Part shown: positions 1-64,000 of the stretch, in pieces | Layout of the letters: the number at the start of each line of letters is the position of its first letter | Numbering within the stretch: the first letter of the stretch is position 1 | DNA from: Clostridia bacterium | GTDB lineage: Bacteria > Bacillota > Clostridia > Oscillospirales > Acutalibacteraceae | NCBI GenBank assembly: GCA_017622555.1 | Contig: JAGAQV010000001.1 | Location: forward strand, 124,001-188,000 | Reading direction: 5' to 3' | Length of the DNA stretch: 64,000 nucleotides | The notes under the pieces: model-generated | The model's database searches: none | What the model was told of the DNA's origin: nothing | Seen by the model: the letters and a program-made list of their open reading frames with translations, nothing else | Made by a program: the position numbers and the translations under genes

Positions 1-338
1 TTTGAAAGTGAATGGTGCTGAAGCTCGGTAAGACCTGCAGGTAGTGTTGCAATTATACGTGGTCGCAGAATGTTATTGCCAAACGCCTGCTGCATATAGT
101 CCTTAAGCATAAGCTCGGTTAAGTCATAATCCGAAATGATGCCGTGTTCAATTGGGTAAACACTTAACATACTGTCGGGCGTTCTGCCGATTGTTTGCTT
201 TGCCTTTTCGCCAAAATATATAGGCTCCCAGCTTTCACTATCAACCGTAACAACGCTTGGCAGTTCAACAACTACCTTCGAACTTGAAAATATTACGGTT
301 TTTGAAGAGCCTAAATCTATACCAATGTCGGTAGCCAT
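1..338 (-). CDS. mreB: MreB/Mbl rod-shape protein, N-terminal part (runs off the window)
   Basis: The first 112 residues of an actin-like cell-shape protein are visible. They carry the phosphate-binding motif DIGIDLGSSKTVIF near the N-terminus and later PIEHGIISDYDLTE, typical of MreB and its paralogue Mbl. The family forms membrane-associated filaments that guide the peptidoglycan elongation machinery. The ATG start overlaps the comF stop codon as TAATG, so the two genes are translationally coupled. The C-terminal two thirds lie outside the window, so MreB and Mbl cannot be told apart. Confidence 0.9.
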   Translation of the reverse strand, partial: MATDIGIDLGSSKTVIFSSSKVVVELPSVVTVDSESWEPIYFGEKAKQTIGRTPDSMLSVYPIEHGIISDYDLTELMLKDYMQQAFGNNILRPRIIATLPAGLTELQHHSLS

Positions 339-1054
339 TATTTTCCTTCCTTCTTTTTGTTTTTTGCGGTCGTAAGACCTGTTATACAGTAAACCTCGTC
401 AGCGCCTAAAAGCAAAAGCTGCTTTGCACATTCGTCCATTGTGGCGCCTGTGGTTTTAATATCATCAACCAATAAAACGGTTTTTCCGTTTAAATTAACC
501 TTTTTATTTGCCAAAAATTTACCTTTCGTATTTTTAAAGCGTTCATCATAATTTAACTTGTGCTGAGTTTTGGCACCCCTTACGCTTATAATTGCATTAT
601 CAATTATTGGCAGTTTTAAAAGCTTTGAAATATGCCTTGCCAAAAGTTCAGACTGATTATACCCACGCTTAAGGTGTTTTCTGAATGTCATGGGAACAAA
701 GGTTATAACGTCAAAATTCACATTGCTGTAACAGCTTTTAACAGTAAGTGCCATTCTTTCAGCAAAAAATTTTGCAACACGTTCCTTATGACCGAATTTA
801 AAGCTATACATTGCTTCCTTCATTACTCCCGTATTATAAAACGGTGCGGCACAGCCGCTAAAATGAAACACGCGTTTAAAACAAAGACATTCCTTCTTAG
901 GAAGACCGCAACGGCCGCAAACCTTTGTATAGTCAACCGTTTCGGACATTTCACTGCAGTATTCACACAAATATTCGCCTTCGTTTATTATATCCCCGCA
1001 GCAAATACAGCTATTAGGAAACAATGCTGATACTATAACCTTAAAAATCGACAT
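338..1054 (-). CDS. comF: ComF family phosphoribosyltransferase-like protein
   Basis: About 238 residues. The N-terminus has a zinc-ribbon-like cluster (CICCGD, CEYCSEM, CGRCGLPKKECLC). The C-terminal half has the phosphoribosyltransferase signature VLLVDDIKTTGAT. This layout is typical of ComF, a late-competence DNA-uptake factor; the same fold occurs widely in non-competent bacteria. The ATG at 1054 (MSIFK) suits the AAGGA better than the ATG at 1063, which is only 2 bases from it. The gene overlaps the 3' end of recD2, so the two are probably co-transcribed. Confidence 0.88.
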   Translation of the reverse strand: MSIFKVIVSALFPNSCICCGDIINEGEYLCEYCSEMSETVDYTKVCGRCGLPKKECLCFKRVFHFSGCAAPFYNTGVMKEAMYSFKFGHKERVAKFFAERMALTVKSCYSNVNFDVITFVPMTFRKHLKRGYNQSELLARHISKLLKLPIIDNAIISVRGAKTQHKLNYDERFKNTKGKFLANKKVNLNGKTVLLVDDIKTTGATMDECAKQLLLLGADEVYCITGLTTAKNKKKEGK

Positions 1055-3245
1055 TAAAAGCATTATCCTTTAAAAATTTTTGAAGTGATGTATAACGAAG
1101 CGTTTTTCGGTCATTTTTCGCCATAGCGTCCCATATGGCTTCATCCCCAACAAGAATTAGCATTTTTTTAGCACGGGTAACCGCAGTATATAAAAGGTTA
1201 CGGTAAACAAGACGTGATGGCACGTCACATAGCGGTATAATTACGTAATCATACTCGCTTCCCTGACTTTTGTGCACCGTTATAGCGTAGGCCAATTCTA
1301 ACTGAGAAAGGTCTTCCGAAAAATATGTAACTATTCTATCATCAAATCTTACCCTTAAAATTTGGGCACGAATGTCAATATCGGTAATGTAACCAACATC
1401 GCCGTTAAAAACACCGCTTCCCGTTTCGCCATTATCTTTTGTAAAGGTAATATCGTAATTATTTTTAATTTGCATAACCTTATCGCCTTCACGAAAGTAA
1501 ACGCCCTTATATGAAAGCTGACGCTTATCCCGTGTGAAAGGATTAAGGTTAGACTGCAAAACGTTATTAATGTTAAGTGTGCCCGTGTCCATCATACGAG
1601 AGGGGCACAAAACCTGAATATCGGTTAAAGGGTCAACCCCATAAGCCGAGGGCAGCCTTTCACACACAAGACTAACCAACGTTTCAAGGGTTTGGTACTT
1701 GTCCGCCCGCTTCATAAAAAAGCAGTCAGTACCCTGAGCGTTAAATTCAGCCTTTTCGCCCTTAATAATTGCGTGTGCGTTGTTAATTATTGCGCTTTTT
1801 GCGGCTTGTCTGAAAACCTTTTGAAGCCTTATTGACGGAAAAATATCAGCCGCTAAAATATCGCCCAAAACATTACCTGCGCCAATACTTGGCAATTGGT
1901 CAGAATCCCCAACCAAAATAATACGACAAGAAAGTCGCAAGGCTTTTAGCAAATTATCAAACAAGATAGCATCTATCATAGAAGCCTCGTCCACGATAAT
2001 GACGTCACATTCAAGGGGGTTTTTCTCATTACGGTTAAAGTAAGGCTTGTCATTTTCGCCCCATTCAACCTCTAGCATACGGTGAATTGTTCTAGCTTCC
2101 ATACCCGTAAGCTCAGTCATACGCTTTGCAGCGCGACCTGTAGGGGCGGCAAGCTCGATTTTTAGGTTGCGGTTTTCAAAAAGCTTAATAATAGCATTAA
2201 GGGTTGTGGTTTTACCCGTACCCGGACCGCCCGTAAGCACCAAAATCCCGCTTTCAAAGGCCTCAAAAATTGCTTGGCGCTGTAAAGCCTCAAACTTAAT
2301 GCCCAGTCGGTTTTCAACGTTTTCTATTTCAAGCTCGTCCACAGTTACCGCTGTATTTATAAAACGCTTTACTGAACAAAGCCTTGCGGCAATATGTTCT
2401 TCAGCGTTGTGGTATTCGGGAATAAATAAAAAATCAACCCCGTCAATATTTTCACTGCAAAGACGAAAACACTCTATAAGCCTGTCACAGCAAATTTCCA
2501 CAACAGATTCTTTAGCGCCCAAAAGCCTACAAGCAACATCAACAAACTTTTTACGTGGCAAACAGGTGTGCCCATTATATAAATTCTTCCTTAAAACATA
2601 TTCAATGCCTGCTGAAACCCTTAGTTCGCTTGACATATCAAACTGATAGTCGTTTGCAATTTCCTCACAAAGCTCGAAGGGAAAGTCTATCCCCTCTTCA
2701 CACAAAACGTAAGGGTTTGCTTTTATAACCTCAATAGCGTTAGCCCCTAGCTTGCGGTAAATGGCTACACACCTATCTGGCGAAATGCTGTATTTTGAAA
2801 GCATCATCATAATATCACGAACACCGAATTGCTTTTGGTATTCTTCGTGAATTTGCATTGCCTTTTGCATTGAAATACCCTTAAGGGTTGCCATATCGGA
2901 CGGGTGGTTTTGAATAATATCCAAAGTGTCAGTACCGAATTTTTCAACCAAACGGGTTGCAGTTGTAGGACCCACACCCTTTATTGCGCCTGAGGATAAA
3001 TACCTTAAAATTGCGGCGGCATTTTCGGGGGTGCGCTGTGTAAAGGATGAAACCTTAAACTGTTCGCCATAGGTGGCGTGAACGGTGTATTCACCTTCGC
3101 ATTCGACCGAATCTCCCTCGTTTATAAATGGCAAGGTGCCAACAATAATAACGTCTTCGGTTTTTGTTCTTAAAACCGCTACTGTATAAGCGTTAGTTTC
3201 GTTGCGAAAGGTTATTTTTTGAATAATGCCTGAAATTGTATCCAT
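1041..3245 (-). CDS. recD2: RecD2-type ATP-dependent DNA helicase
   Basis: A 734-residue superfamily 1B helicase. An N-terminal OB-like region and helix-hairpin-helix repeats (about residues 85-190, e.g. GAIKGVGPTTATRL) precede the helicase core. Walker A is GGPGTGKTTT near residue 340, Walker B is VDEASMID, motif III is GDSDQLPSIGAGN, and motif VI includes AITVHKSQGSEYD. This is the RecD2/YrrC form found in bacteria without RecBC; it acts in DNA repair and replication-fork maintenance. It overlaps comF downstream and directly follows the small membrane-protein gene. Confidence 0.95.
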   Translation of the reverse strand: MDTISGIIQKITFRNETNAYTVAVLRTKTEDVIIVGTLPFINEGDSVECEGEYTVHATYGEQFKVSSFTQRTPENAAAILRYLSSGAIKGVGPTTATRLVEKFGTDTLDIIQNHPSDMATLKGISMQKAMQIHEEYQKQFGVRDIMMMLSKYSISPDRCVAIYRKLGANAIEVIKANPYVLCEEGIDFPFELCEEIANDYQFDMSSELRVSAGIEYVLRKNLYNGHTCLPRKKFVDVACRLLGAKESVVEICCDRLIECFRLCSENIDGVDFLFIPEYHNAEEHIAARLCSVKRFINTAVTVDELEIENVENRLGIKFEALQRQAIFEAFESGILVLTGGPGTGKTTTLNAIIKLFENRNLKIELAAPTGRAAKRMTELTGMEARTIHRMLEVEWGENDKPYFNRNEKNPLECDVIIVDEASMIDAILFDNLLKALRLSCRIILVGDSDQLPSIGAGNVLGDILAADIFPSIRLQKVFRQAAKSAIINNAHAIIKGEKAEFNAQGTDCFFMKRADKYQTLETLVSLVCERLPSAYGVDPLTDIQVLCPSRMMDTGTLNINNVLQSNLNPFTRDKRQLSYKGVYFREGDKVMQIKNNYDITFTKDNGETGSGVFNGDVGYITDIDIRAQILRVRFDDRIVTYFSEDLSQLELAYAITVHKSQGSEYDYVIIPLCDVPSRLVYRNLLYTAVTRAKKMLILVGDEAIWDAMAKNDRKTLRYTSLQKFLKDNAFNVDF

Positions 3246-3554
3246 TTATCCCTTTCCTTTCACAACAAATTTTAAATTATACTTACTCGCTAGCTGTTCA
3301 CATTCAAGGACAGTATCAGCACTTAGATTTTCAGCAACAATTATTATTCTATCGGCATATTTACTGCCAAGCCATTTAAGCTGTTCCCCAGCGAACATCA
3401 TTTGCCTTATTGCCGTTTCCTCTTTAAGCACAACTACAAGAGTGGCATTCATTTTTCTCTTTGGAAAAATCATTATAAGCCTTATAAGATGCAAAAATTC
3501 GCACAATCCGAACAAGGATAACAGCAAAAAAACCAAAAAAAGTAAAAGCTTCAT
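3246..3554 (-). CDS. small single-pass membrane protein, unknown function
   Basis: A 102-residue protein with a hydrophobic N-terminal segment (about residues 2-30) and a cytoplasmic tail of alpha/beta character (ATLVVVLKEE, DRIIIVAENLS). I do not recognise a family with certainty. The ATG at 3554 is preferred over an in-frame TTG at 3560. The stop is immediately followed by recD2, and the gene sits downstream of cdaR. A hairpin covers its ribosome-binding region (separate entry). Confidence 0.6.
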   Translation of the reverse strand: MKLLLFLVFLLLSLFGLCEFLHLIRLIMIFPKRKMNATLVVVLKEETAIRQMMFAGEQLKWLGSKYADRIIIVAENLSADTVLECEQLASKYNLKFVVKGKG

Positions 3555-3559
3555 AAACA

Positions 3560-3598
3560 ATGACTCCCCCCGCTTTATATTACGCGAGGAGGAATCAT
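3560..3598 (-). promoter_or_regulatory. hairpin covering the ribosome-binding site of the 102-aa membrane protein
   Basis: On the minus strand ATGATTCCTCCT pairs with GGGGGGAGTCAT over 12 positions, three of them G-U. The 3' arm contains the purine-rich stretch that would act as Shine-Dalgarno for the ATG at 3554. It follows the cdaR stop and lacks a strong U-tract. It could be a weak terminator or a translational control element; the sequence alone does not decide. Confidence 0.35.
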
Positions 3599-3620
3599 TT
3601 TGTTAAAAATCGGTTAAAAT

Positions 3621-4895
3621 TTACTTTTTTGTAATGGTTGCAGTTGTAGTATAAGCGCCACAAACCCAAACATTTTTATAATTTTTAAAATTCATTATAA
3701 CATTCAGCGAATGCTGACCCTCAGCCTTGTCAATCAAATCAACCTGTGCAGTCAAAACGTCGGCTGTAATTTTATTTACAGCAGCCCTTGGACCGCAAAT
3801 TTTAACGTTTCTTATAGAGGTTTGAACGCTCTTAAGACCCGCCTTAAGATTAACTGCCTTAACAGTGGATACAGTAATAGTTTTTTCAATATAACCCAAA
3901 GTATCAATTGTAACAGTGAAGATTTCAAAATTGTCGACCAAACGCACACCCTCAGGCAACTTAGGTGTTACAGCAAACTGCTTATTGTTAAGTGAAATTT
4001 GCGAAACGTCAATTGCCGAAAGGTCAATTTTCGATATTTTATCAATAATATCGGGATTACCAATAATATCAACATTAGCATGGTCAATCGCATATTTTAT
4101 AGTGCTCTTATCAAAGCCACCGGGAAGATTTGTAAAGTCTGCCACAACCGAAACGGTTTTCCTTTTAGAAATCGGCACTTTAACCTTAACTGCTTCGGCA
4201 TTCAAGGTAATATTTTCCAGTGATATAACCTTGCCGCCCTCATCCAGAAGGTTAATATGGGCATCAAATGTTTCGGTTTCGGACAAAACACGGTCAACGT
4301 CACAAACAGCCACTACAGATGCGATTTTGTTAACCTTGCTTCTTGGACCTTTAACCTTTAGAACATCACCCTCGATACCGCTTACAATACCCGCTTCGGC
4401 AATAAGACCTTCTTTAGCTGCAGCACCCTTTGCATCGGCTTTAACGGTAAAGTCCTTAGTGTCGAAATAGTCAAACTCAACCTTAACGGTAGAGGGAGAA
4501 ACTGACAATATTTCGTAATTGGTTGAAGAACGTGATGCCACAACGTCCAGCTTATATTGACCAGGCTCATCAACCGTTGCCGCCGAAACGTAAACCGTTA
4601 AATCTTCAGGTCTTAGCGAAGAAACAACATAGCTTGGTCCCCTTACAACCACACTAAACTTTTGTGAGGAAACATCACCTACAATGTTCATACCGTTTTC
4701 ATCAGCAAAAGTGTTTTCCATATTAACGTTTAGTGTAAGATTTGTAAAAGTGCGTTCACGCATTGGATTTTCCTGTGTAGTAATAACGAGCCATAGCACG
4801 AACGCTAAAAAAATAGAAAGCGGAATGATTACCCTTTTATTGTAAAGTAACCCCTTAAGTGCGGATGGCTTTAATATTTTAAATTTATCTGACAT
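3621..4895 (-). CDS. cdaR: CdaR (YbbR-domain) regulator of diadenylate cyclase
   Basis: A 424-residue protein with one N-terminal transmembrane helix (about residues 22-40, IPLSIFLAFVLWLVIT) followed by tandem YbbR domains of about 80 residues outside the membrane. Each has the pattern of a beta-strand block ending in a 'VKVKGPRS'-like turn (VRGPSYVVS, KVKGPRSKV, KICGPRAAV). The family binds and modulates CdaA. The gene lies 15 bp downstream of cdaA on the same strand, the usual order, although glmM is not the next gene here. Confidence 0.92.
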   Translation of the reverse strand: MSDKFKILKPSALKGLLYNKRVIIPLSIFLAFVLWLVITTQENPMRERTFTNLTLNVNMENTFADENGMNIVGDVSSQKFSVVVRGPSYVVSSLRPEDLTVYVSAATVDEPGQYKLDVVASRSSTNYEILSVSPSTVKVEFDYFDTKDFTVKADAKGAAAKEGLIAEAGIVSGIEGDVLKVKGPRSKVNKIASVVAVCDVDRVLSETETFDAHINLLDEGGKVISLENITLNAEAVKVKVPISKRKTVSVVADFTNLPGGFDKSTIKYAIDHANVDIIGNPDIIDKISKIDLSAIDVSQISLNNKQFAVTPKLPEGVRLVDNFEIFTVTIDTLGYIEKTITVSTVKAVNLKAGLKSVQTSIRNVKICGPRAAVNKITADVLTAQVDLIDKAEGQHSLNVIMNFKNYKNVWVCGAYTTTATITKK

Positions 4896-4910
4896 TTATA
4901 ACCCATCCTT

Positions 4911-5789
4911 TCATTGATTTTTCTTAAAGGGATTTATGTTTTTAAGTACCTTAACAACAGGCGACGACTTTTGCTGATTTTCATTATCCAAAAGAAGTCG
5001 TCTTAGTTCAGCCGCAGCAGTAACTGCGTTATAGTTACGAGTGATATTGCCGCCTTCAGCAATTGAAATTGTACCTGTTTCTTCCGAAACCACAAGCACT
5101 ACCGCATCGGAATTTTCACTCATACCGATAGCGGCACGATGGCGGGTACCCATTGATGAACTAGACAAATCAAGTTGGCTTAATGGTAAAATACACCCTG
5201 CGGCATAGATACGACCGTTGCGTACAATTACAGCACCGTCGTGCAAGGGTGATTTCGGGAAGAAAATATTATTAACAACCGAAACAGAAGTTGCAGCGTC
5301 CACAATTGTACCGGTATTAATAATTTCACCGAGTTGTGTTTCCCGTTCAAACACAATAAGTGCGCCGATTTTCTTTTCCTGCATAAAGCCTGCCGCCTTA
5401 CAAATTTTATCAATACTTTCAGACTGTGCGCTTTCTCGCTCGTCAAAAAGCTGACCTGCTGTAAGCTTTGTGCGGCCCACCCTTTCAAGTATTCGGCGAA
5501 GCTCGGGCTGGAATATAACCGCAGCGGCGATGATGATAAAATCAATCGCTTTTGATAGAGCCCACTGAATTGTTACAAGGTTCCACCATTTCGCAATAAC
5601 AAAAACCAAAAACAAAATAACAAGACCCTTAACAAGCTGACCTGCCCTTGATTCACGCAAAAACACAATGCCTTGATAAATAACATAAGCGATAACCGCA
5701 ATGTCAATAATATCAGAAATTCCGCCATTAGCAATTGCGTAAACAATTTGATTCCATAGCATATACAGTGTATCAAAAAATGCGCCCAA
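4911..5789 (-). CDS. cdaA: CdaA membrane-bound diadenylate cyclase
   Basis: A 292-residue protein with three N-terminal membrane helices (about residues 10-95) and a C-terminal DAC domain carrying DGA (184-186) and RHRAA (216-220), the two conserved nucleotide-binding motifs. It makes c-di-AMP from two ATP; in Firmicutes this messenger controls potassium and osmolyte transport and cell-wall homeostasis. The start is TTG at 5789, placed after AGAAGGGA; ATG at 5762 is an alternative. Its regulator cdaR follows directly. Confidence 0.95.
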   Translation of the reverse strand: MGAFFDTLYMLWNQIVYAIANGGISDIIDIAVIAYVIYQGIVFLRESRAGQLVKGLVILFLVFVIAKWWNLVTIQWALSKAIDFIIIAAAVIFQPELRRILERVGRTKLTAGQLFDERESAQSESIDKICKAAGFMQEKKIGALIVFERETQLGEIINTGTIVDAATSVSVVNNIFFPKSPLHDGAVIVRNGRIYAAGCILPLSQLDLSSSSMGTRHRAAIGMSENSDAVVLVVSEETGTISIAEGGNITRNYNAVTAAAELRRLLLDNENQQKSSPVVKVLKNINPFKKNQ

Positions 5790-5884
5790 TTTTCAACATC
5801 CCTTCTCAAGCGTATTATTATAATAATATTTCATCTTATTTTAACACATAAACAAATTTCATTCAATAGTAAATAATAAATTTT

Positions 5885-7003
5885 TTAAAGTTTTTTTGCG
5901 GCATTTATTGCCCTTAAAACCTCATTTTCGGTGTTGAAAACCGAAAAGCTTGCCCTAAGTGTACCAGAATCGGTTGTACCAAGCATTTTGTGTGCTGTCG
6001 GCGCACAGTGAAGCCCTGCCCGTAAGGCAATTCCGTTTTTATCAAAATAAGCGGCAGCCTCCTCACTTTTCATACCCTTCACATTAAAGGGCAAAATCGG
6101 TGCATATTTATGCATAAACGGTGGTTTAGTATAAAGAATTATATTTTCACAGCCCGAAAGTCCTTCATAAAGCATTTTTAATAGCCTTATTTCTTTTTTA
6201 TAAATATTTTCAACACCCTGTTTTTCAACAAAATCAATTCCTGCCGAAAGTCCTGCGATTGCAGGCACATTTATAGTGCCGCTTTCCAGCATTTCGGGTA
6301 ATGTGTTCGGCTGCAAAAATTCAAGAGAAGACGTACCTGTTCCACCCTCGATAATTGTGCTTTCAATTGGTTTTCTACAAATTAAAATACCAAGTCCCAT
6401 TGGTGCATAAAGGCTTTTATGGGGCGCCGCACACAAATAATCTATGCACATTCCCTGCATATTTATTGGTAAAATGCCGGCTCCCTGCGCCGCATCAAGA
6501 CAAAACAAAACCCCTCTTTTTTGGCAAATTCTTGCTACCTCTAAAAACGGTAAAATTTGTCCCGTAACGTTAGAAGCCGCCGTCATAATTACAAGCTTTG
6601 TATTTACCTTGATTTTATCCTCAAAGGCTTTTACGGTATCGTTATCATTTTCATAAACCCTTGCAACTGAATAATTTATACCCGTTTTTACAAGCGGACG
6701 CATAACCGCATTATGCTCAAGACTTGAAACAACCGCGTGGTCTCCTTTTTTCAGCACACCCTTTATAACAAAATTCAGACTTTGTGTGCAGTTTTGGGTG
6801 AAAACGACCTGTTCAGCGCCCTCTGCGCCAAAAAAATCGGCTGTTTTTTGTCGTGTTTTATACACCAAATCTGCCGCCATAGTCGATGCCTTGTGTCCGC
6901 TTCTTCCCGGATTTGCCGACAAGTTTAAAAGTGCAAAATTCACCGCATTTATAACCGACTGCGGTTTATGTCCGTTTGTGGCGGCATTATCTAAATAAAT
7001 CAT
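5885..7003 (-). CDS. NifS-like cysteine desulfurase / selenocysteine lyase family
   Basis: A 372-residue class V PLP enzyme starting MIYLDNAAT. The PLP lysine is in PHKSLYAP (about K196), the ring-stacking His in SLEHNAV, the Asp in LDAAQ, and the active-site Cys in GLHCAPTAH near residue 333. The family removes sulfur or selenium from cysteine or selenocysteine as a persulfide. ATG 7003 is chosen because GGAGG lies 8 bases upstream. The preceding gene is DUF3343, a pairing common in clostridial sulfur/selenium loci. A terminator hairpin separates the two. Confidence 0.88.
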   Translation of the reverse strand: MIYLDNAATNGHKPQSVINAVNFALLNLSANPGRSGHKASTMAADLVYKTRQKTADFFGAEGAEQVVFTQNCTQSLNFVIKGVLKKGDHAVVSSLEHNAVMRPLVKTGINYSVARVYENDNDTVKAFEDKIKVNTKLVIMTAASNVTGQILPFLEVARICQKRGVLFCLDAAQGAGILPINMQGMCIDYLCAAPHKSLYAPMGLGILICRKPIESTIIEGGTGTSSLEFLQPNTLPEMLESGTINVPAIAGLSAGIDFVEKQGVENIYKKEIRLLKMLYEGLSGCENIILYTKPPFMHKYAPILPFNVKGMKSEEAAAYFDKNGIALRAGLHCAPTAHKMLGTTDSGTLRASFSVFNTENEVLRAINAAKKL

Positions 7004-7020
7004 AAAAAATCCTCCAAAAA

Positions 7021-7048
7021 AGAGCATTCCAAAGGCTTGGAATGCTCT
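7021..7048 (-). terminator. Rho-independent terminator after DUF3343 gene
   Basis: A 12-bp perfect stem (AGAGCATTCCAA with its complement, short loop) followed on the minus strand by a run of T. It ends just before the GGAGG of the cysteine desulfurase gene, so it may partly uncouple the two genes. Confidence 0.8.
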
Positions 7049-7057
7049 TTAAAATAG

Positions 7058-7276
7058 TTATTGCTCTTCGGTAATTTTAAGAATTTTTACCCCGTTATTT
7101 TTTAATATTTTCTCCGCTTCAGATACTTTTTCGCTTATTATAAGCACATATCCGCACCCAAGAGTCTTATCACCGGTAATTCTTTCAATTTTAACCGCAA
7201 AGCCGTTTTTTCGTAATATATCCCTACCCTTTATAGCGTAGGTGACAGTTCCGGTAGCTATTACATATCTTTTCAT
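7058..7276 (-). CDS. DUF3343 putative Se/S carrier-like protein
   Basis: A 72-residue protein. ATG 7276 is preferred to the upstream in-frame ATG because GGAG lies 8 bases before it. The sequence reads MKRYVIATGTVTYA at the N-terminus and has the GCGYVLII motif with a central cysteine, typical of DUF3343. Members of this family sit next to cysteine desulfurases or YedF-like proteins and are suspected carriers of sulfur or selenium. Its neighbour here is a cysteine desulfurase, which fits that role; direct function is unproven. Confidence 0.75.
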   Translation of the reverse strand: MKRYVIATGTVTYAIKGRDILRKNGFAVKIERITGDKTLGCGYVLIISEKVSEAEKILKNNGVKILKITEEQ

Positions 7277-7331
7277 TAAAGTCACTCCGCTGTTATATAA
7301 TATGCGAAGCTTTAAAAACTGACAAACCCTA

Positions 7332-8357
7332 TTACATTTCTTCTTTGTAATATTTTATTGTGACAATTAAAATTATGGGTAAAACTATTAGTCCCACACC
7401 ACCGAAAAGCTTTAAGCCCAAATACATTGAAAACAGTATAAATAAAGGGTTTATGCCCATTTGTCCGGACACAATTTTAGGTTCGCAAAAATTGCGAACA
7501 ATTATAATAATTACATATAAAATTGCAAGGCCAATTGCTAAACCTGTATTCCCTGTGAGAGCGCTGTAAACCGCCCACGGTACCATTACCGCACCCGTAC
7601 CCAAAACTGGCAAAAAATCTATAAACGCAATTAATAGCGCCCATAAATACGAATTTTTTATTCCCAAAACGCTAAGCCCTAACCACAACTCTGCAAAGGT
7701 TATAAGCATTAACAAAAAATAGCCCTTAATTATTTTTAAAACGCTTTTTGAAAATATTGCTTTTATGCGCAAAAATCGGTTATAAAAGGCTTCACTGCAA
7801 AGTGATTTTGCAAATTTCGAAAGCCCGTCAAAGTCCTTCGAAATGTAACACGCCGAAACCAATGCAACCACGCTGCTTAATAAAAAAGACGGTAGCGAAG
7901 TCACAATCGCTTTTACGGTATTGGTTAAAAAATCGGTAAGACTTTTTGAAATGTTTTCTAACACACCGCTTAATGAAAGCTTATATTCCTGCGGGAAATA
8001 TTCCGCCAGCCACCCTTCAACGCTTTGAATGATGCTTTTTAGACTTGAAAAAAAGTCTGGCAGAAAGTCAATAAGACCTACCGAATATATAATAAGGCGA
8101 TATACTAAAAAAACAAGCCCTGCGCCTACGCCTAAATAAATACCTGCCGATAGCAACACCGCACAATACGGTTTTTTTATACCAGTTCTTTTACTTAAAA
8201 AAATTGCAGGCTTTTGGGATAAACCCGCCACTATAATAGACAATAAGAACGGAAACATTCTTAAAAGCAAAAAACGGCTTATCAGTACTGTTAAAACACT
8301 AATTATTGCAACATATAAAAAATTAACTAAAAACTGCTTTTTTGCCTGTTGGTCCAA
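7332..8357 (-). CDS. ytvI: YtvI-like sporulation integral membrane protein (AI-2E transporter family)
   Basis: A 341-residue polytopic membrane protein with paired N-terminal helices, a central soluble stretch (about residues 100-145, VEGWLAEYFPQE) and a C-terminal helix bundle with FIDFLPVLGTGAVMVPW and the PKIVSGQMGINPL signature of the AI-2E exporter / PerM superfamily. The overall pattern matches the sporulation-specific YtvI subgroup. It is transcribed divergently from the hom operon. Confidence 0.8.
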   Translation of the reverse strand: MDQQAKKQFLVNFLYVAIISVLTVLISRFLLLRMFPFLLSIIVAGLSQKPAIFLSKRTGIKKPYCAVLLSAGIYLGVGAGLVFLVYRLIIYSVGLIDFLPDFFSSLKSIIQSVEGWLAEYFPQEYKLSLSGVLENISKSLTDFLTNTVKAIVTSLPSFLLSSVVALVSACYISKDFDGLSKFAKSLCSEAFYNRFLRIKAIFSKSVLKIIKGYFLLMLITFAELWLGLSVLGIKNSYLWALLIAFIDFLPVLGTGAVMVPWAVYSALTGNTGLAIGLAILYVIIIIVRNFCEPKIVSGQMGINPLFILFSMYLGLKLFGGVGLIVLPIILIVTIKYYKEEM

Positions 8358-8425
8358 ACTTTTACCACCCTTTTTTATAAAATTTATGCAACTTTTACAT
8401 TTATGTAAAAAAATACTTTTAGGGG

Positions 8426-8454
8426 TTGATTTTTAAGGATAAGTGTACTATAAT
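8426..8454 (+). promoter_or_regulatory. SigA promoter of the ACT-hom-lysC operon
   Basis: TTGATT at 8426-8431 and TATAAT at 8449-8454 with a 17-base spacer. The start of transcription would be near 8461, giving a leader of about 25 nt before the ATG at 8487, too short for a T-box or lysine riboswitch. Confidence 0.8.
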
Positions 8455-8486
8455 TGAATACAATAGTTTTTCTATGGGGGACACTT

Positions 8487-8930
8487 ATGAATAATTCAAG
8501 CTATTTTTTAGTAGATTCAAGGGTTCTGCCAAGTGTATTTGAAAGTGTGGTTTTGGCTAAAGAGCTTTTAGCCGACGGTCGTGCACAAAACGCAAGTCAG
8601 GCGGCCAAAATGGCGGGCATTTCAAGAAGTGCCTTTTATAAGTATAAGGATTATGTTTTTAAATATTCCGAATCAGACCAAAAAACCCTTACACTTTTAG
8701 CCAAGCTCTCGGACAAGGCAGGAACGCTATCTTCCCTTACGACTGCGCTTTATGAATATGGCGCAAATATTTTAACGGTAAATCAGGCTATTCCTGTTGA
8801 TGGAGCGGCTGATGTTACGATAACAATTAAAACTGACAAAATTACTGTTTCGGTTGATGAGATGCTTAATTCCCTTAAAGGTATTGAAGGCATTGTTTCT
8901 ATTAAAAGCATGAACGGAGGGCAAAAATGA
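8487..8930 (+). CDS. ACT-domain regulator (UPF0735, ThrR/PheB-like)
   Basis: A 147-residue protein with an N-terminal helix-turn-helix-like segment (NASQAAKMAGISRSAFYKYK, about residues 30-52) and a C-terminal ACT domain (about 72-145). The UPF0735 family includes Bacillus ThrR, which regulates threonine synthesis genes. Position directly upstream of and overlapping hom (ATGA) supports control of aspartate-family amino acid synthesis. ATG 8487 has GGGGGAC upstream; the longer in-frame start at 8454 falls inside the promoter -10 box. Confidence 0.82.
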   Translation: MNNSSYFLVDSRVLPSVFESVVLAKELLADGRAQNASQAAKMAGISRSAFYKYKDYVFKYSESDQKTLTLLAKLSDKAGTLSSLTTALYEYGANILTVNQAIPVDGAADVTITIKTDKITVSVDEMLNSLKGIEGIVSIKSMNGGQK

Positions 8931-10159
8931 TAAATATTGCCATTATGGGTCACGGCGTTGTAGGTTCGGGTGTGGCTGAAATTTTAATTAACCACAAAAA
9001 TCGCATTGAAAAACGTGTAGAAAATGAAATTAATGTTAAGCACATACTTGATTTAAGGGATTTTGACGTTGACTACAGCGATAAATTCACAAAGGATTTT
9101 AATGATATTTTAAATGATGACAGCGTTTCGGTTGTTGCCGAGGTTATGGGTGGCGTTACCCCCGCTTACGATTTTGTAAAGGCTTGTCTACAAGCCGGCA
9201 AAAGCGTTGTAACATCTAATAAAGAGCTTGTTGCCGCAAAGGGCGCCGAGCTAATAAAAATTGCAAACGAAAAGGGCGTTAGCTTTTTGTTTGAGGCCAG
9301 TGTTGGCGGCGGTATTCCCGTTTTACGTCCAATGGCCAACTGCCTTGCCGCAAATGAAATTGATGAATTTTGGGGCATTTTAAACGGAACAACAAACTAC
9401 ATTTTAAATAAAATGATAGTGGATAATATGGACTTTGACACAGCGCTTAAGCTTGCGCAGGATTTAGGCTTTGCTGAAAGAAATCCCGCAGCTGATGTTG
9501 AAGGTCACGACGCTTGCCGCAAGGTTTGCATTTTGGCGGCTTTAGGCTTTGGAAAACACGTTTATCCAGAACAGGTTAAAACCGAAGGCATTACAAGCAT
9601 TACACTTGATGACGTTGAATACGCTGACGGCTTCGGTGCAGTTATTAAGCTTATCGGCCACGCCAAAAAACAGGCCGATGGCAAAATTACAGCCTCTGTT
9701 CGTCCCACGCTTGTAAGTCGTGAACACATTTTAGCAAGTGTAAACGGCGTTTTTAACTGTGTTGTTGTTAACGGCGACCAAACCGGTGAGGTTGCATTTT
9801 ACGGCAAGGGCGCAGGTAAAGAAGCAACCGCAAGCGCCGTCGTTGCCGATATTATTGATGCTATTCGCCACGACGGTTATAAAAAGTATCTTAACTGGCA
9901 GGATGGCGAAGAAGACTATGTTGTTAAAGATTTTAACGAAATCGGTAAATATTACATTACCTTAAAGGGTGATGATTACAGCACTTTAAAGACCGAATTT
10001 GTTGCAGCGTTTAACAACTGCTTTGAAAGCTACGTTATGAACGAATTCCGTCAGGAAATTGCAATTTTAACTAAAGAAATGGCTGAAAGCGAAGTATTAG
10101 AAAAGCTTCAGTCGTTATCACACCTTAAAAACTATAAAATTTTGCACACCATGCTCTAA
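8927..10159 (+). CDS. hom: homoserine dehydrogenase
   Basis: 410 residues: an N-terminal Rossmann motif (MGHGVVGSGVAE, residues 7-18), central catalytic region with GGGIPVLRP, NGTTNYIL and the lysine-proximal AERNPAADVEGHDACRK, and a C-terminal ACT domain (about 330-405). It reduces aspartate semialdehyde to homoserine using NAD(P)H, committing carbon to threonine and methionine. It overlaps the ACT regulator by 4 bases and is followed 17 bases later by lysC. Confidence 0.96.
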   Translation: MINIAIMGHGVVGSGVAEILINHKNRIEKRVENEINVKHILDLRDFDVDYSDKFTKDFNDILNDDSVSVVAEVMGGVTPAYDFVKACLQAGKSVVTSNKELVAAKGAELIKIANEKGVSFLFEASVGGGIPVLRPMANCLAANEIDEFWGILNGTTNYILNKMIVDNMDFDTALKLAQDLGFAERNPAADVEGHDACRKVCILAALGFGKHVYPEQVKTEGITSITLDDVEYADGFGAVIKLIGHAKKQADGKITASVRPTLVSREHILASVNGVFNCVVVNGDQTGEVAFYGKGAGKEATASAVVADIIDAIRHDGYKKYLNWQDGEEDYVVKDFNEIGKYYITLKGDDYSTLKTEFVAAFNNCFESYVMNEFRQEIAILTKEMAESEVLEKLQSLSHLKNYKILHTML

Positions 10160-10175
10160 TACGGAGGTATTATAA

Positions 10176-11387
10176 ATGTCACTTATTGTTAAAAAGTTCG
10201 GCGGCTCGTCGGTTGCCAATGCCGAAAAGGTATTCAATGTTGCCAACATAATTATTGAAGATTATAAAAAAGGCAACGACGTTGTAGTTGTTGTATCCGC
10301 TCAGGGCGACACTACTGATGATTTAATCGACAAAGCGAAAGAAATTAACCCCAATGGCCCTTCAAAGCGTGAAATGGATATGCTTCTCTCAGCGGGTGAA
10401 CAAATTTCAATTTCACTTTTAGCAATGGCAATTGAAAAGCTTGGCTACCCTGCTGTTTCGCTTCTTGGCTGGCAAGCAGGCTTCCAGACTGACAGCCATT
10501 ATTCTATTGCACGTATTAAAAAGGTTGAAAGCGAACGCATTAGGGCTGAAATTGCTAAAAAACATATTGTAATTGTTGCAGGCTTTCAGGGTCTTAATAA
10601 GTATGACGACATTACAACTCTAGGCCGTGGCGGTTCTGACACAAGTGCAGTTGCAATTGCAGCTTCTATGAAGGCTGATTTATGTCAAATTTATACCGAC
10701 GTTGACGGTGTATATTCCGCCGACCCGAGAAAAGTTCCAAGCGCTGTTAAAATGGACGAAATCAGCTATGACGAAATGTTAGAGCTTGCAACCCTCGGTG
10801 CGCAGGTACTTAACAACCGTTCGGTTGAAATGGCTAAAAAATATAACGTTGAATTAGAGGTTCGTTCAAGTCTTGAACCCACAAAACGCGGTACAATTGT
10901 AAAGGAGATTACAAAAATGGAAAAAACTTTAATTAAAGGCGTTGCCAAGGATAATAATGTTGCAAGTATTTCGGTTGTAGGTCTTAAGGACTCCCCCGGT
11001 ATTGCCTTCAAAATTTTCAACAAGGTTGCTCAGTCCAAAATAAATGTTGATATTATTTTACAGTCTATTGGTCGTGACGGCACTAAGGACATTACCTTCA
11101 CCGTTCCCGAAAGCGATGCCGAAGCCGCAGTTGCCGCTGTTAATGAGCTTAACGACAGCCTTAATTTCCAAACCGTTACCTGTGACACCTCAATTACAAA
11201 AGTATCAATTGTTGGCGCAGGTATGGAATCTAACCCTGGTATTGCATCTAAAATGTTTGAGGCATTGTCTGATGCAGGCATTAACATTCATATGATTTCT
11301 ACAAGCGAAATTAAAATTTCAGTTTTAATTAACGAAAAATATGCCGATGCGGCTGTCCTTGCAGTTCACGACAAATTCTTTGCATAA
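10176..11387 (+). CDS. lysC: aspartate kinase
   Basis: 403 residues. The amino-acid kinase domain begins VKKFGGSSVA (5-14) and contains GRGGSDTSAVA and the YTDVDGVYSADPR segment. Two C-terminal ACT domains (about 262-400; DSPGIAF and SNPGIASKMF) would bind the feedback-inhibiting amino acid. It phosphorylates aspartate at the head of the lysine/threonine/methionine pathway. GGAGG precedes the ATG; a terminator follows the gene, closing the operon. Confidence 0.96.
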   Translation: MSLIVKKFGGSSVANAEKVFNVANIIIEDYKKGNDVVVVVSAQGDTTDDLIDKAKEINPNGPSKREMDMLLSAGEQISISLLAMAIEKLGYPAVSLLGWQAGFQTDSHYSIARIKKVESERIRAEIAKKHIVIVAGFQGLNKYDDITTLGRGGSDTSAVAIAASMKADLCQIYTDVDGVYSADPRKVPSAVKMDEISYDEMLELATLGAQVLNNRSVEMAKKYNVELEVRSSLEPTKRGTIVKEITKMEKTLIKGVAKDNNVASISVVGLKDSPGIAFKIFNKVAQSKINVDIILQSIGRDGTKDITFTVPESDAEAAVAAVNELNDSLNFQTVTCDTSITKVSIVGAGMESNPGIASKMFEALSDAGINIHMISTSEIKISVLINEKYADAAVLAVHDKFFA

Positions 11388-11392
11388 TAATT

Positions 11393-11421
11393 AAACGGCG
11401 TTTAATACGCCGTTTTTTATT
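11393..11421 (+). terminator. Rho-independent terminator after lysC
   Basis: Stem AAACGGCG/CGCCGTTT with a TTTAATA loop followed by a T-run. Confidence 0.85.
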
Positions 11422-11487
11422 TAGCACTTGCAAAACAAAACAATAACAAGTATAATAGTAATAATAATTTGTAAGGGAGATTTTCCT

Positions 11488-12039
11488 TTGGATAAAGATG
11501 CAGTTTCAGCAGGCGTAAATAACGCAGGCGGTCTTTTCAGCACAGCTGAGGTTAGAATTTTAATTTGTTATATTTTATCGGCCTTGGATGAGGCGGTACC
11601 CGGTCAGCTTTTGGCTGACACGCTTCATTATGAGGGTATTGCCAACTGCTTCGAGGTTAACGATTCTATTGCGCATTTGGTTAAAAACGGTCAGTTACGT
11701 CCCGTCAACGAAAATGAGGACACTTACGTAATCACCAAAAGCGGCAAATACGTTGCTGAAACCCTTAAAACCACCCTTTCCTTAACGGTAAAGCAACGTG
11801 CTTATGATGCGGCATATAAAATGCTTGCACGCTTTAAAAACGCTAAAGAAACTGATATTAAAATTTCACGCGAGGGTGACAAAACCTTTATTACCTGTTC
11901 GGCAATTGATGATGAAACCCCTTTTATGAGCGTTAAACTTTTAGCTTGTGATGAGGACCAAGCTCTTCTAATTAAGGAAAAGTTTTTAAGCGACCCTTCA
12001 AAAATTTATTCTGCAATAATTGATATGCTTACAAAATAA
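11488..12039 (+). CDS. DUF4364 family protein (winged-helix-like)
   Basis: About 183 residues from the TTG at 11488, which has AAGGGAGA upstream; an upstream ATG at 11428 is less likely because it lacks a ribosome-binding site. The N-terminal half (LICYILSALDEAVPGQLLAD ... VKNGQLRPV) resembles a winged helix, as in the clostridial DUF4364 family. Function is unknown; DNA binding is an inference. It is flanked by terminators, so it is probably monocistronic. Confidence 0.75.
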   Translation: MDKDAVSAGVNNAGGLFSTAEVRILICYILSALDEAVPGQLLADTLHYEGIANCFEVNDSIAHLVKNGQLRPVNENEDTYVITKSGKYVAETLKTTLSLTVKQRAYDAAYKMLARFKNAKETDIKISREGDKTFITCSAIDDETPFMSVKLLACDEDQALLIKEKFLSDPSKIYSAIIDMLTK

Positions 12040-12042
12040 TTT

Positions 12043-12070
12043 AAGCCCCACATAAGTGGGGCTTATTTTT
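12043..12070. terminator. bidirectional terminator between convergent genes
   Basis: AAGCCCCAC/GTGGGGCTT stem with an ATAA loop and a T-rich 3' side. It lies between the convergent DUF4364 gene and the LysM gene. Confidence 0.8.
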
Positions 12071-13602
12071 TATAATGTAGGGACTAACAGCATACTTCCA
12101 TCATTTACATATTCATCTTGAAGATTATTGATTTTTATAATTTCATCAACGCTTGCATTATAAATGCGGGCAATATCCCAAACACATTCATTGCCCGACA
12201 CAAAATAAACAGTTAAGGAACAATTGTTGTTTTTGGGCTTTATTTTTTGTTCATTAAGCTTTAAGTCGGTAACAAGCTCCATTCCCCTTTTTTCTAAAAC
12301 GGCGGCATTTAGGGCAATGTCCGCCCGTATTTCAAGCATTGTTGGAGAATTTATTGTGTATCCGCATGAAACTACGGTAATTTCAGGCTGACATTCCGAA
12401 TTTTCGCCCACATCACCTAATTGCCTAGCGTACTCAAAATCAAGCGGTTTTTCAAAAAATGTGGTTTCACCGCTTTCCAAAACCCCTACAATACACACTA
12501 AAATAACGCCCGATACGACCATTTTACCGTCTTCAAACTTAACCGTTTTGGACTGTATATCACACCACAAATCTAAAATTGAAGAAATGCTTTCATTAAG
12601 GTTTACACTTTCTTTAAAATGAAATCTTTCTTTAACATTATCGCAAACCTTGGTAAACACTACCCTGCCCTTAATGATATCAGCTTCAAATTTACGGGAA
12701 AAAGCATCGGAGATTATGGGTACGTTATCAACACAATAGGCCTGACTGCAAAGCAATAATTTTGCATTAAGCGAAAAGCTTTTACACTCCCCTGTCGAAT
12801 TGGTTTTAGGTTTAACCTCTAAAAAAGCAAGTGACGATTTGGTTTCACACTCGCAGGTGTCAGTAACGCCGGGCATATCAATAATTTGACTAAACGGAAT
12901 AAGTGTTTTTACCACTTCAGGTGTAGCAGAATTTTCAGCACAGTATGTAATTGTTACAGTAATTTCACCCTTAGTCATTACCTTGTCGCTTATAACCTTA
13001 CATTCACTGACCGACGGGTATGCATCATACCTGATAATTTTACCAATTGGCGCCGCACCGCCCGACAGCGCAATTTCTTCCTCAACAATTACATATTTTT
13101 CATTATATGCCATTGGTGAGGTTGAGGGTGCAGTTAACCGCCGCACTTCGATATTACGGTCATCAATATCAGAAATTATGCAACAGCTTTTACGACAAAA
13201 TAGCCTTAAATCAATGCTTACCGCACCATGAATGTCCACCTTACGACCGCTTACAGCCCTACAATTTATATAATCTGTCTTTGCAAAAGCAGTAAGGTTA
13301 CAGCCGCTGGTTAGGGTTTCGGTTTCTTTTACCTTGCTGAAAGGATATTGGTATTCGTACGAGCATAAATTGTTATTCACATCACAGTATAAAAGCGTAA
13401 TACAAATGCTGCCGTCAACTGTAATGCTCTTTTCACCCAAGGATTTTGAAGCGATTCTTGTAGCTGTTTTACATTTGAAAATTTTTGAAATGTCGGGGCA
13501 ATAATCGGGTAAAGTAAATTCAACGTCTATCGGCTGCTCACAGCTGTCAGACCATACATTTTCATTGGTATAAACATCGGTTTTTAAGGCTTTGTTGTCC
13601 AT
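12070..13602 (-). CDS. DUF3794 (SPOCS) and LysM spore-coat-type protein
   Basis: 510 residues: repeated DUF3794/SPOCS modules over most of the length (e.g. DVEFTLPDYCPDISKIFKC at the N-terminus, IKGRVVFTKV in the middle) and one C-terminal LysM domain (about 463-508, YFVSGNECVWDIARIYN ... LLVPTL). Such proteins are sporulation-associated and LysM attaches to spore peptidoglycan. A SigE-like promoter lies upstream, which supports expression in the mother cell. The gene is isolated, with terminators or long gaps on both sides. Confidence 0.88.
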   Translation of the reverse strand: MDNKALKTDVYTNENVWSDSCEQPIDVEFTLPDYCPDISKIFKCKTATRIASKSLGEKSITVDGSICITLLYCDVNNNLCSYEYQYPFSKVKETETLTSGCNLTAFAKTDYINCRAVSGRKVDIHGAVSIDLRLFCRKSCCIISDIDDRNIEVRRLTAPSTSPMAYNEKYVIVEEEIALSGGAAPIGKIIRYDAYPSVSECKVISDKVMTKGEITVTITYCAENSATPEVVKTLIPFSQIIDMPGVTDTCECETKSSLAFLEVKPKTNSTGECKSFSLNAKLLLCSQAYCVDNVPIISDAFSRKFEADIIKGRVVFTKVCDNVKERFHFKESVNLNESISSILDLWCDIQSKTVKFEDGKMVVSGVILVCIVGVLESGETTFFEKPLDFEYARQLGDVGENSECQPEITVVSCGYTINSPTMLEIRADIALNAAVLEKRGMELVTDLKLNEQKIKPKNNNCSLTVYFVSGNECVWDIARIYNASVDEIIKINNLQDEYVNDGSMLLVPTL

Positions 13603-13634
13603 AATATTTTCCTCTCTCTAAAACTTGTTATTAA

Positions 13635-13664
13635 ATTGTATGAAGGAAAAAATGTATATATGAC
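13635..13664 (-). promoter_or_regulatory. SigE-type sporulation promoter for the LysM gene
   Basis: On the minus strand GTCATATAT, a 13-base spacer and CATACAAT. The -10 matches the SigE consensus (CATACAAT) and the -35 matches the ATA core. It lies 33-62 bases upstream of the gene. Confidence 0.65.
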
Positions 13665-13704
13665 AAAACAAAAATTAAATTGGGGTTTATGGGGCTTAAG
13701 CCCT

Positions 13705-13818
13705 AAAGAATAAATAATAAAGAAGAAATAAGAAAAAATGTGTGCCTACGGCACGATATATAAATTTGTCGGCATAGCCGACACCGATTTTATTCTTTCT
13801 TATTTATTATTTAATCGC
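13705..13818. repeat. AT-rich imperfect inverted-repeat element with internal hairpins
   Basis: Outer arms of about 30 bases (AATAATAAAGAAGAAATAAG on the left and a similar complement ending TTATTTATTATTT on the right) enclose two tight GC hairpins, GTGCC-TAC-GGCAC and GTCGGC-ATA-GCCGAC. A third small palindrome (CGCGTCAGCG) follows. The layout resembles a REP or MITE unit. No second copy was seen in this window, so mobility is unproven. Confidence 0.4.
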
Positions 13819-13844
13819 GTCAGCGATAAACTACAATTTAAACA

Positions 13845-13872
13845 TAAAAAAAGCGGTGGTAAAACCACCGCT
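13845..13872 (-). terminator. terminator of the marR-ABC operon
   Basis: AGCGGTGGT/ACCACCGCT stem with a short A-rich loop, followed on the minus strand by at least six T. Confidence 0.85.
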
Positions 13873-13881
13873 AAATTTATT

Positions 13882-15822
13882 TTATTCAAGCTCAAATGCG
13901 CCTGTATAAAGGCTATAATATTGTCCTTTTTGCTTAATTAAATCATCGTGACTGCCACGTTCGATTATTCTGCCCTTATCAAGCACCATTATTACGTCGG
14001 AGTTTTGAACGGTTGAAAGACGATGAGCAATAACAAAAACTGTTCTGCCCTTCATAAGACTATCCATACCCTTTTGCACAATTGCTTCGGTACGGGTGTC
14101 AATGCTTGAGGTTGCTTCATCCAAAATCATAACAGGCGGGTCGGCAACAGCTGCACGTGCAATTGCAATAAGCTGACGTTGACCTTGCGAAAGGTTTGAG
14201 CCGTTATTGGTAAGCTCAGTTTCATAACCATTTGGTAAGCGGGTAATAAAATCATCCGCACCCGAAAGCTGTGCCGCCTTAATACATTCTTCATCGGTAG
14301 CATCTAAACGGCCGTAACGGATATTTTCCATAACTGTGCCAGTAAACAGGTTGGTTTCCTGTAAAACAATGCCTAAAGAACGCCTTAAATCAGACTTTTT
14401 AATTTTATTAATGTTAATGCCGTCGTAACGGATTTTACCGTCGGCAATATCATAAAAACGGTTAATAAGGTTAGTTATAGTTGTTTTGCCTGCGCCTGTA
14501 GCACCTACAAAGGCAACCTTTTGTCCCGGCTCGGCATAAACGCTGACATCGTGTAGCACTTCTTTACCCTCTTCATAACCAAAGTCAACGTTAACCATTC
14601 TAACGTCACCCTTTAGCTCGGTATAGGTTATAGTGCCATCACCGTGGGGATGCTTCCAAGCCCACATACCCGTGCGTTCATCAGTTTCAACAATACTACC
14701 GTTTTCATCCTTTTTAGCATTAACAAGTGTAACATATCCCTCGTCTGTTTCGGCAGCGGCATCCATAACCTCAAATACGCGCTCAGCACCCGCAAGACCC
14801 ATTACAATAGAGTTTATTTGCTGTGAAAGCTGATTTACGTTACCTGTAAACTGCTTTGTCATATTAAGAAAAGGAATAACAATACTAATACTAAGCGGCA
14901 AGCCCGAAAGACTTAAATTTGGAACGTCTAACAGCAACAAAAGACCGCCAACCGTTGCAATAATAACATATAAAATGTTACCAATATTCATATTAATAGG
15001 GCCAAGAATATTCGCATACGCGTGAGCGCGCTTACTGTCCTCACATAAAGCATTGTTAATTTCGTCAAACTGTGTTTGGGTTTTATCCTCGTGGCAAAAA
15101 ACTTTAACAACCTTTTGGCCGTTCATCATTTCCTGAATAAAGCCTTCTGTTTTACCAATTGCCTTTTGCTGACGCATAAAGTATTTTGCCGAACCGCCGC
15201 CAACCTTTTTGGTAACAAGGAATAAAAAGAACACACCCACAAGCACGACAAGTGTAATCCACACACTGTAGGACAGCATTATGAAAAACACAGTAATTAC
15301 AACTATACCCGCCTGCAAAATGGAAGGAATAGACTGTGAAATAAGCTGACGAAGTGTGTCAATATCGTTAGTAAAGTGGCTCATAATATCGCCATGCTTA
15401 TTAGTATCAAAGTACTTTATGGGCAAGTTTTGCATACCGCTGAAAAGGGTTTTACGCATTTTGCCAAGAAAGCCCTGTGTAATATAAGCCATTAACTGTG
15501 TTTGGGTAAATACCGCCGCTAATGATACAACGTAAAGACTTGCCAAAATAATAATTTTAGGTATAATTTCCTGCTTGGCGGCTTCCCAGTCACGACTTAT
15601 ATACCACTGTTCAATATCAGCAAGAATTTGTTGGTTGAAAATTGCAGGGGCAGTTGCAATAAATGCCGCAAAAATAATACAAGCAAGCGCTAAAGGAAAC
15701 AGCACAGGATAATACGAGAACATCATTTTAAGCACACGCTTAAAGGCCTTCATACTAAACTTTCTTTTGCCCTGCGGCATACCACCGGGGCCCTTTGGAC
15801 CTCTGTAATTAGGCGTTCTCAC
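13882..15822 (-). CDS. ABC exporter half-transporter, consensus-site subunit
   Basis: About 646 residues: six-helix type 1 exporter domain followed by an ATPase with Walker A GATGAGKTT, signature LSQGQRQL and Walker B/E ILDEATSSID. The catalytic Glu is present. A GTG start at 15822 is chosen because GGAGGTGA lies 6 bases upstream; it sits inside the end of the upstream ABC gene, which favours coupled translation. An upstream ATG at 15852 is the alternative. An insertion of about 45 residues (DERTGMWAWKHPHGDG) precedes the ATPase. Together with the next gene it forms a heterodimeric multidrug- or peptide-type exporter. Confidence 0.9.
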   Translation of the reverse strand: MRTPNYRGPKGPGGMPQGKRKFSMKAFKRVLKMMFSYYPVLFPLALACIIFAAFIATAPAIFNQQILADIEQWYISRDWEAAKQEIIPKIIILASLYVVSLAAVFTQTQLMAYITQGFLGKMRKTLFSGMQNLPIKYFDTNKHGDIMSHFTNDIDTLRQLISQSIPSILQAGIVVITVFFIMLSYSVWITLVVLVGVFFLFLVTKKVGGGSAKYFMRQQKAIGKTEGFIQEMMNGQKVVKVFCHEDKTQTQFDEINNALCEDSKRAHAYANILGPINMNIGNILYVIIATVGGLLLLLDVPNLSLSGLPLSISIVIPFLNMTKQFTGNVNQLSQQINSIVMGLAGAERVFEVMDAAAETDEGYVTLVNAKKDENGSIVETDERTGMWAWKHPHGDGTITYTELKGDVRMVNVDFGYEEGKEVLHDVSVYAEPGQKVAFVGATGAGKTTITNLINRFYDIADGKIRYDGININKIKKSDLRRSLGIVLQETNLFTGTVMENIRYGRLDATDEECIKAAQLSGADDFITRLPNGYETELTNNGSNLSQGQRQLIAIARAAVADPPVMILDEATSSIDTRTEAIVQKGMDSLMKGRTVFVIAHRLSTVQNSDVIMVLDKGRIIERGSHDDLIKQKGQYYSLYTGAFELE

Positions 15823-17557
15823 TGCTGTCACCTCCGTTTGTTTGCTGTTCATAAACCTCACGGTAAATTTCACTTGAGGTTAAAAGCTTATCGTGTGTGC
15901 CCATATCGGCAATTTTACCGTTATCCATAACGATAATTAAATCGGCATCCTGCACCGAGCCCACACGCTGAGCGATAATAATTTTTGTGGTGTCAGGAAT
16001 AAACCTTTTAAAGCCCTGACGGATAAATGCATCGGTTTTAGTATCAACCGCACTTGTCGAGTCATCCAAAATTAAAATTTTAGGCTTTTTAAGAAGTGCA
16101 CGGGCAATACAAAGACGTTGCTTTTGACCACCTGAAACATTAGTACCACCCTGTTCAATGTAGGTATCATATCCATCAGGGAAAGTTTTTATAAATTCAT
16201 CAGCTTGCGCTAATTTACAAGCCTCTATCATTTCCTCATCAGTTGCATTTTCGTTACCCCAACGAAGATTTTCCTTAATTGTGCCCGAGAAAAGCTGATT
16301 CTTTTGAAGAACCATTGCAACGCTGTCACGAAGTGTTTTTATATCATAATCCCTTACGTCAATACCGCCAACAAGCACTTCGCCTTCGGTCACGTCATAA
16401 AGTCGAGGTATGAGCTGAACTAATGACGATTTACTTGAGCCTGTACCACCGATAATACCGACTGTCATACCCGATTTAATTTCAAGGTTAATTCCTTCAA
16501 GGGCGTTGCGCTTAGCATCCTTATTATATTTAAAGCTTACATTATTAAATTTAATTGAGCCGTCCGCAACCTCATAAACGGGGTTTTCGGGATTGTGAAG
16601 GTTAGATTCCTCATTTAAAACCTCACATATACGCTTCATAGATTCAAGTGACATTGTAATCATTACATAAATCATAGAAAGCATCATAAGTGACATAAGT
16701 ATTTGCACGCCGTAGGTAAGCATAGCTGAAATTTGACCTACGTCGACCTGTGTGCCACCGCTTTTAATTACAAGCATTGAACCTAAGAAAAGTATCATAA
16801 CGGTATTAAAATACATACAAAACTGCATTATGGGGGTATTTAAAGCTACAATTCTTTCAGCCTTGGTAAAATCCTCAGTTATGCCGTCAGCCGCAGCAGC
16901 AAACTTTTGCTTTTCATATTCTTCCCTTGAAAAGCCCTTAACAACACGCATTGCACGAACGTTTTCTTCAATAGATTCGTTAAGGCGGTCATACTTTTTG
17001 AAAACACGGCGGAATGCAGGCATTGCCTTTCGCGCAATAAGCAACAGACCGAAAAGTAAAACAGGAACAACCACCACAAACGAGGTTGCAAGCGCACCGC
17101 CCATTGTATAAGCCATAATAATTGAAAAAACAAAAATCATAGGGCTTCTTATAGCGGTACGAATAATCATCATATAAGACATTTGCACGTGGGTAATATC
17201 AGTAGTAAGTCGTGTAACAAGCGAGGTGGCTGAAAACTTATCAATATTACTAAAAGAAAAGCCCTGAATTTTTTGGAACATATCACGGCGTAAATTCTTA
17301 GCGAAGCCTGTGGACGCCTTTGAACAGGTAATAGCCGCTATACCGCCACAGCAAAGTGAAACAAGCGCCATTCCTATAAGAATTAAACCCGTTTTAATAA
17401 CGGTTTCAATGGGTGCTCCCGCCTTAATGTTGTTAACAAGGTCGGCAGTAATAAACGGAATTATAACCTCAATAATAACCTCACCCATAATAAAAATTAG
17501 CGTCAAAATTGAGGGAAGCTTATATTCTCTTATTGATTTTGCTAAGGTTTTAATCAT
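15809..17557 (-). CDS. ABC exporter half-transporter, degenerate-site subunit
   Basis: 582 residues: membrane domain then ATPase with Walker A GGTGSSKSS, signature VSGGQKQRL and LILDDSTSAVD. The usual catalytic Glu after Walker B is Asp, the hallmark of one subunit in heterodimeric exporters such as LmrCD and TM287/288. The pair is thus expected to have one consensus and one degenerate ATP site. It overlaps marR upstream and the partner subunit downstream. Substrate cannot be read from the sequence. Confidence 0.92.
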   Translation of the reverse strand: MIKTLAKSIREYKLPSILTLIFIMGEVIIEVIIPFITADLVNNIKAGAPIETVIKTGLILIGMALVSLCCGGIAAITCSKASTGFAKNLRRDMFQKIQGFSFSNIDKFSATSLVTRLTTDITHVQMSYMMIIRTAIRSPMIFVFSIIMAYTMGGALATSFVVVVPVLLFGLLLIARKAMPAFRRVFKKYDRLNESIEENVRAMRVVKGFSREEYEKQKFAAAADGITEDFTKAERIVALNTPIMQFCMYFNTVMILFLGSMLVIKSGGTQVDVGQISAMLTYGVQILMSLMMLSMIYVMITMSLESMKRICEVLNEESNLHNPENPVYEVADGSIKFNNVSFKYNKDAKRNALEGINLEIKSGMTVGIIGGTGSSKSSLVQLIPRLYDVTEGEVLVGGIDVRDYDIKTLRDSVAMVLQKNQLFSGTIKENLRWGNENATDEEMIEACKLAQADEFIKTFPDGYDTYIEQGGTNVSGGQKQRLCIARALLKKPKILILDDSTSAVDTKTDAFIRQGFKRFIPDTTKIIIAQRVGSVQDADLIIVMDNGKIADMGTHDKLLTSSEIYREVYEQQTNGGDSSENA

Positions 17558-17996
17558 TTTCGTCCTCCAAATTTGCTATAAAACGGTTAACCATACTTAA
17601 AAATTGATCAATTTCTTCTTCACTTATACCCTTTCGCAGCTTTAATTCACGCCGCTTGATATCTCTCATAATTTCTTCGTGAATTTTAATTGCCTTATCG
17701 GTTAAAATTATGCGCTTTAAGCGAGCATCACCTTCAACTCTGACACGCTGAATAAAGCCGTTTTGCTCCATAGTTTTTAAAATATTACTTGCAGTTGAAC
17801 GGCGTATTGAAAAACGGTTTTCAAAATCACGCTGAAAAACCTCTTTATCACGGTTGTCATAAAAATAATTAATTGCCCAACCATTAACACCTTTAGGTAA
17901 AACAATTTTGCCCGAAGCCGAGCTTTTTTCAATATCACGCCTAATATAATTTGACAAACGGCGAATATTAAAGCCAATGTTTTTTTCGTGCTGCAT
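17550..17996 (-). CDS. MarR-family transcriptional regulator
   Basis: About 148 residues with a winged helix (FSIRRSTASNILKTMEQNGFIQRVRVEGDARLK) and dimerisation helices at both ends. ATG 17996 has GAGG 6 bases upstream; an in-frame ATG at 18008 is less well placed. It leads the operon with the two ABC genes and overlaps the first. A perfect inverted repeat just downstream of its own -10 box suggests autorepression released by a transporter substrate. Confidence 0.9.
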   Translation of the reverse strand: MQHEKNIGFNIRRLSNYIRRDIEKSSASGKIVLPKGVNGWAINYFYDNRDKEVFQRDFENRFSIRRSTASNILKTMEQNGFIQRVRVEGDARLKRIILTDKAIKIHEEIMRDIKRRELKLRKGISEEEIDQFLSMVNRFIANLEDEND

Positions 17997-18016
17997 AATA
18001 TACCTCACAAATAAAT

Positions 18017-18032
18017 TGTTAGTTACCTAACA
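18017..18032. promoter_or_regulatory. candidate MarR operator
   Basis: TGTTAGTTACCTAACA has 6-base perfect arms and overlaps the end of the -10 box and the transcription start of the marR-ABC promoter, an ideal position for repression. Confidence 0.7.
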
Positions 18033-18060
18033 TTATAATACCATACTCCCCTATTGTCAA
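18032..18060 (-). promoter_or_regulatory. SigA promoter of marR-ABC operon
   Basis: Perfect TTGACA (18055-18060) and perfect TATAAT (18032-18037) with a 17-base spacer on the minus strand. Such a strong promoter is consistent with tight control by a repressor. Confidence 0.85.
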
Positions 18061-18099
18061 CATTTATACCCTTAAAATTCATTATTTATTAACAAAAGA

Positions 18100-18124
18100 A
18101 AACGCCCTTTTAAAAAGGGCGTTT
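18100..18124 (-). terminator. terminator after the split transketolase genes
   Basis: AAACGCCCTTTT/AAAAGGGCGTTT near-perfect 12-bp stem, followed on the minus strand by TTCTTTTGTT. Confidence 0.8.
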
Positions 18125-18140
18125 CAAACTAAAAATGAAA

Positions 18141-19088
18141 TTATTTTTTCAAAGAAATTGCTTTCTTAGCTTTTTCAACAATGTTTAGTGCACGAAGGCC
18201 GAATTCATCCAAAAGCTTAGCCGCAGGGCCGGAATGACCAAACCTGTCATAAACGCCAAGCTTTACAACGGGAACAGGATATTCTTCACCAACACATTCT
18301 GCAACAGCGCTGCCAAGACCGCCTATAACCGAATGTTCTTCAGCGGTGACAATTGCGCCTGTTTCCTTAGCGGCTTTAATAATAATTTCAGCATCTAAGG
18401 GCTTAATAGTTGCAATGTTAACCACACGGGCGCTTATACCCTCTTCTTTCAAAAGGTCATGTGCCTGAAGCGCTTCATTAACCATAAGACCGCTTGCAAC
18501 AATTGTCACGTCAGTGCCTTCACGAAGCTCAACGCCCTTGCCAATTTCAAACTTATAATCATCATCAAAAACAACGGGAACAGGCAAACGGCCAAAGCGT
18601 AAATAAACGGGACCATCATGCTCCATTGCGGCATACATAGCCTTTTTAGCTTCGGTTTCGTCAGCAGGGTTAATAATTGTCATACCAGGGATAGTACGCA
18701 TTAAAGCAATATCCTCGTTACACTGGTGGGTTGCACCATCCTCACCAACCGAAATACCTGCATGGGTTGCACCGATAATTACGTTAAGATGAGGGTAACC
18801 GATGGAGTTGCGCACCTGTTCGAAGGCACGGCCTGCCGCAAACATTGCAAATGATGAGCAAATAACCTTTTTACCTGTTGCCGCAACACCTGCCGCAATG
18901 CTCATCATATTTTGTTCTGCAATACCGCAGTCATAAAACCTTTCGGGGAAAGCAGCCTTAAACTTACCTGTTTGGGTTGCTGCCGCAAGGTCAGCGTCTA
19001 AAACTATAAAATCGTCACGCTTTTCGCCAAGCTCTACAAGAGCAGCACCAAAAGCGGCTCTTGTTGCTACTGTTTTTACATCTGCCAT
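18141..19088 (-). CDS. transketolase, C-terminal subunit
   Basis: 315 residues: pyrimidine-binding domain (about 1-165, with RFYDCGIAEQNM containing the cofactor-activating Glu) and C-terminal domain (YLRFGRLPVP onward). In many Firmicutes transketolase is split into two genes. With the N-terminal subunit it transfers C2 units between sugar phosphates in the non-oxidative pentose phosphate pathway. It lies 15 bp downstream of the N-terminal subunit gene. Confidence 0.93.
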   Translation of the reverse strand: MADVKTVATRAAFGAALVELGEKRDDFIVLDADLAAATQTGKFKAAFPERFYDCGIAEQNMMSIAAGVAATGKKVICSSFAMFAAGRAFEQVRNSIGYPHLNVIIGATHAGISVGEDGATHQCNEDIALMRTIPGMTIINPADETEAKKAMYAAMEHDGPVYLRFGRLPVPVVFDDDYKFEIGKGVELREGTDVTIVASGLMVNEALQAHDLLKEEGISARVVNIATIKPLDAEIIIKAAKETGAIVTAEEHSVIGGLGSAVAECVGEEYPVPVVKLGVYDRFGHSGPAAKLLDEFGLRALNIVEKAKKAISLKK

Positions 19089-19102
19089 TTCAGTACTCCC
19101 CC

Positions 19103-19948
19103 TTAACCCAACTTTTCAAGAGCTTCATTAAGCTCACTAAGTGCCTGTGCTGCCAATTCATCATTAGGTGCCGCACCGTGCCAATTAACCGCGTTTTCCA
19201 TATAAGAAACGCCCTTACCCTTGGTGGTTTTGGCGATAATTGCAACGGGCTTATCAATTGTTTCGGCTTCCTTTAAAGCGACTTCAATTTGGTCAAAGTC
19301 GTGGCCGTCAATAACAATTGTGTGCCAATTAAACGCTTCAAACTTTTTATCAATGGGGGCTGCTGAGTTTACCTCTTCAATGCTACCGTCAATTTGAAGA
19401 CCGTTGTAATCAACAAAAGCTGTAAGATTAGAAAGGCCCTTATTTGCCGCAAACATTGCGGCTTCCCAAACCTGACCCTCTTCAATTTCGCCGTCACCTA
19501 AAATGGTATAAACCTTATAATCATCGCCAAAATGCTTAGCCGATAACGCCATACCTACAGCGCAGGAAATACCTTGGCCGAGTGAACCACTTGACATATC
19601 TACACCGGGAATATGCTTCATATCGGGGTGACCCTGTAAAATACTGCCCTGCTTACGAAGGGTTAAAAGTAGCTCAGGGTCAAAATAACCACGCTGTGCA
19701 AGCACCGAATAAAGTGCAGGTGCCGCGTGACCTTTTGACAAAACCAGTCTGTCACGGTCGGGCTTCTTGGGGTTTTTAGGGTCGATGTTCATATGCGCAA
19801 AATAAAGATAGGTTAAGATATCAGCACAGGAAAGTGAGCCACCGGGGTGACCTGCCTTTGCACTGTGGACACCTTTAATTATCCCAATACGAACCTGTGT
19901 TGCGGTTTTCATAAGGGACTGTTTTAATGCAGCATCCATCATTTTCAT
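19103..19948 (-). CDS. transketolase, N-terminal subunit
   Basis: 281 residues: thiamine-diphosphate-binding domain with AGHPGGSLSCADILTYLYF near the start, the HPD and SSGSLGQGIS region and the GDGEIEEGQVWEA metal-binding motif. It pairs with the downstream C-terminal subunit to form the active enzyme. It follows the HAD gene after 5 bases, so both are likely part of the long minus-strand transcript. Confidence 0.93.
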   Translation of the reverse strand: MKMMDAALKQSLMKTATQVRIGIIKGVHSAKAGHPGGSLSCADILTYLYFAHMNIDPKNPKKPDRDRLVLSKGHAAPALYSVLAQRGYFDPELLLTLRKQGSILQGHPDMKHIPGVDMSSGSLGQGISCAVGMALSAKHFGDDYKVYTILGDGEIEEGQVWEAAMFAANKGLSNLTAFVDYNGLQIDGSIEEVNSAAPIDKKFEAFNWHTIVIDGHDFDQIEVALKEAETIDKPVAIIAKTTKGKGVSYMENAVNWHGAAPNDELAAQALSELNEALEKLG

Positions 19949-19952
19949 CCTT

Positions 19953-20786
19953 TCAGTTTTTAAATTTTTCGATTAAATAATCTATAAAATCGGCTACAGC
20001 GCCATCCTTACAGCTGCCACCCACAAAATCACAAATTTCTTTGATTTCATCGGGCGCTTCGCTTGTTGTAGCGCTTATATCCGCATTTTCTAACATTTTT
20101 AAATCATTGTAATAATCGCCAATGGCAAAGCGTTTGCCATTTTCTATGTTTAATAATTTACAAAGTTCATTAATTGCAGTCTGCTTTGAAACGTTAAGGG
20201 GTACTTGTTCTAAATAATTACGCTTTGTACCCCCAATAAAGGTACAAGTACGAGCAAAACAGCTTTGCTTTTCTTTGTTATCCACAAATGAATGAATTTT
20301 ATCATAATCATCTACACTGTTAAGCAAGAATACAACCTTATTCCAGTTGAATTCACACGCCCTTTCAAAAGAAACTTCAGTCGTTTCAAGCCCTTGGTCA
20401 CGCTGGTGGTCGTCAGTTTCAGCAGTCCGCGAAATTGTAAAAACCCTTTCACCTGCATGAACCTCTATACCACACTGAAGTTCACTATTTAAAACATCGC
20501 TTACAAAATGATAATCACTTTTGGGTAAATTATTTTCGTAAAGCGCCTGCCTTTTGCTGTAATCATAAATCATACATCCATTTGCCACAATTGAAGGCGA
20601 CAAATTTTTAAAAGCGTTAACAACAATAGAAATCCCCGTTACGCTTCTTCCCGTAGCAACCGAAAAGCAACCGCCCTCTTTTATAAAATATTCAATTTTT
20701 TCAATATTTCTTTTTGGAAGAATACCGCTTTCAAGCAGTGTTCCGTCAATATCAGAAAGTAATATGGCACCGTCAAAAATACCCAT
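19953..20786 (-). CDS. HAD-superfamily Cof-like phosphatase
   Basis: 277 residues. Motif I is LLSDIDGTLLESG (about 9-21), motif II lies in SVATGRS, and motif III/IV is FAIGDYYNDLKMLENAD. The Cof/YbjI-type cap (about 85-200) suggests activity on phosphosugars or nucleotide-like metabolites; the substrate is not predictable. It overlaps the end of rluD by 14 bases. Confidence 0.85.
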   Translation of the reverse strand: MGIFDGAILLSDIDGTLLESGILPKRNIEKIEYFIKEGGCFSVATGRSVTGISIVVNAFKNLSPSIVANGCMIYDYSKRQALYENNLPKSDYHFVSDVLNSELQCGIEVHAGERVFTISRTAETDDHQRDQGLETTEVSFERACEFNWNKVVFLLNSVDDYDKIHSFVDNKEKQSCFARTCTFIGGTKRNYLEQVPLNVSKQTAINELCKLLNIENGKRFAIGDYYNDLKMLENADISATTSEAPDEIKEICDFVGGSCKDGAVADFIDYLIEKFKN

Positions 20787-21690
20787 TTGTAATACCTTTC
20801 AAAAACTTAACAAAATAATCGGGTAAATCGGAATCAAATTCCATATATTCATTAGTTGCGGGATGAATAAAACCCACTCTTTTTGCGTGAAGGCATTGCC
20901 CCGAAAGCGATGTAATTGCTTTTTTAGGACCGTAAACGTCGTCACCCGCAACAGGATGACCAATATATGACATATGCACACGAATTTGGTGTGTTCGACC
21001 CGTTTCAAGCCGAAGCCTTACGTGAGTAAAATTACCAAACCGCTGTAAAACCGTGTAATGTGTTGTGGCGGGCTTGCTACCCTTATCGATTACAGCCATT
21101 TGCTTTCGTTTTACAGGGTGGCGACCAATTGGAGCATTAATTGTACCACTATCATTTTTTACGTTACCGTAAACCACCGCTTCGTATTCACGAGTAAACG
21201 AATGGTCTTTAATTTGCTTGGCAAGACCATTATGTGCAGCATCGTTTTTAGCTACCATCAATAGCCCGCTTGTATTTTTATCAATTCGGTGCACAATACC
21301 AGGGCGCATAACCCCGTTTATTCCCGAAAGTGAAGCTCCGCAATGATGCATTAGAGCATTAACAAGTGTGCCGTCATAATTACCTGCGGCGGGATGTACC
21401 ACCATACCCTTTGGCTTATTAACAACAAGTAAATCGTCATCCTCATAAACAATATCAAGCGCAATTGCTTCGGGAGTAATATCATAAGATACTGGGTTAG
21501 GTAAATTAAGGACCACCTCATCCCCACTTTTTAGCTTAACATTTTTAGTGGCCGACTTACCGTTTATAAAAACACAACCGTCTGCAATTAGCTTTGCCGC
21601 ACGGGAACGAGTAATTTCACCCATTTCGGCAACAAAAACGTCAACACGAATACGGTCAGTAATATCACAAATTTTAGTTATTTTCTTCAT
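20773..21690 (-). CDS. rluD: RluD-family 23S rRNA pseudouridine synthase
   Basis: 305 residues: N-terminal S4 RNA-binding domain (SRAAKLIADGCVFINGK) and a synthase domain with the catalytic Asp in IVHRIDKNTSGLLMVAK. Family members (RluD/YlyB) isomerise uridines in 23S rRNA. Its neighbour lspA upstream is the usual Firmicute arrangement; the start overlaps the lspA 3' end. Confidence 0.92.
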   Translation of the reverse strand: MKKITKICDITDRIRVDVFVAEMGEITRSRAAKLIADGCVFINGKSATKNVKLKSGDEVVLNLPNPVSYDITPEAIALDIVYEDDDLLVVNKPKGMVVHPAAGNYDGTLVNALMHHCGASLSGINGVMRPGIVHRIDKNTSGLLMVAKNDAAHNGLAKQIKDHSFTREYEAVVYGNVKNDSGTINAPIGRHPVKRKQMAVIDKGSKPATTHYTVLQRFGNFTHVRLRLETGRTHQIRVHMSYIGHPVAGDDVYGPKKAITSLSGQCLHAKRVGFIHPATNEYMEFDSDLPDYFVKFLKGITNGYF

Positions 21691-22195
21691 CTTCTGGTAT
21701 CTTCACTGGACTTGTTGACGATTTAGCCTTTAAATCGCGTATAGTATCTATAACAAAATAAGTCATTAGCAATGCAACGCCAATTACTATTGCGCAGTCC
21801 GCAATGTTAAATACCGGAAAATCGGGCCAAAATTCAAAATGTAAAAAGTCAACAACGTTTCCGTCGCGGAAAATACGGTCAATTAAATTGCCTACGCCAC
21901 CAAAAAGTATGAGCGACATTGACCAAAATACAAGCTTATTCTTGGTGCCCCACTTAAAGAGCAAAGCAATACAAACCAGCATAATAACAACTGTCATTGC
22001 TAACAGTCCCCAAGTGTGACCTTGTAAAATGCCCCATGCGCCGCCCTTGTTGTGAATGTAAACAATATCAATAAGGCCTTTAATAAAATCAGTGCCTTGG
22101 CCAAGCTCAAAATTATTCATTATAAAATATTTAGTGTACTGATCAGCCGCAAGTACAAGTGCACCAACAGCCAACGCCAAAATATATGTTAGCAA
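21674..22195 (-). CDS. lspA: lipoprotein signal peptidase
   Basis: 173 residues, four membrane helices and the two catalytic Asp in NLIDRIFRDG and FNIADCAIV. It cleaves the signal peptide of prolipoproteins after lipid attachment at the +1 Cys. The C-terminal tail is polar and acidic. Overlaps rluD by 17 bases. Confidence 0.94.
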   Translation of the reverse strand: MLTYILALAVGALVLAADQYTKYFIMNNFELGQGTDFIKGLIDIVYIHNKGGAWGILQGHTWGLLAMTVVIMLVCIALLFKWGTKNKLVFWSMSLILFGGVGNLIDRIFRDGNVVDFLHFEFWPDFPVFNIADCAIVIGVALLMTYFVIDTIRDLKAKSSTSPVKIPEDEENN

Positions 22196-22223
22196 GGATA
22201 TCCCTCCCTATAAGTTATAAACC

Positions 22224-22931
22224 TTATTCTTCAGTTGTTACCAAAAAGCCGTTATCGTCAATTTCGGGTGCTGAAGTTTCAACAGGATTAATAAAGTTTT
22301 CCGCCGGTGGAACCTCATTAAGACGGGCGGTAATTACCTGCGCCATTCTTTCGGGGTCCATTTGTACAGCATCGGGAATTTCCTGCAAAATGCTCAAATG
22401 CTCCTTATATTTTGATGTAACAGCCGACTTAAATGCCGCAACCTCAAGCTTTAACTTATCAAATAAAACCTGCTGTCTTTCCACACTGTCATTAGCAGCA
22501 GCGGTAATGCTGTCGGCCTGAAGCTTTGCGTTCTTAACCATTTCTGCAAGCTCTGCCTCCAAGTTGGTCTTGCGCTCAGCTGATTTAAGCTCGAAGGTGG
22601 CTACCATTTCCTTTTCCTGTTCAGCAAGAGCCGCAATTTTAGCCTCGGCATTGCTAATCATTTCATCGCTTTGTGCCTTAGCATCGGCAACAATTTGTTC
22701 GGCAAGCTTTTGCGCATTTAAAAGCACACTTTGAATGCTGTTTTTTGAATGCTCGGCTGTGTCGATTTCATTTTGAAGTCTTGCAACCTCAGCCTTGTAT
22801 TCATTAACGATTTTTTCAAAATTTTGATAATCAGATTCAACCTTATCAAGAAAAACTTCAACTTCTTCAGGTTTATAACCACTCATTGATTTTGAAAAGC
22901 TTACATTTTTAATTTCATCAGCAGTAAACAT
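22224..22931 (-). CDS. divIVA: DivIVA-family cell division/polarity protein
   Basis: 235 residues. The N-terminal lipid-binding domain (VSFSKSMSGYKPEEVEVFLDKV, about 10-31) is followed by a long coiled coil (about 30-170) and a disordered acidic tail. DivIVA marks negatively curved membrane at septa and poles and recruits Min or cell-wall factors. It belongs to the yggS-sepF-ylmH-divIVA division cluster seen across Firmicutes. Confidence 0.9.
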   Translation of the reverse strand: MFTADEIKNVSFSKSMSGYKPEEVEVFLDKVESDYQNFEKIVNEYKAEVARLQNEIDTAEHSKNSIQSVLLNAQKLAEQIVADAKAQSDEMISNAEAKIAALAEQEKEMVATFELKSAERKTNLEAELAEMVKNAKLQADSITAAANDSVERQQVLFDKLKLEVAAFKSAVTSKYKEHLSILQEIPDAVQMDPERMAQVITARLNEVPPAENFINPVETSAPEIDDNGFLVTTEE

Positions 22932-22945
22932 AATTTGTTACTCCC

Positions 22946-23680
22946 CTAAAAATATTTTTTGTAATCCAAGACAGTTCTATCTTTTCTTGTCTTTTGGCAA
23001 GTATCACCAATAATAAACTTGCCTTTTCCCCTAACAGTTACAGCGTCACCCGTTGTAACTAGCTTTGTAGATTTTTCGCAAACGAGAGAATTTACCGAAA
23101 CAAGTCCTGCTTCAATAAGCTCGTTGGCTTTTGCGCGTGAAACATTAGCAACTGCAGATACAACGCAGTCAAGCCTTAAAGACGACACCGTAACCGATGC
23201 TGTAATAAGACTATCTCCTAAAGGAAGCGGTTCATCAAAACCGATGGCTGTATTAACACCAACCCTGCCGATTCTTGTCACGTTTGAAAGTACAAACGGT
23301 AAAACCTCATCCTTAAAAAAGACCACTGTTCTTCCCTTTTCTACAAGTATGTCACCCACGCTTTCACGGGAAATCCCAAGCGCCATTAAAGCACCCAAAA
23401 AATCCCTGTGGCGAAGCTCATCGGCTCCACGATAGGTAAACGTGACCGAACTTATAGGAAAGGGTGTTTCGTTACACCAGTCAGGAAGACAGCCAAGCAT
23501 AACCCGTTGCGCGCCCTCATACCCACCAAAAAGGCAAAAATTAGCATTGCGGTTTTCAAGCAGTTTTTGTGCCAAGGCGGCTTCCTCACAGCTTAAAAAA
23601 CCAAAAAATTTGGGCTTTGAGGTTTTTTGCGAAATATCCTGCGTATCGCTTATGCGAGCAATAAGTATTTCACTTTCCAT
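22946..23680 (-). CDS. ylmH: YlmH-like S4-domain RNA-binding protein
   Basis: 244 residues: an N-terminal globular domain, a central domain (GALMALGISRESVGDILVE) and a C-terminal S4 domain (about 175-235, SRAKANELIEAGLVSVN). YlmH homologues act in ribosome rescue and RNA binding and are constantly linked to divIVA and sepF. Its stop and the sepF end overlap by one base. Confidence 0.88.
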   Translation of the reverse strand: MESEILIARISDTQDISQKTSKPKFFGFLSCEEAALAQKLLENRNANFCLFGGYEGAQRVMLGCLPDWCNETPFPISSVTFTYRGADELRHRDFLGALMALGISRESVGDILVEKGRTVVFFKDEVLPFVLSNVTRIGRVGVNTAIGFDEPLPLGDSLITASVTVSSLRLDCVVSAVANVSRAKANELIEAGLVSVNSLVCEKSTKLVTTGDAVTVRGKGKFIIGDTCQKTRKDRTVLDYKKYF

Positions 23681-24129
23681 TAGAAATACATACGGTTTTC
23701 ATCAAATTCTTCAAGCATCAATTCGCCCATTACATCAACGTCAGCAGGAACAATAATAAAGGTTGAAACTGCAACCTTACGGATATTACCGTGGTTAGCG
23801 TAAGCGGCGCCGCTTAAAAAGTCAATAATTCTTCTGGATACGTCACGGTCACAAACCTCAAGGTTTAAAACAACCGTCTTTTTAGCGTTAAGGTGATCAG
23901 CAATGCCTGTTACATCCTCAAAGCGTTCAGGCTTAACAAGAACAACCTGCATACCACTTTGCTGTGCGCTTTTTGCCTTACCTCCAATTACACGAGGTGT
24001 GGTGTCACGCTTAACCTCAGGCTGAGCCTTTTTCTTAGGAGCAACCTCTTCAACCACTTCGGTTTCTTCCTCGAAGTTATCCTCGTCCGGAATAGTCATA
24101 ATGTTTTTAATGCTGTCTAAGATACCCAT
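23680..24129 (-). CDS. sepF: SepF cell-division protein
   Basis: 149 residues: an amphipathic N-terminal helix (MGILDSIKNIMTI) that would anchor to membrane, an acidic linker and a C-terminal SepF domain (about 58-140) with VVLNLEVCDRDVSRRIIDFL and AGAAYA-like DFLSGAAYAN. SepF links FtsZ filaments to the membrane at the septum. Confidence 0.93.
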   Translation of the reverse strand: MGILDSIKNIMTIPDEDNFEEETEVVEEVAPKKKAQPEVKRDTTPRVIGGKAKSAQQSGMQVVLVKPERFEDVTGIADHLNAKKTVVLNLEVCDRDVSRRIIDFLSGAAYANHGNIRKVAVSTFIIVPADVDVMGELMLEEFDENRMYF

Positions 24130-24163
24130 TTTTTAGTCCTCACTTTATTTTAATTTTTTTGTT

Positions 24164-24874
24164 TTAAATATAATAACGTTTTCCAAACAGTGCGGTGCCA
24201 ACCCTTACAAGATTTGCACCCTCTTCAATAGCAATGTCAAAATCGTCCGACATACCCATTGAAAGAATGTTCATAAAACAATTATCAATGTTTTTTTGTT
24301 TTATATCAGTAAAAAGCTGATACATTATTTTAAAGTATTTACGGTTATCCTCAGGATTTTCGCACATTGGCGGAATTGCCATTAGCCCGCAAATTTTTAC
24401 ATTTTCTAAGGTTGAAATTTCGTTTATGTTGTTTAACACATTTTCGGGTGTGAAGCCCCATTTGGATTCTTCAGCCCCAACGTTTATTTCAAGCAAGATA
24501 TCCATTACCATATTTTTTTTAGCCGCTTGCTTTGAAATTTCTTTTGCAAGTTTTAGAGAATCAACCGAATGGATAAGCTCTACCTTGTCAATAACATCCT
24601 TAACCTTGTTGGTTTGTAAATGGCCGATAAAATGGTGATGAACATTTATTATACCGTCCTGCTTTGATAAAAGCTCTTGTACTTTATTTTCACCAATATA
24701 TTTGATACCCTTATTTATGGCATAATTTATTGTATCAATATCCACCGTTTTAGTGGCGGCAAGTAAAATTACATCTTCCCGTTTTTTGCCTACCTTTAAA
24801 AGCGCGGCATTAAGCTTATCATTAACGGCTTTAAAATTTAAATCAAACTCCTCAGCCGATAATTTTTCCATCAT
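24164..24874 (-). CDS. yggS: YggS/YlmE PLP-binding homeostasis protein
   Basis: 236 residues forming a PLP-dependent TIM barrel like alanine racemase's N-terminal domain. The PLP lysine is in LLAATKTVD, with HFIGHLQTNK and LSMGMSDDFDIAIEEGANLVRVG as other family signatures. It keeps vitamin B6 pools balanced. It starts the division cluster and overlaps the upstream HlyD-like gene. Confidence 0.93.
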   Translation of the reverse strand: MMEKLSAEEFDLNFKAVNDKLNAALLKVGKKREDVILLAATKTVDIDTINYAINKGIKYIGENKVQELLSKQDGIINVHHHFIGHLQTNKVKDVIDKVELIHSVDSLKLAKEISKQAAKKNMVMDILLEINVGAEESKWGFTPENVLNNINEISTLENVKICGLMAIPPMCENPEDNRKYFKIMYQLFTDIKQKNIDNCFMNILSMGMSDDFDIAIEEGANLVRVGTALFGKRYYI

Positions 24875-26054
24875 AAAGGTTTCTTCCTTTCACAATAACT
24901 TGATCATACAGCCTTAGCTGACCGTCAGCATCGTTTTTTTTGCAAATCATCATATTATCAGTAGAATATAAAATTTCAACCGGAACAAATTTGGCTTGCA
25001 TACCCTTTACAATGTAAACACCCTTTTGACCGTCAACAACACGAAGCGCTCTTTTCGGCACTTTAAGGCCGCTGTATTCACGGCTGACAACCGTCATCGG
25101 ACCGCTTCGAAGTGACGCGAGCTCGGAATTCATTTCACTACATGCAAAAACGATAACTGCTTCAGTAGAAGCGCTTGAGGTGTTAATACGCTTAACTGTA
25201 ACGGGCAATACAGGAGACGATTTAACCGAGGTATAAATTTTTAATGTGTCACCTTCCTTATAGTTGTGTGAATCATTAATTGAAACCTTGGCGGCAATAT
25301 ACCATTCATAATCCGAAACAATTTTACCCACAACGTTTCCGGCAGTTTTTTCGGATTTTAGCCCGTCTAAAAATTCAGGTGTAATTCCTTCAAGATTTTC
25401 GGCATTAAGAACTCCCTCATACCCGTCAGTTTTAGAAAGAAAATAACCCGACTGCACAGCAGTAACCTCGCCCTGAACGCCCGTAAGACTAGAGTTAAGA
25501 GTTTCAAGCTGTGAATTTAAAGCGCTAAGCTGTGTAGCAAATGAAGATGTATTCCCAAGGGCTGCCTGACGGCGATTAAGAGCAAACAAAAGCTCTTCGC
25601 TGGTTTTTGGAATATCACCAAAATTGCCTGCTGCTGTCGACATAATAAGCGCATTCAAATTATCATTCACACGGCTGTTGATAAGCTCTAAATTGGCAGC
25701 CTCAAGGTCGTTAAAGGAAAGAATGCTGTTAATGTCGTCAATTTTATGCTGCACCGATTCAATTTGGCTAAGCGTTATTGAAGCGGCTTCACTGCCGTAA
25801 ATGTTGGCAATTGTACCGTTTTTAGAAACACGCTCACCGTCGGAAATCAAATAATGCAAAACGCCGCTTTTGTCATTTGTAACTAAAATTTCGTTTCTGA
25901 CAATTACGCCTGTAATTTTAAAACCGTTGTTTGCGGTATAAAAAACGGCGCTGTCGGTGGTAACAGGCTTATAAAACATAGAAACCGCTTGATTTATTAA
26001 AAAAGCCAAAACCAAAAAGATAAGGGCAATTTTTATCAGCGTGTTCTTTTTCAT
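24852..26054 (-). CDS. HlyD-like membrane-fusion family protein
   Basis: 400 residues: one N-terminal membrane helix (about 7-27), a short lipoyl-like half domain (VIVRNEILVTNDKSGVLHYLISDGERVSKNGTIA region, about 48-85), a coiled-coil hairpin (about 90-200) and a C-terminal beta domain ending VKGRNLYDG. Clostridial homologues occur in the sepF/yggS cluster without a partner transporter, as here. A link to division or envelope assembly is inferred from position only. Confidence 0.7.
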   Translation of the reverse strand: MKKNTLIKIALIFLVLAFLINQAVSMFYKPVTTDSAVFYTANNGFKITGVIVRNEILVTNDKSGVLHYLISDGERVSKNGTIANIYGSEAASITLSQIESVQHKIDDINSILSFNDLEAANLELINSRVNDNLNALIMSTAAGNFGDIPKTSEELLFALNRRQAALGNTSSFATQLSALNSQLETLNSSLTGVQGEVTAVQSGYFLSKTDGYEGVLNAENLEGITPEFLDGLKSEKTAGNVVGKIVSDYEWYIAAKVSINDSHNYKEGDTLKIYTSVKSSPVLPVTVKRINTSSASTEAVIVFACSEMNSELASLRSGPMTVVSREYSGLKVPKRALRVVDGQKGVYIVKGMQAKFVPVEILYSTDNMMICKKNDADGQLRLYDQVIVKGRNLYDGKIIG

Positions 26055-26058
26055 AAGC

Positions 26059-26985
26059 TTATACCTCCTTTAAAAATTCTTTAGTTAAATTTAAAGCGTT
26101 TGTTAAATAGTTATTGTCCTCATCAGGATAAAACCAATTGATACGCTCATCCCGATTAAACCAGGTAAGCTGTCTTTTGGCATAGCGCCTGGTTTGCTGT
26201 TTTAATTTTTCCGCGCAGTTTTCAACAGTGTCCTCACCCAAAATTGCGGGATAAAGCTCCTTATGGCCAATTGCCTGAAAAGCACCTTTTTTATTGTTAC
26301 TAATAGTTTGACCCGCTTCATTTAAGAGCCCATTTAAAAGCATTATATCAACCCTTTTATTTATGCGGTTATATAAAAGCTCGCGGTCTTTATAAGTAAT
26401 ACCAATAACAAGTGGGTCAATTTCCGATTCATTTTGCCGTGATAAAGCATTTTGTTCAGTTATGCTTTTGCCCGTTTGCAAATAAACCTCAAACGCACGG
26501 ATAATTCTTCTTCGGTTATTTGGGTGTAGCCTTGCAGCACTTTCGGGGTCGAATTCTGATAGTTCTAAAAGCATTGCTTCAGCACCGATTTCGTTAAACT
26601 TTTTTTCAAGCTTTTCACGAAGCACGGGATCAGCATCCTGCTCGATATATTCAATATTATCAAGCAAAGACGACACGTAAAGCCCTGTACCTCCAACAAT
26701 TATGGGAAGCTTTCCCTTTTTGGCAACCTCTTTTATTGTTGTGCGTGCAGCTTTAACGTAATCAGCCACCGAATATTCATCATCTAATTCCAAAAATTCA
26801 AACAAATGATGCGGTACACCGTCTTTTTCCAATTCGCTTGGTGCGGCAGAAGCCACGTGAATACCCTTATAAATTTGCATTGAATCGGCACAAATAATTT
26901 CACCGTTTAATGCTTTTGCAAGAAAAATACTAAGGTCGGTTTTGCCCGAAGCGGTCGGGCCAACAATGAATAATGCCTTTATCAC
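26059..26985 (-). CDS. miaA: tRNA dimethylallyltransferase
   Basis: 308 residues: P-loop GPTASGKTDLS (8-18), substrate-binding DSMQIYKG, GGTGLY and RYAKRQLTWFNRD. It adds the isopentenyl group to A37 of tRNAs reading UNN codons. MiaB, encoded in the same gene run, then methylthiolates the product. ATGA overlap with mutL. Confidence 0.95.
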   Translation of the reverse strand: MIKALFIVGPTASGKTDLSIFLAKALNGEIICADSMQIYKGIHVASAAPSELEKDGVPHHLFEFLELDDEYSVADYVKAARTTIKEVAKKGKLPIIVGGTGLYVSSLLDNIEYIEQDADPVLREKLEKKFNEIGAEAMLLELSEFDPESAARLHPNNRRRIIRAFEVYLQTGKSITEQNALSRQNESEIDPLVIGITYKDRELLYNRINKRVDIMLLNGLLNEAGQTISNNKKGAFQAIGHKELYPAILGEDTVENCAEKLKQQTRRYAKRQLTWFNRDERINWFYPDEDNNYLTNALNLTKEFLKEV

Positions 26986-28874
26986 TGTATACGACCGAAC
27001 TGTTTTTCAAGTTCCCTTTTCTTAATTTCGTAAGCCACGGGTCTGCCATGGGGGCAATACATAATATCCTTAGAAAGTAAAACCTTTTCGGCCAAGGCCT
27101 TCATTTCAAAATTACTTGTTTGGCTTCCCGCTTTAATTGCCGCCTTGCAAGCAACTGTGTGGAAAAGGTTTTCTTCCCTTTCAATTTGTACCGATTTTGT
27201 GTTTTTAAGACTTTCAGCCATTTCGGAAAGTAGGGATAAAACATCCTCACCGATAAGGGTTGTGGGTATTGCACGAACTACAACGGTTGATGCACCAAAA
27301 TCCTCAATTTCAAAGCCCGCCTGCGAAAGTAAATCCAAATTGCCGATAATGGCATTATATTCATCCTTTTGCAAATTTGCGGTTATTGGGGTCAAAAGCG
27401 CCTGAACTTCAATTTTGTGCTGTTCCTTAAGCTTATTAAACAAAATACGTTCATGTGCGGCGTGCTTGTCTATCATAAAAATGCTGTCACCCATTTGGGC
27501 GATAATATATGTGTTAAAGGCTTGACCGATAACCGTAATAATGGGCTTGTCCTCGTCAATAATGGCTTCAATTTCCTTTTCAATTAAAACCTCTTTTACA
27601 GGAACTTTCGGTGTATAAACAGGCTCGGTCTTTTGCCCGTTTTGGTCTACATAGGAATAAGTATCCGCAAAGTCAGGCTTTTGTGACGTCTGGAATGTAA
27701 AGCTTTGCGGCTTTTTATCACTCACATTTTTAACCTCTACACGCTGTTCTGCCTTTTTTTCATAAACAGGTACCGTGGGAGCTTTAGGCTCCTCTACCTT
27801 AATAACAGTTTGTTTAAATTCATCAACCGTCATTCTCTCAAAGCGGTTAAAGGTGGGCTGTGTCATTTTTATTTCAGGGCGTGTATCCCCTTGTGACAGA
27901 GCATTTTTAACCGATGCATAAACACTTTCAAAAATACGTTTTTCGTCCGAAAAACGCACCTCGGTTTTAGCGGGGTGAACATTAACGTCCACCGTATCAA
28001 ACGGAACGTTTACATACAATACAAATACGGGAAATTTACCTATCATTGCACTGTTTTTATAAGCCTGTTCAACAGCGGCAATAATTGTACCAGAACGAAC
28101 AAGGCGTCCATTCAAAAATGTAAATTGGTTATTACGTGTGGGTTTGCAGGCAACGGGCTTGCAAATAAGGCCCGAAACAGTAATACCACCGTGCTCACCC
28201 TGACAGCTTATTAAGGAATTTGCAAATTCACGCCCCAAAACGCTGTAAACAGCGCTTTTAATTTGACCGTCACCCGATGTATTAAGGGTTTGCTTTCCGT
28301 CACGAATAAATTTAATTGAAATTTCGGGGTGAGAAAGCGCAATACGGTCAACCACAGCGGCACAGGCGTTAGCCTCTGAAACGTCCTTTTTAAGAAATTT
28401 CATACGGGCAGGGGTATTATAAAACAAATCACGAATTATAATTGTTGTGCCTTTTGGACAGCCTGCCTCTTCATAAAGAACCTCCTGTCCGCCCTCTATC
28501 ATATAATGGGTGCCGATTTCTTCATTCTCGCTGCAGGTAAGCATTTCAACACGTGAAACCGACGACACAGCCGCCAAGGCCTCCCCTCGAAAGCCCAAGG
28601 TTGAAATGAAGTTTAAATCGTTCCCCTCTTTAATTTTGCTGGTTGCGTGGCGTAAAAATGCCAAGGGGACGTCCTCGCCCAAAATACCACAGCCGTTATC
28701 GGTAATGCGCATATAAGAAATACCGCCATTTTGAATTTCAACAGTAATTGTGGTTGCGCCTGCATCTATTGAGTTTTCAATAAGCTCCTTTATAACAGAT
28801 GCGGGTCTTTCAACCACCTCACCTGCGGCAATGAGCTCGGCCACGTTTTTAGGTAAAACATTAATTTTTGGCAT
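26982..28874 (-). CDS. mutL: DNA mismatch repair protein MutL
   Basis: 630 residues: GHKL ATPase with ENSIDAGAT, DNGCGI and GFRGEALAAVSSV, transducer domain, a long linker (about 335-430) and the C-terminal dimerisation domain. The C-terminus has DKHAAHERILF (the DQHA-X2-E-X4-E-type metal site) and CPHGRP, so this is a nicking MutL as expected in bacteria without MutH. Coupled to miaA, 15 bp after mutS. Confidence 0.95.
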   Translation of the reverse strand: MPKINVLPKNVAELIAAGEVVERPASVIKELIENSIDAGATTITVEIQNGGISYMRITDNGCGILGEDVPLAFLRHATSKIKEGNDLNFISTLGFRGEALAAVSSVSRVEMLTCSENEEIGTHYMIEGGQEVLYEEAGCPKGTTIIIRDLFYNTPARMKFLKKDVSEANACAAVVDRIALSHPEISIKFIRDGKQTLNTSGDGQIKSAVYSVLGREFANSLISCQGEHGGITVSGLICKPVACKPTRNNQFTFLNGRLVRSGTIIAAVEQAYKNSAMIGKFPVFVLYVNVPFDTVDVNVHPAKTEVRFSDEKRIFESVYASVKNALSQGDTRPEIKMTQPTFNRFERMTVDEFKQTVIKVEEPKAPTVPVYEKKAEQRVEVKNVSDKKPQSFTFQTSQKPDFADTYSYVDQNGQKTEPVYTPKVPVKEVLIEKEIEAIIDEDKPIITVIGQAFNTYIIAQMGDSIFMIDKHAAHERILFNKLKEQHKIEVQALLTPITANLQKDEYNAIIGNLDLLSQAGFEIEDFGASTVVVRAIPTTLIGEDVLSLLSEMAESLKNTKSVQIEREENLFHTVACKAAIKAGSQTSNFEMKALAEKVLLSKDIMYCPHGRPVAYEIKKRELEKQFGRIQ

Positions 28875-28889
28875 ATTTACACCTCACTT

Positions 28890-31490
28890 TTAAAGTTCTT
28901 TGGCTTTTTTACAAATATCAAATAAAATTTGCATTGCTTCAATAGGTGTCAAGGTATTAACGTCTATTGCCTTAAGGTCCTTTAAAATATCCTGTGCGGA
29001 CTGCATTTCAAAGGACATTTGCATATCGTTGTCAACAACAGTCTTATATGTTACGAGACCCTCGCTTTCGGTTAGGCGAAGCACCTCTTTTGCTCGTTCA
29101 ATAACCGCATTAGGTATACCGCTAAGCTTTGCAACCTCAATACCGTAGCTGTCATCAGCCCCGCCGCGAACAATACGGCGAAGAAATGTGATATCATCGC
29201 CACGCTTTTTAACGGCAATATTGTAATTTTTAACACCCGTAAGCTCATTTTCCATTTGGGTGAGCTCGTGATAATGTGTAGCAAACAGCGCCTTTGCGCC
29301 CAGCTTTTTCTTATCGGCCACAAATTCGAGCACGGCTCTGGCTATTGACATACCGTCAAAGGTAGAGGTACCGCGGCCAATTTCGTCAAGAATTAAAAGG
29401 CTGTGCTTTGTTGCATTTTTAAGTATGTACGCAACCTCGCTCATTTCAACCATAAAGGTTGACTGACCAGACGCCAAGTCGTCCGATGCACCGACACGGG
29501 TGAAAATTGCATCAACCACGCCGATTTCAGCGCTTTTTGCTGGAACAAAGCAACCAATTTGCGCCATTAGGGTTATAAGCGCCACCTGTCGCATATAGGT
29601 CGATTTACCCGCCATATTAGGACCTGTGATTATTGCGCAGCGGTCGTCTGTCATATTAAGCAGAGTATCGTTAGAAACAAAGGGTGTGCGCAAAACCTGT
29701 TCAACCACAGGATGACGACCGTCGTTAATGCGGATGGTGCCGCTGTTGTTAACAAGCGGGCGGCAGTAATGATTGTCAGCCGAAACGTTTGCAAACGAAC
29801 ACAAAACGTCAAGCTTTGCAATTGCACCTGCAGTTTTTTGAAAACGAACAACCTCAGCCGCTGTCTTTTTACGGATAGTGTCAAACAGCTCATATTCAAC
29901 CTGCACAATGCGGTCCTTTGCGGTAAGCACACGCTTTTCAATGTCCTTAAGCTCTTCGGTAATGAAGCGTTCGGCATTGGTAAGTGTTTGTTTTCTTATA
30001 TAATCCTCGGGAACTTTATCAAGAAAAGAATTTGTAACCTCAATATAGTAACCGAAAACCTTGTTATAGCGAACACGCAGGTTTTTAATGCCCGTGCGTT
30101 CTTTTTCTCTGGCTTCAATTTCAGCAAGCACGCTTGTGCCCGAATTCATATCGTGGCGAAGTGTGTCAACAAGCTCGCTGTAGCCATCCTTAATTAAGTT
30201 GCCTTCCCTAACTGTTGCAGGTGCTTCGGTGTTAATTGAAGCATCAATTAATGCGGCAACATCCTCTAGGGTGTCAATTTCGTTATAGATATCCTTAAGC
30301 ATACGGCAATTTGCATTTGCCAAAAGTGCTTTAAGTGCGGGGAATTTTTGTGCAGTAAAGGAAATGTTTAATAAATCCTTCGCATTGGCCGAGCCGTAAA
30401 CCACTTTTGTCATAAGACGTTCAATATCACGAATACCGCTTAAATTTTCCACAATTTCGCCACGCAGAATTATGTCAGATGCTAATTCATCCACAGCGTT
30501 TTGCCTAAGTTCAATTGCAGGAATGCTTAAAAGAGGCTGTGAAACCCAATTTCGTATAAGGCGCTTGCCCATTGCAGTTTTGGTTTTATCAAGCACCCAC
30601 AAAAGCGAGCCTTTTTTAGCCTTTGTGCGCATTGTTTCGCAAAGCTCTAAATTGCGGACTGCCGTTGTGTCAAGCTTCATAAACTGACTGCCTGTATAAA
30701 CGTCAATTTCATTAACCGAAACCTGACCGTTCACACCCGTTTCGTAAAGGTACTGCAGTGCCGCACCGAAAGCACAAGCGGCGGCCCCGTTCTTTGTAAG
30801 GCCAATGTTTTCAACACTTATAACATTAAAGTGCTTTAAAATAAGCTCTTCGGTTTTTGAAAAGTCAAAGCTTGCCTTTTCCCTAACCGTAAGCATACCC
30901 TCAAAGCTTTGCTGTAAATAATCAGAAACGGTGGGGGCTTTTAAATTAAAATCTTCACTTACAAGAATTTCACGTGGCGAAAAGCGTGCAAGCTCATCAA
31001 TTAAACGGGTTTGGAAATTTTCCTCAGACAAGGCGGTGGCATGGCATTCACCGGTGGATGCATCAGTAAAGCAAAGACCGATTTCACCCTCACACAAGGC
31101 AATGGATGCCAAATAGTTATTGCGGCCTTCATCAAGCATACTGTCTTCTAGCACCGTACCGGGAGTAATGGTGCGAACAATATCACGCTTTACAAGGCCC
31201 TTTGCGGTTGCGGGATCCTCAACCTGTTCACAAATTGCAACCTTATAACCTTTTTCAACAAGGCGGGCAATATACGCTTCGCAGCTATGAAAAGGCACAC
31301 CGCACATTGGGGCGCGCTCTTCTAAACCGCATTCCTTACCGGTTAAAACTAAATCTAATTCTTCGGAAGCCTTTTTGGCATCTTCAAAAAACATTTCGTA
31401 AAAGTCGCCCACACGGAAAAACAAAATTGTATCTTCATTTTGCGCTTTAATTTCGTTATACTGCCGCATCATCGGCGATAATTCAGCCAT
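28890..31490 (-). CDS. mutS: DNA mismatch repair protein MutS
   Basis: 866 residues. The mismatch-binding domain carries the Phe-X-Glu motif (FFRVGDFYEMF, about 24-34). The ATPase has Walker A GPNMAGKSTYMRQ and LLILDEIGRGTSTFDG, and the C-terminal helix-turn-helix/dimer region follows. It recognises mispairs and recruits MutL, encoded next. Confidence 0.96.
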   Translation of the reverse strand: MAELSPMMRQYNEIKAQNEDTILFFRVGDFYEMFFEDAKKASEELDLVLTGKECGLEERAPMCGVPFHSCEAYIARLVEKGYKVAICEQVEDPATAKGLVKRDIVRTITPGTVLEDSMLDEGRNNYLASIALCEGEIGLCFTDASTGECHATALSEENFQTRLIDELARFSPREILVSEDFNLKAPTVSDYLQQSFEGMLTVREKASFDFSKTEELILKHFNVISVENIGLTKNGAAACAFGAALQYLYETGVNGQVSVNEIDVYTGSQFMKLDTTAVRNLELCETMRTKAKKGSLLWVLDKTKTAMGKRLIRNWVSQPLLSIPAIELRQNAVDELASDIILRGEIVENLSGIRDIERLMTKVVYGSANAKDLLNISFTAQKFPALKALLANANCRMLKDIYNEIDTLEDVAALIDASINTEAPATVREGNLIKDGYSELVDTLRHDMNSGTSVLAEIEAREKERTGIKNLRVRYNKVFGYYIEVTNSFLDKVPEDYIRKQTLTNAERFITEELKDIEKRVLTAKDRIVQVEYELFDTIRKKTAAEVVRFQKTAGAIAKLDVLCSFANVSADNHYCRPLVNNSGTIRINDGRHPVVEQVLRTPFVSNDTLLNMTDDRCAIITGPNMAGKSTYMRQVALITLMAQIGCFVPAKSAEIGVVDAIFTRVGASDDLASGQSTFMVEMSEVAYILKNATKHSLLILDEIGRGTSTFDGMSIARAVLEFVADKKKLGAKALFATHYHELTQMENELTGVKNYNIAVKKRGDDITFLRRIVRGGADDSYGIEVAKLSGIPNAVIERAKEVLRLTESEGLVTYKTVVDNDMQMSFEMQSAQDILKDLKAIDVNTLTPIEAMQILFDICKKAKEL

Positions 31491-31523
31491 TTTTAACTTC
31501 CTTTCTTAAAATTTTTATAAAGC

Positions 31524-31928
31524 TTAGTGGCAACCGCCGCAGGTAGAACAGCTACCTGTACAAGCACTGCTTGCTTCACAGGTGTCAGGGTCTTCACCAT
31601 CAAGGCACTTTGAAATAATTGTGTTAATTTCGTTTACCATTTGGTCAAGCATAGCCTTAGCGGTGTTATATTCAACCATAGAAGGACTTGCCATTATATT
31701 GCCATAGCTTTCACGAAGTTCTTCGTTAAGCTTTTTAACCAAAACCTCATCCTTAGCGTCTTCACTAACGGCTTTTTCAAGCTCCATTCTTTTAATGTTA
31801 AATTCGCCAATAGCGTTTTGTAAATCAACATCGTTATCGTTAGCTAAACGAGCCTTTGCATAGCGAACAAAGCGTTCATCCTTTTGAATAGCGTGTCCTA
31901 ACTGTCTTGTTACTTCAATTACGTCCAT
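31524..31928 (-). CDS. YlbF/YmcA (RicA-like) family protein with Cys-rich tail
   Basis: 134 residues, helical YlbF/YmcA domain (about 1-105) with a C-terminal tail of six cysteines in CLDGEDPDTCEASSAC and TGSCSTCGGCH. In Bacillus the Ric proteins form a complex carrying Fe-S clusters that affects RNA processing and MiaB-dependent tRNA modification. The position next to miaB matches ymcA-ymcB in Bacillus, so RicA is the best reading. The Cys tail looks able to bind metal. Confidence 0.82.
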   Translation of the reverse strand: MDVIEVTRQLGHAIQKDERFVRYAKARLANDNDVDLQNAIGEFNIKRMELEKAVSEDAKDEVLVKKLNEELRESYGNIMASPSMVEYNTAKAMLDQMVNEINTIISKCLDGEDPDTCEASSACTGSCSTCGGCH

Positions 31929-31951
31929 TTTTAAAACCTCTTTTATAAAAA

Positions 31952-33358
31952 TTAATTATTAATAATTTCACCGTAAAGGCCGTTTTCATAACCTAAAACC
32001 TTTACCTCAACAAACTGACCTAAAAGATTTTGCTCAGCTTTAAATTCAATAACAGCCGTACCGTTTGTGTGGCCTGTCATAAAGCCGTCACGACTGCCAA
32101 AATCATCACACAAAACACGGTAGGTTTTGCCTAAATATTTGTTTATATTTTCCTTTGCAACCTCTTCCTGCGCTTTTAAAAGCTCATCAAACCACTTGCC
32201 CTTTTCTTCACGGGTTATTGGGTCGTCCATAATTGCGGCAGGTGTGCCGTTGCGTTTTGAATAAATAAAAGTGAAAAGGGATGCAAATTTAACCTCTTTT
32301 ACAAGGCTTAGGGTTTCCTTAAAGTCCTCGTAAGTTTCGCCGGGAAAGCCAACGATTATATCGCTTGTCAAATCAGCATCGGGAAGTCTTTCTTTAGCAT
32401 TTTTAATAAGCTGTAAGTAACCTTCCCTATCATAATAGCGGTTCATTCGCTTTAAAATTTTACTGCTGCCGCTTTGGAAAGGTAAATGCAAATGTCGGGT
32501 AACCTTTTTACAGTCCCTTATAGTATCCAAAAGTTCAACCGTACAGTCCTTGGGATGAGAGGTCATAAACCTTATAACAAAATCACCCTCAACATCGTTA
32601 AGCATACGAAGCAGCTTTGCAAAGTTTATGCCGTGTTCACAGCCCTTACCGTAGGAATTAACGTTTTGACCTAAAAGGGTTATATCCTTACAGCCGTTTT
32701 TAACCATTTCTTTAAATTCGGCAATTATCTTTTCGGGCTCACGGGAACGTTCCCTGCCCCTTACGTACGGCACAATGCAGTAGGTGCAAAAATTATTACA
32801 GCCGTACATAATGGGAAGCCAGCCCTTAAAGGTGCCGTCACGCTTAACGGGGATATCCTCCACAATTGTATTGTTATCCATCGAAAGCTCAAAAATTCTA
32901 GGGGAGCCCGAAAGACGTTTATATAAAAATTCGGGTAAGCGGTGAAAAACGTGTGTACCCATTACAATGTCAACATACGGGTAGCTTCGTTTAAGCTTCT
33001 GTGCTATATGCTCCTGCTGGACCATACAGCCGCAAACAGCAACAACAGCATTTGGGCGTTCGGCTTTGATTTTTTTGGTCATACCAATATTGCCGAAAAC
33101 ACGCATTTCGGCATGCTCACGCACAGCGCAGGTGTTAAATATAATAAAATCAGCATCATCCATATGGTCAACAATTTCATAACCACAGGCTGACAGCATA
33201 CCCTTTAAGCGCTCGCTGTCGCTTACGTTTTGCTGACATCCAAAGGTGTTAACACAAGCCTTGGGTATGTAACCGTATATATTAAAGACAAGCTCTCGCA
33301 CCCTTTTGGTGTAGACGGTTTGCTCGGAAAAATCGGTAGTAATTGCAATGTTTTTCAC
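31952..33358 (-). CDS. miaB: tRNA-2-methylthio-N6-dimethylallyladenosine synthase
   Basis: 468 residues: N-terminal UPF0004 domain with Cys for the auxiliary cluster (VNTFGCQQNVSDSE), radical SAM motif CNNFCTYCIVPYVRG and C-terminal TRAM domain. It adds the methylthio group at C2 of i6A37. The GTG start at 33358 follows AGGGAGA with an 11-base gap. It heads the mutS-mutL-miaA run and has its own promoter. Confidence 0.95.
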   Translation of the reverse strand: MKNIAITTDFSEQTVYTKRVRELVFNIYGYIPKACVNTFGCQQNVSDSERLKGMLSACGYEIVDHMDDADFIIFNTCAVREHAEMRVFGNIGMTKKIKAERPNAVVAVCGCMVQQEHIAQKLKRSYPYVDIVMGTHVFHRLPEFLYKRLSGSPRIFELSMDNNTIVEDIPVKRDGTFKGWLPIMYGCNNFCTYCIVPYVRGRERSREPEKIIAEFKEMVKNGCKDITLLGQNVNSYGKGCEHGINFAKLLRMLNDVEGDFVIRFMTSHPKDCTVELLDTIRDCKKVTRHLHLPFQSGSSKILKRMNRYYDREGYLQLIKNAKERLPDADLTSDIIVGFPGETYEDFKETLSLVKEVKFASLFTFIYSKRNGTPAAIMDDPITREEKGKWFDELLKAQEEVAKENINKYLGKTYRVLCDDFGSRDGFMTGHTNGTAVIEFKAEQNLLGQFVEVKVLGYENGLYGEIINN

Positions 33359-33392
33359 TTAAGAAAGAATCTCCCTAAAATATAATCAATTT

Positions 33393-33421
33393 ATTATACT
33401 ATATATTTAATAATAATGCAA
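33393..33421 (-). promoter_or_regulatory. SigA promoter upstream of miaB
   Basis: TTGCAT (33416-33421) and TATAAT (33393-33398) on the minus strand with a 17-base spacer. It could drive the miaB-ricA-mutS-mutL-miaA genes and beyond. Confidence 0.7.
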
Positions 33422-33427
33422 GTAAAA

Positions 33428-33450
33428 AGCCCGATGAAATCCATCGGACT
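33428..33450 (-). terminator. terminator after gtrA
   Basis: AGTCCGATGG/CATCGGGCT hairpin with an ATTT loop followed on the minus strand by TTTTT. It separates the gtrA operon from miaB. Confidence 0.8.
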
Positions 33451-33470
33451 ATAAATATTTTTTATTAAGT

Positions 33471-33872
33471 TTATTTTGTCTTTTTAAAAACAAAAAGCTT
33501 ACTGAAAACATAGTTTAAAATTATGACCAAAATGTTTGATAAAATTTTTATAAAAAGGTCATTAAATTCCAAAACATCAACAAATAAAATCATTATAAAA
33601 ACATCAAGCGCACCCGTTAAAACACGCATTGAAAAAAAGCCGAAAAACTGCTTTAAAAAACCGCTTTTTGAAGCCTTAAACACATATTTTCGGTTTGTAA
33701 AAAAAGCAAAAATTACCGAAATCAGCCACGCTAAAATCGTCGCTATTGCAGTGCCCAAGGGCAACTTTGATAACAAAAAATAAGCGATAATATTAACTAA
33801 GGTTGTAGCCGCGCCAAAGATAATATAAAGTATTTGTTCCTTATATTTTTCAAAAAGATTATTCATCTTCAT
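33471..33872 (-). CDS. GtrA-family membrane protein (lipid-linked sugar flippase-like)
   Basis: 133 residues, four membrane helices and the GtrA signature FTNRKYVFKA (about 58-67). GtrA proteins are thought to flip polyprenyl-phosphate sugars made by the adjacent glycosyltransferase. It overlaps that gene by 14 bases, making a two-gene operon. Confidence 0.88.
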   Translation of the reverse strand: MKMNNLFEKYKEQILYIIFGAATTLVNIIAYFLLSKLPLGTAIATILAWLISVIFAFFTNRKYVFKASKSGFLKQFFGFFSMRVLTGALDVFIMILFVDVLEFNDLFIKILSNILVIILNYVFSKLFVFKKTK

Positions 33873-34815
33873 TATGGATCAAAAGCTCCTCAATATTAAA
33901 GCGGGGGCGCTTTTTGGTTTCAAGATAAATTTTACCGATATATTCCCCCACAAGACCGATAGAAAACAGCTGAACACCGCCCAAAAACCAAATGGAAATC
34001 ATAAGTGAAGGCCAGCCCGCATCGGCATTACCGCCGAAAAATGACACTAAAACATAGACAATTGCCAAAAGCGAGCAAAGGATTATAAAAAGGCCTAGTG
34101 CCATTATCATTTTAAGGGGTTTAACCGAGAACGAGGTTATACCCTCTACAGCAAAGGAAAGCATTTTTCTAAAGGGGTATTTTGTTTTTCCCGCCATTCG
34201 TTTTTGGCGTGAATAATAAACACAGTCGGTTTTATAGCCAAGCTGTGTTACAATGCCACGTAAAAATAAATTGCGTTCCTCATACTGTAAAAGTGTCTTT
34301 ACAGCACGGGTGCTTAAAAGTCGAAAATCGGCGTGGTTATCAACAGTTTTTGCGCCAAGCCATTTCATAACACGGTAAAAAGCATTTGCGGTAGTGCGTT
34401 TAAAAAAGCTGTCACTTTTGCGGTTATTTCTAACGCCATAAACCACGTCACAGCCACTATTAAACTTATCGATCATTTCTTCAATGGCCTGCACATCATC
34501 CTGCAAATCGGCGTCAATAGTTACCGTAACATCACACAAGTCAGCCGCAGTCTGAAGACCTGCAACAAGTGCATTTTGATGACCGACGTTACCCGCCAAA
34601 TTAACAGCGTAAATGTGGCTGTATTTTCTGTAAGCATCGGTAATTAAACGGCGTGTATCATCACGGCTTCCGTCATCAACAAACATAATACCGCTGTTTT
34701 TTGCAATTTTGCCCTTTTTAATTAGGTCAAAAAGTAAATTTGACAATGCTTCAAGCGTATTTTCAAATACCTCTTGCTCGTTATAGCAAGGAACAACTAT
34801 CATTAAGCGTTTCAT
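33859..34815 (-). CDS. GtrB/DPM1-like family 2 glycosyltransferase
   Basis: 318 residues: GT-A fold with VVPCYNEQEVFENTLEAL at the N-terminus, DDGSRD and the DXD-like IDADLQDD, then two C-terminal membrane helices (about 228-300). Such enzymes transfer glucose or related sugars to undecaprenyl phosphate. With gtrA it would supply a sugar for cell-surface glycan modification. A strong promoter precedes it. Confidence 0.9.
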   Translation of the reverse strand: MKRLMIVVPCYNEQEVFENTLEALSNLLFDLIKKGKIAKNSGIMFVDDGSRDDTRRLITDAYRKYSHIYAVNLAGNVGHQNALVAGLQTAADLCDVTVTIDADLQDDVQAIEEMIDKFNSGCDVVYGVRNNRKSDSFFKRTTANAFYRVMKWLGAKTVDNHADFRLLSTRAVKTLLQYEERNLFLRGIVTQLGYKTDCVYYSRQKRMAGKTKYPFRKMLSFAVEGITSFSVKPLKMIMALGLFIILCSLLAIVYVLVSFFGGNADAGWPSLMISIWFLGGVQLFSIGLVGEYIGKIYLETKKRPRFNIEELLIHNEDE

Positions 34816-34835
34816 TTAAACACCTCTTAAATTCT

Positions 34836-34864
34836 ATTATATCCCCTATTATGTTTTAGGTCAA
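34836..34864 (-). promoter_or_regulatory. SigA promoter of the glycosyltransferase-gtrA operon
   Basis: TTGACC (34859-34864) and TATAAT (34836-34841) on the minus strand, spacer 17 bases, about 20 bases before the ATG. Confidence 0.8.
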
Positions 34865-34870
34865 CAACAA

Positions 34871-34894
34871 AAAATCTCCCCGAAGGGAGATTTT
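34871..34894 (-). terminator. terminator after htrA-like gene
   Basis: AAAATCTCCC-CGAA-GGGAGATTTT perfect 10-bp stem, with A/T-rich flanks on both sides. Confidence 0.85.
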
Positions 34895-34900
34895 AGAATA

Positions 34901-36115
34901 TTAACCTATTGCATTGTTTGAGCCAACGGTTATTGTGGTGGTGTAATACCTGCCGCTGCGGTAAAGCTTAAGATTAACCTTTTGGTTTGGCTTACAGCTT
35001 GACATAAGCTTTTCCAAAACGGTATATTCAGTAATTTCAGTACCCGAAAATTCAGTAATAATATCACCCTTGCGAAGACCGGCTTCATAGGCAGGACTAC
35101 CGCTGTAAACACTTAAAACAACCGCACCTGTTGGGTAACCGTAGAATTTAAGCACCTCGGCAGTATATTTTTCACTAATGGTAATACCAATATATGGTTC
35201 GGGTGAATTTTCCTTAGCAATTATTTTTTCACAAATTTCAACTGCTTCATTTGAAGGAATCGCAAAACCCATACCCTCAAATTCTTCCGATACAATTTTA
35301 GAACTGTTAATGCCAACAAGCTTGCCTGTCGCATCAACCAAAGCGCCGCCCGAATTACCGGGGTTAATTGCAGCGTCAGTTTGAATAAGACCAATATCAC
35401 TATCGCTTGAAACGACACGGTCAAGACCGCTTATAACACCGTAGGTAACGCTGTCCATAAACTCAAGACCACCTGGGTTACCAACAGTTATAACATACTG
35501 CCCAACCTTAACCTTATCAGAATCAGCAATTTCAATTACGGGAAGACCCGTAACGTTTATTTTAATAACAGCAAGGTCGGCTGATATATTATATCCAACA
35601 ACCGTTGCGATGTATGAATTTTCAGCCGAAGAATCTAAAAACACTTCAATTTTGGTGTTGCGGGCATTGGTAACGGCATCCTCAATAACGTGGTAGTTAG
35701 TAATTATATAGCCGTTTTGCTTATAAATTACGCCACTACCCTCACCCGATTCCTCCTGCTGATTACCGAAGAAGCTATTAACCGAGGTGGTTGTACGAAT
35801 ACCAACAACACAGGGCGTTACCTTTTTTGCAACTGCTTCAACAACCGAAAGCGCCTGCTCTTCAACATTTATATTAACGGTGTTGTTTTCCAAATCAAGA
35901 TGGTCGTTTGTTTGGTTTTCGTCTTGATTCCAAAAATAAGCCGTTGTAATTGTTGCGCTTGCAACACCCACTGCACCGGCAACAATAGCTGCTACAATTA
36001 CAGTTAAAAGACTAAACCTTGCCTTTGACTTTTCCCTTTTGGGCGGTTGATACACAGGATTAGGCTCAGTCTGATTATTTTGAAAATCGTTATTATAAAA
36101 ATTATAATCGTTCAA
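34901..36115 (-). CDS. htrA: HtrA/DegP-like membrane-anchored serine protease
   Basis: About 404 residues: N-terminal tail, one membrane helix (about 38-60), trypsin-like domain with His in ITNYHVIEDA, Asp in ADLAVIKI and Ser in NPGNSGGALVD, then one PDZ domain (about 310-390). It degrades or holds damaged exported proteins at the outer face of the membrane. The TTG at 36115 is preferred; the GTG at 36124 lies within the ribosome-binding site AAGGAGTGA. Confidence 0.92.
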   Translation of the reverse strand: MNDYNFYNNDFQNNQTEPNPVYQPPKREKSKARFSLLTVIVAAIVAGAVGVASATITTAYFWNQDENQTNDHLDLENNTVNINVEEQALSVVEAVAKKVTPCVVGIRTTTSVNSFFGNQQEESGEGSGVIYKQNGYIITNYHVIEDAVTNARNTKIEVFLDSSAENSYIATVVGYNISADLAVIKINVTGLPVIEIADSDKVKVGQYVITVGNPGGLEFMDSVTYGVISGLDRVVSSDSDIGLIQTDAAINPGNSGGALVDATGKLVGINSSKIVSEEFEGMGFAIPSNEAVEICEKIIAKENSPEPYIGITISEKYTAEVLKFYGYPTGAVVLSVYSGSPAYEAGLRKGDIITEFSGTEITEYTVLEKLMSSCKPNQKVNLKLYRSGRYYTTTITVGSNNAIG

Positions 36116-36199
36116 AACGGTCACTCCTTTTGAAGTGTATTATACTGTTATTTTATTGCAAAAAAGTAATTAAAATGTGAATAAACGGTAAATATTTAA

Positions 36200-36221
36200 G
36201 CCCCAACAAAGCCGTTGGGGC
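36200..36221 (-). terminator. terminator after mnmG
   Basis: GCCCCAAC/GTTGGGGC 8-bp stem followed on the minus strand by TTAAATATTT. It lies between mnmG and htrA. Confidence 0.7.
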
Positions 36222-36227
36222 AAAAAT

Positions 36228-38096
36228 TTATTTCGATAAATAAATAAGTAAAACCGTAACGTCTGCAGGGCTTACACCTGAAATTCTTGATGCCTGACCA
36301 ATATTAACAGGCCTTATTTTATTAAGCTTTTCAATTGCTTCTAAACGAAGTCCCGTAATTTTGCCGTAATCAATATCGTTAGGGATTAACTTATTTTCAA
36401 GGCGAAGCATTTCACTGATTTGCGCTTGCTGACGGCTTATATAGCCCTCATACTTAATTTCGGTTTCAACCTTTTCGGATACCACATCCGAAAGCACGGG
36501 GCGGTCCTTATCAAAGGGGGCTAAATCGTTATAGCTAAGCTGTGGGCGTTTTACCAAATCGGCTAGGCGCATACCCGTGGTCATAGGCGCAGTGCCACGT
36601 TCTTCTAAAAGCTTATTAAGCGCTTCATTAGGGCCTATAAAGGTTGAATTAAGCCTTTCAATTTCCGCCTCTTTTTGCTGTGTACGAAGGACAAATTCGT
36701 TATAAACCTCGCTTGAAACAAGCCCTAATTTATAGCCTATAGGCATTAAGCGTTCGTCGGCATTATCTTGCCTTAATACAAGGCGGTATTCACTGCGGGA
36801 CGTCATCATTCTATACGGGTCAGCACAGCCTTTTGTTACCAAATCATCAATAAGTGTGCCGATATAGGACGATGCACGCGAAAGCACAAGAGGTTCTTTT
36901 CCCTGCACCTTTAAAGCGGCGTTTATACCCGCTACAAGACCTTGAGCAGCGGCCTCCTCATATCCTGATGAGCCATTAAACTGACCCGCACCGTAAAGGC
37001 CGTCAAAGGCCTTCATTTCAAGGGTTGCCGTTAGGGCTGAGGGGTCAATACAGTCGTATTCAATAGCGTAAGCGTTACGAATAATTTTAACGTTTTTAAG
37101 GGCGGGAATAGTTTTATAAAACTGCACCTGCACCTCTTCAGGAAGAGATGATGACATACCTTGAAGGTACATTTCTTCGGTGTTTTCGCCGCAAGGCTCA
37201 ACAAAAAATTGGTGACGCTTTTTATCGGCAAAACGAACAATTTTATCCTCAATACTGGGGCAATAACGAGGGCCTACACCCTCAATTTCACCCGCATACA
37301 AGGGTGAACGGTCAATATTTTCTAAAATGACGCCTTTAGTGTCATCATTAGTGTAACCAATGTGGCAAACAACCTTGTTTTCGGGGAGATTTTTAGTTTG
37401 ATAGCTAAAGGGTACGATTTTTTCATCCCCAGGCTGTACTTCAAGAACAGAAAAATCAATACTATCCCTTAAAACACGGGCAGGCGTACCTGTTTTAAAG
37501 CGGCGAAGCGGAACGCCAAGCTGTTTTAAGCATTCGGCTAAGCGGTTTGCAGGGAAAGCCCCGTCGGGACCGCTTTCAAAGTTAACTTCGCCAACATAAA
37601 TGCGGCCGCCCAAAAAAGTACCCGTTGCCAAAATAACTGTTTTAGCAATAAATTCAGCACCTAAATTTGAAACACAATGCCAACCGTCATCCCCTTTTTC
37701 AAGGGTAACGATTTCGCACTGCTTAACGTCCAAGTTGGGCTGTAATTCGACAGCGTGCTTCATATATTCGCTGTAAGCACGGCGATCAATTTGCGCACGA
37801 AGTGAATGTACGGCAGGGCCTTTACCCAAATTAAGCATACGGCTTTGAAGAGTAGTTTTATCGGCAGCCTTGCCCATTTCACCGCCCAAAGCATCAATTT
37901 CACGCACTAAATGACCCTTGGCAGTACCGCCAATCGACGGGTTGCAGGGCATATTACCTATCCAGTCGGCCGTAATTGTAAACATAATTGCATTACAACC
38001 AAGCCTTGCGGCAGCCAAAGCGGCTTCAATACCTGCGTGACCGCCACCAATAACGGCAACGTCATAGCTGCCGGCAAAATACCTTTTAATTTGCAA
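36228..38096 (-). CDS. mnmG: tRNA uridine-5-carboxymethylaminomethyl modification enzyme MnmG (GidA)
   Basis: 622 residues: FAD-binding GGGHAGIEAALAAARLG near residue 17, MNCNPSIGG-type MPCNPSIGGTAKGHLV, and the C-terminal helical domain that contacts MnmE and tRNA. It forms cmnm5U34 in tRNAs for split codon boxes. It lies directly after the dnaC-like gene with no gap, so it is likely co-transcribed with dnaD-dnaC. Confidence 0.95.
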   Translation of the reverse strand: MQIKRYFAGSYDVAVIGGGHAGIEAALAAARLGCNAIMFTITADWIGNMPCNPSIGGTAKGHLVREIDALGGEMGKAADKTTLQSRMLNLGKGPAVHSLRAQIDRRAYSEYMKHAVELQPNLDVKQCEIVTLEKGDDGWHCVSNLGAEFIAKTVILATGTFLGGRIYVGEVNFESGPDGAFPANRLAECLKQLGVPLRRFKTGTPARVLRDSIDFSVLEVQPGDEKIVPFSYQTKNLPENKVVCHIGYTNDDTKGVILENIDRSPLYAGEIEGVGPRYCPSIEDKIVRFADKKRHQFFVEPCGENTEEMYLQGMSSSLPEEVQVQFYKTIPALKNVKIIRNAYAIEYDCIDPSALTATLEMKAFDGLYGAGQFNGSSGYEEAAAQGLVAGINAALKVQGKEPLVLSRASSYIGTLIDDLVTKGCADPYRMMTSRSEYRLVLRQDNADERLMPIGYKLGLVSSEVYNEFVLRTQQKEAEIERLNSTFIGPNEALNKLLEERGTAPMTTGMRLADLVKRPQLSYNDLAPFDKDRPVLSDVVSEKVETEIKYEGYISRQQAQISEMLRLENKLIPNDIDYGKITGLRLEAIEKLNKIRPVNIGQASRISGVSPADVTVLLIYLSK

Positions 38097-39059
38097 TTAA
38101 ATCCCTCTGTTTTCCTCTAAAGACTTTTGCTGTCTTACATCATTACCAATAAATTTATTGGCGTTATAGCCACCTATAAGGCGAGATACAATACGCTCAC
38201 CATAACGGTCGGCAATTTCCTTCATAGTAAGGTTTGTGTTAATAATAGTCGGCTTTTTAGAAAGCAAACGACTGTTTATAAGATTATATAAAACCGACCT
38301 CGAAAATTCGTTAACATATTCGGTGCCAAGGTCATCAATAACTAGCAAATCACAGTCAAGCATTGCATTATAGCCACCCTTGTTTTCACCCGAAAAGCGT
38401 TCACTTGAAGCAAGGGAAAAAAGGGTTTCGGCGGGACCGTAAAATGGCATATAACCCTTTTCTACCACGCCCGAAACAATAGCCATAGTTAAATGTGTTT
38501 TACCAAGACCTGGCGAGCCCATAAACAAAAGGTTTTGTGCATTTTCAGGGTTAAAGCTGTCAACATATTCCTTACAAAGCTTTAAAATATACGTCATACG
38601 CTTGCGGGGATTTTCCCCGTCCTTACTGTAATAATTTAAATTAAAGCTTTCAAAGGTACAGTCATCCAAAGGCATTTGCTTTTTAAGGTCATCTAAAATA
38701 ACCTGTGCCGCAAGCTTTTTAACACAATCACAAATTTTGCCGCCTAAATAACCGCTGTCCTTACAAAGTGGGCAGTCATATTCAATTTCAGGCACCATTT
38801 CTTTTTTGAGAATTGCGCTTTTTTCCTTTGAAACTGCAACTGATTTTGCCTTTAAAACCGCAACCTTTTCACTATTGCCCGAAAGTGCGGTAATGGCAAG
38901 CTGAGCGCCAATAGAAGACAACTCACGGTCAATTTCCAAAAGACGCGGATTAGTCGAATATGCCGCATTTAAAAGCATATCACGACGAGCGATTTTCTGC
39001 TTTAAGGCATTATTTTTAATTTCAAAAGCTTTTTTGTATGTAAGCTCCCTAGTTAACAT
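38097..39059 (-). CDS. dnaC: DnaC/DnaI-like helicase-loader ATPase
   Basis: 320 residues: N-terminal helical region, a Cys cluster CPLCKDSGYLGGKICDC (about 94-110) resembling the DnaI zinc site, and an AAA+ domain with Walker A GSPGLGKTHL, Walker B LLVIDDLGTE and a sensor region YNLINSRL. It would load replicative helicase at the fork or origin. It follows dnaD by 5 bases. Confidence 0.9.
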   Translation of the reverse strand: MLTRELTYKKAFEIKNNALKQKIARRDMLLNAAYSTNPRLLEIDRELSSIGAQLAITALSGNSEKVAVLKAKSVAVSKEKSAILKKEMVPEIEYDCPLCKDSGYLGGKICDCVKKLAAQVILDDLKKQMPLDDCTFESFNLNYYSKDGENPRKRMTYILKLCKEYVDSFNPENAQNLLFMGSPGLGKTHLTMAIVSGVVEKGYMPFYGPAETLFSLASSERFSGENKGGYNAMLDCDLLVIDDLGTEYVNEFSRSVLYNLINSRLLSKKPTIINTNLTMKEIADRYGERIVSRLIGGYNANKFIGNDVRQQKSLEENRGI

Positions 39060-39064
39060 TTATT

Positions 39065-39967
39065 TCATTCCTTTGAATTTAACATTTTTTCAAATAAATC
39101 AAGGTCGTAAGCACCACCGTGCTTTTTATCGGGCTTCTCTTCCTTCTTAATATCCAAAACAGTTTTAAAACCACTTTTATGCCAGTTTTCAAGTACCTTG
39201 TTAATGTAAGAAAATGACACACCCGAGGTTGCATCCACACAAACGTCATAAGCGGCTTCAAGCATTTCCTTAGACATTTGCCATTCATTCACCCAAAGGC
39301 AAGCCAATTCGCTTTCCTTTTTGGTGGGCTTCCTAAGTCCCAACCCAAAAGCAGAACGAACCATTGACCAAGCAAGGTCTTTTGTTGCCATTGCGCAAAG
39401 CTCCTCATCAGCGGCTTCAACGGTATCAATACCCTTTTCAAGCCATTCTACAGCTAGTGACTGCACAAAAGAAATTTTTAGCTTGTCCACACTTTTGGCG
39501 TGGTTTAAAATAAGGAAAAGTATGTCAATATCAAGCCCTAAATCATCATAAAGCCAAACGAGTGTTTGTGTTTCATTTTGCTTTAAGCTTCTGCCAAAAA
39601 CAAGCTGTGACTGGTTTAAAAGCCACTTAATTTTGGGGTCCTCCTGACTTCTAAGCAGTATATCCTCACGGCTGGGCTTAATAATTTTTTGGTATGCCTT
39701 TTTATCGTCTTTGACATTATTTTTTGCTGTGTTAGACATCAAAATACCCGCATCTGCCCAAAAAAGCAAGGCTTCCTTTACATCATAAACAGAAAGAGCC
39801 AACGCTTCGGCAATAACATCCTCTGATAAAGAAAGCGTATTGTTTCGCAGCATATAAAGCAAAACCTTTATGTGCTCCCCTTTTGCAAGCTTTAAATACT
39901 TATCGCAAAGGTCAACAGGGACCGCAAAGGCTGAAGAAAAACAGGAAGGGTTTACAAAATAGTCCAT
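39065..39967 (-). CDS. dnaD: DnaD-domain primosomal protein
   Basis: 300 residues: N-terminal winged helix (about 25-85) and C-terminal DnaD domains (about 125-275, SQLVFGRSLKQNETQTLVWLYDDLGLD and YDVCVDATSGVSFSYINKVLENW). DnaD proteins take part in primosome assembly in Firmicutes. Together with the downstream loader gene it makes a replication-restart module. Confidence 0.9.
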   Translation of the reverse strand: MDYFVNPSCFSSAFAVPVDLCDKYLKLAKGEHIKVLLYMLRNNTLSLSEDVIAEALALSVYDVKEALLFWADAGILMSNTAKNNVKDDKKAYQKIIKPSREDILLRSQEDPKIKWLLNQSQLVFGRSLKQNETQTLVWLYDDLGLDIDILFLILNHAKSVDKLKISFVQSLAVEWLEKGIDTVEAADEELCAMATKDLAWSMVRSAFGLGLRKPTKKESELACLWVNEWQMSKEMLEAAYDVCVDATSGVSFSYINKVLENWHKSGFKTVLDIKKEEKPDKKHGGAYDLDLFEKMLNSKE

Positions 39968-39994
39968 ACTTCACCTCACATACTTATTCATAAT

Positions 39995-40022
39995 ATTATA
40001 CCATATTTTCAGCACTTGTAAA
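39995..40022 (-). promoter_or_regulatory. SigA promoter of dnaD-dnaC-mnmG
   Basis: TTTACA (40017-40022) and TATAAT (39995-40000) on the minus strand, 16-base spacer, with a TGG extended -10. Confidence 0.65.
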
Positions 40023-40161
40023 TAGTAATATTTATAAAAAATGTTTGCTGCTTTCTCTTAATTTTCAAACAGATTTGCATTGTAGCATAAAACTGAAATA
40101 ATTTCAAAAAATTTATATTTTAATTATTACTTCCTTGTGGTATTATTTGTATGGTGATTAT

Positions 40162-41154
40162 ATGAAAAAAACATTTTTAAAGCTTTTTATAATTAATTTT
40201 ATAATGCTTTCCCTTACGGTAAATGTTTTTGCGGCAAATAATGCACAAAGCCTTTACGACGGGGTTACATATAATGAAGAGCATATCATAAACACCGACG
40301 GTAAAAATGCCGACGTTTTTTCACTAACAGTTGACCTTACAAAAGCCTATACAATATGCGGTTTGCCCGATAATATAAAGGCGCTTCAGGTTGGCAGTAA
40401 GGGTCAGCAAACCTTAAGTGAAATGGTGGCTGCCGCACAGCGTGACGGGTACACCGTTTATGCCGCAATGAATGCCGATTTCTTTTGTCGCTTTGATGAA
40501 AACAAAATTCAGCCCGAAGGTATGGTAATTCGTGACGGTAAACTTTTAAACCCCATTGGGTCATATAATTCGTTTTACGGGGTTATGAAAAACGGTAAAG
40601 CATTTATCGGTCATATTTACGATTACACTAACCATTTAGGCGAATTTGACCAAGCGGTTAGCGGTGACTATGGCGCACTTATAAAAAACGGCGAAGCCAT
40701 TACCGAGGATAAGCAAGGTGGCTGGCATGCCGTTGGTGACACTGAACCCCGTGCCGCTGTCGGCATTAAAAAGGATGGCACTGTTTTTATGGTAGTTGTT
40801 GATGGTCGAAGTGATAAATCGGACGGCCTTACCCTAACTCAGCTTGCAAATTATATGAAAGAAAACGGCTGTGTAACAGCAATTAATCTCGACGGCGGCG
40901 GAAGTGCACAAATGGGTATTTGTGACCCCGAAACACAAGAATTTAAAATTGTAAACAGCCCATCCGACGGGCAAGAACGTCCAATTGCAAACGCTATTTT
41001 AGTTGTTTCTGACCGAGAGCCAAACGTTCCTGCAAAAGCACCTGTAAGCAATACGCCAAAAATTATTGTCACCGTTATTGGCTTTACACTTGTTGCCCTG
41101 CTTTACGTTGCGGCATTTGTAATAAATTTAAAAAATAAACGCCCTAATAATTAG
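40162..41154 (+). CDS. exported phosphodiester glycosidase (NAGPA domain)
   Basis: About 330 residues: signal peptide (MKKTFLKLFIINFIML to VFA), a NAGPA/phosphodiester glycosidase domain with NADFFCRFDE, GDTEPRAAVGI and AINLDGGGSAQM, and a C-terminal membrane helix (about 300-322) with a basic tail. The protein would be anchored outside the cell and remove sugar-phosphodiester groups. ATG 40162 has GGTGA 6 bases upstream. Confidence 0.88.
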   Translation: MKKTFLKLFIINFIMLSLTVNVFAANNAQSLYDGVTYNEEHIINTDGKNADVFSLTVDLTKAYTICGLPDNIKALQVGSKGQQTLSEMVAAAQRDGYTVYAAMNADFFCRFDENKIQPEGMVIRDGKLLNPIGSYNSFYGVMKNGKAFIGHIYDYTNHLGEFDQAVSGDYGALIKNGEAITEDKQGGWHAVGDTEPRAAVGIKKDGTVFMVVVDGRSDKSDGLTLTQLANYMKENGCVTAINLDGGGSAQMGICDPETQEFKIVNSPSDGQERPIANAILVVSDREPNVPAKAPVSNTPKIIVTVIGFTLVALLYVAAFVINLKNKRPNN

Positions 41155-41165
41155 GGCGTTTTTCT
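41137..41165. terminator. bidirectional terminator
   Basis: AAACGCCCTA/TTAGGGCGTTT stem with short loop and T-run, shared by the convergent glycosidase and aldo/keto reductase genes. Confidence 0.85.
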
Positions 41166-42279
41166 ATTTTTCAAACTGCTGTGCAACCTTTTTAAGTAGG
41201 CTTCGTATTTCTAAATGCTGTGGACAAACTGTTTCGCAAGCGCCGCATTCAACACAGTCACTTGCCTTTCCTGCACTGCTTGTGTGTATTTCGTAATACA
41301 TGCCGCCACCCCAGCCGCCATAGGCATTATGCGAATTAAGGCAGGCAAACAAGGTGGGAATTGGTATATTAGCAGGACAACCCGCCACACAATATTTACA
41401 GTCGGTACAGCCGATAAGGTTTTGCGATTTTAAAATTTTACAAACCTTTGAAACGGCCTGAAATTCGGCTTCGTTTAAAGGCTTAAAATCCTTCATATAG
41501 CCAATATTATCAAGCATCATTTCCATATTACCCATACCAGAAAGGGTCATAATAATATTATCAAAGCTTGCGGCATAGCGTATGGCATAGCTTGCATTAC
41601 TGCCGCCGTTTAAGCTGTCAAACACCTTTTGAGCTGCAGGTGGCAATTTAACCAATGCGCCACCACGCACGGGCTCCATAACAATAACAGGCTTTTTGTG
41701 CTTTAGACATACCTCATAATTAAGGCGACCTTGAACAGAAGCATCATCATAATCAAGGTAATTAAACTGCAGTTGAACAACCTCAACCTCTGGGTATTCG
41801 GTCAAGATTTAATCAAGCACAGCGGCGCTGTCGTGAAAAGAAATACCAACACATTTAATTTTGCCCTCTTTTTTAAGCTCAAAAGCGGTTTCATAAGCAC
41901 GGCATTTTTTAAACTTTTCAAAATAATCCGCATCCTGCGCGTGCATTAAATAAATGTCAAAATAATCAACACCGCACCATTTAAGCTGGTTTTCAAAAAG
42001 CGGGCGTATATCCTCATTACTTTCAAAAAACGGGCCTGACAGCTTGTTTACAAGAATATACTCTTCCCTATTATAACGCTTTACAAGGCATTCCCTAAGG
42101 GCAATTTCGCTTTTTCCGCCAATATAGCCGTGCGCTGTGTCAAAATAATTAAAGCCCGCATTCATAAAAGTGTCTATCATTTCGGAAAACTGTGCGTAAT
42201 CAACCTCTTTTTCCTTCATAGGAAGTCGCATACAGCCAAAGCCGAAATTCTTTTTAATTTTACCGTCAAGCAAACACAT
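41164..42279 (-). pseudogene. aldo/keto reductase with C-terminal ferredoxin domain, broken by one stop codon
   Basis: The protein reads from ATG 42279 (RBS AAGGAGAA) through an aldo/keto reductase barrel (FGFGCMRLPM, NYFDTAHGYIGG, YLMHAQD) to a C-terminal 4Fe-4S region (CTDCKYCVAGCP, CVECGACETVCP). An in-frame TAA at 41809-41811 splits it after 156 codons. The reading frame continues unchanged (ILTEYPEVEVVQLQFNYLDY), so this is a single nonsense change and not a frameshift. A restart at the TTG 41805 could make a 213-residue C-terminal piece; whether either half works is unknown. Sequencing error is possible. Confidence 0.8.
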
Positions 42280-42381
42280 GGCGTTCTCCTTAAAATTACT
42301 GATTTTATTATAAAGCAAAGGGTCAAAGCAGTCAATATTTTTCCGTTTACCGCTTTAAAAATACCGAACACCGCAAAATAC

Positions 42382-42410
42382 TTGAAAAAAATTTAGTATT
42401 TAAGTATTAT
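42382..42410 (+). promoter_or_regulatory. promoter of lytTR-DUF3021, with AGTATT repeats
   Basis: TTGAAA (42382-42387) and TATTAT (42405-42410), 17-base spacer. The spacer holds a direct repeat (AGTATT twice, 9 bases apart, the second touching the -10), which could be a LytTR binding site for autoregulation. Confidence 0.6.
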
Positions 42411-42432
42411 GATTTTGCAAGGAGGGTTTATT

Positions 42433-42864
42433 TTGAAAATAAATGTTTTTATCGATAAAAACCATGAAGAAGAAATTCAAATTTTTGCGCACGAAAAAAC
42501 CGCGCTTATAGAAAAAATTGAGGAGCTTGTAAACGACTTTTCAATCGAAATTATCGCCTATAATGACAAGGAAATTGTTCGCCTTAATTTAAGTGATATT
42601 TACTGCTTTATAACCGAAAGCAACAAACTTTTCGCAATAACCGAAAAGGAAAAGTTACTTGTAAAAAGTCGGCTATACAGCATTGAAGAAAAGCTTTCAT
42701 GTGATTTTATAAAAATAAATAAATCCTGTATTGCAAACATTAAAAAAATTGACCGTTTTAACGCTTCAATATCGGGTACTCTAGAGGTTAAATTCAAAAA
42801 TGGATACACCGAATATGTTTCCCGCAGAAGCATTAAAACAGTTAAGGAAAGGTTGGGCTTATAA
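42433..42864 (+). CDS. LytTR DNA-binding transcriptional regulator
   Basis: About 143 residues from TTG 42433 (GGAGGG upstream). The C-terminal LytTR domain (about 50-140) contains the typical beta-strand block CDFIKINKSCIANIKKIDRF. No receiver domain is present, as is normal for this class, which pairs with DUF3021 membrane proteins. It is immediately followed by that partner (ATG overlaps its TAA). Confidence 0.88.
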   Translation: MKINVFIDKNHEEEIQIFAHEKTALIEKIEELVNDFSIEIIAYNDKEIVRLNLSDIYCFITESNKLFAITEKEKLLVKSRLYSIEEKLSCDFIKINKSCIANIKKIDRFNASISGTLEVKFKNGYTEYVSRRSIKTVKERLGL

Positions 42865-43280
42865 TGAACAAATATTTAAAGACGTTTTTACACCGTGGGC
42901 TTATTTTTGGCGGCTTTGGACCCGTTGTTATGGCAATTGTATTGTTTATCATATCTAAAACAGTTGATAATTTTTCGCTGTCGGGAAATCAAGTTTTGCT
43001 TGGCACCATTTCGGTATATTTACTTGCATTTTTACAGGCAGGCGCAACGGTATTTAACCAAATCGAGCATTGGCCGATAACCAAATCGCTTTTGTGCCAC
43101 TTTGTAACGATTTATTTGGCTTACGCGCTTTGCTATGTTTTAAATTCATGGATACCCTTTGAGCCTTTGGTGCTTGTAATTTTTACCGCAATTTTCGTTA
43201 TAACATATTTTATAATTTGGATAAGCGTTTATTTTTCGGTCAAAGCCTTCAGTAAAAAAGCAAATCAAAAATTAAATTAA
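42864..43280 (+). CDS. DUF3021 membrane protein
   Basis: 138 residues with four membrane helices, typical DUF3021. The family is co-encoded with LytTR regulators and is thought to inhibit or modulate them at the membrane. The gene begins at the stop codon of the regulator and is closed by a terminator. Confidence 0.85.
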   Translation: MNKYLKTFLHRGLIFGGFGPVVMAIVLFIISKTVDNFSLSGNQVLLGTISVYLLAFLQAGATVFNQIEHWPITKSLLCHFVTIYLAYALCYVLNSWIPFEPLVLVIFTAIFVITYFIIWISVYFSVKAFSKKANQKLN

Positions 43281-43316
43281 AAAACACGGTAGAGTAAAAA
43301 CTCTACCGTGTTTAAT
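43281..43316. terminator. bidirectional terminator
   Basis: AAACACGGTAGAGT-AAAA-ACTCTACCGTGTTT perfect long stem with T-rich flanks, between DUF3021 and the convergent lipoprotein gene. Confidence 0.9.
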
Positions 43317-43321
43317 TTTAA

Positions 43322-44014
43322 TTATTCATTTTTTAGTGTAAATACAGTGCCAACGGGACCATATTTTTCAGATTTAATTGATTTAACAACTAAAGTACCG
43401 TCACTCAAAAGTGAAAGTGTAGCAATTTCATTCTCGTCATCAGACAATATAATTGCATTATCGGTAAATTCGGAGTTATGGGCTGAGCCGCCGCCATAAC
43501 CGTCGATATAATAATACTTTACACCTTTAATGGTAACAATCTGATTTTCTTCAAAATCTGCTTCATCAAATTCGCTACCCCAACCTTGATAAATTTCGAT
43601 GCAACGCTCTTTGTTAAAATAGGGTGATGCACTATAGTCATAGCTATAACCCCATTCACCACCGTCGTGGAAAGCAAATTGAAGCCTAGTGTAGGTTTTA
43701 CCGTCAGTACTCAAAAACTCACCGGCATAGTATTTATCAAGCTTTATGTTGGTTTTTGGGTTTACGACTGTGGGACCAGCGGGCTTAGTGGGAGTAGAGG
43801 GCTTGCTTTCTTCCTTATCTTCCTTCTTATCTTCACTTGAAGTTGCGTCGGAGGATGTGTCAGAATCGGTCGAGGTTGTGTCACTTTCAGGTGTGCTTGT
43901 GGGTTGGCTGTTATCGGGTGTAGAATTCACATCACCCTTATCACAGCCTGCCATACAAAATACCATACATAACACAAGTAATACGCTTAATAAAGCGGAA
44001 AGCTTTTTAAACAT
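43322..44014 (-). CDS. predicted lipoprotein with low-complexity linker
   Basis: 230 residues: lipoprotein signal peptide with lipobox FCMAGC (Cys about 24), a Ser/Thr/Asp/Glu-rich linker (about 30-80), then a beta-rich domain (FLSTDGKTYTRLQFAFHDG). No family recognised. It starts 21 bases after oadA ends, with its own ribosome-binding site, so it may be co-transcribed with the oad operon. LspA (this window) would process it. Confidence 0.75.
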   Translation of the reverse strand: MFKKLSALLSVLLVLCMVFCMAGCDKGDVNSTPDNSQPTSTPESDTTSTDSDTSSDATSSEDKKEDKEESKPSTPTKPAGPTVVNPKTNIKLDKYYAGEFLSTDGKTYTRLQFAFHDGGEWGYSYDYSASPYFNKERCIEIYQGWGSEFDEADFEENQIVTIKGVKYYYIDGYGGGSAHNSEFTDNAIILSDDENEIATLSLLSDGTLVVKSIKSEKYGPVGTVFTLKNE

Positions 44015-44035
44015 CTTAATGCCTTCTTTCGGTTA

Positions 44036-45433
44036 TTAAATTGATAAATCTTCAACTATAAGGTTGCGGGGCATTGTTTCAGCGTCACGTACCTTGAAGA
44101 ACTTTTCAGCAACCTGTGGGAAGAGCGCATAGCTTAATACATCCTCTTCACTGCCATTGCCAAGACCCTTTTCTTCAAGCTCTGCCTTATATTTAGCAAG
44201 CTCAGGCTCGATAAGGTCAGCAGGACGGCAGGTAATAACCTCGTCATCACCAATACACTTCTTGCGAACGTCTTCATCCACAGGTGCAGGTAAACGGCCG
44301 TATTCGCCCTTTAAAAGACCCTTTGATTCCTTAGGAACCATCTTATATCTTTCACCTGCAATAACGTTCATAACTGCTTGTGTACCAACAATTTGGCTGG
44401 TTGGAGTTACGAGCGGAGGATAACCGAAGTCCTTACGAACACGCGGAACTTCAGCAAGTACATCGTAATATTTATCCTCTTTGCCTGCTTGCTTAAGCTG
44501 TGAAAGCATATTGGAAAGCATACCGCCGGGAACCTGATAAATAAGGGTTTTAGTGTCAACATTTAAAACCTTGGGATCTAAAATGCCGTCAGCCTTCATT
44601 TTATCAGCAACTGAACGGAAGTGCGCTGCAACGTCGCTTAGCTTATTAAGGTCAAAACCTGTGTCACGAGCAGTACCCTGAAGGGTAGCAACCAAAGCTT
44701 CGGTTGCAGGCTGTGCAGTACCATTTGCTAAGGGTGACAATGCGGTATCTACAATATCAACACCTGCCTGAGCAGCCATTAAATACACCATATCGCCTGT
44801 ACCGGTGGTGTTGTGGGTGTGAAGATGAATCGGAACGTTTACGTTTTCCTTGAGCTTTTTAACAAGTGAATATGCATCAAAGGGTAAAAGCAGATTTGCC
44901 ATATCCTTAATACAAATAACGTCAGCGCCCATTTGTTCAAGCTCTTTAGCAAGCTTTACAAAGTATTCCTCGTTATGAACGGGGCTTTCGGTATAGCTCA
45001 AAGCGGGCTCGCAAATACCGCCGTATTTCTTACAGCTTTTAATTGCTTGCTCAAGGTTACGGGTATCGTTAAGGGCGTCAAAAATACGGATAACTTCAAT
45101 ACCGTTTTCAATTGACTTACCAACGAAGGAATCAACCACATCATCAGCGTAATGCTTATAACCAAGAATGTTTTGGCCACGGAAAAGCATTTGAAGCTTG
45201 GTGTTGGGCATATATTTTTTAAGTGTGCGAAGTCTTTCCCAAGGGTCTTCGTTTAAAAAGCGCATACATACGTCAAAGGTAGCGCCGCCCCAGCACTCAA
45301 GTGACCAATAACCGATTTCGTCAAGTCTTTCAAGTGCGGGAATCATATCGTCGATTTTCATTCTGGTGGCAGCTTGTGATTGGTGAGCGTCACGCAAAAT
45401 GGTATCGGTAATTAATAATTTCTTGTTGTTCAT
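44036..45433 (-). CDS. oadA: oxaloacetate decarboxylase, alpha (carboxyltransferase) subunit
   Basis: 465 residues: pyruvate carboxylase-like carboxyltransferase barrel with TDTILRDAHQSQAATRM, carboxyl-transfer Lys in ICIKDMANLL and metal-binding His in HLHTHNTTG, plus the conserved PGGMLSNM region. The biotin domain is a separate gene here (oadC). It moves CO2 from oxaloacetate to biotin; coupled to Na+ export by OadB. Pyruvate carboxylase subunit B is a close relative, but the operon decides for the decarboxylase. Confidence 0.92.
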   Translation of the reverse strand: MNNKKLLITDTILRDAHQSQAATRMKIDDMIPALERLDEIGYWSLECWGGATFDVCMRFLNEDPWERLRTLKKYMPNTKLQMLFRGQNILGYKHYADDVVDSFVGKSIENGIEVIRIFDALNDTRNLEQAIKSCKKYGGICEPALSYTESPVHNEEYFVKLAKELEQMGADVICIKDMANLLLPFDAYSLVKKLKENVNVPIHLHTHNTTGTGDMVYLMAAQAGVDIVDTALSPLANGTAQPATEALVATLQGTARDTGFDLNKLSDVAAHFRSVADKMKADGILDPKVLNVDTKTLIYQVPGGMLSNMLSQLKQAGKEDKYYDVLAEVPRVRKDFGYPPLVTPTSQIVGTQAVMNVIAGERYKMVPKESKGLLKGEYGRLPAPVDEDVRKKCIGDDEVITCRPADLIEPELAKYKAELEEKGLGNGSEEDVLSYALFPQVAEKFFKVRDAETMPRNLIVEDLSI

Positions 45434-45450
45434 TTATATTCTCCTTTAGC

Positions 45451-46707
45451 TTAACCAAAGATTGCTATAAGCGCACCGGCAGCAATTGCTGAACCAATAA
45501 CACCTGCAACATTCGGACCCATTGCATGCATAAGCAAGAAGTTTGAGGGGTTTGCCTTTTGACCAACGCTTTGTGAAACACGTGCGGCCATAGGAACAGC
45601 AGAAACACCTGCCGAACCGATAAGAGGATTAATCTTATTCTTGGTAAAGAGGTTCATAAGCTTAGCAAAAAGAACACCGCAAGCGGTAGCAACACCAAAT
45701 GCAACAACACCCAAAACTATAATTTCAAGTGTAGGAAGGCGAAGCATATTGATTTCGGTGCCGCCAATGTTAACCACTTCTCTTGTAGTGTTAAGGAAAG
45801 TGCCTGCAGTTGCAGTTGCACCAACCGAAATGCCAAGGAAAATGGTAACAATGTTCATAAGCTCATTCTGTGCAGTCTTGCAAAGACGTTCAGCAACACC
45901 GCATTCTTTCCAAAGGTTACCAAGCATTAAGCAGCCTACAAGCGGAGTAGCCGAAGGAACTAACAATGCAACGAAAATTGTAACAACAATGGGGAAAAGA
46001 ATTTTTTCGGTTTTAGAAACTTCACGAAGGGGCTTCATAACAATTTCGCGTTCCTTCTTAGTTGTAAGAAGCTTCATAATCGGAGGCTGAATTACAGGAA
46101 CAAGCGCCATATAGCTGTAAGCGGCAACGGCGATAGGTCCTAAAATATGGGGAGCCAATTTTGAAGTAACGAAAATAGCTGTAGGGCCGTCAGCACCACC
46201 AATAATACCAACCGATGCCGACTCAAGACCGTTAAAGCCAAGAAGCTTTGCTCCAATAAAGGTTGCAAAAATACCAACCTGTGCAGCAGCGCCTAAAAGA
46301 AGTGACTTAGGGTTTGAAATAAGGGGACCAAAGTCAGTCATAGCGCCAATGCCTATAAAGATAAGGCAGGGGTAAATACAGGTTTTAACACCAATGTAAA
46401 GGAAGTCCAAAAGACCGCCGTTTGCAAGAATGTAACCGTAGTCGTGATAATGGGCATTACCCTCGGTCATAAATGCATTCCAAAGGTCCTGATTATAAAG
46501 ACCTGCGCCGGGAAGGTTGGTAAGCAGCATACCAAAAGCAATACCAATTAAAAGTAAGGGTTCAAACTGCTTTTTAATTGCAAGGTATAAAAGCACAAGG
46601 GAAACCGCAATCATTACAGCATATTTCCAACCGCCATCAGCAATAAAGCCTGCACCAAGCAAATAAAAGCCTGTTTGTTTTAAAAATTCAATTATTGCGT
46701 CTAACAT
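45451..46707 (-). CDS. oadB: oxaloacetate decarboxylase, beta (Na+ pump) subunit
   Basis: 418 residues, about ten membrane helices, with the Na+-site segments [17 protein letters not shown] and the C-terminal [18 protein letters not shown]. It decarboxylates carboxybiotin and pumps Na+ out of the cell. It lies between oadA and oadC on the same strand. Confidence 0.94.
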
Positions 46708-46733
46708 TTTAAAATCTCCTTAAAAGCGAGAGC

Positions 46734-47114
46734 TTAAGCGATTACGCAAAGAACAGCGCCGGTTTCAACAGAAGCGCCTGCATTAACGTTCACAGAAGCA
46801 ACAACGCCGTCGCAGGGGCACATAATTTCGTTTTCCATTTTCATAGCTTCCAAAATCATAAGAACATCGCCCTTCTTAACTGCAGAGCCGTTCTGTACAT
46901 TGATTGAAAGTATTGTGCCGGGCATGGGGCTGTTTACGGTTTCACCACCTGCAGCAGCGGGTGCAGCTACGGGAGCAGGAGCTGCGGCAACGGGTGCGGG
47001 AGCAGCAACAGGGGCAGGGGCTGCAGCGGGAGCAGCCTTAACATCAGCAGAATCAACAACCTCTAAAGTAATTTCGTAAGCGGTACCGTTTACAGTAACA
47101 TTATATTTTCTCAT
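46734..47114 (-). CDS. biotin carrier subunit of oxaloacetate decarboxylase
   Basis: 126 residues: N-terminal domain (about 1-25), an Ala/Pro-rich flexible linker (about 30-60), and a biotinyl domain with the biotin-acceptor Lys in LEAMKMENE. The long Ala-Pro linker lets the biotin arm travel between OadA and OadB. Confidence 0.93.
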   Translation of the reverse strand: MRKYNVTVNGTAYEITLEVVDSADVKAAPAAAPAPVAAPAPVAAAPAPVAAPAAAGGETVNSPMPGTILSINVQNGSAVKKGDVLMILEAMKMENEIMCPCDGVVASVNVNAGASVETGAVLCVIA

Positions 47115-47131
47115 AATTTAACACCTTTTTC

Positions 47132-47452
47132 TTAGATTTTTTTGAAAGATAAAATTCTTATAGCGGAAACATCGGTTCCCAATTCCTCAGCCACAGCGGC
47201 TGAAACTGCAGCAATAATTTGCTGGCGGTTTTCAATAGGTTCAGCAACAGCTGCTTGCACCTTGGGTGCTTCTACAGCAGGCGCAGGCTTTTCTTCCCTC
47301 TTGGCTTTGCCACAAATTAAACCGACAACCTTGCAAAGCAAAACAATACAAATAAGACCGGTAAAAACAGCGGCAATACCGATAAGCACAGTATATGGCA
47401 TTTCCATTCCTGTGCCGACAAAGTCAGCCTTAGCTAAAAAAGTTTCAAACAT
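47132..47452 (-). CDS. oadG: OadG-like gamma subunit
   Basis: 106 residues: one N-terminal membrane helix (about 20-42, VLIGIAAVFTGLICIVLL) and a charged, Pro-rich cytoplasmic tail. OadG assembles the alpha and beta subunits. First gene of the oad operon; GGGAGG precedes its ATG. Confidence 0.85.
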   Translation of the reverse strand: MFETFLAKADFVGTGMEMPYTVLIGIAAVFTGLICIVLLCKVVGLICGKAKREEKPAPAVEAPKVQAAVAEPIENRQQIIAAVSAAVAEELGTDVSAIRILSFKKI

Positions 47453-47545
47453 TAAACAGGCACCTCCCTTAAGCCTTTAAAAATAGTTTTATGTTTTGAA
47501 ATGTTGGTTTTTAATAAAATTCCCAAATTTCGCCTATTTACATAT

Positions 47546-47574
47546 ATTATATATTAAATGTCAACATTTTACAA
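47546..47574 (-). promoter_or_regulatory. SigA promoter of the oad operon
   Basis: TTGTAA (47569-47574) and TATAAT (47546-47551) on the minus strand with a 17-base spacer. A TTGACA lies inside the spacer but has no -10 at proper distance. Confidence 0.65.
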
Positions 47575-47685
47575 TATATTTTTTGCGTTTTTTTACATAA
47601 TATTTCGTATTTTTCAGTAACATTTTTTGAAGCAATAAATATACTGTAAAAGGACAAGCGAAAAAGGTCCGAAGGGAGAAACAAA

Positions 47686-47946
47686 ATGGACAGAAAAATG
47701 TTTGATTTTAACGATTTTCGTAACGGCACCGCAAATAACGGTGACGATAACACAATGCCTCAAATATGCTTTAATACTGATGTTTGCAACCAAACGCCTA
47801 CACAGTCTGCCGATGGCGTTTTAACAATGGCATTTGTTAATATGCAACCGCTTGATTATGTTTATGACGAAGCACAGGCTTTTACAAGCGGCACACTTTT
47901 TCCAAATATAAACAAGCCGTTTTATTATGGGAGAAATTATAAATGA
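47686..47946 (+). CDS. cotJA: CotJA spore-coat protein
   Basis: 86 residues ending in the CotJA pattern LTMAFVNMQPLDYVY ... FPNINKPF. CotJA works with CotJB and CotJC in the spore coat. ATG 47686 has GAAGGGAGA upstream. A clear SigE promoter was not found in the 230-bp gap upstream, only a weak AATATACT. Confidence 0.88.
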   Translation: MDRKMFDFNDFRNGTANNGDDNTMPQICFNTDVCNQTPTQSADGVLTMAFVNMQPLDYVYDEAQAFTSGTLFPNINKPFYYGRNYK

Positions 47947-48203
47947 ACAAAAAGTTTGAACTAAAAAAGAAAATACACGCGCTCGATTTTGCCATTCACG
48001 AGCTTGTGCTGTTTTTAGACACCCACCCCACAAACCAAAAAGCAATGGCTCTTTTAAAGGATTACCGCTTTAAACGGGCGGAGCTTATCAAAGAATATGA
48101 AGCACAGTTTGGCGATTATATCGTAACCCCTGCCGACGTAACAGCAAACGGCTGTTGGCAGTGGCTTGACGGCAAATGGCCTTGGGAATATAAGGAGGTA
48201 TAA
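47943..48203 (+). CDS. cotJB: CotJB spore-coat protein
   Basis: 86 residues with the family's AIHELVLFLDTHPTN motif and C-terminal WQWLDGKWPWE. It overlaps cotJA by 4 bases and lies just before the cotJC fragment, with GGAGG following. Confidence 0.9.
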   Translation: MNKKFELKKKIHALDFAIHELVLFLDTHPTNQKAMALLKDYRFKRAELIKEYEAQFGDYIVTPADVTANGCWQWLDGKWPWEYKEV

Positions 48204-48208
48204 TTTTT

Positions 48209-48307
48209 ATGTGGCAATATGAAAAGAAATTACAGTTTCCCGTAAACATTAAAAACCGCAACCCCAAATATGCGCAAATAATAATAAGCCAATATGGCGG
48301 CGCTTAG
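48209..48307 (+). pseudogene. cotJC: cotJC 5' fragment, interrupted by prophage
   Basis: The start of CotJC is intact: strong AAGGAGG, then 32 residues beginning MWQYEKKLQFPVNIK and ending SQYGGA before a TAG. CotJC is a manganese-catalase-like coat protein of about 190 residues in related bacteria, whose N-terminus matches (QYGG at the same place). The rest is missing and phage sequence follows. The 3' part is expected at the far end of the prophage. Whether excision restores the gene cannot be seen in this window. Confidence 0.85.
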
Positions 48308-48436
48308 TGCGTTTAGATATATTTCTATTATACAATGTAATAATAACACGCATTATGTATAAAAGCAATACTTTTTTGTAAAAATTTGGTAATTTATTGC
48401 CGTTTATCATTATCATACAATATTTTGAGATAATAT

Positions 48437-48476
48437 AAAAACACCGCCCATTCCTTTCGGAACAGGCGGTGTTTTT
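48437..48476. terminator. bidirectional terminator at prophage end, copy 1
   Basis: AAAAACACCGCC with GGCGGTGTTTTT forms a 12-bp outer stem, with an inner TTCC/GGAA. Almost identical to the hairpin at 49765-49804. Confidence 0.85.
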
Positions 48477-48508
48477 ATAAATATTGTTTATCCTGCATAG
48501 CATAAAAA

Positions 48509-48550
48509 CTATGCTATATGATCCTCGCTCAAATGATTCATGTAAAACAT
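48509..48550 (-). CDS. 13-residue peptide ORF with strong start signals
   Basis: The ORF reads MFYMNHLSEDHIA and has AGGAGG 7 bases before the ATG. Its own SigA promoter, a palindrome over the -35 and a terminator downstream give a transcript of about 135 nt. No known family. It could be a leader or small regulatory peptide, or the RNA itself could be the product. Placed at the prophage edge on the minus strand, downstream of the 361-residue gene. Confidence 0.45.
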   Translation of the reverse strand: MFYMNHLSEDHIA

Positions 48551-48580
48551 AATAATACCTCCTATTATTATTCTATGTAT

Positions 48581-48610
48581 ATTATACATTAAAAAACAAC
48601 TAAAAGTCAA
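48581..48610 (-). promoter_or_regulatory. SigA promoter of the 13-residue peptide transcript
   Basis: TTGACT (48605-48610) and TATAAT (48581-48586) on the minus strand with an 18-base spacer, both boxes near consensus. Confidence 0.8.
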
Positions 48611-48625
48611 TAGTGTCACACTATT
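48609..48625. promoter_or_regulatory. perfect palindrome over the -35 box (candidate operator)
   Basis: AATAGTGTCACACTATT is a perfect inverted repeat of 8-base arms around one base. It overlaps the -35 of the peptide promoter and the stop codon of the 361-residue gene, so a bound repressor would block this promoter. Its phage or host regulator is unknown. Confidence 0.65.
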
Positions 48626-49706
48626 TTTTGTTCATTACTATTGATACACCGTCATCTGTAAATATCCAATTATCAAATCCAAAACGCATGACATTGGTTT
48701 TATGACTGTTTTGATATGCAGATGCTGCATCCAAGAAGCCAAAAGCGCTGCCCGTCAATTTATATTGTTCCTCTGGTTCCACAGTATAATTAACAATAAA
48801 TTTTTTACATGGCACTGACGCTCTAAATGTAGTGGTAATATCATCAATTGGACACCGTGTAATATAATTACTTACTATTTTCACCGGATTATTTTGAGAA
48901 ACCATTAACCTGTTTTTAAGATAATATTTAATTTTGAGGTTATACCCGTTTTTATTGTCCAACTTATTTTTATTCGCCACTTTTTCCCATTGAACCTCGC
49001 TATTAGAGGCAAACTCGCCATTATTGTCCCTGACGATTTTAAGAGGCCTACCATTGATTTGTACGTCTTTTAATTCATAATTAAGTAACCCATTAATATT
49101 CTTAATATTAATGGTTGTTAGCGGAAATTTTTTCAAAACTTTTTCTTTTTCGTAAGGCACAATTACTATAGTATGTGTAACGGTTTTTTCAAAATATTCA
49201 TCCTTTACATCTGCAACAACTACATATTCACATTCTGAGTAGTAATACTCTTTTAAATTGTTTTTGACTTTTTCATTCATATAATTATGCATTTCATAAG
49301 CCGTCTCGTTGCCATCAAAAACACGCCTCAACTCTATGTTTTTTAGAAGTGCGGTTTGATTTTCATCTGAAAGGTTTGCATAAACACTTTCTGATGACAA
49401 CATATCATTAACCAGAAACTCAGTAACAATATTATTCTTACTGTTTTTTTCAACTAGTACAGATAATAACAAGTTTGTCCCCAAAATAGACACGATAACA
49501 ATTAATATATCTGCAACAATTTTGCAAATATGTATAAGCATCTTCTCGTTGACAGTAATACCATCATTAGAAACACTATTAATAATATGACTATTCGTGC
49601 CAATTAACACCAAAATAACAACACACAAAAATGCTGTGATACCGGTCATCAACATTGTGCTTTTCTTTACATGATATAACTTTAATTTTTTGGATTTTTT
49701 TGACAT
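48621..49706 (-). CDS. membrane protein of unknown function (moron candidate)
   Basis: 361 residues: two N-terminal membrane helices (about 19-40 and 58-86) then a soluble domain of about 270 residues rich in beta strands (YVVVADVKDEYFEKTVTHTIVIV). No family recognised. It has its own promoter and sits between two near-copies of a terminator, away from the structural genes. That layout, together with its position next to the lysis genes and attachment end, resembles morons that alter the lysogen, for example phage exclusion. The function is inference only. Confidence 0.7.
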   Translation of the reverse strand: MSKKSKKLKLYHVKKSTMLMTGITAFLCVVILVLIGTNSHIINSVSNDGITVNEKMLIHICKIVADILIVIVSILGTNLLLSVLVEKNSKNNIVTEFLVNDMLSSESVYANLSDENQTALLKNIELRRVFDGNETAYEMHNYMNEKVKNNLKEYYYSECEYVVVADVKDEYFEKTVTHTIVIVPYEKEKVLKKFPLTTINIKNINGLLNYELKDVQINGRPLKIVRDNNGEFASNSEVQWEKVANKNKLDNKNGYNLKIKYYLKNRLMVSQNNPVKIVSNYITRCPIDDITTTFRASVPCKKFIVNYTVEPEEQYKLTGSAFGFLDAASAYQNSHKTNVMRFGFDNWIFTDDGVSIVMNKK

Positions 49707-49726
49707 TTGCTCACCCCTATAAGTTT

Positions 49727-49755
49727 ATAATACCGCTTTTTTCGACAAAAGTAAA
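49727..49755 (-). promoter_or_regulatory. promoter of the 361-residue membrane-protein gene
   Basis: TTTACT (49750-49755) and TATTAT (49727-49732) on the minus strand with a 17-base spacer, placed directly after the terminator copy 2. Confidence 0.65.
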
Positions 49756-49764
49756 GCAAAAAAT

Positions 49765-49804
49765 AAAACACCGCCCATTCCTTCGGAACAGGCGGTGTTT
49801 GTTA
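49765..49804. terminator. bidirectional terminator, copy 2
   Basis: AAACACCGCC/GGCGGTGTTT stem with the same inner loop as copy 1 except for one T. It closes the late lysis genes (holin gene ends at 49807). Confidence 0.85.
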
Positions 49805-49806
49805 TT

Positions 49807-50034
49807 TTATTCCTTAATTTCGGGTAAGCCCGCAAGTGAGGTTAATATTGAATAAATAAATGCTACAGCTGATGCAGACAAAACCATTGTCCAGTTGATT
49901 TCACTTATAAGTGCGCCAACTGTCACAAGGGAAGCTGCGGTTTGTGCAAAGGTCTTAACAGCACGAATACCTGCAGCCTTTAACCATTTAATTGCTTTCT
50001 TTTGGCTTTTAAGCCATTCAACAAATTTTTTCAT
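49807..50034 (-). CDS. phage holin (r1t type)
   Basis: 75 residues from ATG 50034 (GGAGTGA 7-8 bases upstream). Two hydrophobic segments (about 25-45 and 50-65) and the r1t-like string WLKAAGIRAVKTFAQTAA and SLAGLPEI. Holins open the membrane at the end of the lytic cycle so the endolysin reaches the wall. The endolysin gene lies directly upstream. Confidence 0.87.
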   Translation of the reverse strand: MKKFVEWLKSQKKAIKWLKAAGIRAVKTFAQTAASLVTVGALISEINWTMVLSASAVAFIYSILTSLAGLPEIKE

Positions 50035-50036
50035 TT

Positions 50037-50792
50037 TTATTTCACTCCTAATAATTTTTTCCAAGTAGCAGGGCCAACAGAGCCGTCCTGCGCAAGTCCG
50101 TTTTTCTTTTGGTAAGCAATTACCGCTTTCTTAGTAGCAGGCCCAAACTTACCGTCAACGTCTACACCTACCATACGCTGAACAAGCTTTGTAAGGTTAG
50201 GGTACTTATGTGTAATGCGTCTTTTGCATACTGCTTTCTTAGATACGCTTACACACTCGCTACCCCACTTGCCATCAGCGCCACATTTAGGGAACTTAAA
50301 ACCGTCGGCAATGGCGGCAAGCTGCCACTGCTTAATTATATTAGGTGTATTGTCAAATTCTTTTGTTCCCTCAAGGTAAGGCGCAGGGTCAACATATTTT
50401 CCATTGACATTAATATCGAAATGGAGATGAGCTCCAGTGGAGTTGCCAGTAGAACCCATATATCCTAAAACTTGTCCCTTTAATACCTCATCTCCCACCT
50501 TTACGGTACGGCTACCATTTTTCATATGTAAATAACGGGTAAGATTTCCGTTGCCGTGGTCTATTTGCACATATTCACCGCCTGAGGACGAATACTTCGA
50601 AATCTTAACCACACCGTCAGCGAAAGCAATTATGTGGTCTGTTGCGCTTTTACCGTTCTTTAGTGCAACAAGGTCAATGCCGTTGTGTTGGCCTGTGGTG
50701 GTTTTACCGTTAACAGTAATTGTGCGCTTACCAAATTTACTTGTTACTTTGTGCTCACCGCACGCAAGCACTGGGTTTTTATATTTTGCCAT
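50037..50792 (-). CDS. phage endolysin: M23 peptidase with peptidoglycan-binding domain
   Basis: 251 residues. The N-terminal LytM/M23 domain (about 12-135) has the zinc ligands in GQHNGIDLVA and TGAHLHFDI. A linker is followed by a C-terminal peptidoglycan-binding domain (DVDGKFGPATKKAVIAYQKKNGL, about 205-250) and a degenerate copy before it (GADGKWGSECVSVSKKAV). It would cut peptide cross-bridges during lysis. It overlaps the preceding start signals of the holin gene. Confidence 0.93.
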   Translation of the reverse strand: MAKYKNPVLACGEHKVTSKFGKRTITVNGKTTTGQHNGIDLVALKNGKSATDHIIAFADGVVKISKYSSSGGEYVQIDHGNGNLTRYLHMKNGSRTVKVGDEVLKGQVLGYMGSTGNSTGAHLHFDINVNGKYVDPAPYLEGTKEFDNTPNIIKQWQLAAIADGFKFPKCGADGKWGSECVSVSKKAVCKRRITHKYPNLTKLVQRMVGVDVDGKFGPATKKAVIAYQKKNGLAQDGSVGPATWKKLLGVK

Positions 50793-50806
50793 TTTAATTT
50801 CCTCCT

Positions 50807-51106
50807 TTAATTTGGTTGATGATATTTTTCTAATGAATCAATACGTTTGTGTGCCGACTTTACCGAAGCTTCAACAAGTGCAAGTTTCTGAAGAATAGAC
50901 ATATCCTGCTCATCTTTCTTCTCAAGCTTATGCTTAATCTCTTCGGTCGTGTTTTTAATATGGTCCAATTCCGAAAGTATAACACCTTCCTGCTCACCGG
51001 CCTGTTTATCGTCCTTCTTTTTATTACGCAGAAGCACAACGAATGAAATTATCAGGCCAAATATACCCACCGCCATACCAGAGATGCCAAATATAACTGA
51101 TGCCAT
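50807..51106 (-). CDS. small membrane/coiled-coil protein of the lysis module
   Basis: 99 residues: N-terminal membrane helix (about 5-26), then a long charged coiled coil (about 40-95). Resembles small lysis-associated proteins such as XhlA or spanin-like accessory factors in layout but is not assignable. Lies just before the endolysin gene and overlaps the 59-residue gene by one base. Confidence 0.6.
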   Translation of the reverse strand: MASVIFGISGMAVGIFGLIISFVVLLRNKKKDDKQAGEQEGVILSELDHIKNTTEEIKHKLEKKDEQDMSILQKLALVEASVKSAHKRIDSLEKYHQPN

Positions 51107-51285
51107 TATATACTCACCTCCTCATTTTTCTTATTAATTGCTTCTTCAATTTCCGCAAGGTCACTTTCAATCAATACACCTTTTGAAAGCCATTCACCCG
51201 AAATGAGCCTAATTTCATATTCGGGCTTATTACCAATCGCCAAAAGTAACCCTTTTTTAATATAAGCTCTCAAATTAAATTCCAT
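51106..51285 (-). CDS. small hypothetical phage protein
   Basis: About 59 residues from ATG 51285 (AGGAGGTG upstream). Soluble, alpha/beta-like, ends EEAINKKNEEVSI. It overlaps no tail-gene stop beyond the one-base contact and is packed between tail-fibre and lysis genes. Similar short ORFs are common between tail fibre and holin genes; no function known. Confidence 0.6.
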   Translation of the reverse strand: MEFNLRAYIKKGLLLAIGNKPEYEIRLISGEWLSKGVLIESDLAEIEEAINKKNEEVSI

Positions 51286-51286
51286 C

Positions 51287-52513
51287 TTAAACACCTCCTG
51301 TCATAGCAACAGCAACGTTAAGGCTGTCTATATATTTGTCAATATCACGACAATATTGACATTCTAATATCACACCCGAAGTATCGGGTATAAGTGTTAT
51401 GGTATTTGGTGTACTGTCAAAAGTTTCGCCAACTTCGACTGGCTCTTTGTAAGGCTCATAATCCGTGGCAACTGTGCCTATTTCCAGTTGTGTATCTTTC
51501 CAATAAAGTGCACCATCTGTATTAATCAATTTTTGATAAGTGAATGATACACTAGTAGCATTCGAAGGCACAATACCAGTAGCAACTGAGCGTTCCTCCC
51601 CATAACCAAATATATATTTAGTTGTGCCATCTACCACGTAGTTAATACGCACACGCTTATCATATTCACCCGCCGATACTTCTCTGGCTAATGTAGCACT
51701 CAGAGATATCGTTACATCTCTTGGGCATATATCCGTTATATCATAAGTTGGCTGTTGTGTATTTTCGTTTAAATTATCTGGCATATTAATTAAGTTTTTA
51801 CCATATCTATAAACCTCAATACCGCTAAAGTCAGTTATATATGGAGTATAAGCAGTTTGGGTTGCGCCTTCTTCTAATTGGAAAGTATCAACGTCAATAT
51901 AAAGCCAAGTTTTGTACGATACGCTGTCGAAGCCAATATGAGTTATGGTACCGCCTCCAGAAGTCGTAAACGTATATTGCCTCCAAGTGTCAACATCATC
52001 ATAGCCACCGCCAACTGAGATAATACTTCTCGTCCCATCAGCATAATAAAATGTTAGCACGCGAGTACCATAGTCGCATGGGTCCATTCGTTTCGTACGT
52101 TTATACCAAAACGATAACGTATACTGAGTTTTTTCTTTAAAATGGATACCGGTGTATTTAGGATCACCCGCATCTACAAACCTTACACAATTACGTTCAT
52201 CTTCTACAAGTTCGCTGTAATTTGAAGTATTTTTAAATACCTCAGTAGCCAAAGCCAAGTTCTTACTTCGTTTGCTCACACTTACCTTATGTGGCACAGC
52301 AGACATATCATCAATGCGGATGACTTCACCGCTAACGGTAGGATAAATATATTTACTTTCCTTGACAAGTGAAAGTTGCCCAACGCTATAAACATCATTT
52401 ATTTTATTTGCAATTTCACCCGACTTTATAACCTCGGTATCACCTGTTTTTTCACGAATAGCGTCACAAGCGGCGACGTAATCAGCCTTGGGCATTACTG
52501 CATAATCAGTCAT
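51287..52513 (-). CDS. tail-fibre protein with carbohydrate-binding-like domains
   Basis: 408 residues. The N-terminus ([18 protein letters not shown] ... [10 protein letters not shown]) is the short module seen at the start of many Firmicute phage tail fibres. Two beta-sandwich regions follow (about 120-220, [10 protein letters not shown]; and about 235-370), resembling carbohydrate-binding modules. Likely part of host recognition. It overlaps the collagen-like gene by 4 bases. Confidence 0.7.
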
Positions 52514-52929
52514 TGTCCCACCTCCGAAACGTCGGTAAAGTTAGCAAGTACACTGGCGGCTATTTCAGCTTTATCGGCTTCAGTAATTACATAAGCATCG
52601 CCCTTATCACCCTTATCACCCTTATCACCCTGTATTCCTTGTGGGCCCGTGTCACCTTTGACCTTCAGACCTTCAAGTTGTTCCGCAGTAAAATCAGAAT
52701 ACACAAACGGGTCGCCCTTTTTGCCTTGGGGACCTCGCCACCAAGAAAGTTCATTCCAAGGCGTAACTCCGTCACCAATTTTTACTTTGTCTGTTTCATT
52801 GCCGTCAGTTACTACACCAAATTCACCCGAAAGCAATATTGGATTTTTCTCATTCCAATTTGTTAAAGTGTCACTTCGAAATTTAAACCGCGCAGCAGCT
52901 AAAATTTTTATAATATCTTTTTCATTCAT
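52510..52929 (-). CDS. tail-fibre adaptor with collagen-like repeats
   Basis: 139 residues. The N-terminal part ([23 protein letters not shown]) is the tail-attachment module seen in many phage fibres. Gly-X-Y repeats follow (GPQGKKGD and [18 protein letters not shown]). The repeats are coded by a 9-base tandem array (separate entry). Probably trimerises as a collagen-like stalk. Confidence 0.8.
52601..52627. repeat. 9-base tandem repeat coding Gly-Asp-Lys
   Basis: CCCTTATCA three times in tandem (plus a partial copy), coding Gly-Asp-Lys on the minus strand. Gain or loss of copies would keep the frame. Confidence 0.85.
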
Positions 52930-52944
52930 AATCTAATCCCCTTT

Positions 52945-54267
52945 TTATGAAATTCGTTTCCAACAGTAAGCCACTTCGTAAGGAGGTATATTGTTATGAG
53001 GTTGAGAATTACCTATGTCAGAAGAAACTTTGGTAGTGTATGTGTTATTGTTGACTCTTAATAGTTGACCACTAAATTCTACATCTTCATAACTTAATGT
53101 TGCGCCTGCACTTGTATTAACTGCCGATGACATTAAATCGCTATGACTATGACTCGGCATTTCGTCAACTTCCAAAGTATGACGGTATTCGCCGGTATCA
53201 TTCTCACCAGCCGCAAATGTGCGTTCCTCGCCGTTTTTGTCAGTATACGTACCGGCAGCAAGAATAAATTTGCCTTGTACTTGCTCCCAAGTACCTCCAA
53301 AAAGGGTTGCGGGCGAATCGGGTTGAGAGCTCCAATAATAAGAGCCAACGGGGTGTGCGTCTAATTTTGCCTGCTTTTTTGCATCGTTAATCAAGTTGTC
53401 AATATATTCTTTAATGACTTTATTCTTAACTGTGTTTTCGCTCTCATCAGACATCACGTTATCGACATTGTTAATTGAATCATCAACATATCTTTTAATT
53501 ACTCTGTTTTTAACGATATTTTCACTTTCATCAGACATCTCGTTATCGACAACAATTTTAATTCCTGCAGTATTTGCATCGGGTTCGCCATCACCGTCTA
53601 GGTCAACAGCGCCGTCGGCATCGCCACCATCAAAAATCCACACCGTTCCGTTTTCAAGCGCCGCACGGGCAGACTCGGTTTTTTGGGCATTTTCTTTAGC
53701 TCTTTCAACCATTGCTATAAATTCGGGCGTGGCCTCACCCGGTTCACCCTGCTCACCCTTTAATTTGCCGCTATCGTAAGCCTGTTTTACCTCAAGTGCC
53801 GCAACTGAAGCCTCAAGCGCCTTGAGTTCCAACTCCGAATACGAAACACGGTTTTTGCCGTCACTTGCAACACCTTCGGGTAAACTTTCAACCTGAAGCA
53901 ATGCGGGGAAGCTGTATGATTCCATTACCGTATCAGTACCGTCAACGACTGTGAGCACGAGCACAACCTTCACTATACCGCCGTACCGGGTGTCGCGTTC
54001 CTGCAGGGTGTAATAAATGACATAGTCCTCATAGTTTTCCATAACGTCTTCAGAAGACGTTCTAAAAACCTCACCGGTGCCATTATAGATTTCGAATCGG
54101 AAAAACACGCGTTTAGATGCACCGCTCTCTAACGCCGCACGAAGTGCAGGGTCCACTTCAAATTCAAGCCTGACCATATTGTGATGTCCTTGCATACCAA
54201 TCCGCTGCCTGCCCGACGGTGTAATGCCATCAAACCTTACTTGGTAAGTAATTGTTTTATACGCCAT
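52945..54267 (-). CDS. tail-fibre/baseplate protein with collar-type C-terminus
   Basis: 440 residues: an N-terminal beta domain (about 1-140), a helical region with a short collagen-like GEQGEPGEA, a calcium-loop-like DLDGDGEPDAN, two copies of a module (MSDESEN-VKN-VIK-Y, about 240-290) and a C-terminal phage tail-collar domain (HPVGSYYWSS ... EMPSHSHSD ... PPYEVAYCWKR). The C-terminal domain is usual in receptor-binding fibres. Confidence 0.85.
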   Translation of the reverse strand: MAYKTITYQVRFDGITPSGRQRIGMQGHHNMVRLEFEVDPALRAALESGASKRVFFRFEIYNGTGEVFRTSSEDVMENYEDYVIYYTLQERDTRYGGIVKVVLVLTVVDGTDTVMESYSFPALLQVESLPEGVASDGKNRVSYSELELKALEASVAALEVKQAYDSGKLKGEQGEPGEATPEFIAMVERAKENAQKTESARAALENGTVWIFDGGDADGAVDLDGDGEPDANTAGIKIVVDNEMSDESENIVKNRVIKRYVDDSINNVDNVMSDESENTVKNKVIKEYIDNLINDAKKQAKLDAHPVGSYYWSSQPDSPATLFGGTWEQVQGKFILAAGTYTDKNGEERTFAAGENDTGEYRHTLEVDEMPSHSHSDLMSSAVNTSAGATLSYEDVEFSGQLLRVNNNTYTTKVSSDIGNSQPHNNIPPYEVAYCWKRIS

Positions 54268-54337
54268 ATTATGACCTCCATTTTTTTTAATTTAAAAGCG
54301 CCTGACCGTGCGGCCAAACGCTTATAATAAATATTTC

Positions 54338-54366
54338 TTGATTTAATTTTGTGACTATGTTATTAT
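54338..54366 (+). promoter_or_regulatory. SigA promoter of the leader RNA and plus-strand membrane protein
   Basis: TTGATT (54338-54343) and TATTAT (54361-54366), 17-base spacer. Transcription would begin near 54373, exactly at the base of the RNA stem P1. Confidence 0.75.
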
Positions 54367-54372
54367 TTGGTT

Positions 54373-54527
54373 GCGACGTATCTGAATAATTATCCGTAAT
54401 CAGCGCATTTTACAATGGTAAAAATGCGTTTCTTCGCTTTTGCGTTGATACGGAAATGAAGGATGCGTCGCGGCTCCCGAAGTTACGCATTTTTCGGTAC
54501 GTAGCTTCGGCTGCGTACCTTTTTTAT
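54373..54527 (+). ncRNA. structured leader RNA ending in a terminator
   Basis: P1 pairs GCGACGTATC (54373-54382) with GATGCGTCGC (54462-54471), 10 bp with one G-U. Inside, P2 pairs 54394-54405 with 54443-54453 around one bulge. P3 is a hairpin 54406-54413/54418-54426 with an AATG loop. The 3' part CGCATTTTT (54486-54494) is complementary to AAAAATGCG (54420-54428) in P3, so an alternative fold exists. The terminator stem follows. This could be a riboswitch-like leader or an independent small RNA; it matches no class I can name. Confidence 0.6.
54496..54527 (+). terminator. terminator in the leader of the membrane-protein gene
   Basis: GGTACGTAGC-TTCG-GCTGCGTACC stem (one G-U) with a T-run. 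It lies 4 bases before the Shine-Dalgarno AGGGGG of the next gene, so transcription must read through to express it. Confidence 0.85.
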
Positions 54528-54542
54528 TTTAGGGGGATTTTT

Positions 54543-55214
54543 ATGGAACTTTATAAATTCTTTTCTTCGCCAATTTTTTTGGTTGTATTATTTTTAGCAA
54601 CGCTGTTTACTATTTTCGACTTATATGAATTCATAAAATCATTTATAAAAAAGCAAGATATCCGTATGCTTGCCGCCGATATTTTTCAAGTCCACCTATC
54701 GTTTAAAACAGCAAAAATCATTATAGTTATAATTGATTTAGTATTAGCTATTGCGGTTATATTAGGCAGTAATCAGTTTTGGCTTTGGTACGGAAAACGC
54801 GATATTGTAATTATGCCAAGCGGGACATATTGTTATTATGTTTACGCCACCAATGAAAAAGGTCAAACCTACACCCTGCCCGCAAATATTGAAAAAATAA
54901 ACAATAACACTTATTGCGTTTATAACGTTTATTTTAAAAATGGCGGTTATTTGTACTTCTATGATTGCGAATATTTTGATTTTGAGGATACTGAATATGT
55001 AATCGACCAAAACGGAAAAGGTTGGCATATTGAACTTACAAATGAAAAAACCACACACCCGAAAGTAGAGGAAACAGAACCAATTAAACCTTTTGGATTA
55101 GTTCTTCCAATTACCGTTTGTGCGTTATACTTATTGTCAGTACTTTTCCACATAATACATTTAATTCAGCACTACAATATAAACCGTTATAAATACTTCC
55201 CGCCCCTAAAATAA
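54543..55214 (+). CDS. small membrane protein behind a structured leader (moron candidate)
   Basis: 223 residues from ATG 54543 (AGGGGG 6 bases upstream). Two N-terminal membrane helices (about 9-30, 52-75), a beta-rich external part (about 85-175) and a C-terminal helix (about 183-206). The reading frame could be drawn from 54456, but that lies in the structured RNA before the terminator and lacks a ribosome-binding site. No family recognised. It is the only plus-strand phage gene in the region and interrupts the minus-strand late genes, so it is a cargo gene; its role is unknown. Confidence 0.7.
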   Translation: MELYKFFSSPIFLVVLFLATLFTIFDLYEFIKSFIKKQDIRMLAADIFQVHLSFKTAKIIIVIIDLVLAIAVILGSNQFWLWYGKRDIVIMPSGTYCYYVYATNEKGQTYTLPANIEKINNNTYCVYNVYFKNGGYLYFYDCEYFDFEDTEYVIDQNGKGWHIELTNEKTTHPKVEETEPIKPFGLVLPITVCALYLLSVLFHIIHLIQHYNINRYKYFPPLK

Positions 55215-55228
55215 GGGGCGGTTTTTTT
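55200..55228. terminator. terminator between convergent genes
   Basis: CCGCCCCT/AGGGGCGG stem then seven T. It overlaps the stop of the membrane-protein gene and lies at the end of the giant gene. Confidence 0.85.
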
Positions 55229-58200
55229 ATTTCTTCTTAATCGCCAAATAGACATAATAATCTATAGCAGAACCACCGTTCTTTTCGCGGTTTGTAACTG
55301 TTTTATACTGTTTATTCAAATCGTAATCAGAAACCGTTGTTTTCGCTTTTGCGTTTGCATACTCATAAAGGTTTTCAATAACCTCTGCGCGTTCGCCATC
55401 TCCAAGACGCTTATACACGCTGCTATTTACAAATTCGTAAATATAATCGAACGCATATTCGCCCTTGGCTTTTGCGTATGTAACATATTCATCCGCAGTG
55501 AGTTGCTTTGTTTCACCGTTGACTTGAAAACTCTTTGCGGCGGTTTTCGGGAAAACTTTTGCGCCCGTTTCAACAAAAATACGTTTCAACTCTTCGCTAA
55601 CCTCGTCATATTCAACCTTTGAATAATAACCGGGTGAAACAAAGTTTTCGGCAACTCTTTCACCAACATTGCCACGGCTGACCTCTCTGCCCCAGGCATC
55701 AATTTTCGGTATCTGCAGATAAGAAAGCCCAGGTATTTTCGAAGCAACGTTATTCGCTAACGTCTGTGAAAACGCATCAAACACCTTATCGTTTTTATCA
55801 ACATACCAGCTGCGCTGTTTTGGGTCAATTGTGCGGGAAACGGCGCCCGATAACGAAGGTATAACCTGCATTGCATACGAAGTAAGTGCATCACCGGCAA
55901 TCGAGGCAAGAATTTGACTTGGTTCGGCATATCTGCCTGATTCAATAACTCCCTGTAGCCCGCTGAGCATCGAAAGGTTTGTTATCGGCTCTAATGAATT
56001 CCACACTGCATTACCAATTTGCGAAATTGAAAAATCTTCACCTGCATTTATAGTGTTAACTATTTCCGCACCGATGAAGAACGGAATTACACTTGGCGCC
56101 GCCCAGTCAATTGTGTATGAATTACCGAAAATTTCCACAGCATATTCTTGTTTGCCTAAAAGCTTTTCAAAAGCCGATAAGTCGTCATCGTCTTCACCGC
56201 CGCTTATACAACCGAGTGATGCTAGGAACATTCCCGCAAGCATTATTCCAGTACCGGTAAAACCCGATGCTAAACCGTCAATAAATTCAGTCGGGGTTAT
56301 TTTGCCTTTTTTGATGTCAAAAACGCCCTTTGTAAGCGTTTTGGCTAGACCTATCGGGCTGTATTCGATACCACGCTTTACAATATTTATTGGGGTACGC
56401 TTAAACGGTAGCACACCTTCAACGGCCATATTAGTTGCAATATTTTTATTACCAAAATTTTGCACCCAGTTTGCCAAAGCGCTTTCATCATTAAAGGTTG
56501 CTTTTCTTGCTTCATTGACTGCATAAATACGAGCTTCGGCAAGAACGTCTTCCGAAACGTTGTTAAGGTCAACGTCCTTTGCTTGCAGGTAACCCGCCAA
56601 AGCGTGAATATAATGCTTGTTTTTAAACAACATATCTTCAGCTTCCAAAGCGTTGCTGTTAAAGGTTGTCAAAAATTCAAGAACCTCGTTTTTAAAAATA
56701 CGTTGTTTTTCCTTAATGGCTGTTTTATCGTTGTACTTATTGCCCTTAAGCAACTGCACAACCTCCTTGCTTTTGCCGTCTTTTTTGGCAAAGTTGGTAT
56801 ATTCCTTTTTGATTATAAGTGACTTTGTCGCAGAATCGGCTTTGATAATACCTGTTTTAACTGCCGCCTGCTCCATTCCGACAGCCATCGCATACCTTAT
56901 CCTGAAAGCAGGAACAAATATAAGGTTGCCCACAACGTTACGTATATGGGTTTTAGGGTTTGAAAGCATTGCAAAATAACGCCACGCATTCCATTTATCA
57001 AGGAAGGTCACGGGCATTTGCTCGGCGACCTCTTTCAAAACTTCGTCATAAGCATGCTGAATACCGTTTTCGGTTTTTGCATTAACCAAACGCTTTGCGG
57101 CGGCATCACTAATTTTAATGGGTGCTCGGTCCTCACCATACTTTTGCCGCAGGTCCTTGTTAATGGTCCTTACCATTCGTTGTGCGCTTACTAAACGTCC
57201 CGCACCTGTCATTTTCTTTAAAAGTCGTGCCGCCTGAACAATTTGACCTGCGCGTGTGAAAGCGTCAGCAAGCTCAGCCGAAAGCTCAAGCACACGTTTG
57301 GTATCACCGTTTTTTATTGCATCGGCAAGCAACTGTTCACCAATTGCCAACTGATTTTTATTAAAACGCTTACCGTCATTCACGGCATCGGTCCAAATAT
57401 CTTCAGCAGTGCCGTTATTTACGGCTGCTTCAGCTTTTTTGGTTGCCGCTTCATCTGATATTACCGTATAAGCAAAATCACCAAGTAACACCTTTTCTTC
57501 CATACCCTGAAGCATTTCATCACTAAGCTTGCCCGTTTCAATAATTGTACGGGTAAAACGTTCGGTCGGTTTATCTTCCGCTACCGCTTTAGGTGTAGCA
57601 ATTGGTGCTTGTGCATTTTCGCCTTGTGGTAAAGCGCCAAATTCCTCGTTTGACTTGCCCCACAGCTCGTCATTGGTTTTTAGATATTCCTCAAGCGTAA
57701 TTTCTCCGCTATCGTACTTTTGACGGTTTTCTCTCGCTTGCTGTGCCGGCGAACCCAAAGAAAATTGTTCCTTAATATCACTAATATCGGAATAATTTTC
57801 ACTCTCTTCGGATATATTATTCTTGACAGAATCCTCGATATGTGGTATTTTGTTAGTAGGAACAGATTCGCTCACGGTATCTACGCTTAATTGCGGTGCC
57901 GTCATGATGGGCGAGTCTGTTTCTATTATTATAGCTTCATGTAAATAAAATTTTGCATTCTGATTTTTTTGTTTCGGGTAAGTTTTGATTATTAAACCAA
58001 CATATGCTGGTTTACCATCAATAATACCCTTGGCGGCCATAACATATCTGTCCACACCGGTATTGTTATAATTTTCCGTCGTTTGAATGATATTACCTTT
58101 TTCTATAACATCCTTTATAGCTTTTGTTGCTGCCAATTTTTCAGCACCAAAGCCATGAAAAACCGTACTTTTAGCGCCGGATTGTACCAACTCGACTTTA

Positions 58201-61200
58201 CCGAGTTTAGAATTAAATGCCATTTTACCTTGTGTCTCAAAAATATTTAGCACATATTCCGATTTTTTTAATTCATCAGGTATTTGTTCTCCCTCAACGG
58301 AAAAAACACTTTCATTAGATATTGCACTGATATTATCGTTTATGGTCTCAATAATAAATCGACTTTCAGAACTATTTGCATCACCAAAACTAAATTGCAC
58401 ATTAGGCGCCATATCGGCGGCTTTTTTTGTATCCTTCGAAGCGTAAACACGGCTTAAGCGCTGTTCAATATACTCAAGGTCTTCCACAAGTGACTTATTC
58501 TGCGGTACGTGTTTAAGGTTATTTATAAAATCCTTAATAGCGTCAATAACCTTTTGTAATAAAGTACGGTTATCGGTTGCCATTTCACCGAACAAATCAA
58601 GGTCACTTTGCATATCCTTTACCGAATCAATATCCGCATCAGACAATGCCTGTGCAAGATCTTGAATATTTTCCTTGCCTTTAAACAAGGTTTCACCAAC
58701 AAAATCGGCAACAATTTCACGCTTCGCATCGGCCCAAGTGAAGCTTTTACGGATATTTGCAGGAATGGTCGTATCACTTTCAACCCTGTGGTAATAATCT
58801 TCAATAAGATTTTCAAACACGTCGTCGCGGGTTTCAAAATTTTCGTTCGGGTAAATAACCTTTAACTGCGCACGTGCATAGTTTTCAAAAGCAACACTTT
58901 TTTCAAACAGATATTTTTCAAAGGCTTGATACGCTTTTTTACTTTCAAGGCGATGCACAAACTCATGCTTAAATACTTCGTGATACATTTGGGCAATACC
59001 AATATCTTTTGCGAGATAAATTGTATTGGTTTCACGCACGTATTTACCGTTCTTACCGTGAAGCTTATCCGAATTCTTTTCACACCAAATAATCTTAAGG
59101 CCGCTATCAAGCTTCTTTGCAATATCATTAATATGCCGCATTTTGTTATCAAGACGCTTACCCGTCAAAATACCTTCAGCAGTTTCCTCATCGGTTGATT
59201 TACGATATATCGACTTACTGTCTGGTTCCCTGAATCCCATCTCGCCGCTATCGTTATCAGAATGATTTTCAGGCGAATCGGAATAATTTTCACCGTTGTC
59301 GGATATACTACTATTGACTTCTGTACCTTCTTGTGGTACAGTATAGTCATGAGATACCGTTTGCAGAGCGTATCCCTCATTTGGTTTGGGGCGCTCCACA
59401 CCGTTAATTCGGTGGGCGGTATCTCTTATTTTATTTGTAATATCATAGATATGGTACTTTCCATCATTTATACCCTTACCAACATTCAAATACACCGGTA
59501 CGATATCTTTGCCAACACGAACAAATGCACGATAATAGCAAAAATAATTAAACTTATTATGTTCAACATTGTTGTCTTCGGCATATAATTCAGCTTTCTC
59601 AATTATTTCCTTTATTTTGGAAATTTGAGATATTTTTTTGCGTGCGGCTTTGTTGGCGATATGTAAAGCGTCACTTTTATCTACAATAGCATTTTTGCCG
59701 TCGCTTAATGTGATTTTTTGACCACCTAACAGCCCTAAAACATAATCTCTGATTTTGTTATATTTGGGTGCGCCAGTCATATCTCCAAGCAACTGTGCTA
59801 GTTCATTATCATTCGATAAATCAATAACTCGACTTTCATCAATAACACCGTTAACAGCGGTGTTATTATTTTTTGCCGCTACCGTTCCCGAAAAAGTATC
59901 ATTTGTTTCCGAAATGTTACCACTCGTTCCAATATTGGTACCATTTGTTCCCGAAAGACCACCACTCACTCCCTCAGGCTGCGCATTTTCCCCGTTTGCA
60001 CTTGACTGCAAAACAGGGTTTTGTGATTCCTTAAGCGTAATCGCTTCACGCACCTGTGTTTCAACACTCTCAACCTGTGACAGCTCAACCTTCATATTAT
60101 TTACCCATTCGGCATTGGATGTATAATCTTCCTTAACCGAATTAGCAAAATTGTTTTGACTAATAGTCCTCAATTCTAAAGTGCTGATTTTTTGATTTGA
60201 AGCCGCCTTAACAAAAAAGTCGACTGCTGCCTTCACTTCTGACGGTTTAAAATTCATTTGTGTGGCACGGGTTTCTAAGAAATTTTTAATAGTATTCCCT
60301 TTTTGAGTTGAGGCATCCGCTAGAATTTGTGTTGCTAGTCCTCCTAAAGAAGCATTACTTGTTTTATTGCCGTTTTGTAATTTTTTGGCCATTTTATATG
60401 ATTCGGAATTTTTGTCCATTGATAAACCGACTTGAATTACCGAATCCTGCGAATTGTTGTCAACGATTATTTTACCAATTGAAGATGCATTGTGACGGCT
60501 TACTCCACCACCAAGTACACCAAAGCCAAAACCCATCAATGCGCCAGAGGCCGCTGCTTCAACAACCTGTAGGCCCAAGCTGCAGGCCGCTTTAAATTGT
60601 GCCTTTCCGAGCGAATAGCCTTCGTCTTGATATTGACTTACAAGATTTGTGTAATTTGAAATATCGGTATTTACAATTGTATCATATAAAATGTTTGCAA
60701 TTTCTGTTAAACCTTCTTCCGAAGCATTAACAAGCATTGATTTACCTATATTTTTAACGACCGATTTTAAAGACGTTTCGGCAATTTCTTTAAAAGCTTG
60801 TAAATTACCAATTGAAAGTTTTTCAAAAAGCGATTCAAAAGTACCGGCAACCAAACCGCCCCAAAACGCTTGTGAAGAAGTGCCTCCGCGTTTCAATATA
60901 TCATTAGTGGTGTCGGCTGCAGCCGAAAGGCCCAAGGTTAACGCACCGGCCCAACCTGCAGGTGCAACAACTAGAGAATCAGCGCCCGACATAACTGTAT
61001 TATAAACAAAATCGAATGCATCCCAGCCCGCAATTTCGATATCAACAGCATCACTAACGCCTGCTCTTAAAGCTGAACTGTATTCGGAACCGTAATTACT
61101 CTCAAGCTCAACATTCTGGCCTAAAACTTTCCCAACGCCATATTCAAGCATATTAACGCCATGGTCCAAACCGCTCGCTAATTTTAATGGTACTGATACA

Positions 61201-61913
61201 ACCGATGCCGCTATCGCATTAAAAGCATTGTTCCCACTTGTTTCTCTAACCTCGTCCATTTCTATGGCGCTATTAACTTCTTTGGCAAACTTCTTTGCCG
61301 CTTCAAGACCGTTTTCACGATACTCACTTGCTAAACGATTCTTTTGCTCTTGAGTCCATTTAGAAGTTATTTCATACGGCTTGGTATCCAATTTTGCAAG
61401 CTTGCGGGCATTAAAATAATTATATACGCCAATACCTGCCATAGAATCCGGTGCCATTAAAGCGCCCACCTGTCCTTGATTAACTATATCGGCGCTCGCT
61501 TTTGCGTTGTTTTCCTTTAATGCCGCAATTGCTGTAGTATATTCCGTGATATATGGTTCCGATTCTTTGGCATCAGCCTTTGCTGCGGCATATTCGTGAT
61601 TATACGAAGCAGATATAGGACTTGATAAAAGAAAATCACGTTGTTCTGTTTCTTTTTGGGCTTTTATAACCGGGTCAGTATTCGGAATAACCGTTTCGCC
61701 TTTAGAATTGGTAACATAATTAAGGCGGTTACGAGAAGCACGAATATCAGAAAAAATATTTTCTGTCATGATTTTTTTATTTTGCACCACTCCGCCAGAC
61801 ATTCCCGCTTCCATTATAACGTTTCCGCCGTTAACGTTTGTCGTTGCCTTATTATCAACAGTATCGCCCAGCTTTCCGCCGCTTGCACCTGCTTCTAATA
61901 TTAATTTTCCCAT
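55227..61913 (-). CDS. giant polyvalent virion protein with metallopeptidase and nuclease-like domains
   Basis: 2228 residues from ATG 61913 (GGGGGTG upstream). Numbering here is from that start. N-terminus: two copies of an ILEAGASGG-like motif. About 230-480: hydrophobic, membrane-seeking helices. About 695-860: an LPD/nuclease-like domain. About 983-987: HEFVH zinc motif with downstream REIVADFVGE, a likely metallopeptidase. About 1185-1335: a second nuclease-like domain (VFHGFGAEKLAATKAIKD). About 1450-1620: helical. About 1630-2080: LPD38-like region with PFKRTPINIVKRGIEYSP and membrane helices. Such proteins occur in phages and conjugative elements and probably enter the cell with the DNA. 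Confidence 0.8.
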   Translation of the reverse strand: MGKLILEAGASGGKLGDTVDNKATTNVNGGNVIMEAGMSGGVVQNKKIMTENIFSDIRASRNRLNYVTNSKGETVIPNTDPVIKAQKETEQRDFLLSSPISASYNHEYAAAKADAKESEPYITEYTTAIAALKENNAKASADIVNQGQVGALMAPDSMAGIGVYNYFNARKLAKLDTKPYEITSKWTQEQKNRLASEYRENGLEAAKKFAKEVNSAIEMDEVRETSGNNAFNAIAASVVSVPLKLASGLDHGVNMLEYGVGKVLGQNVELESNYGSEYSSALRAGVSDAVDIEIAGWDAFDFVYNTVMSGADSLVVAPAGWAGALTLGLSAAADTTNDILKRGGTSSQAFWGGLVAGTFESLFEKLSIGNLQAFKEIAETSLKSVVKNIGKSMLVNASEEGLTEIANILYDTIVNTDISNYTNLVSQYQDEGYSLGKAQFKAACSLGLQVVEAAASGALMGFGFGVLGGGVSRHNASSIGKIIVDNNSQDSVIQVGLSMDKNSESYKMAKKLQNGNKTSNASLGGLATQILADASTQKGNTIKNFLETRATQMNFKPSEVKAAVDFFVKAASNQKISTLELRTISQNNFANSVKEDYTSNAEWVNNMKVELSQVESVETQVREAITLKESQNPVLQSSANGENAQPEGVSGGLSGTNGTNIGTSGNISETNDTFSGTVAAKNNNTAVNGVIDESRVIDLSNDNELAQLLGDMTGAPKYNKIRDYVLGLLGGQKITLSDGKNAIVDKSDALHIANKAARKKISQISKIKEIIEKAELYAEDNNVEHNKFNYFCYYRAFVRVGKDIVPVYLNVGKGINDGKYHIYDITNKIRDTAHRINGVERPKPNEGYALQTVSHDYTVPQEGTEVNSSISDNGENYSDSPENHSDNDSGEMGFREPDSKSIYRKSTDEETAEGILTGKRLDNKMRHINDIAKKLDSGLKIIWCEKNSDKLHGKNGKYVRETNTIYLAKDIGIAQMYHEVFKHEFVHRLESKKAYQAFEKYLFEKSVAFENYARAQLKVIYPNENFETRDDVFENLIEDYYHRVESDTTIPANIRKSFTWADAKREIVADFVGETLFKGKENIQDLAQALSDADIDSVKDMQSDLDLFGEMATDNRTLLQKVIDAIKDFINNLKHVPQNKSLVEDLEYIEQRLSRVYASKDTKKAADMAPNVQFSFGDANSSESRFIIETINDNISAISNESVFSVEGEQIPDELKKSEYVLNIFETQGKMAFNSKLGKVELVQSGAKSTVFHGFGAEKLAATKAIKDVIEKGNIIQTTENYNNTGVDRYVMAAKGIIDGKPAYVGLIIKTYPKQKNQNAKFYLHEAIIIETDSPIMTAPQLSVDTVSESVPTNKIPHIEDSVKNNISEESENYSDISDIKEQFSLGSPAQQARENRQKYDSGEITLEEYLKTNDELWGKSNEEFGALPQGENAQAPIATPKAVAEDKPTERFTRTIIETGKLSDEMLQGMEEKVLLGDFAYTVISDEAATKKAEAAVNNGTAEDIWTDAVNDGKRFNKNQLAIGEQLLADAIKNGDTKRVLELSAELADAFTRAGQIVQAARLLKKMTGAGRLVSAQRMVRTINKDLRQKYGEDRAPIKISDAAAKRLVNAKTENGIQHAYDEVLKEVAEQMPVTFLDKWNAWRYFAMLSNPKTHIRNVVGNLIFVPAFRIRYAMAVGMEQAAVKTGIIKADSATKSLIIKKEYTNFAKKDGKSKEVVQLLKGNKYNDKTAIKEKQRIFKNEVLEFLTTFNSNALEAEDMLFKNKHYIHALAGYLQAKDVDLNNVSEDVLAEARIYAVNEARKATFNDESALANWVQNFGNKNIATNMAVEGVLPFKRTPINIVKRGIEYSPIGLAKTLTKGVFDIKKGKITPTEFIDGLASGFTGTGIMLAGMFLASLGCISGGEDDDDLSAFEKLLGKQEYAVEIFGNSYTIDWAAPSVIPFFIGAEIVNTINAGEDFSISQIGNAVWNSLEPITNLSMLSGLQGVIESGRYAEPSQILASIAGDALTSYAMQVIPSLSGAVSRTIDPKQRSWYVDKNDKVFDAFSQTLANNVASKIPGLSYLQIPKIDAWGREVSRGNVGERVAENFVSPGYYSKVEYDEVSEELKRIFVETGAKVFPKTAAKSFQVNGETKQLTADEYVTYAKAKGEYAFDYIYEFVNSSVYKRLGDGERAEVIENLYEYANAKAKTTVSDYDLNKQYKTVTNREKNGGSAIDYYVYLAIKKK

Positions 61914-61924
61914 ATTTACACCCC

Positions 61925-62809
61925 CTACCAAATTACTTGGTTACGTGCTTTCCATTGATTATCTTTTAAATACACTTCAATATAGGCATTATTGCCACGG
62001 CTCCAAACCCAGTATTTTTTGTTGCTACCTTCACCGGTATAAAAAACATTTTGGTTTTGCCCGAACGCTTTCCACGCACCCTTGTCGGCCAACTTTAATT
62101 TTTCGCCCTTAATATTGTTGGGCTGGTATCCGTTATCAAACGCACCATTTTCAACATCATTGTTTTTAGTGTCGGTATAAGGGTTAAACTTACTGTTAAT
62201 TTTTTTGGTGACGCCCGTAGCATAATCCGTGTAAATCGTATATCCTTCTTCGCTCGTATAATCAACCGCGATACTGTTTTGCCCTAGACTTCCTGTATAA
62301 TACGGATTCAAGTTTCCCTCAGCACTCATCAATAAACCGGTTTTACCTGTAGGAGTTTTAATAACGGCCGCCTCAGCTGCAGCTTTTGCCTGTGCGGCTT
62401 CATATTCAGCCTCTAAACCGTCATAGGTTTCATCCACACCGGCGGTGGCTGAAATACGGTTTTGCTCAATGGTGGAAAGCTTGCTGTCACGGTCAAGATT
62501 ATATGCATTTATATCCGCCTGCTTCTGACGGTTTAAATTATAGGCCGCATTTGCCGCTGAAAGCTGTACCGCTGTTTGCTGGGTTCGGTTAAGGCCCGAA
62601 TCGGTTAAACCCAAATTAGCCATACTTTCGGCAACCTTACGCTCGTTTATAAGCTTTTGCACCGCTACCGCACGCTGCTGGTCATCATAAGCGGTACCGA
62701 TTTCTTTAACACCTGCAGCGTGTGCCTTGTTAACCTGCTCGGCCTGCAGGTCATGAATATCATTAACCTTCTTTTTGGCTTCGGCCCTTTGTGTAGAATA
62801 CACCGCCAT
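61925..62809 (-). CDS. internal virion-type protein
   Basis: 294 residues. The N-terminal half (about 5-145) is a helical coiled-coil rich in Ala/Lys/Glu/Gln (NLGLTDSGLNRTQQTAVQL); the C-terminal half is a compact domain ending KYWVWSRGNNAYIEVYLKDNQW. No known family. It lies between the partial tail-hub-like gene (1-base overlap) and the giant gene, a place that suits an ejected or internal virion protein of a short-tailed phage. Confidence 0.6.
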   Translation of the reverse strand: MAVYSTQRAEAKKKVNDIHDLQAEQVNKAHAAGVKEIGTAYDDQQRAVAVQKLINERKVAESMANLGLTDSGLNRTQQTAVQLSAANAAYNLNRQKQADINAYNLDRDSKLSTIEQNRISATAGVDETYDGLEAEYEAAQAKAAAEAAVIKTPTGKTGLLMSAEGNLNPYYTGSLGQNSIAVDYTSEEGYTIYTDYATGVTKKINSKFNPYTDTKNNDVENGAFDNGYQPNNIKGEKLKLADKGAWKAFGQNQNVFYTGEGSNKKYWVWSRGNNAYIEVYLKDNQWKARNQVIW

Positions 62810-64000
62810 TATCTACTACCTCCTAACAATCGAAATTTTATTTCCATACCGTCAACCGCCACAACACCCTCGCTTGATATCTCAAGCCCGACACGAAGGA
62901 CGTTGCGAGCACACGGGAATATAGCTTTACTGTCAATATAACCGGGTGTGTAGGCTTCGGTTTGGGTACCGTTTAAATAAATATCGTGTTCCTCTTCGCT
63001 TTGGTCGGTTATTACCTTAACGGTTATGCGCTCCCCGCCGTTATTACCAAGCTGCAGGTTGATTTTATCAACGCTCTTTCGGGTACTCGCCTCCCCAAAA
63101 TCAAATAGTTTTGTACGAAGAACCGTTTGGATGGGACGTTTCTCAAGCGCAAATTCCCCGTTTTCGCTATCAAATACGTAAACATTATCAACCGTTCGGT
63201 TATCGGGCGAAAGCGCATAGCTTAAAGCAACACATTCGGCGTAACTCTCACCGTCGTTATAACGTGTAAAAAGAATATCACCATCCGATTCGCACATCGA
63301 AGCTTCAAATGGCAGTTCCCAAATATACCAAGGTATGCGGATGTTTGCATCCTCGGTCTTAGAGTAGCCTGCAATATGGGTATAACCGTAGCAGTTATAA
63401 TCCATAAGATAAAGCTTATTGCCGCACCTAAGGCAGTAATAACCGTTCCAGTCGCACGCTGTCGGCATTCCCGATATACTTCGTCTTAAATCACGCCTTA
63501 CCATTTCTGAAACGCAAAATACACTGCGCTCGTTATATTGGCTTTCATTAATCAATGTGTAAACGTCGCCGTTATCGCCAAGCCACACAAGGCGGTTACG
63601 GCAGAGCTGTATCGTTTCGGGATATGAGCACCCAACATTTGGGTTTACCTGCACCAATGGAAAATACACGCTTGACGCGACGTAATCGACCACGTTTTGA
63701 TTTATAAGGTCCTCGGCGGTAATATCGCCGTTTTGCTGATATTTGGTATAATAAATGCCGCTACCGTTTTCTTTGAATATAACAAGCATATCTGCCTGTT
63801 TACCAAAGCCGGTAACCGCACTTGAATTTTCACCCACACGGAAATAATTGTTTTCGGGAAAATATAGCGGATTATTAAGGTCAGACCATACAACAAGGTT
63901 TTTATTTGCTTCTTCGGTATTGCCACCCAAAAACAAACGTGTACCACCGGCAATACCCTCAGTACCGCCGCCGAACCATTCACATTGAGTTGCACCGAAA
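62809..64000 (-). CDS. tail-hub/stabilisation-like phage protein, 5' end missing
   Basis: The reading frame is open up to the window edge, so at least 397 residues are present and the start lies beyond 64000; the TTG at 63936 is internal. The sequence has repeated beta blades (LFLGGNTEEANKNLVVWSD, FRVGENSS, YYTKYQQNGD) and looks like a beta-propeller. The position in the late region suggests a head-tail connection or tail hub protein like P22 gp10; this is inference. Confidence 0.55.
   Translation of the reverse strand, partial: FGATQCEWFGGGTEGIAGGTRLFLGGNTEEANKNLVVWSDLNNPLYFPENNYFRVGENSSAVTGFGKQADMLVIFKENGSGIYYTKYQQNGDITAEDLINQNVVDYVASSVYFPLVQVNPNVGCSYPETIQLCRNRLVWLGDNGDVYTLINESQYNERSVFCVSEMVRRDLRRSISGMPTACDWNGYYCLRCGNKLYLMDYNCYGYTHIAGYSKTEDANIRIPWYIWELPFEASMCESDGDILFTRYNDGESYAECVALSYALSPDNRTVDNVYVFDSENGEFALEKRPIQTVLRTKLFDFGEASTRKSVDKINLQLGNNGGERITVKVITDQSEEEHDIYLNGTQTEAYTPGYIDSKAIFPCARNVLRVGLEISSEGVVAVDGMEIKFRLLGGSR

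Follow-up and report, generated by a model that had tools for sequence, protein, structure and literature searches.

The window analysed here, a 64,000-nucleotide stretch of a clostridial genome, carries within a prophage a gene encoding a 223-aa protein, which shows by eye hydrophobic stretches near both ends and is preceded by a promoter, a structured RNA and an intrinsic terminator (Table 1). Minus-strand neighbours include tail, tail-fibre, endolysin, holin and virion-structure proteins, so that the element and its gene, which run the other way, lie within the prophage structural region. On that strand, 52510–52929 encodes a small protein resembling tail fibres, with an N terminus like Mtd_N and a weak match to collagen-like sequence, and 55227–61931, convergent with the gene behind the RNA, encodes a phage protein of 2234 aa, a large polyvalent protein bearing an LPD3 domain.

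The 223-aa protein matched no Pfam family at the cut-off and no PHROGs family, 39 database entries (itself included) matched it, and no relative was found in the viral contigs searched. Among 296 related genomes, homologues were restricted to two of the same genus as the window (G037 and G027), and the RNA is absent before them. Those of G037 lie at C56:14783–15436 and 17855–18292, one of them adjoining what by eye is apparently the same polyvalent phage gene. The RNA thus behaves as a module that genes of this one kind may have in front of them or lack.

Table 1. Features of the RNA element and of the gene behind it (window coordinates).
Feature	Coordinates	Strand	Basis
Sigma-70-type promoter, TTGATT-17-TATTAT, TG before the −10	54338–54366	+	Sequence; extended −10 likewise placed in 85/92 homologues
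Whole RNA element	54371–54524	+	Match to covariance model R1, 113 bits
P1, 5' strand	54370–54383	+	Predicted fold; double-sided changes in all 8 model pairs
P1, 3' strand	54461–54474	+	Predicted fold; covariation
P2, 5' side (sequence varies freely, pairing kept)	54389–54407	+	Predicted fold; double-sided changes in all 11 model pairs
P2, 3' side	54441–54457	+	Predicted fold; covariation
P3 hairpin, U-rich 5' arm, A-rich 3' arm	54408–54423	+	Predicted fold; covariation
Segment B (P3 3' side and following bases), predicted pseudoknot strand partnering the linker	54420–54436	+	Complementarity; cognate pairing z −9.0; covariation
Linker, predicted partner of segment B (pseudoknot) or of the terminator 5' arm (antiterminator)	54475–54495	+	Complementarity, energies, covariation
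Predicted antiterminator hairpin, 54477–54487 with 54500–54510, −16.0 kcal/mol	54477–54510	+	Complementarity, energies, covariation
Intrinsic terminator, 10 pairs, UUCG loop, six U, −15.8 kcal/mol	54496–54525	+	9/10 model pairs double-changed
Shine-Dalgarno AGGGGGA	54531–54537	+	Sequence
Gene predicted to be controlled, 223-aa protein	54543–55214	+	Inside prophage
Terminator-like hairpin at the end of the gene	55200–55228	+	Sequence

In the region 52000–57000, neither promoter-like matches (14 versus 13.2 in shuffles) nor terminator-like matches (4 versus 5.0) exceeded chance, and the promoter and terminator of the window are credible because homologues keep both, not from match counts alone. 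P1 begins about 4 bases 3' of the promoter, and its base is therefore the predicted transcription start. This agrees with the promoter placement proposed by an earlier, sequence-only reading of the locus, which had assigned 10 bp to the closing stem, whereas the predicted fold has 14 pairs. The roughly 100 bases of nested stems described in that reading were borne out, as the fold of 54370–54477 reached −47.3 kcal/mol against −25.0 (sd 3.1) in shuffles (z −7.2) and that of 54370–54540 gave z −6.9, with 0 of 200 shuffles as stable in either case. Similarly, the terminator hairpin (54496–54519, followed by six T) does lie just before the Shine-Dalgarno sequence, at a distance of 5 bases rather than the 4 originally given, since the T run ends at 54525 and AGGGGGA starts at 54531. 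A 9-base complement reported between P3 and the region preceding the terminator was recovered as 54420–54428 with 54486–54494, and is extended by five further pairs (54432–54436 with 54478–54482) to 17 bases with 88% complementarity. The antiterminator is an addition to the sequence-only reading, in which it was overlooked: the partner of the linker is here the 5' arm and loop of the terminator, and 11 of 11 positions pair (10 Watson-Crick and one G-U). An open frame at 54456–55214 begins inside the RNA, crosses the terminator and enters the gene in frame; the homologues showed no conserved frame of this type.

Distribution and identity of the RNA family

A DNA search with 54365–54530 found relatives in many related genomes, its tally of 197 out of 198 having been obtained at an E limit of 10 and being therefore not a prevalence, and an exact pattern for the terminator end identified 84 stretches from clostridial or Bacillota metagenome-assembled genomes, many labelled gut or rumen. 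Those relatives that have names are clostridial, many of them from animal guts. A covariance model (R1) was derived from 97 distinct elements, through 64 usable seeds and 46 diverse sequences, of which 45 were aligned and one was left out; the window copy (L002) is among these 45, so its R1 score is partly by construction. Most of the 45 sequences had been picked by the terminator-end pattern and are uninformative on conservation there; we therefore used instead an alignment (A2) of model-found members from the better-scoring listed matches, some chosen because tandem, which was meant to avoid the pattern bias. A2 comprises 79 of 80 fetched stretches and the window aligned to the model (97 matches), and a 92-member set was obtained from it by removing five weak, misaligned or cut-off rows.

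At E values up to 0.001, the covariance model detected the RNA in 141 of 394 genomes of the same order and in 79 of 291 genomes of the same class, the latter with a total of at least about 377 matches; these scans used stricter filters and scored 7 or 10 candidates per genome, so that copy numbers are lower bounds. A phylum-wide draw contained one RNA-positive genome out of 249, the window's own. Ten genomes scanned deeply harboured 5 to 16 copies each (84 matches), and the window's own genome a single copy, its next matches having E values of 0.5 and 9.9. Two unannotated phage records from human faeces also contain the RNA (MT835845.1:2076–2231 and MT837627.1:2227–2346), the second match corresponding to 74% of the query and the gene behind the first looking lipoprotein-like, while the remaining 14 matches among phage records had E values of 0.3 or more. 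Viral contigs contained no exact match to two element patterns, and the plasmids searched gave no match.

Members of the family share one order of parts, in which the promoter is followed at once by P1 and then by P2, P3, the linker, the terminator and a U run. By loose word patterns, an extended −10 lies within 25 bases before P1 in 85 of 92 members, at a nearly fixed distance, and a −35-like word is found upstream in 88 of 92. In longer members of about 210 bases (L027 4188, L041 2772, L021), the P2/P3 region contains additional sequence, part of it a hairpin. Complete promoter-RNA-terminator units also stand in tandem, three or four to an array (G408:C60:23364–24333, G253:C48:10250–10810, L215, L218 and L219), with gaps of roughly 45 to 110 bases, shorter than an ordinary gene.

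Many copies per genome, tandem copies, varied genes behind them and presence in a prophage might be expected of a mobile, MITE-like repeat carrying a promoter and a terminator by chance. Copies from one genome, however, excised by a rough rule, are about as different from one another (identity 0.49–0.77 in five sets, two of which yielded 2 of their 3 copies) as copies from different genomes (mean 0.69, 60 rows), and all five helices of the family contain double-changed pairs, which are unexpected of relics, making this explanation very improbable. Copies within one fetched stretch had identities of 0.62–0.82, with one pair at 0.99.

The sequence-only reading had recognised no known riboswitch class. 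Accordingly, no Rfam (release 15) family reached its threshold in the window or in the elements of 46 further loci, which gave one chance-level partial overlap, to sau-5971 (21.2 bits versus 90, in L174). The best loose match of the window was istR (24.7 bits versus 45 needed, E 0.0048), a poor fit that was rejected, and for 54280–54620 the Rfam matches with E values up to 10 did not include T-box. Gut-1-like matches near a few elements were likewise discarded, as they lay outside the element and the one inspected was a repeated palindrome. Upstream of the RNA unit of L197 (1795–1955), Gut-1-like palindromes, one of them above the Rfam threshold, have the look of repeated hairpins. The literature searched contained no description of the RNA class, which may nevertheless have an entry in the large human-microbiome candidate list of PMC8040213. 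Judged by its sequence and predicted fold, 54371–54524 is a member of a structured RNA class without an Rfam family.

The linker and its two predicted partners

Compensatory change was evaluated on the 97 matches of A2, an alignment fitted to the nested helices and neither to the pseudoknot nor to the antiterminator. In the nested helices 95.8% of cells were paired and 523 were double-changed, against 126.5 (sd 10.1) in shuffles; the corresponding values were 92.8% and 69 against 19.3 (sd 3.9) for the pseudoknot, and 88.3% and 29 against 17.2 (sd 3.9) for the antiterminator. In none of the three sets was the double-changed count reached by any of 500 shuffles, a test which is inflated by the relatedness of the sequences. 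The covariation check proposed in the sequence-only reading thus found abundant homologues and strong compensatory change in the nested helices, and the alternative fold suggested there between P3 and the region before the terminator finds its counterpart in the double-changed pseudoknot pairing. With stricter counts the antiterminator fell within the shuffle range (pairs with a double change, 234 of 500 shuffles; pair types, 51 of 500), the values for the pseudoknot being 15 and 45 of 500, respectively. Sliding the partners by one to three columns lowered the paired cells from 92.8% to 39–65% for the pseudoknot and from 88.3% to 27–63% for the antiterminator, as is partly expected of columns set from the consensus.

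Duplex energies were also compared between cognate and permuted partners in 78 members (one per locus, duplicates removed). Cognate pairing was favoured for segment B with the linker (z −9.0, 0 of 5000 permutations) and for the linker with the terminator arm (z −8.1, 0 of 5000), in contrast to the control pair of segment B with the terminator arm (z −1.0, 790 of 5000), which has the same relatedness. The linker is predicted to have two mutually exclusive partners, both backed by compensatory change.

Energies of the competing folds were obtained as nearest-neighbour estimates, which are blind to pseudoknot geometry and kinetics. In the window they amounted to −18.9 kcal/mol for the pseudoknot duplex, −17.8 for the duplex of linker and terminator, −16.0 for the antiterminator hairpin and −15.8 for the terminator. 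Means over the 92 members were −15.2 kcal/mol for the terminator, −14.8 for the best fold of linker and terminator arm and −16.5 for the pseudoknot duplex, and the pseudoknot would retain an estimated mean net gain of −11.2 once the cost of freeing segment B is counted; the antiterminator was weaker than the terminator in 50 of 92. In a nested model of the window, a transcript ending at 54510 would form the antiterminator with a probability of 0.96–1.0 per pair, and the full transcript would form the terminator at 0.735 and the antiterminator at 0.265. Timing would thus matter, the antiterminator being near-certain at 54510 but the terminator favoured once complete. On these estimates, terminator and antiterminator are near-isoenergetic, which is the balance that a switch requires. 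Counting against a switch, P3 and the pseudoknot would compete for the same A run, and the pseudoknot would have to span P1 and P2.

We consider it likely that the RNA class acts, in the leader of the following gene, as a two-way switch of transcription, in which the pseudoknot would be the OFF state and a common metabolite, ion or general factor would set the balance. Transcription would begin at P1, and RNA polymerase would first produce P1, P2 and P3. The emerging linker may then pair back on the 3' side of P3 as a pseudoknot, leaving the terminator free and ending the transcript at about 54525; with the pseudoknot absent or blocked, the linker would take the 5' arm of the terminator, which could not close, and polymerase would read through into the gene. 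Polymerase transcribes segment B first, then the linker and last the terminator, which would give the pseudoknot the first chance. What the sequences show are the possible pairings with their compensatory evolution, the conserved promoter, the terminator and the spacing to the gene; both the exchange of the two folds in the cell and the pseudoknot as OFF state are inferred. A common metabolite, ion or general transcription factor might act, in a riboswitch-like manner, by stabilising or loosening the pseudoknot. The window's prophage must presumably rely on a signal available in a host with no other detected copy, and a signal common to many hosts would therefore fit best. The switch layout already perceived in the window has gained in support from the abundance of homologues, their compensatory changes and the predicted antiterminator.

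Promoter, alternative folds and terminator are also the classic layout of a leader-peptide attenuator, and many members contain an AUG in segment B. That AUG, however, is not invariant and its bases change along with the linker, and Shine-Dalgarno-preceded frames of at least five codons ending inside the RNA occur in 7 of 92 members at no common position, so that a leader peptide is extremely improbable.

Genes behind the RNA and alternative readings

A Shine-Dalgarno sequence and a start codon within 40 bases of the element end were found for 133 of 189 distinct elements (59 of 93 from A2 and 74 of 96 from the first set). By the rule used, the other 56, some of them at contig ends, have none, and they count against a switch in the leader of the following gene. 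A chosen start with a Shine-Dalgarno sequence lies within 130 bases in 156 elements, and in 121 of these the start is 15–29 bases past the element end. Considering distinct downstream proteins of at least 120 aa and a simple rule, an N-terminal hydrophobic signal was present in 63 of 88, compared with 106 of 388 other Shine-Dalgarno-preceded genes of the same loci (Fisher p 2e-14), and 24 of 88 were lipoprotein-like, compared with 24 of 388 (p 1e-7). Pfam content was scattered over 45 families in 92 downstream proteins, the 25 listed including LRR_5 (8, the largest), WG (4), zinc ribbons (4), AMP-binding (3) and DUF6809 (3); BspA-type repeats, dockerin and SLH were each found in few members. 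A phage-defence library matched the same 92 proteins with 22 families, the largest with 2 members, and no common system. The downstream theme appears to be one of exported and accessory proteins and of no single pathway. The sequence-only reading had set the RNA before a phage membrane-protein gene, which holds for the window but not for the family, as many unrelated genes lie behind it; the homologues of that gene in G037 and G027, which lack the RNA, count against the switch.

Alternatively, the RNA might act mainly in trans, as a small RNA whose terminator merely ends it, the gene receiving low and unregulated read-through. Promoter-like and terminator sequences kept across the family would suit such an RNA, as would the tandem units, which account for 9 of the 84 matches of ten genomes (four in G408:C60, three in G253:C48 and two in G245:C41, with gaps of 44 to 140 bases) and carry a promoter-like sequence each in the G408:C60 and G253:C48 arrays (L218, L219). 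Units that each have a promoter and are spaced too closely to leave room for a gene suit a trans-acting RNA equally well and count against the switch; arrays of complete units are not accounted for by a purely cis model. An unregulated terminator, however, has no need of a linker that co-evolves with its arm, and the clustering of start codons behind the element, together with the non-random, frequently hydrophobic-signal-bearing downstream proteins, also counts against this reading. We therefore regard a mainly trans-acting function as unlikely.

The same two-fold switch could instead be read by a dedicated RNA-binding antiterminator protein of the LoaP or BglG/SacY type. Protein-read leaders have the same layout, and the sequence of P1 is retained at several positions despite covariation (G3-C in 89 of 97, C4-G in 90 of 97 and A6-U in 92 of 97). 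Yet a second NusG-like gene was found in none of 23 RNA-positive genomes (22 with one, G210 with none) as opposed to 2 of 25 RNA-negative genomes, and a CAT_RBD protein in 0 of 23 as opposed to 4 of 25, searches that speak, at the sensitivity used, to the LoaP and BglG/SacY types. A dedicated protein as reader of the switch seems less likely, and we hold one of these types to be quite unlikely.

Known systems offer partial parallels. Transcription-attenuating riboswitches combine a conserved body, a linker with two partners, an intrinsic terminator and a Shine-Dalgarno sequence. The RNA class resembles them in its body, its predicted choosing linker, its intrinsic terminator and its Shine-Dalgarno sequence, and differs in its built-in promoter at a fixed place, in the occurrence of complete units in tandem, in its orphan status, in matching no Rfam family and in apparently lacking a single gene theme. 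Among the features that characterise riboswitches, a conserved structured body upstream of a gene was found, and mutually exclusive folds in the expression platform are indicated by sequence, energy and covariation. Type III toxin-antitoxin leaders (toxI-toxN) consist of a promoter, a pseudoknotted structured RNA, a terminator and a gene. In contrast to these, many unrelated families (the largest with 8 of 92) and not one toxin lie behind the RNA class, and no short repeats were seen within the unit; toxI-toxN is mentioned in PMC8040213.

Among published candidates, PMC11109978 describes a trpB motif and another preceding a formate-tetrahydrofolate ligase gene, both with terminator competition, to which the RNA class is alike, as far as that description goes, in a terminator that faces a competing antiterminator or may form a pseudoknot with the hairpin preceding it. 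Those candidates are tied to metabolic genes and the word "Clostridia" is absent from the main text, differences drawn from description. The SLH motif is a riboswitch candidate with 80 examples, about 60% of them before S-layer homology genes, described from Clostridia among other hosts, also Synergistaceae and Negativicutes (PMC6429828). Occurrence in Clostridia and cell-surface genes behind the RNA are shared with that description; compared by description, the RNA class differs in that an SLH domain occurs in 1 of 92 downstream proteins and that the phylum draw gave no second genome.

Most likely, then, the RNA constitutes a new orphan class of riboswitch-like attenuator, here apparently used by a prophage cargo gene. 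More tentatively, and with somewhat less than even confidence, we propose an abundant orphan riboswitch class of Clostridia that would sense one common metabolite or second messenger and govern a large share of the proteins that the cell exports or uses as accessories. It would be a portable promoter-switch-terminator unit placed before unrelated cargo, and the prophage would have taken it up so that its own cargo gene responds to signals of the host. If true, this would be an abundant and uncharacterised RNA of gene control, carried by about a third of the sampled genomes of one order and reaching 16 copies in one genome, and it would link numerous exported and accessory genes, along with at least one cargo gene of a prophage, to a single signal. 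Covariation makes both alternative folds legible, something that expression platforms seldom allow, and the covariance model makes a search for the ligand directly testable.

Proximity to tRNA genes, suggested at first by 4 of 19 loci, was set aside, as 9 of 50 loci (mostly of 8 kb, drawn from the 84 pattern loci) was subjectively judged unremarkable. Six units (L009, L018, L031, L052, L054 and L060) precede AMP-binding-enzyme-like genes with a similar N terminus, and a tRNA gene lies shortly upstream of four of them (L018, L031, L054 and L060; L052 was outside the scan).
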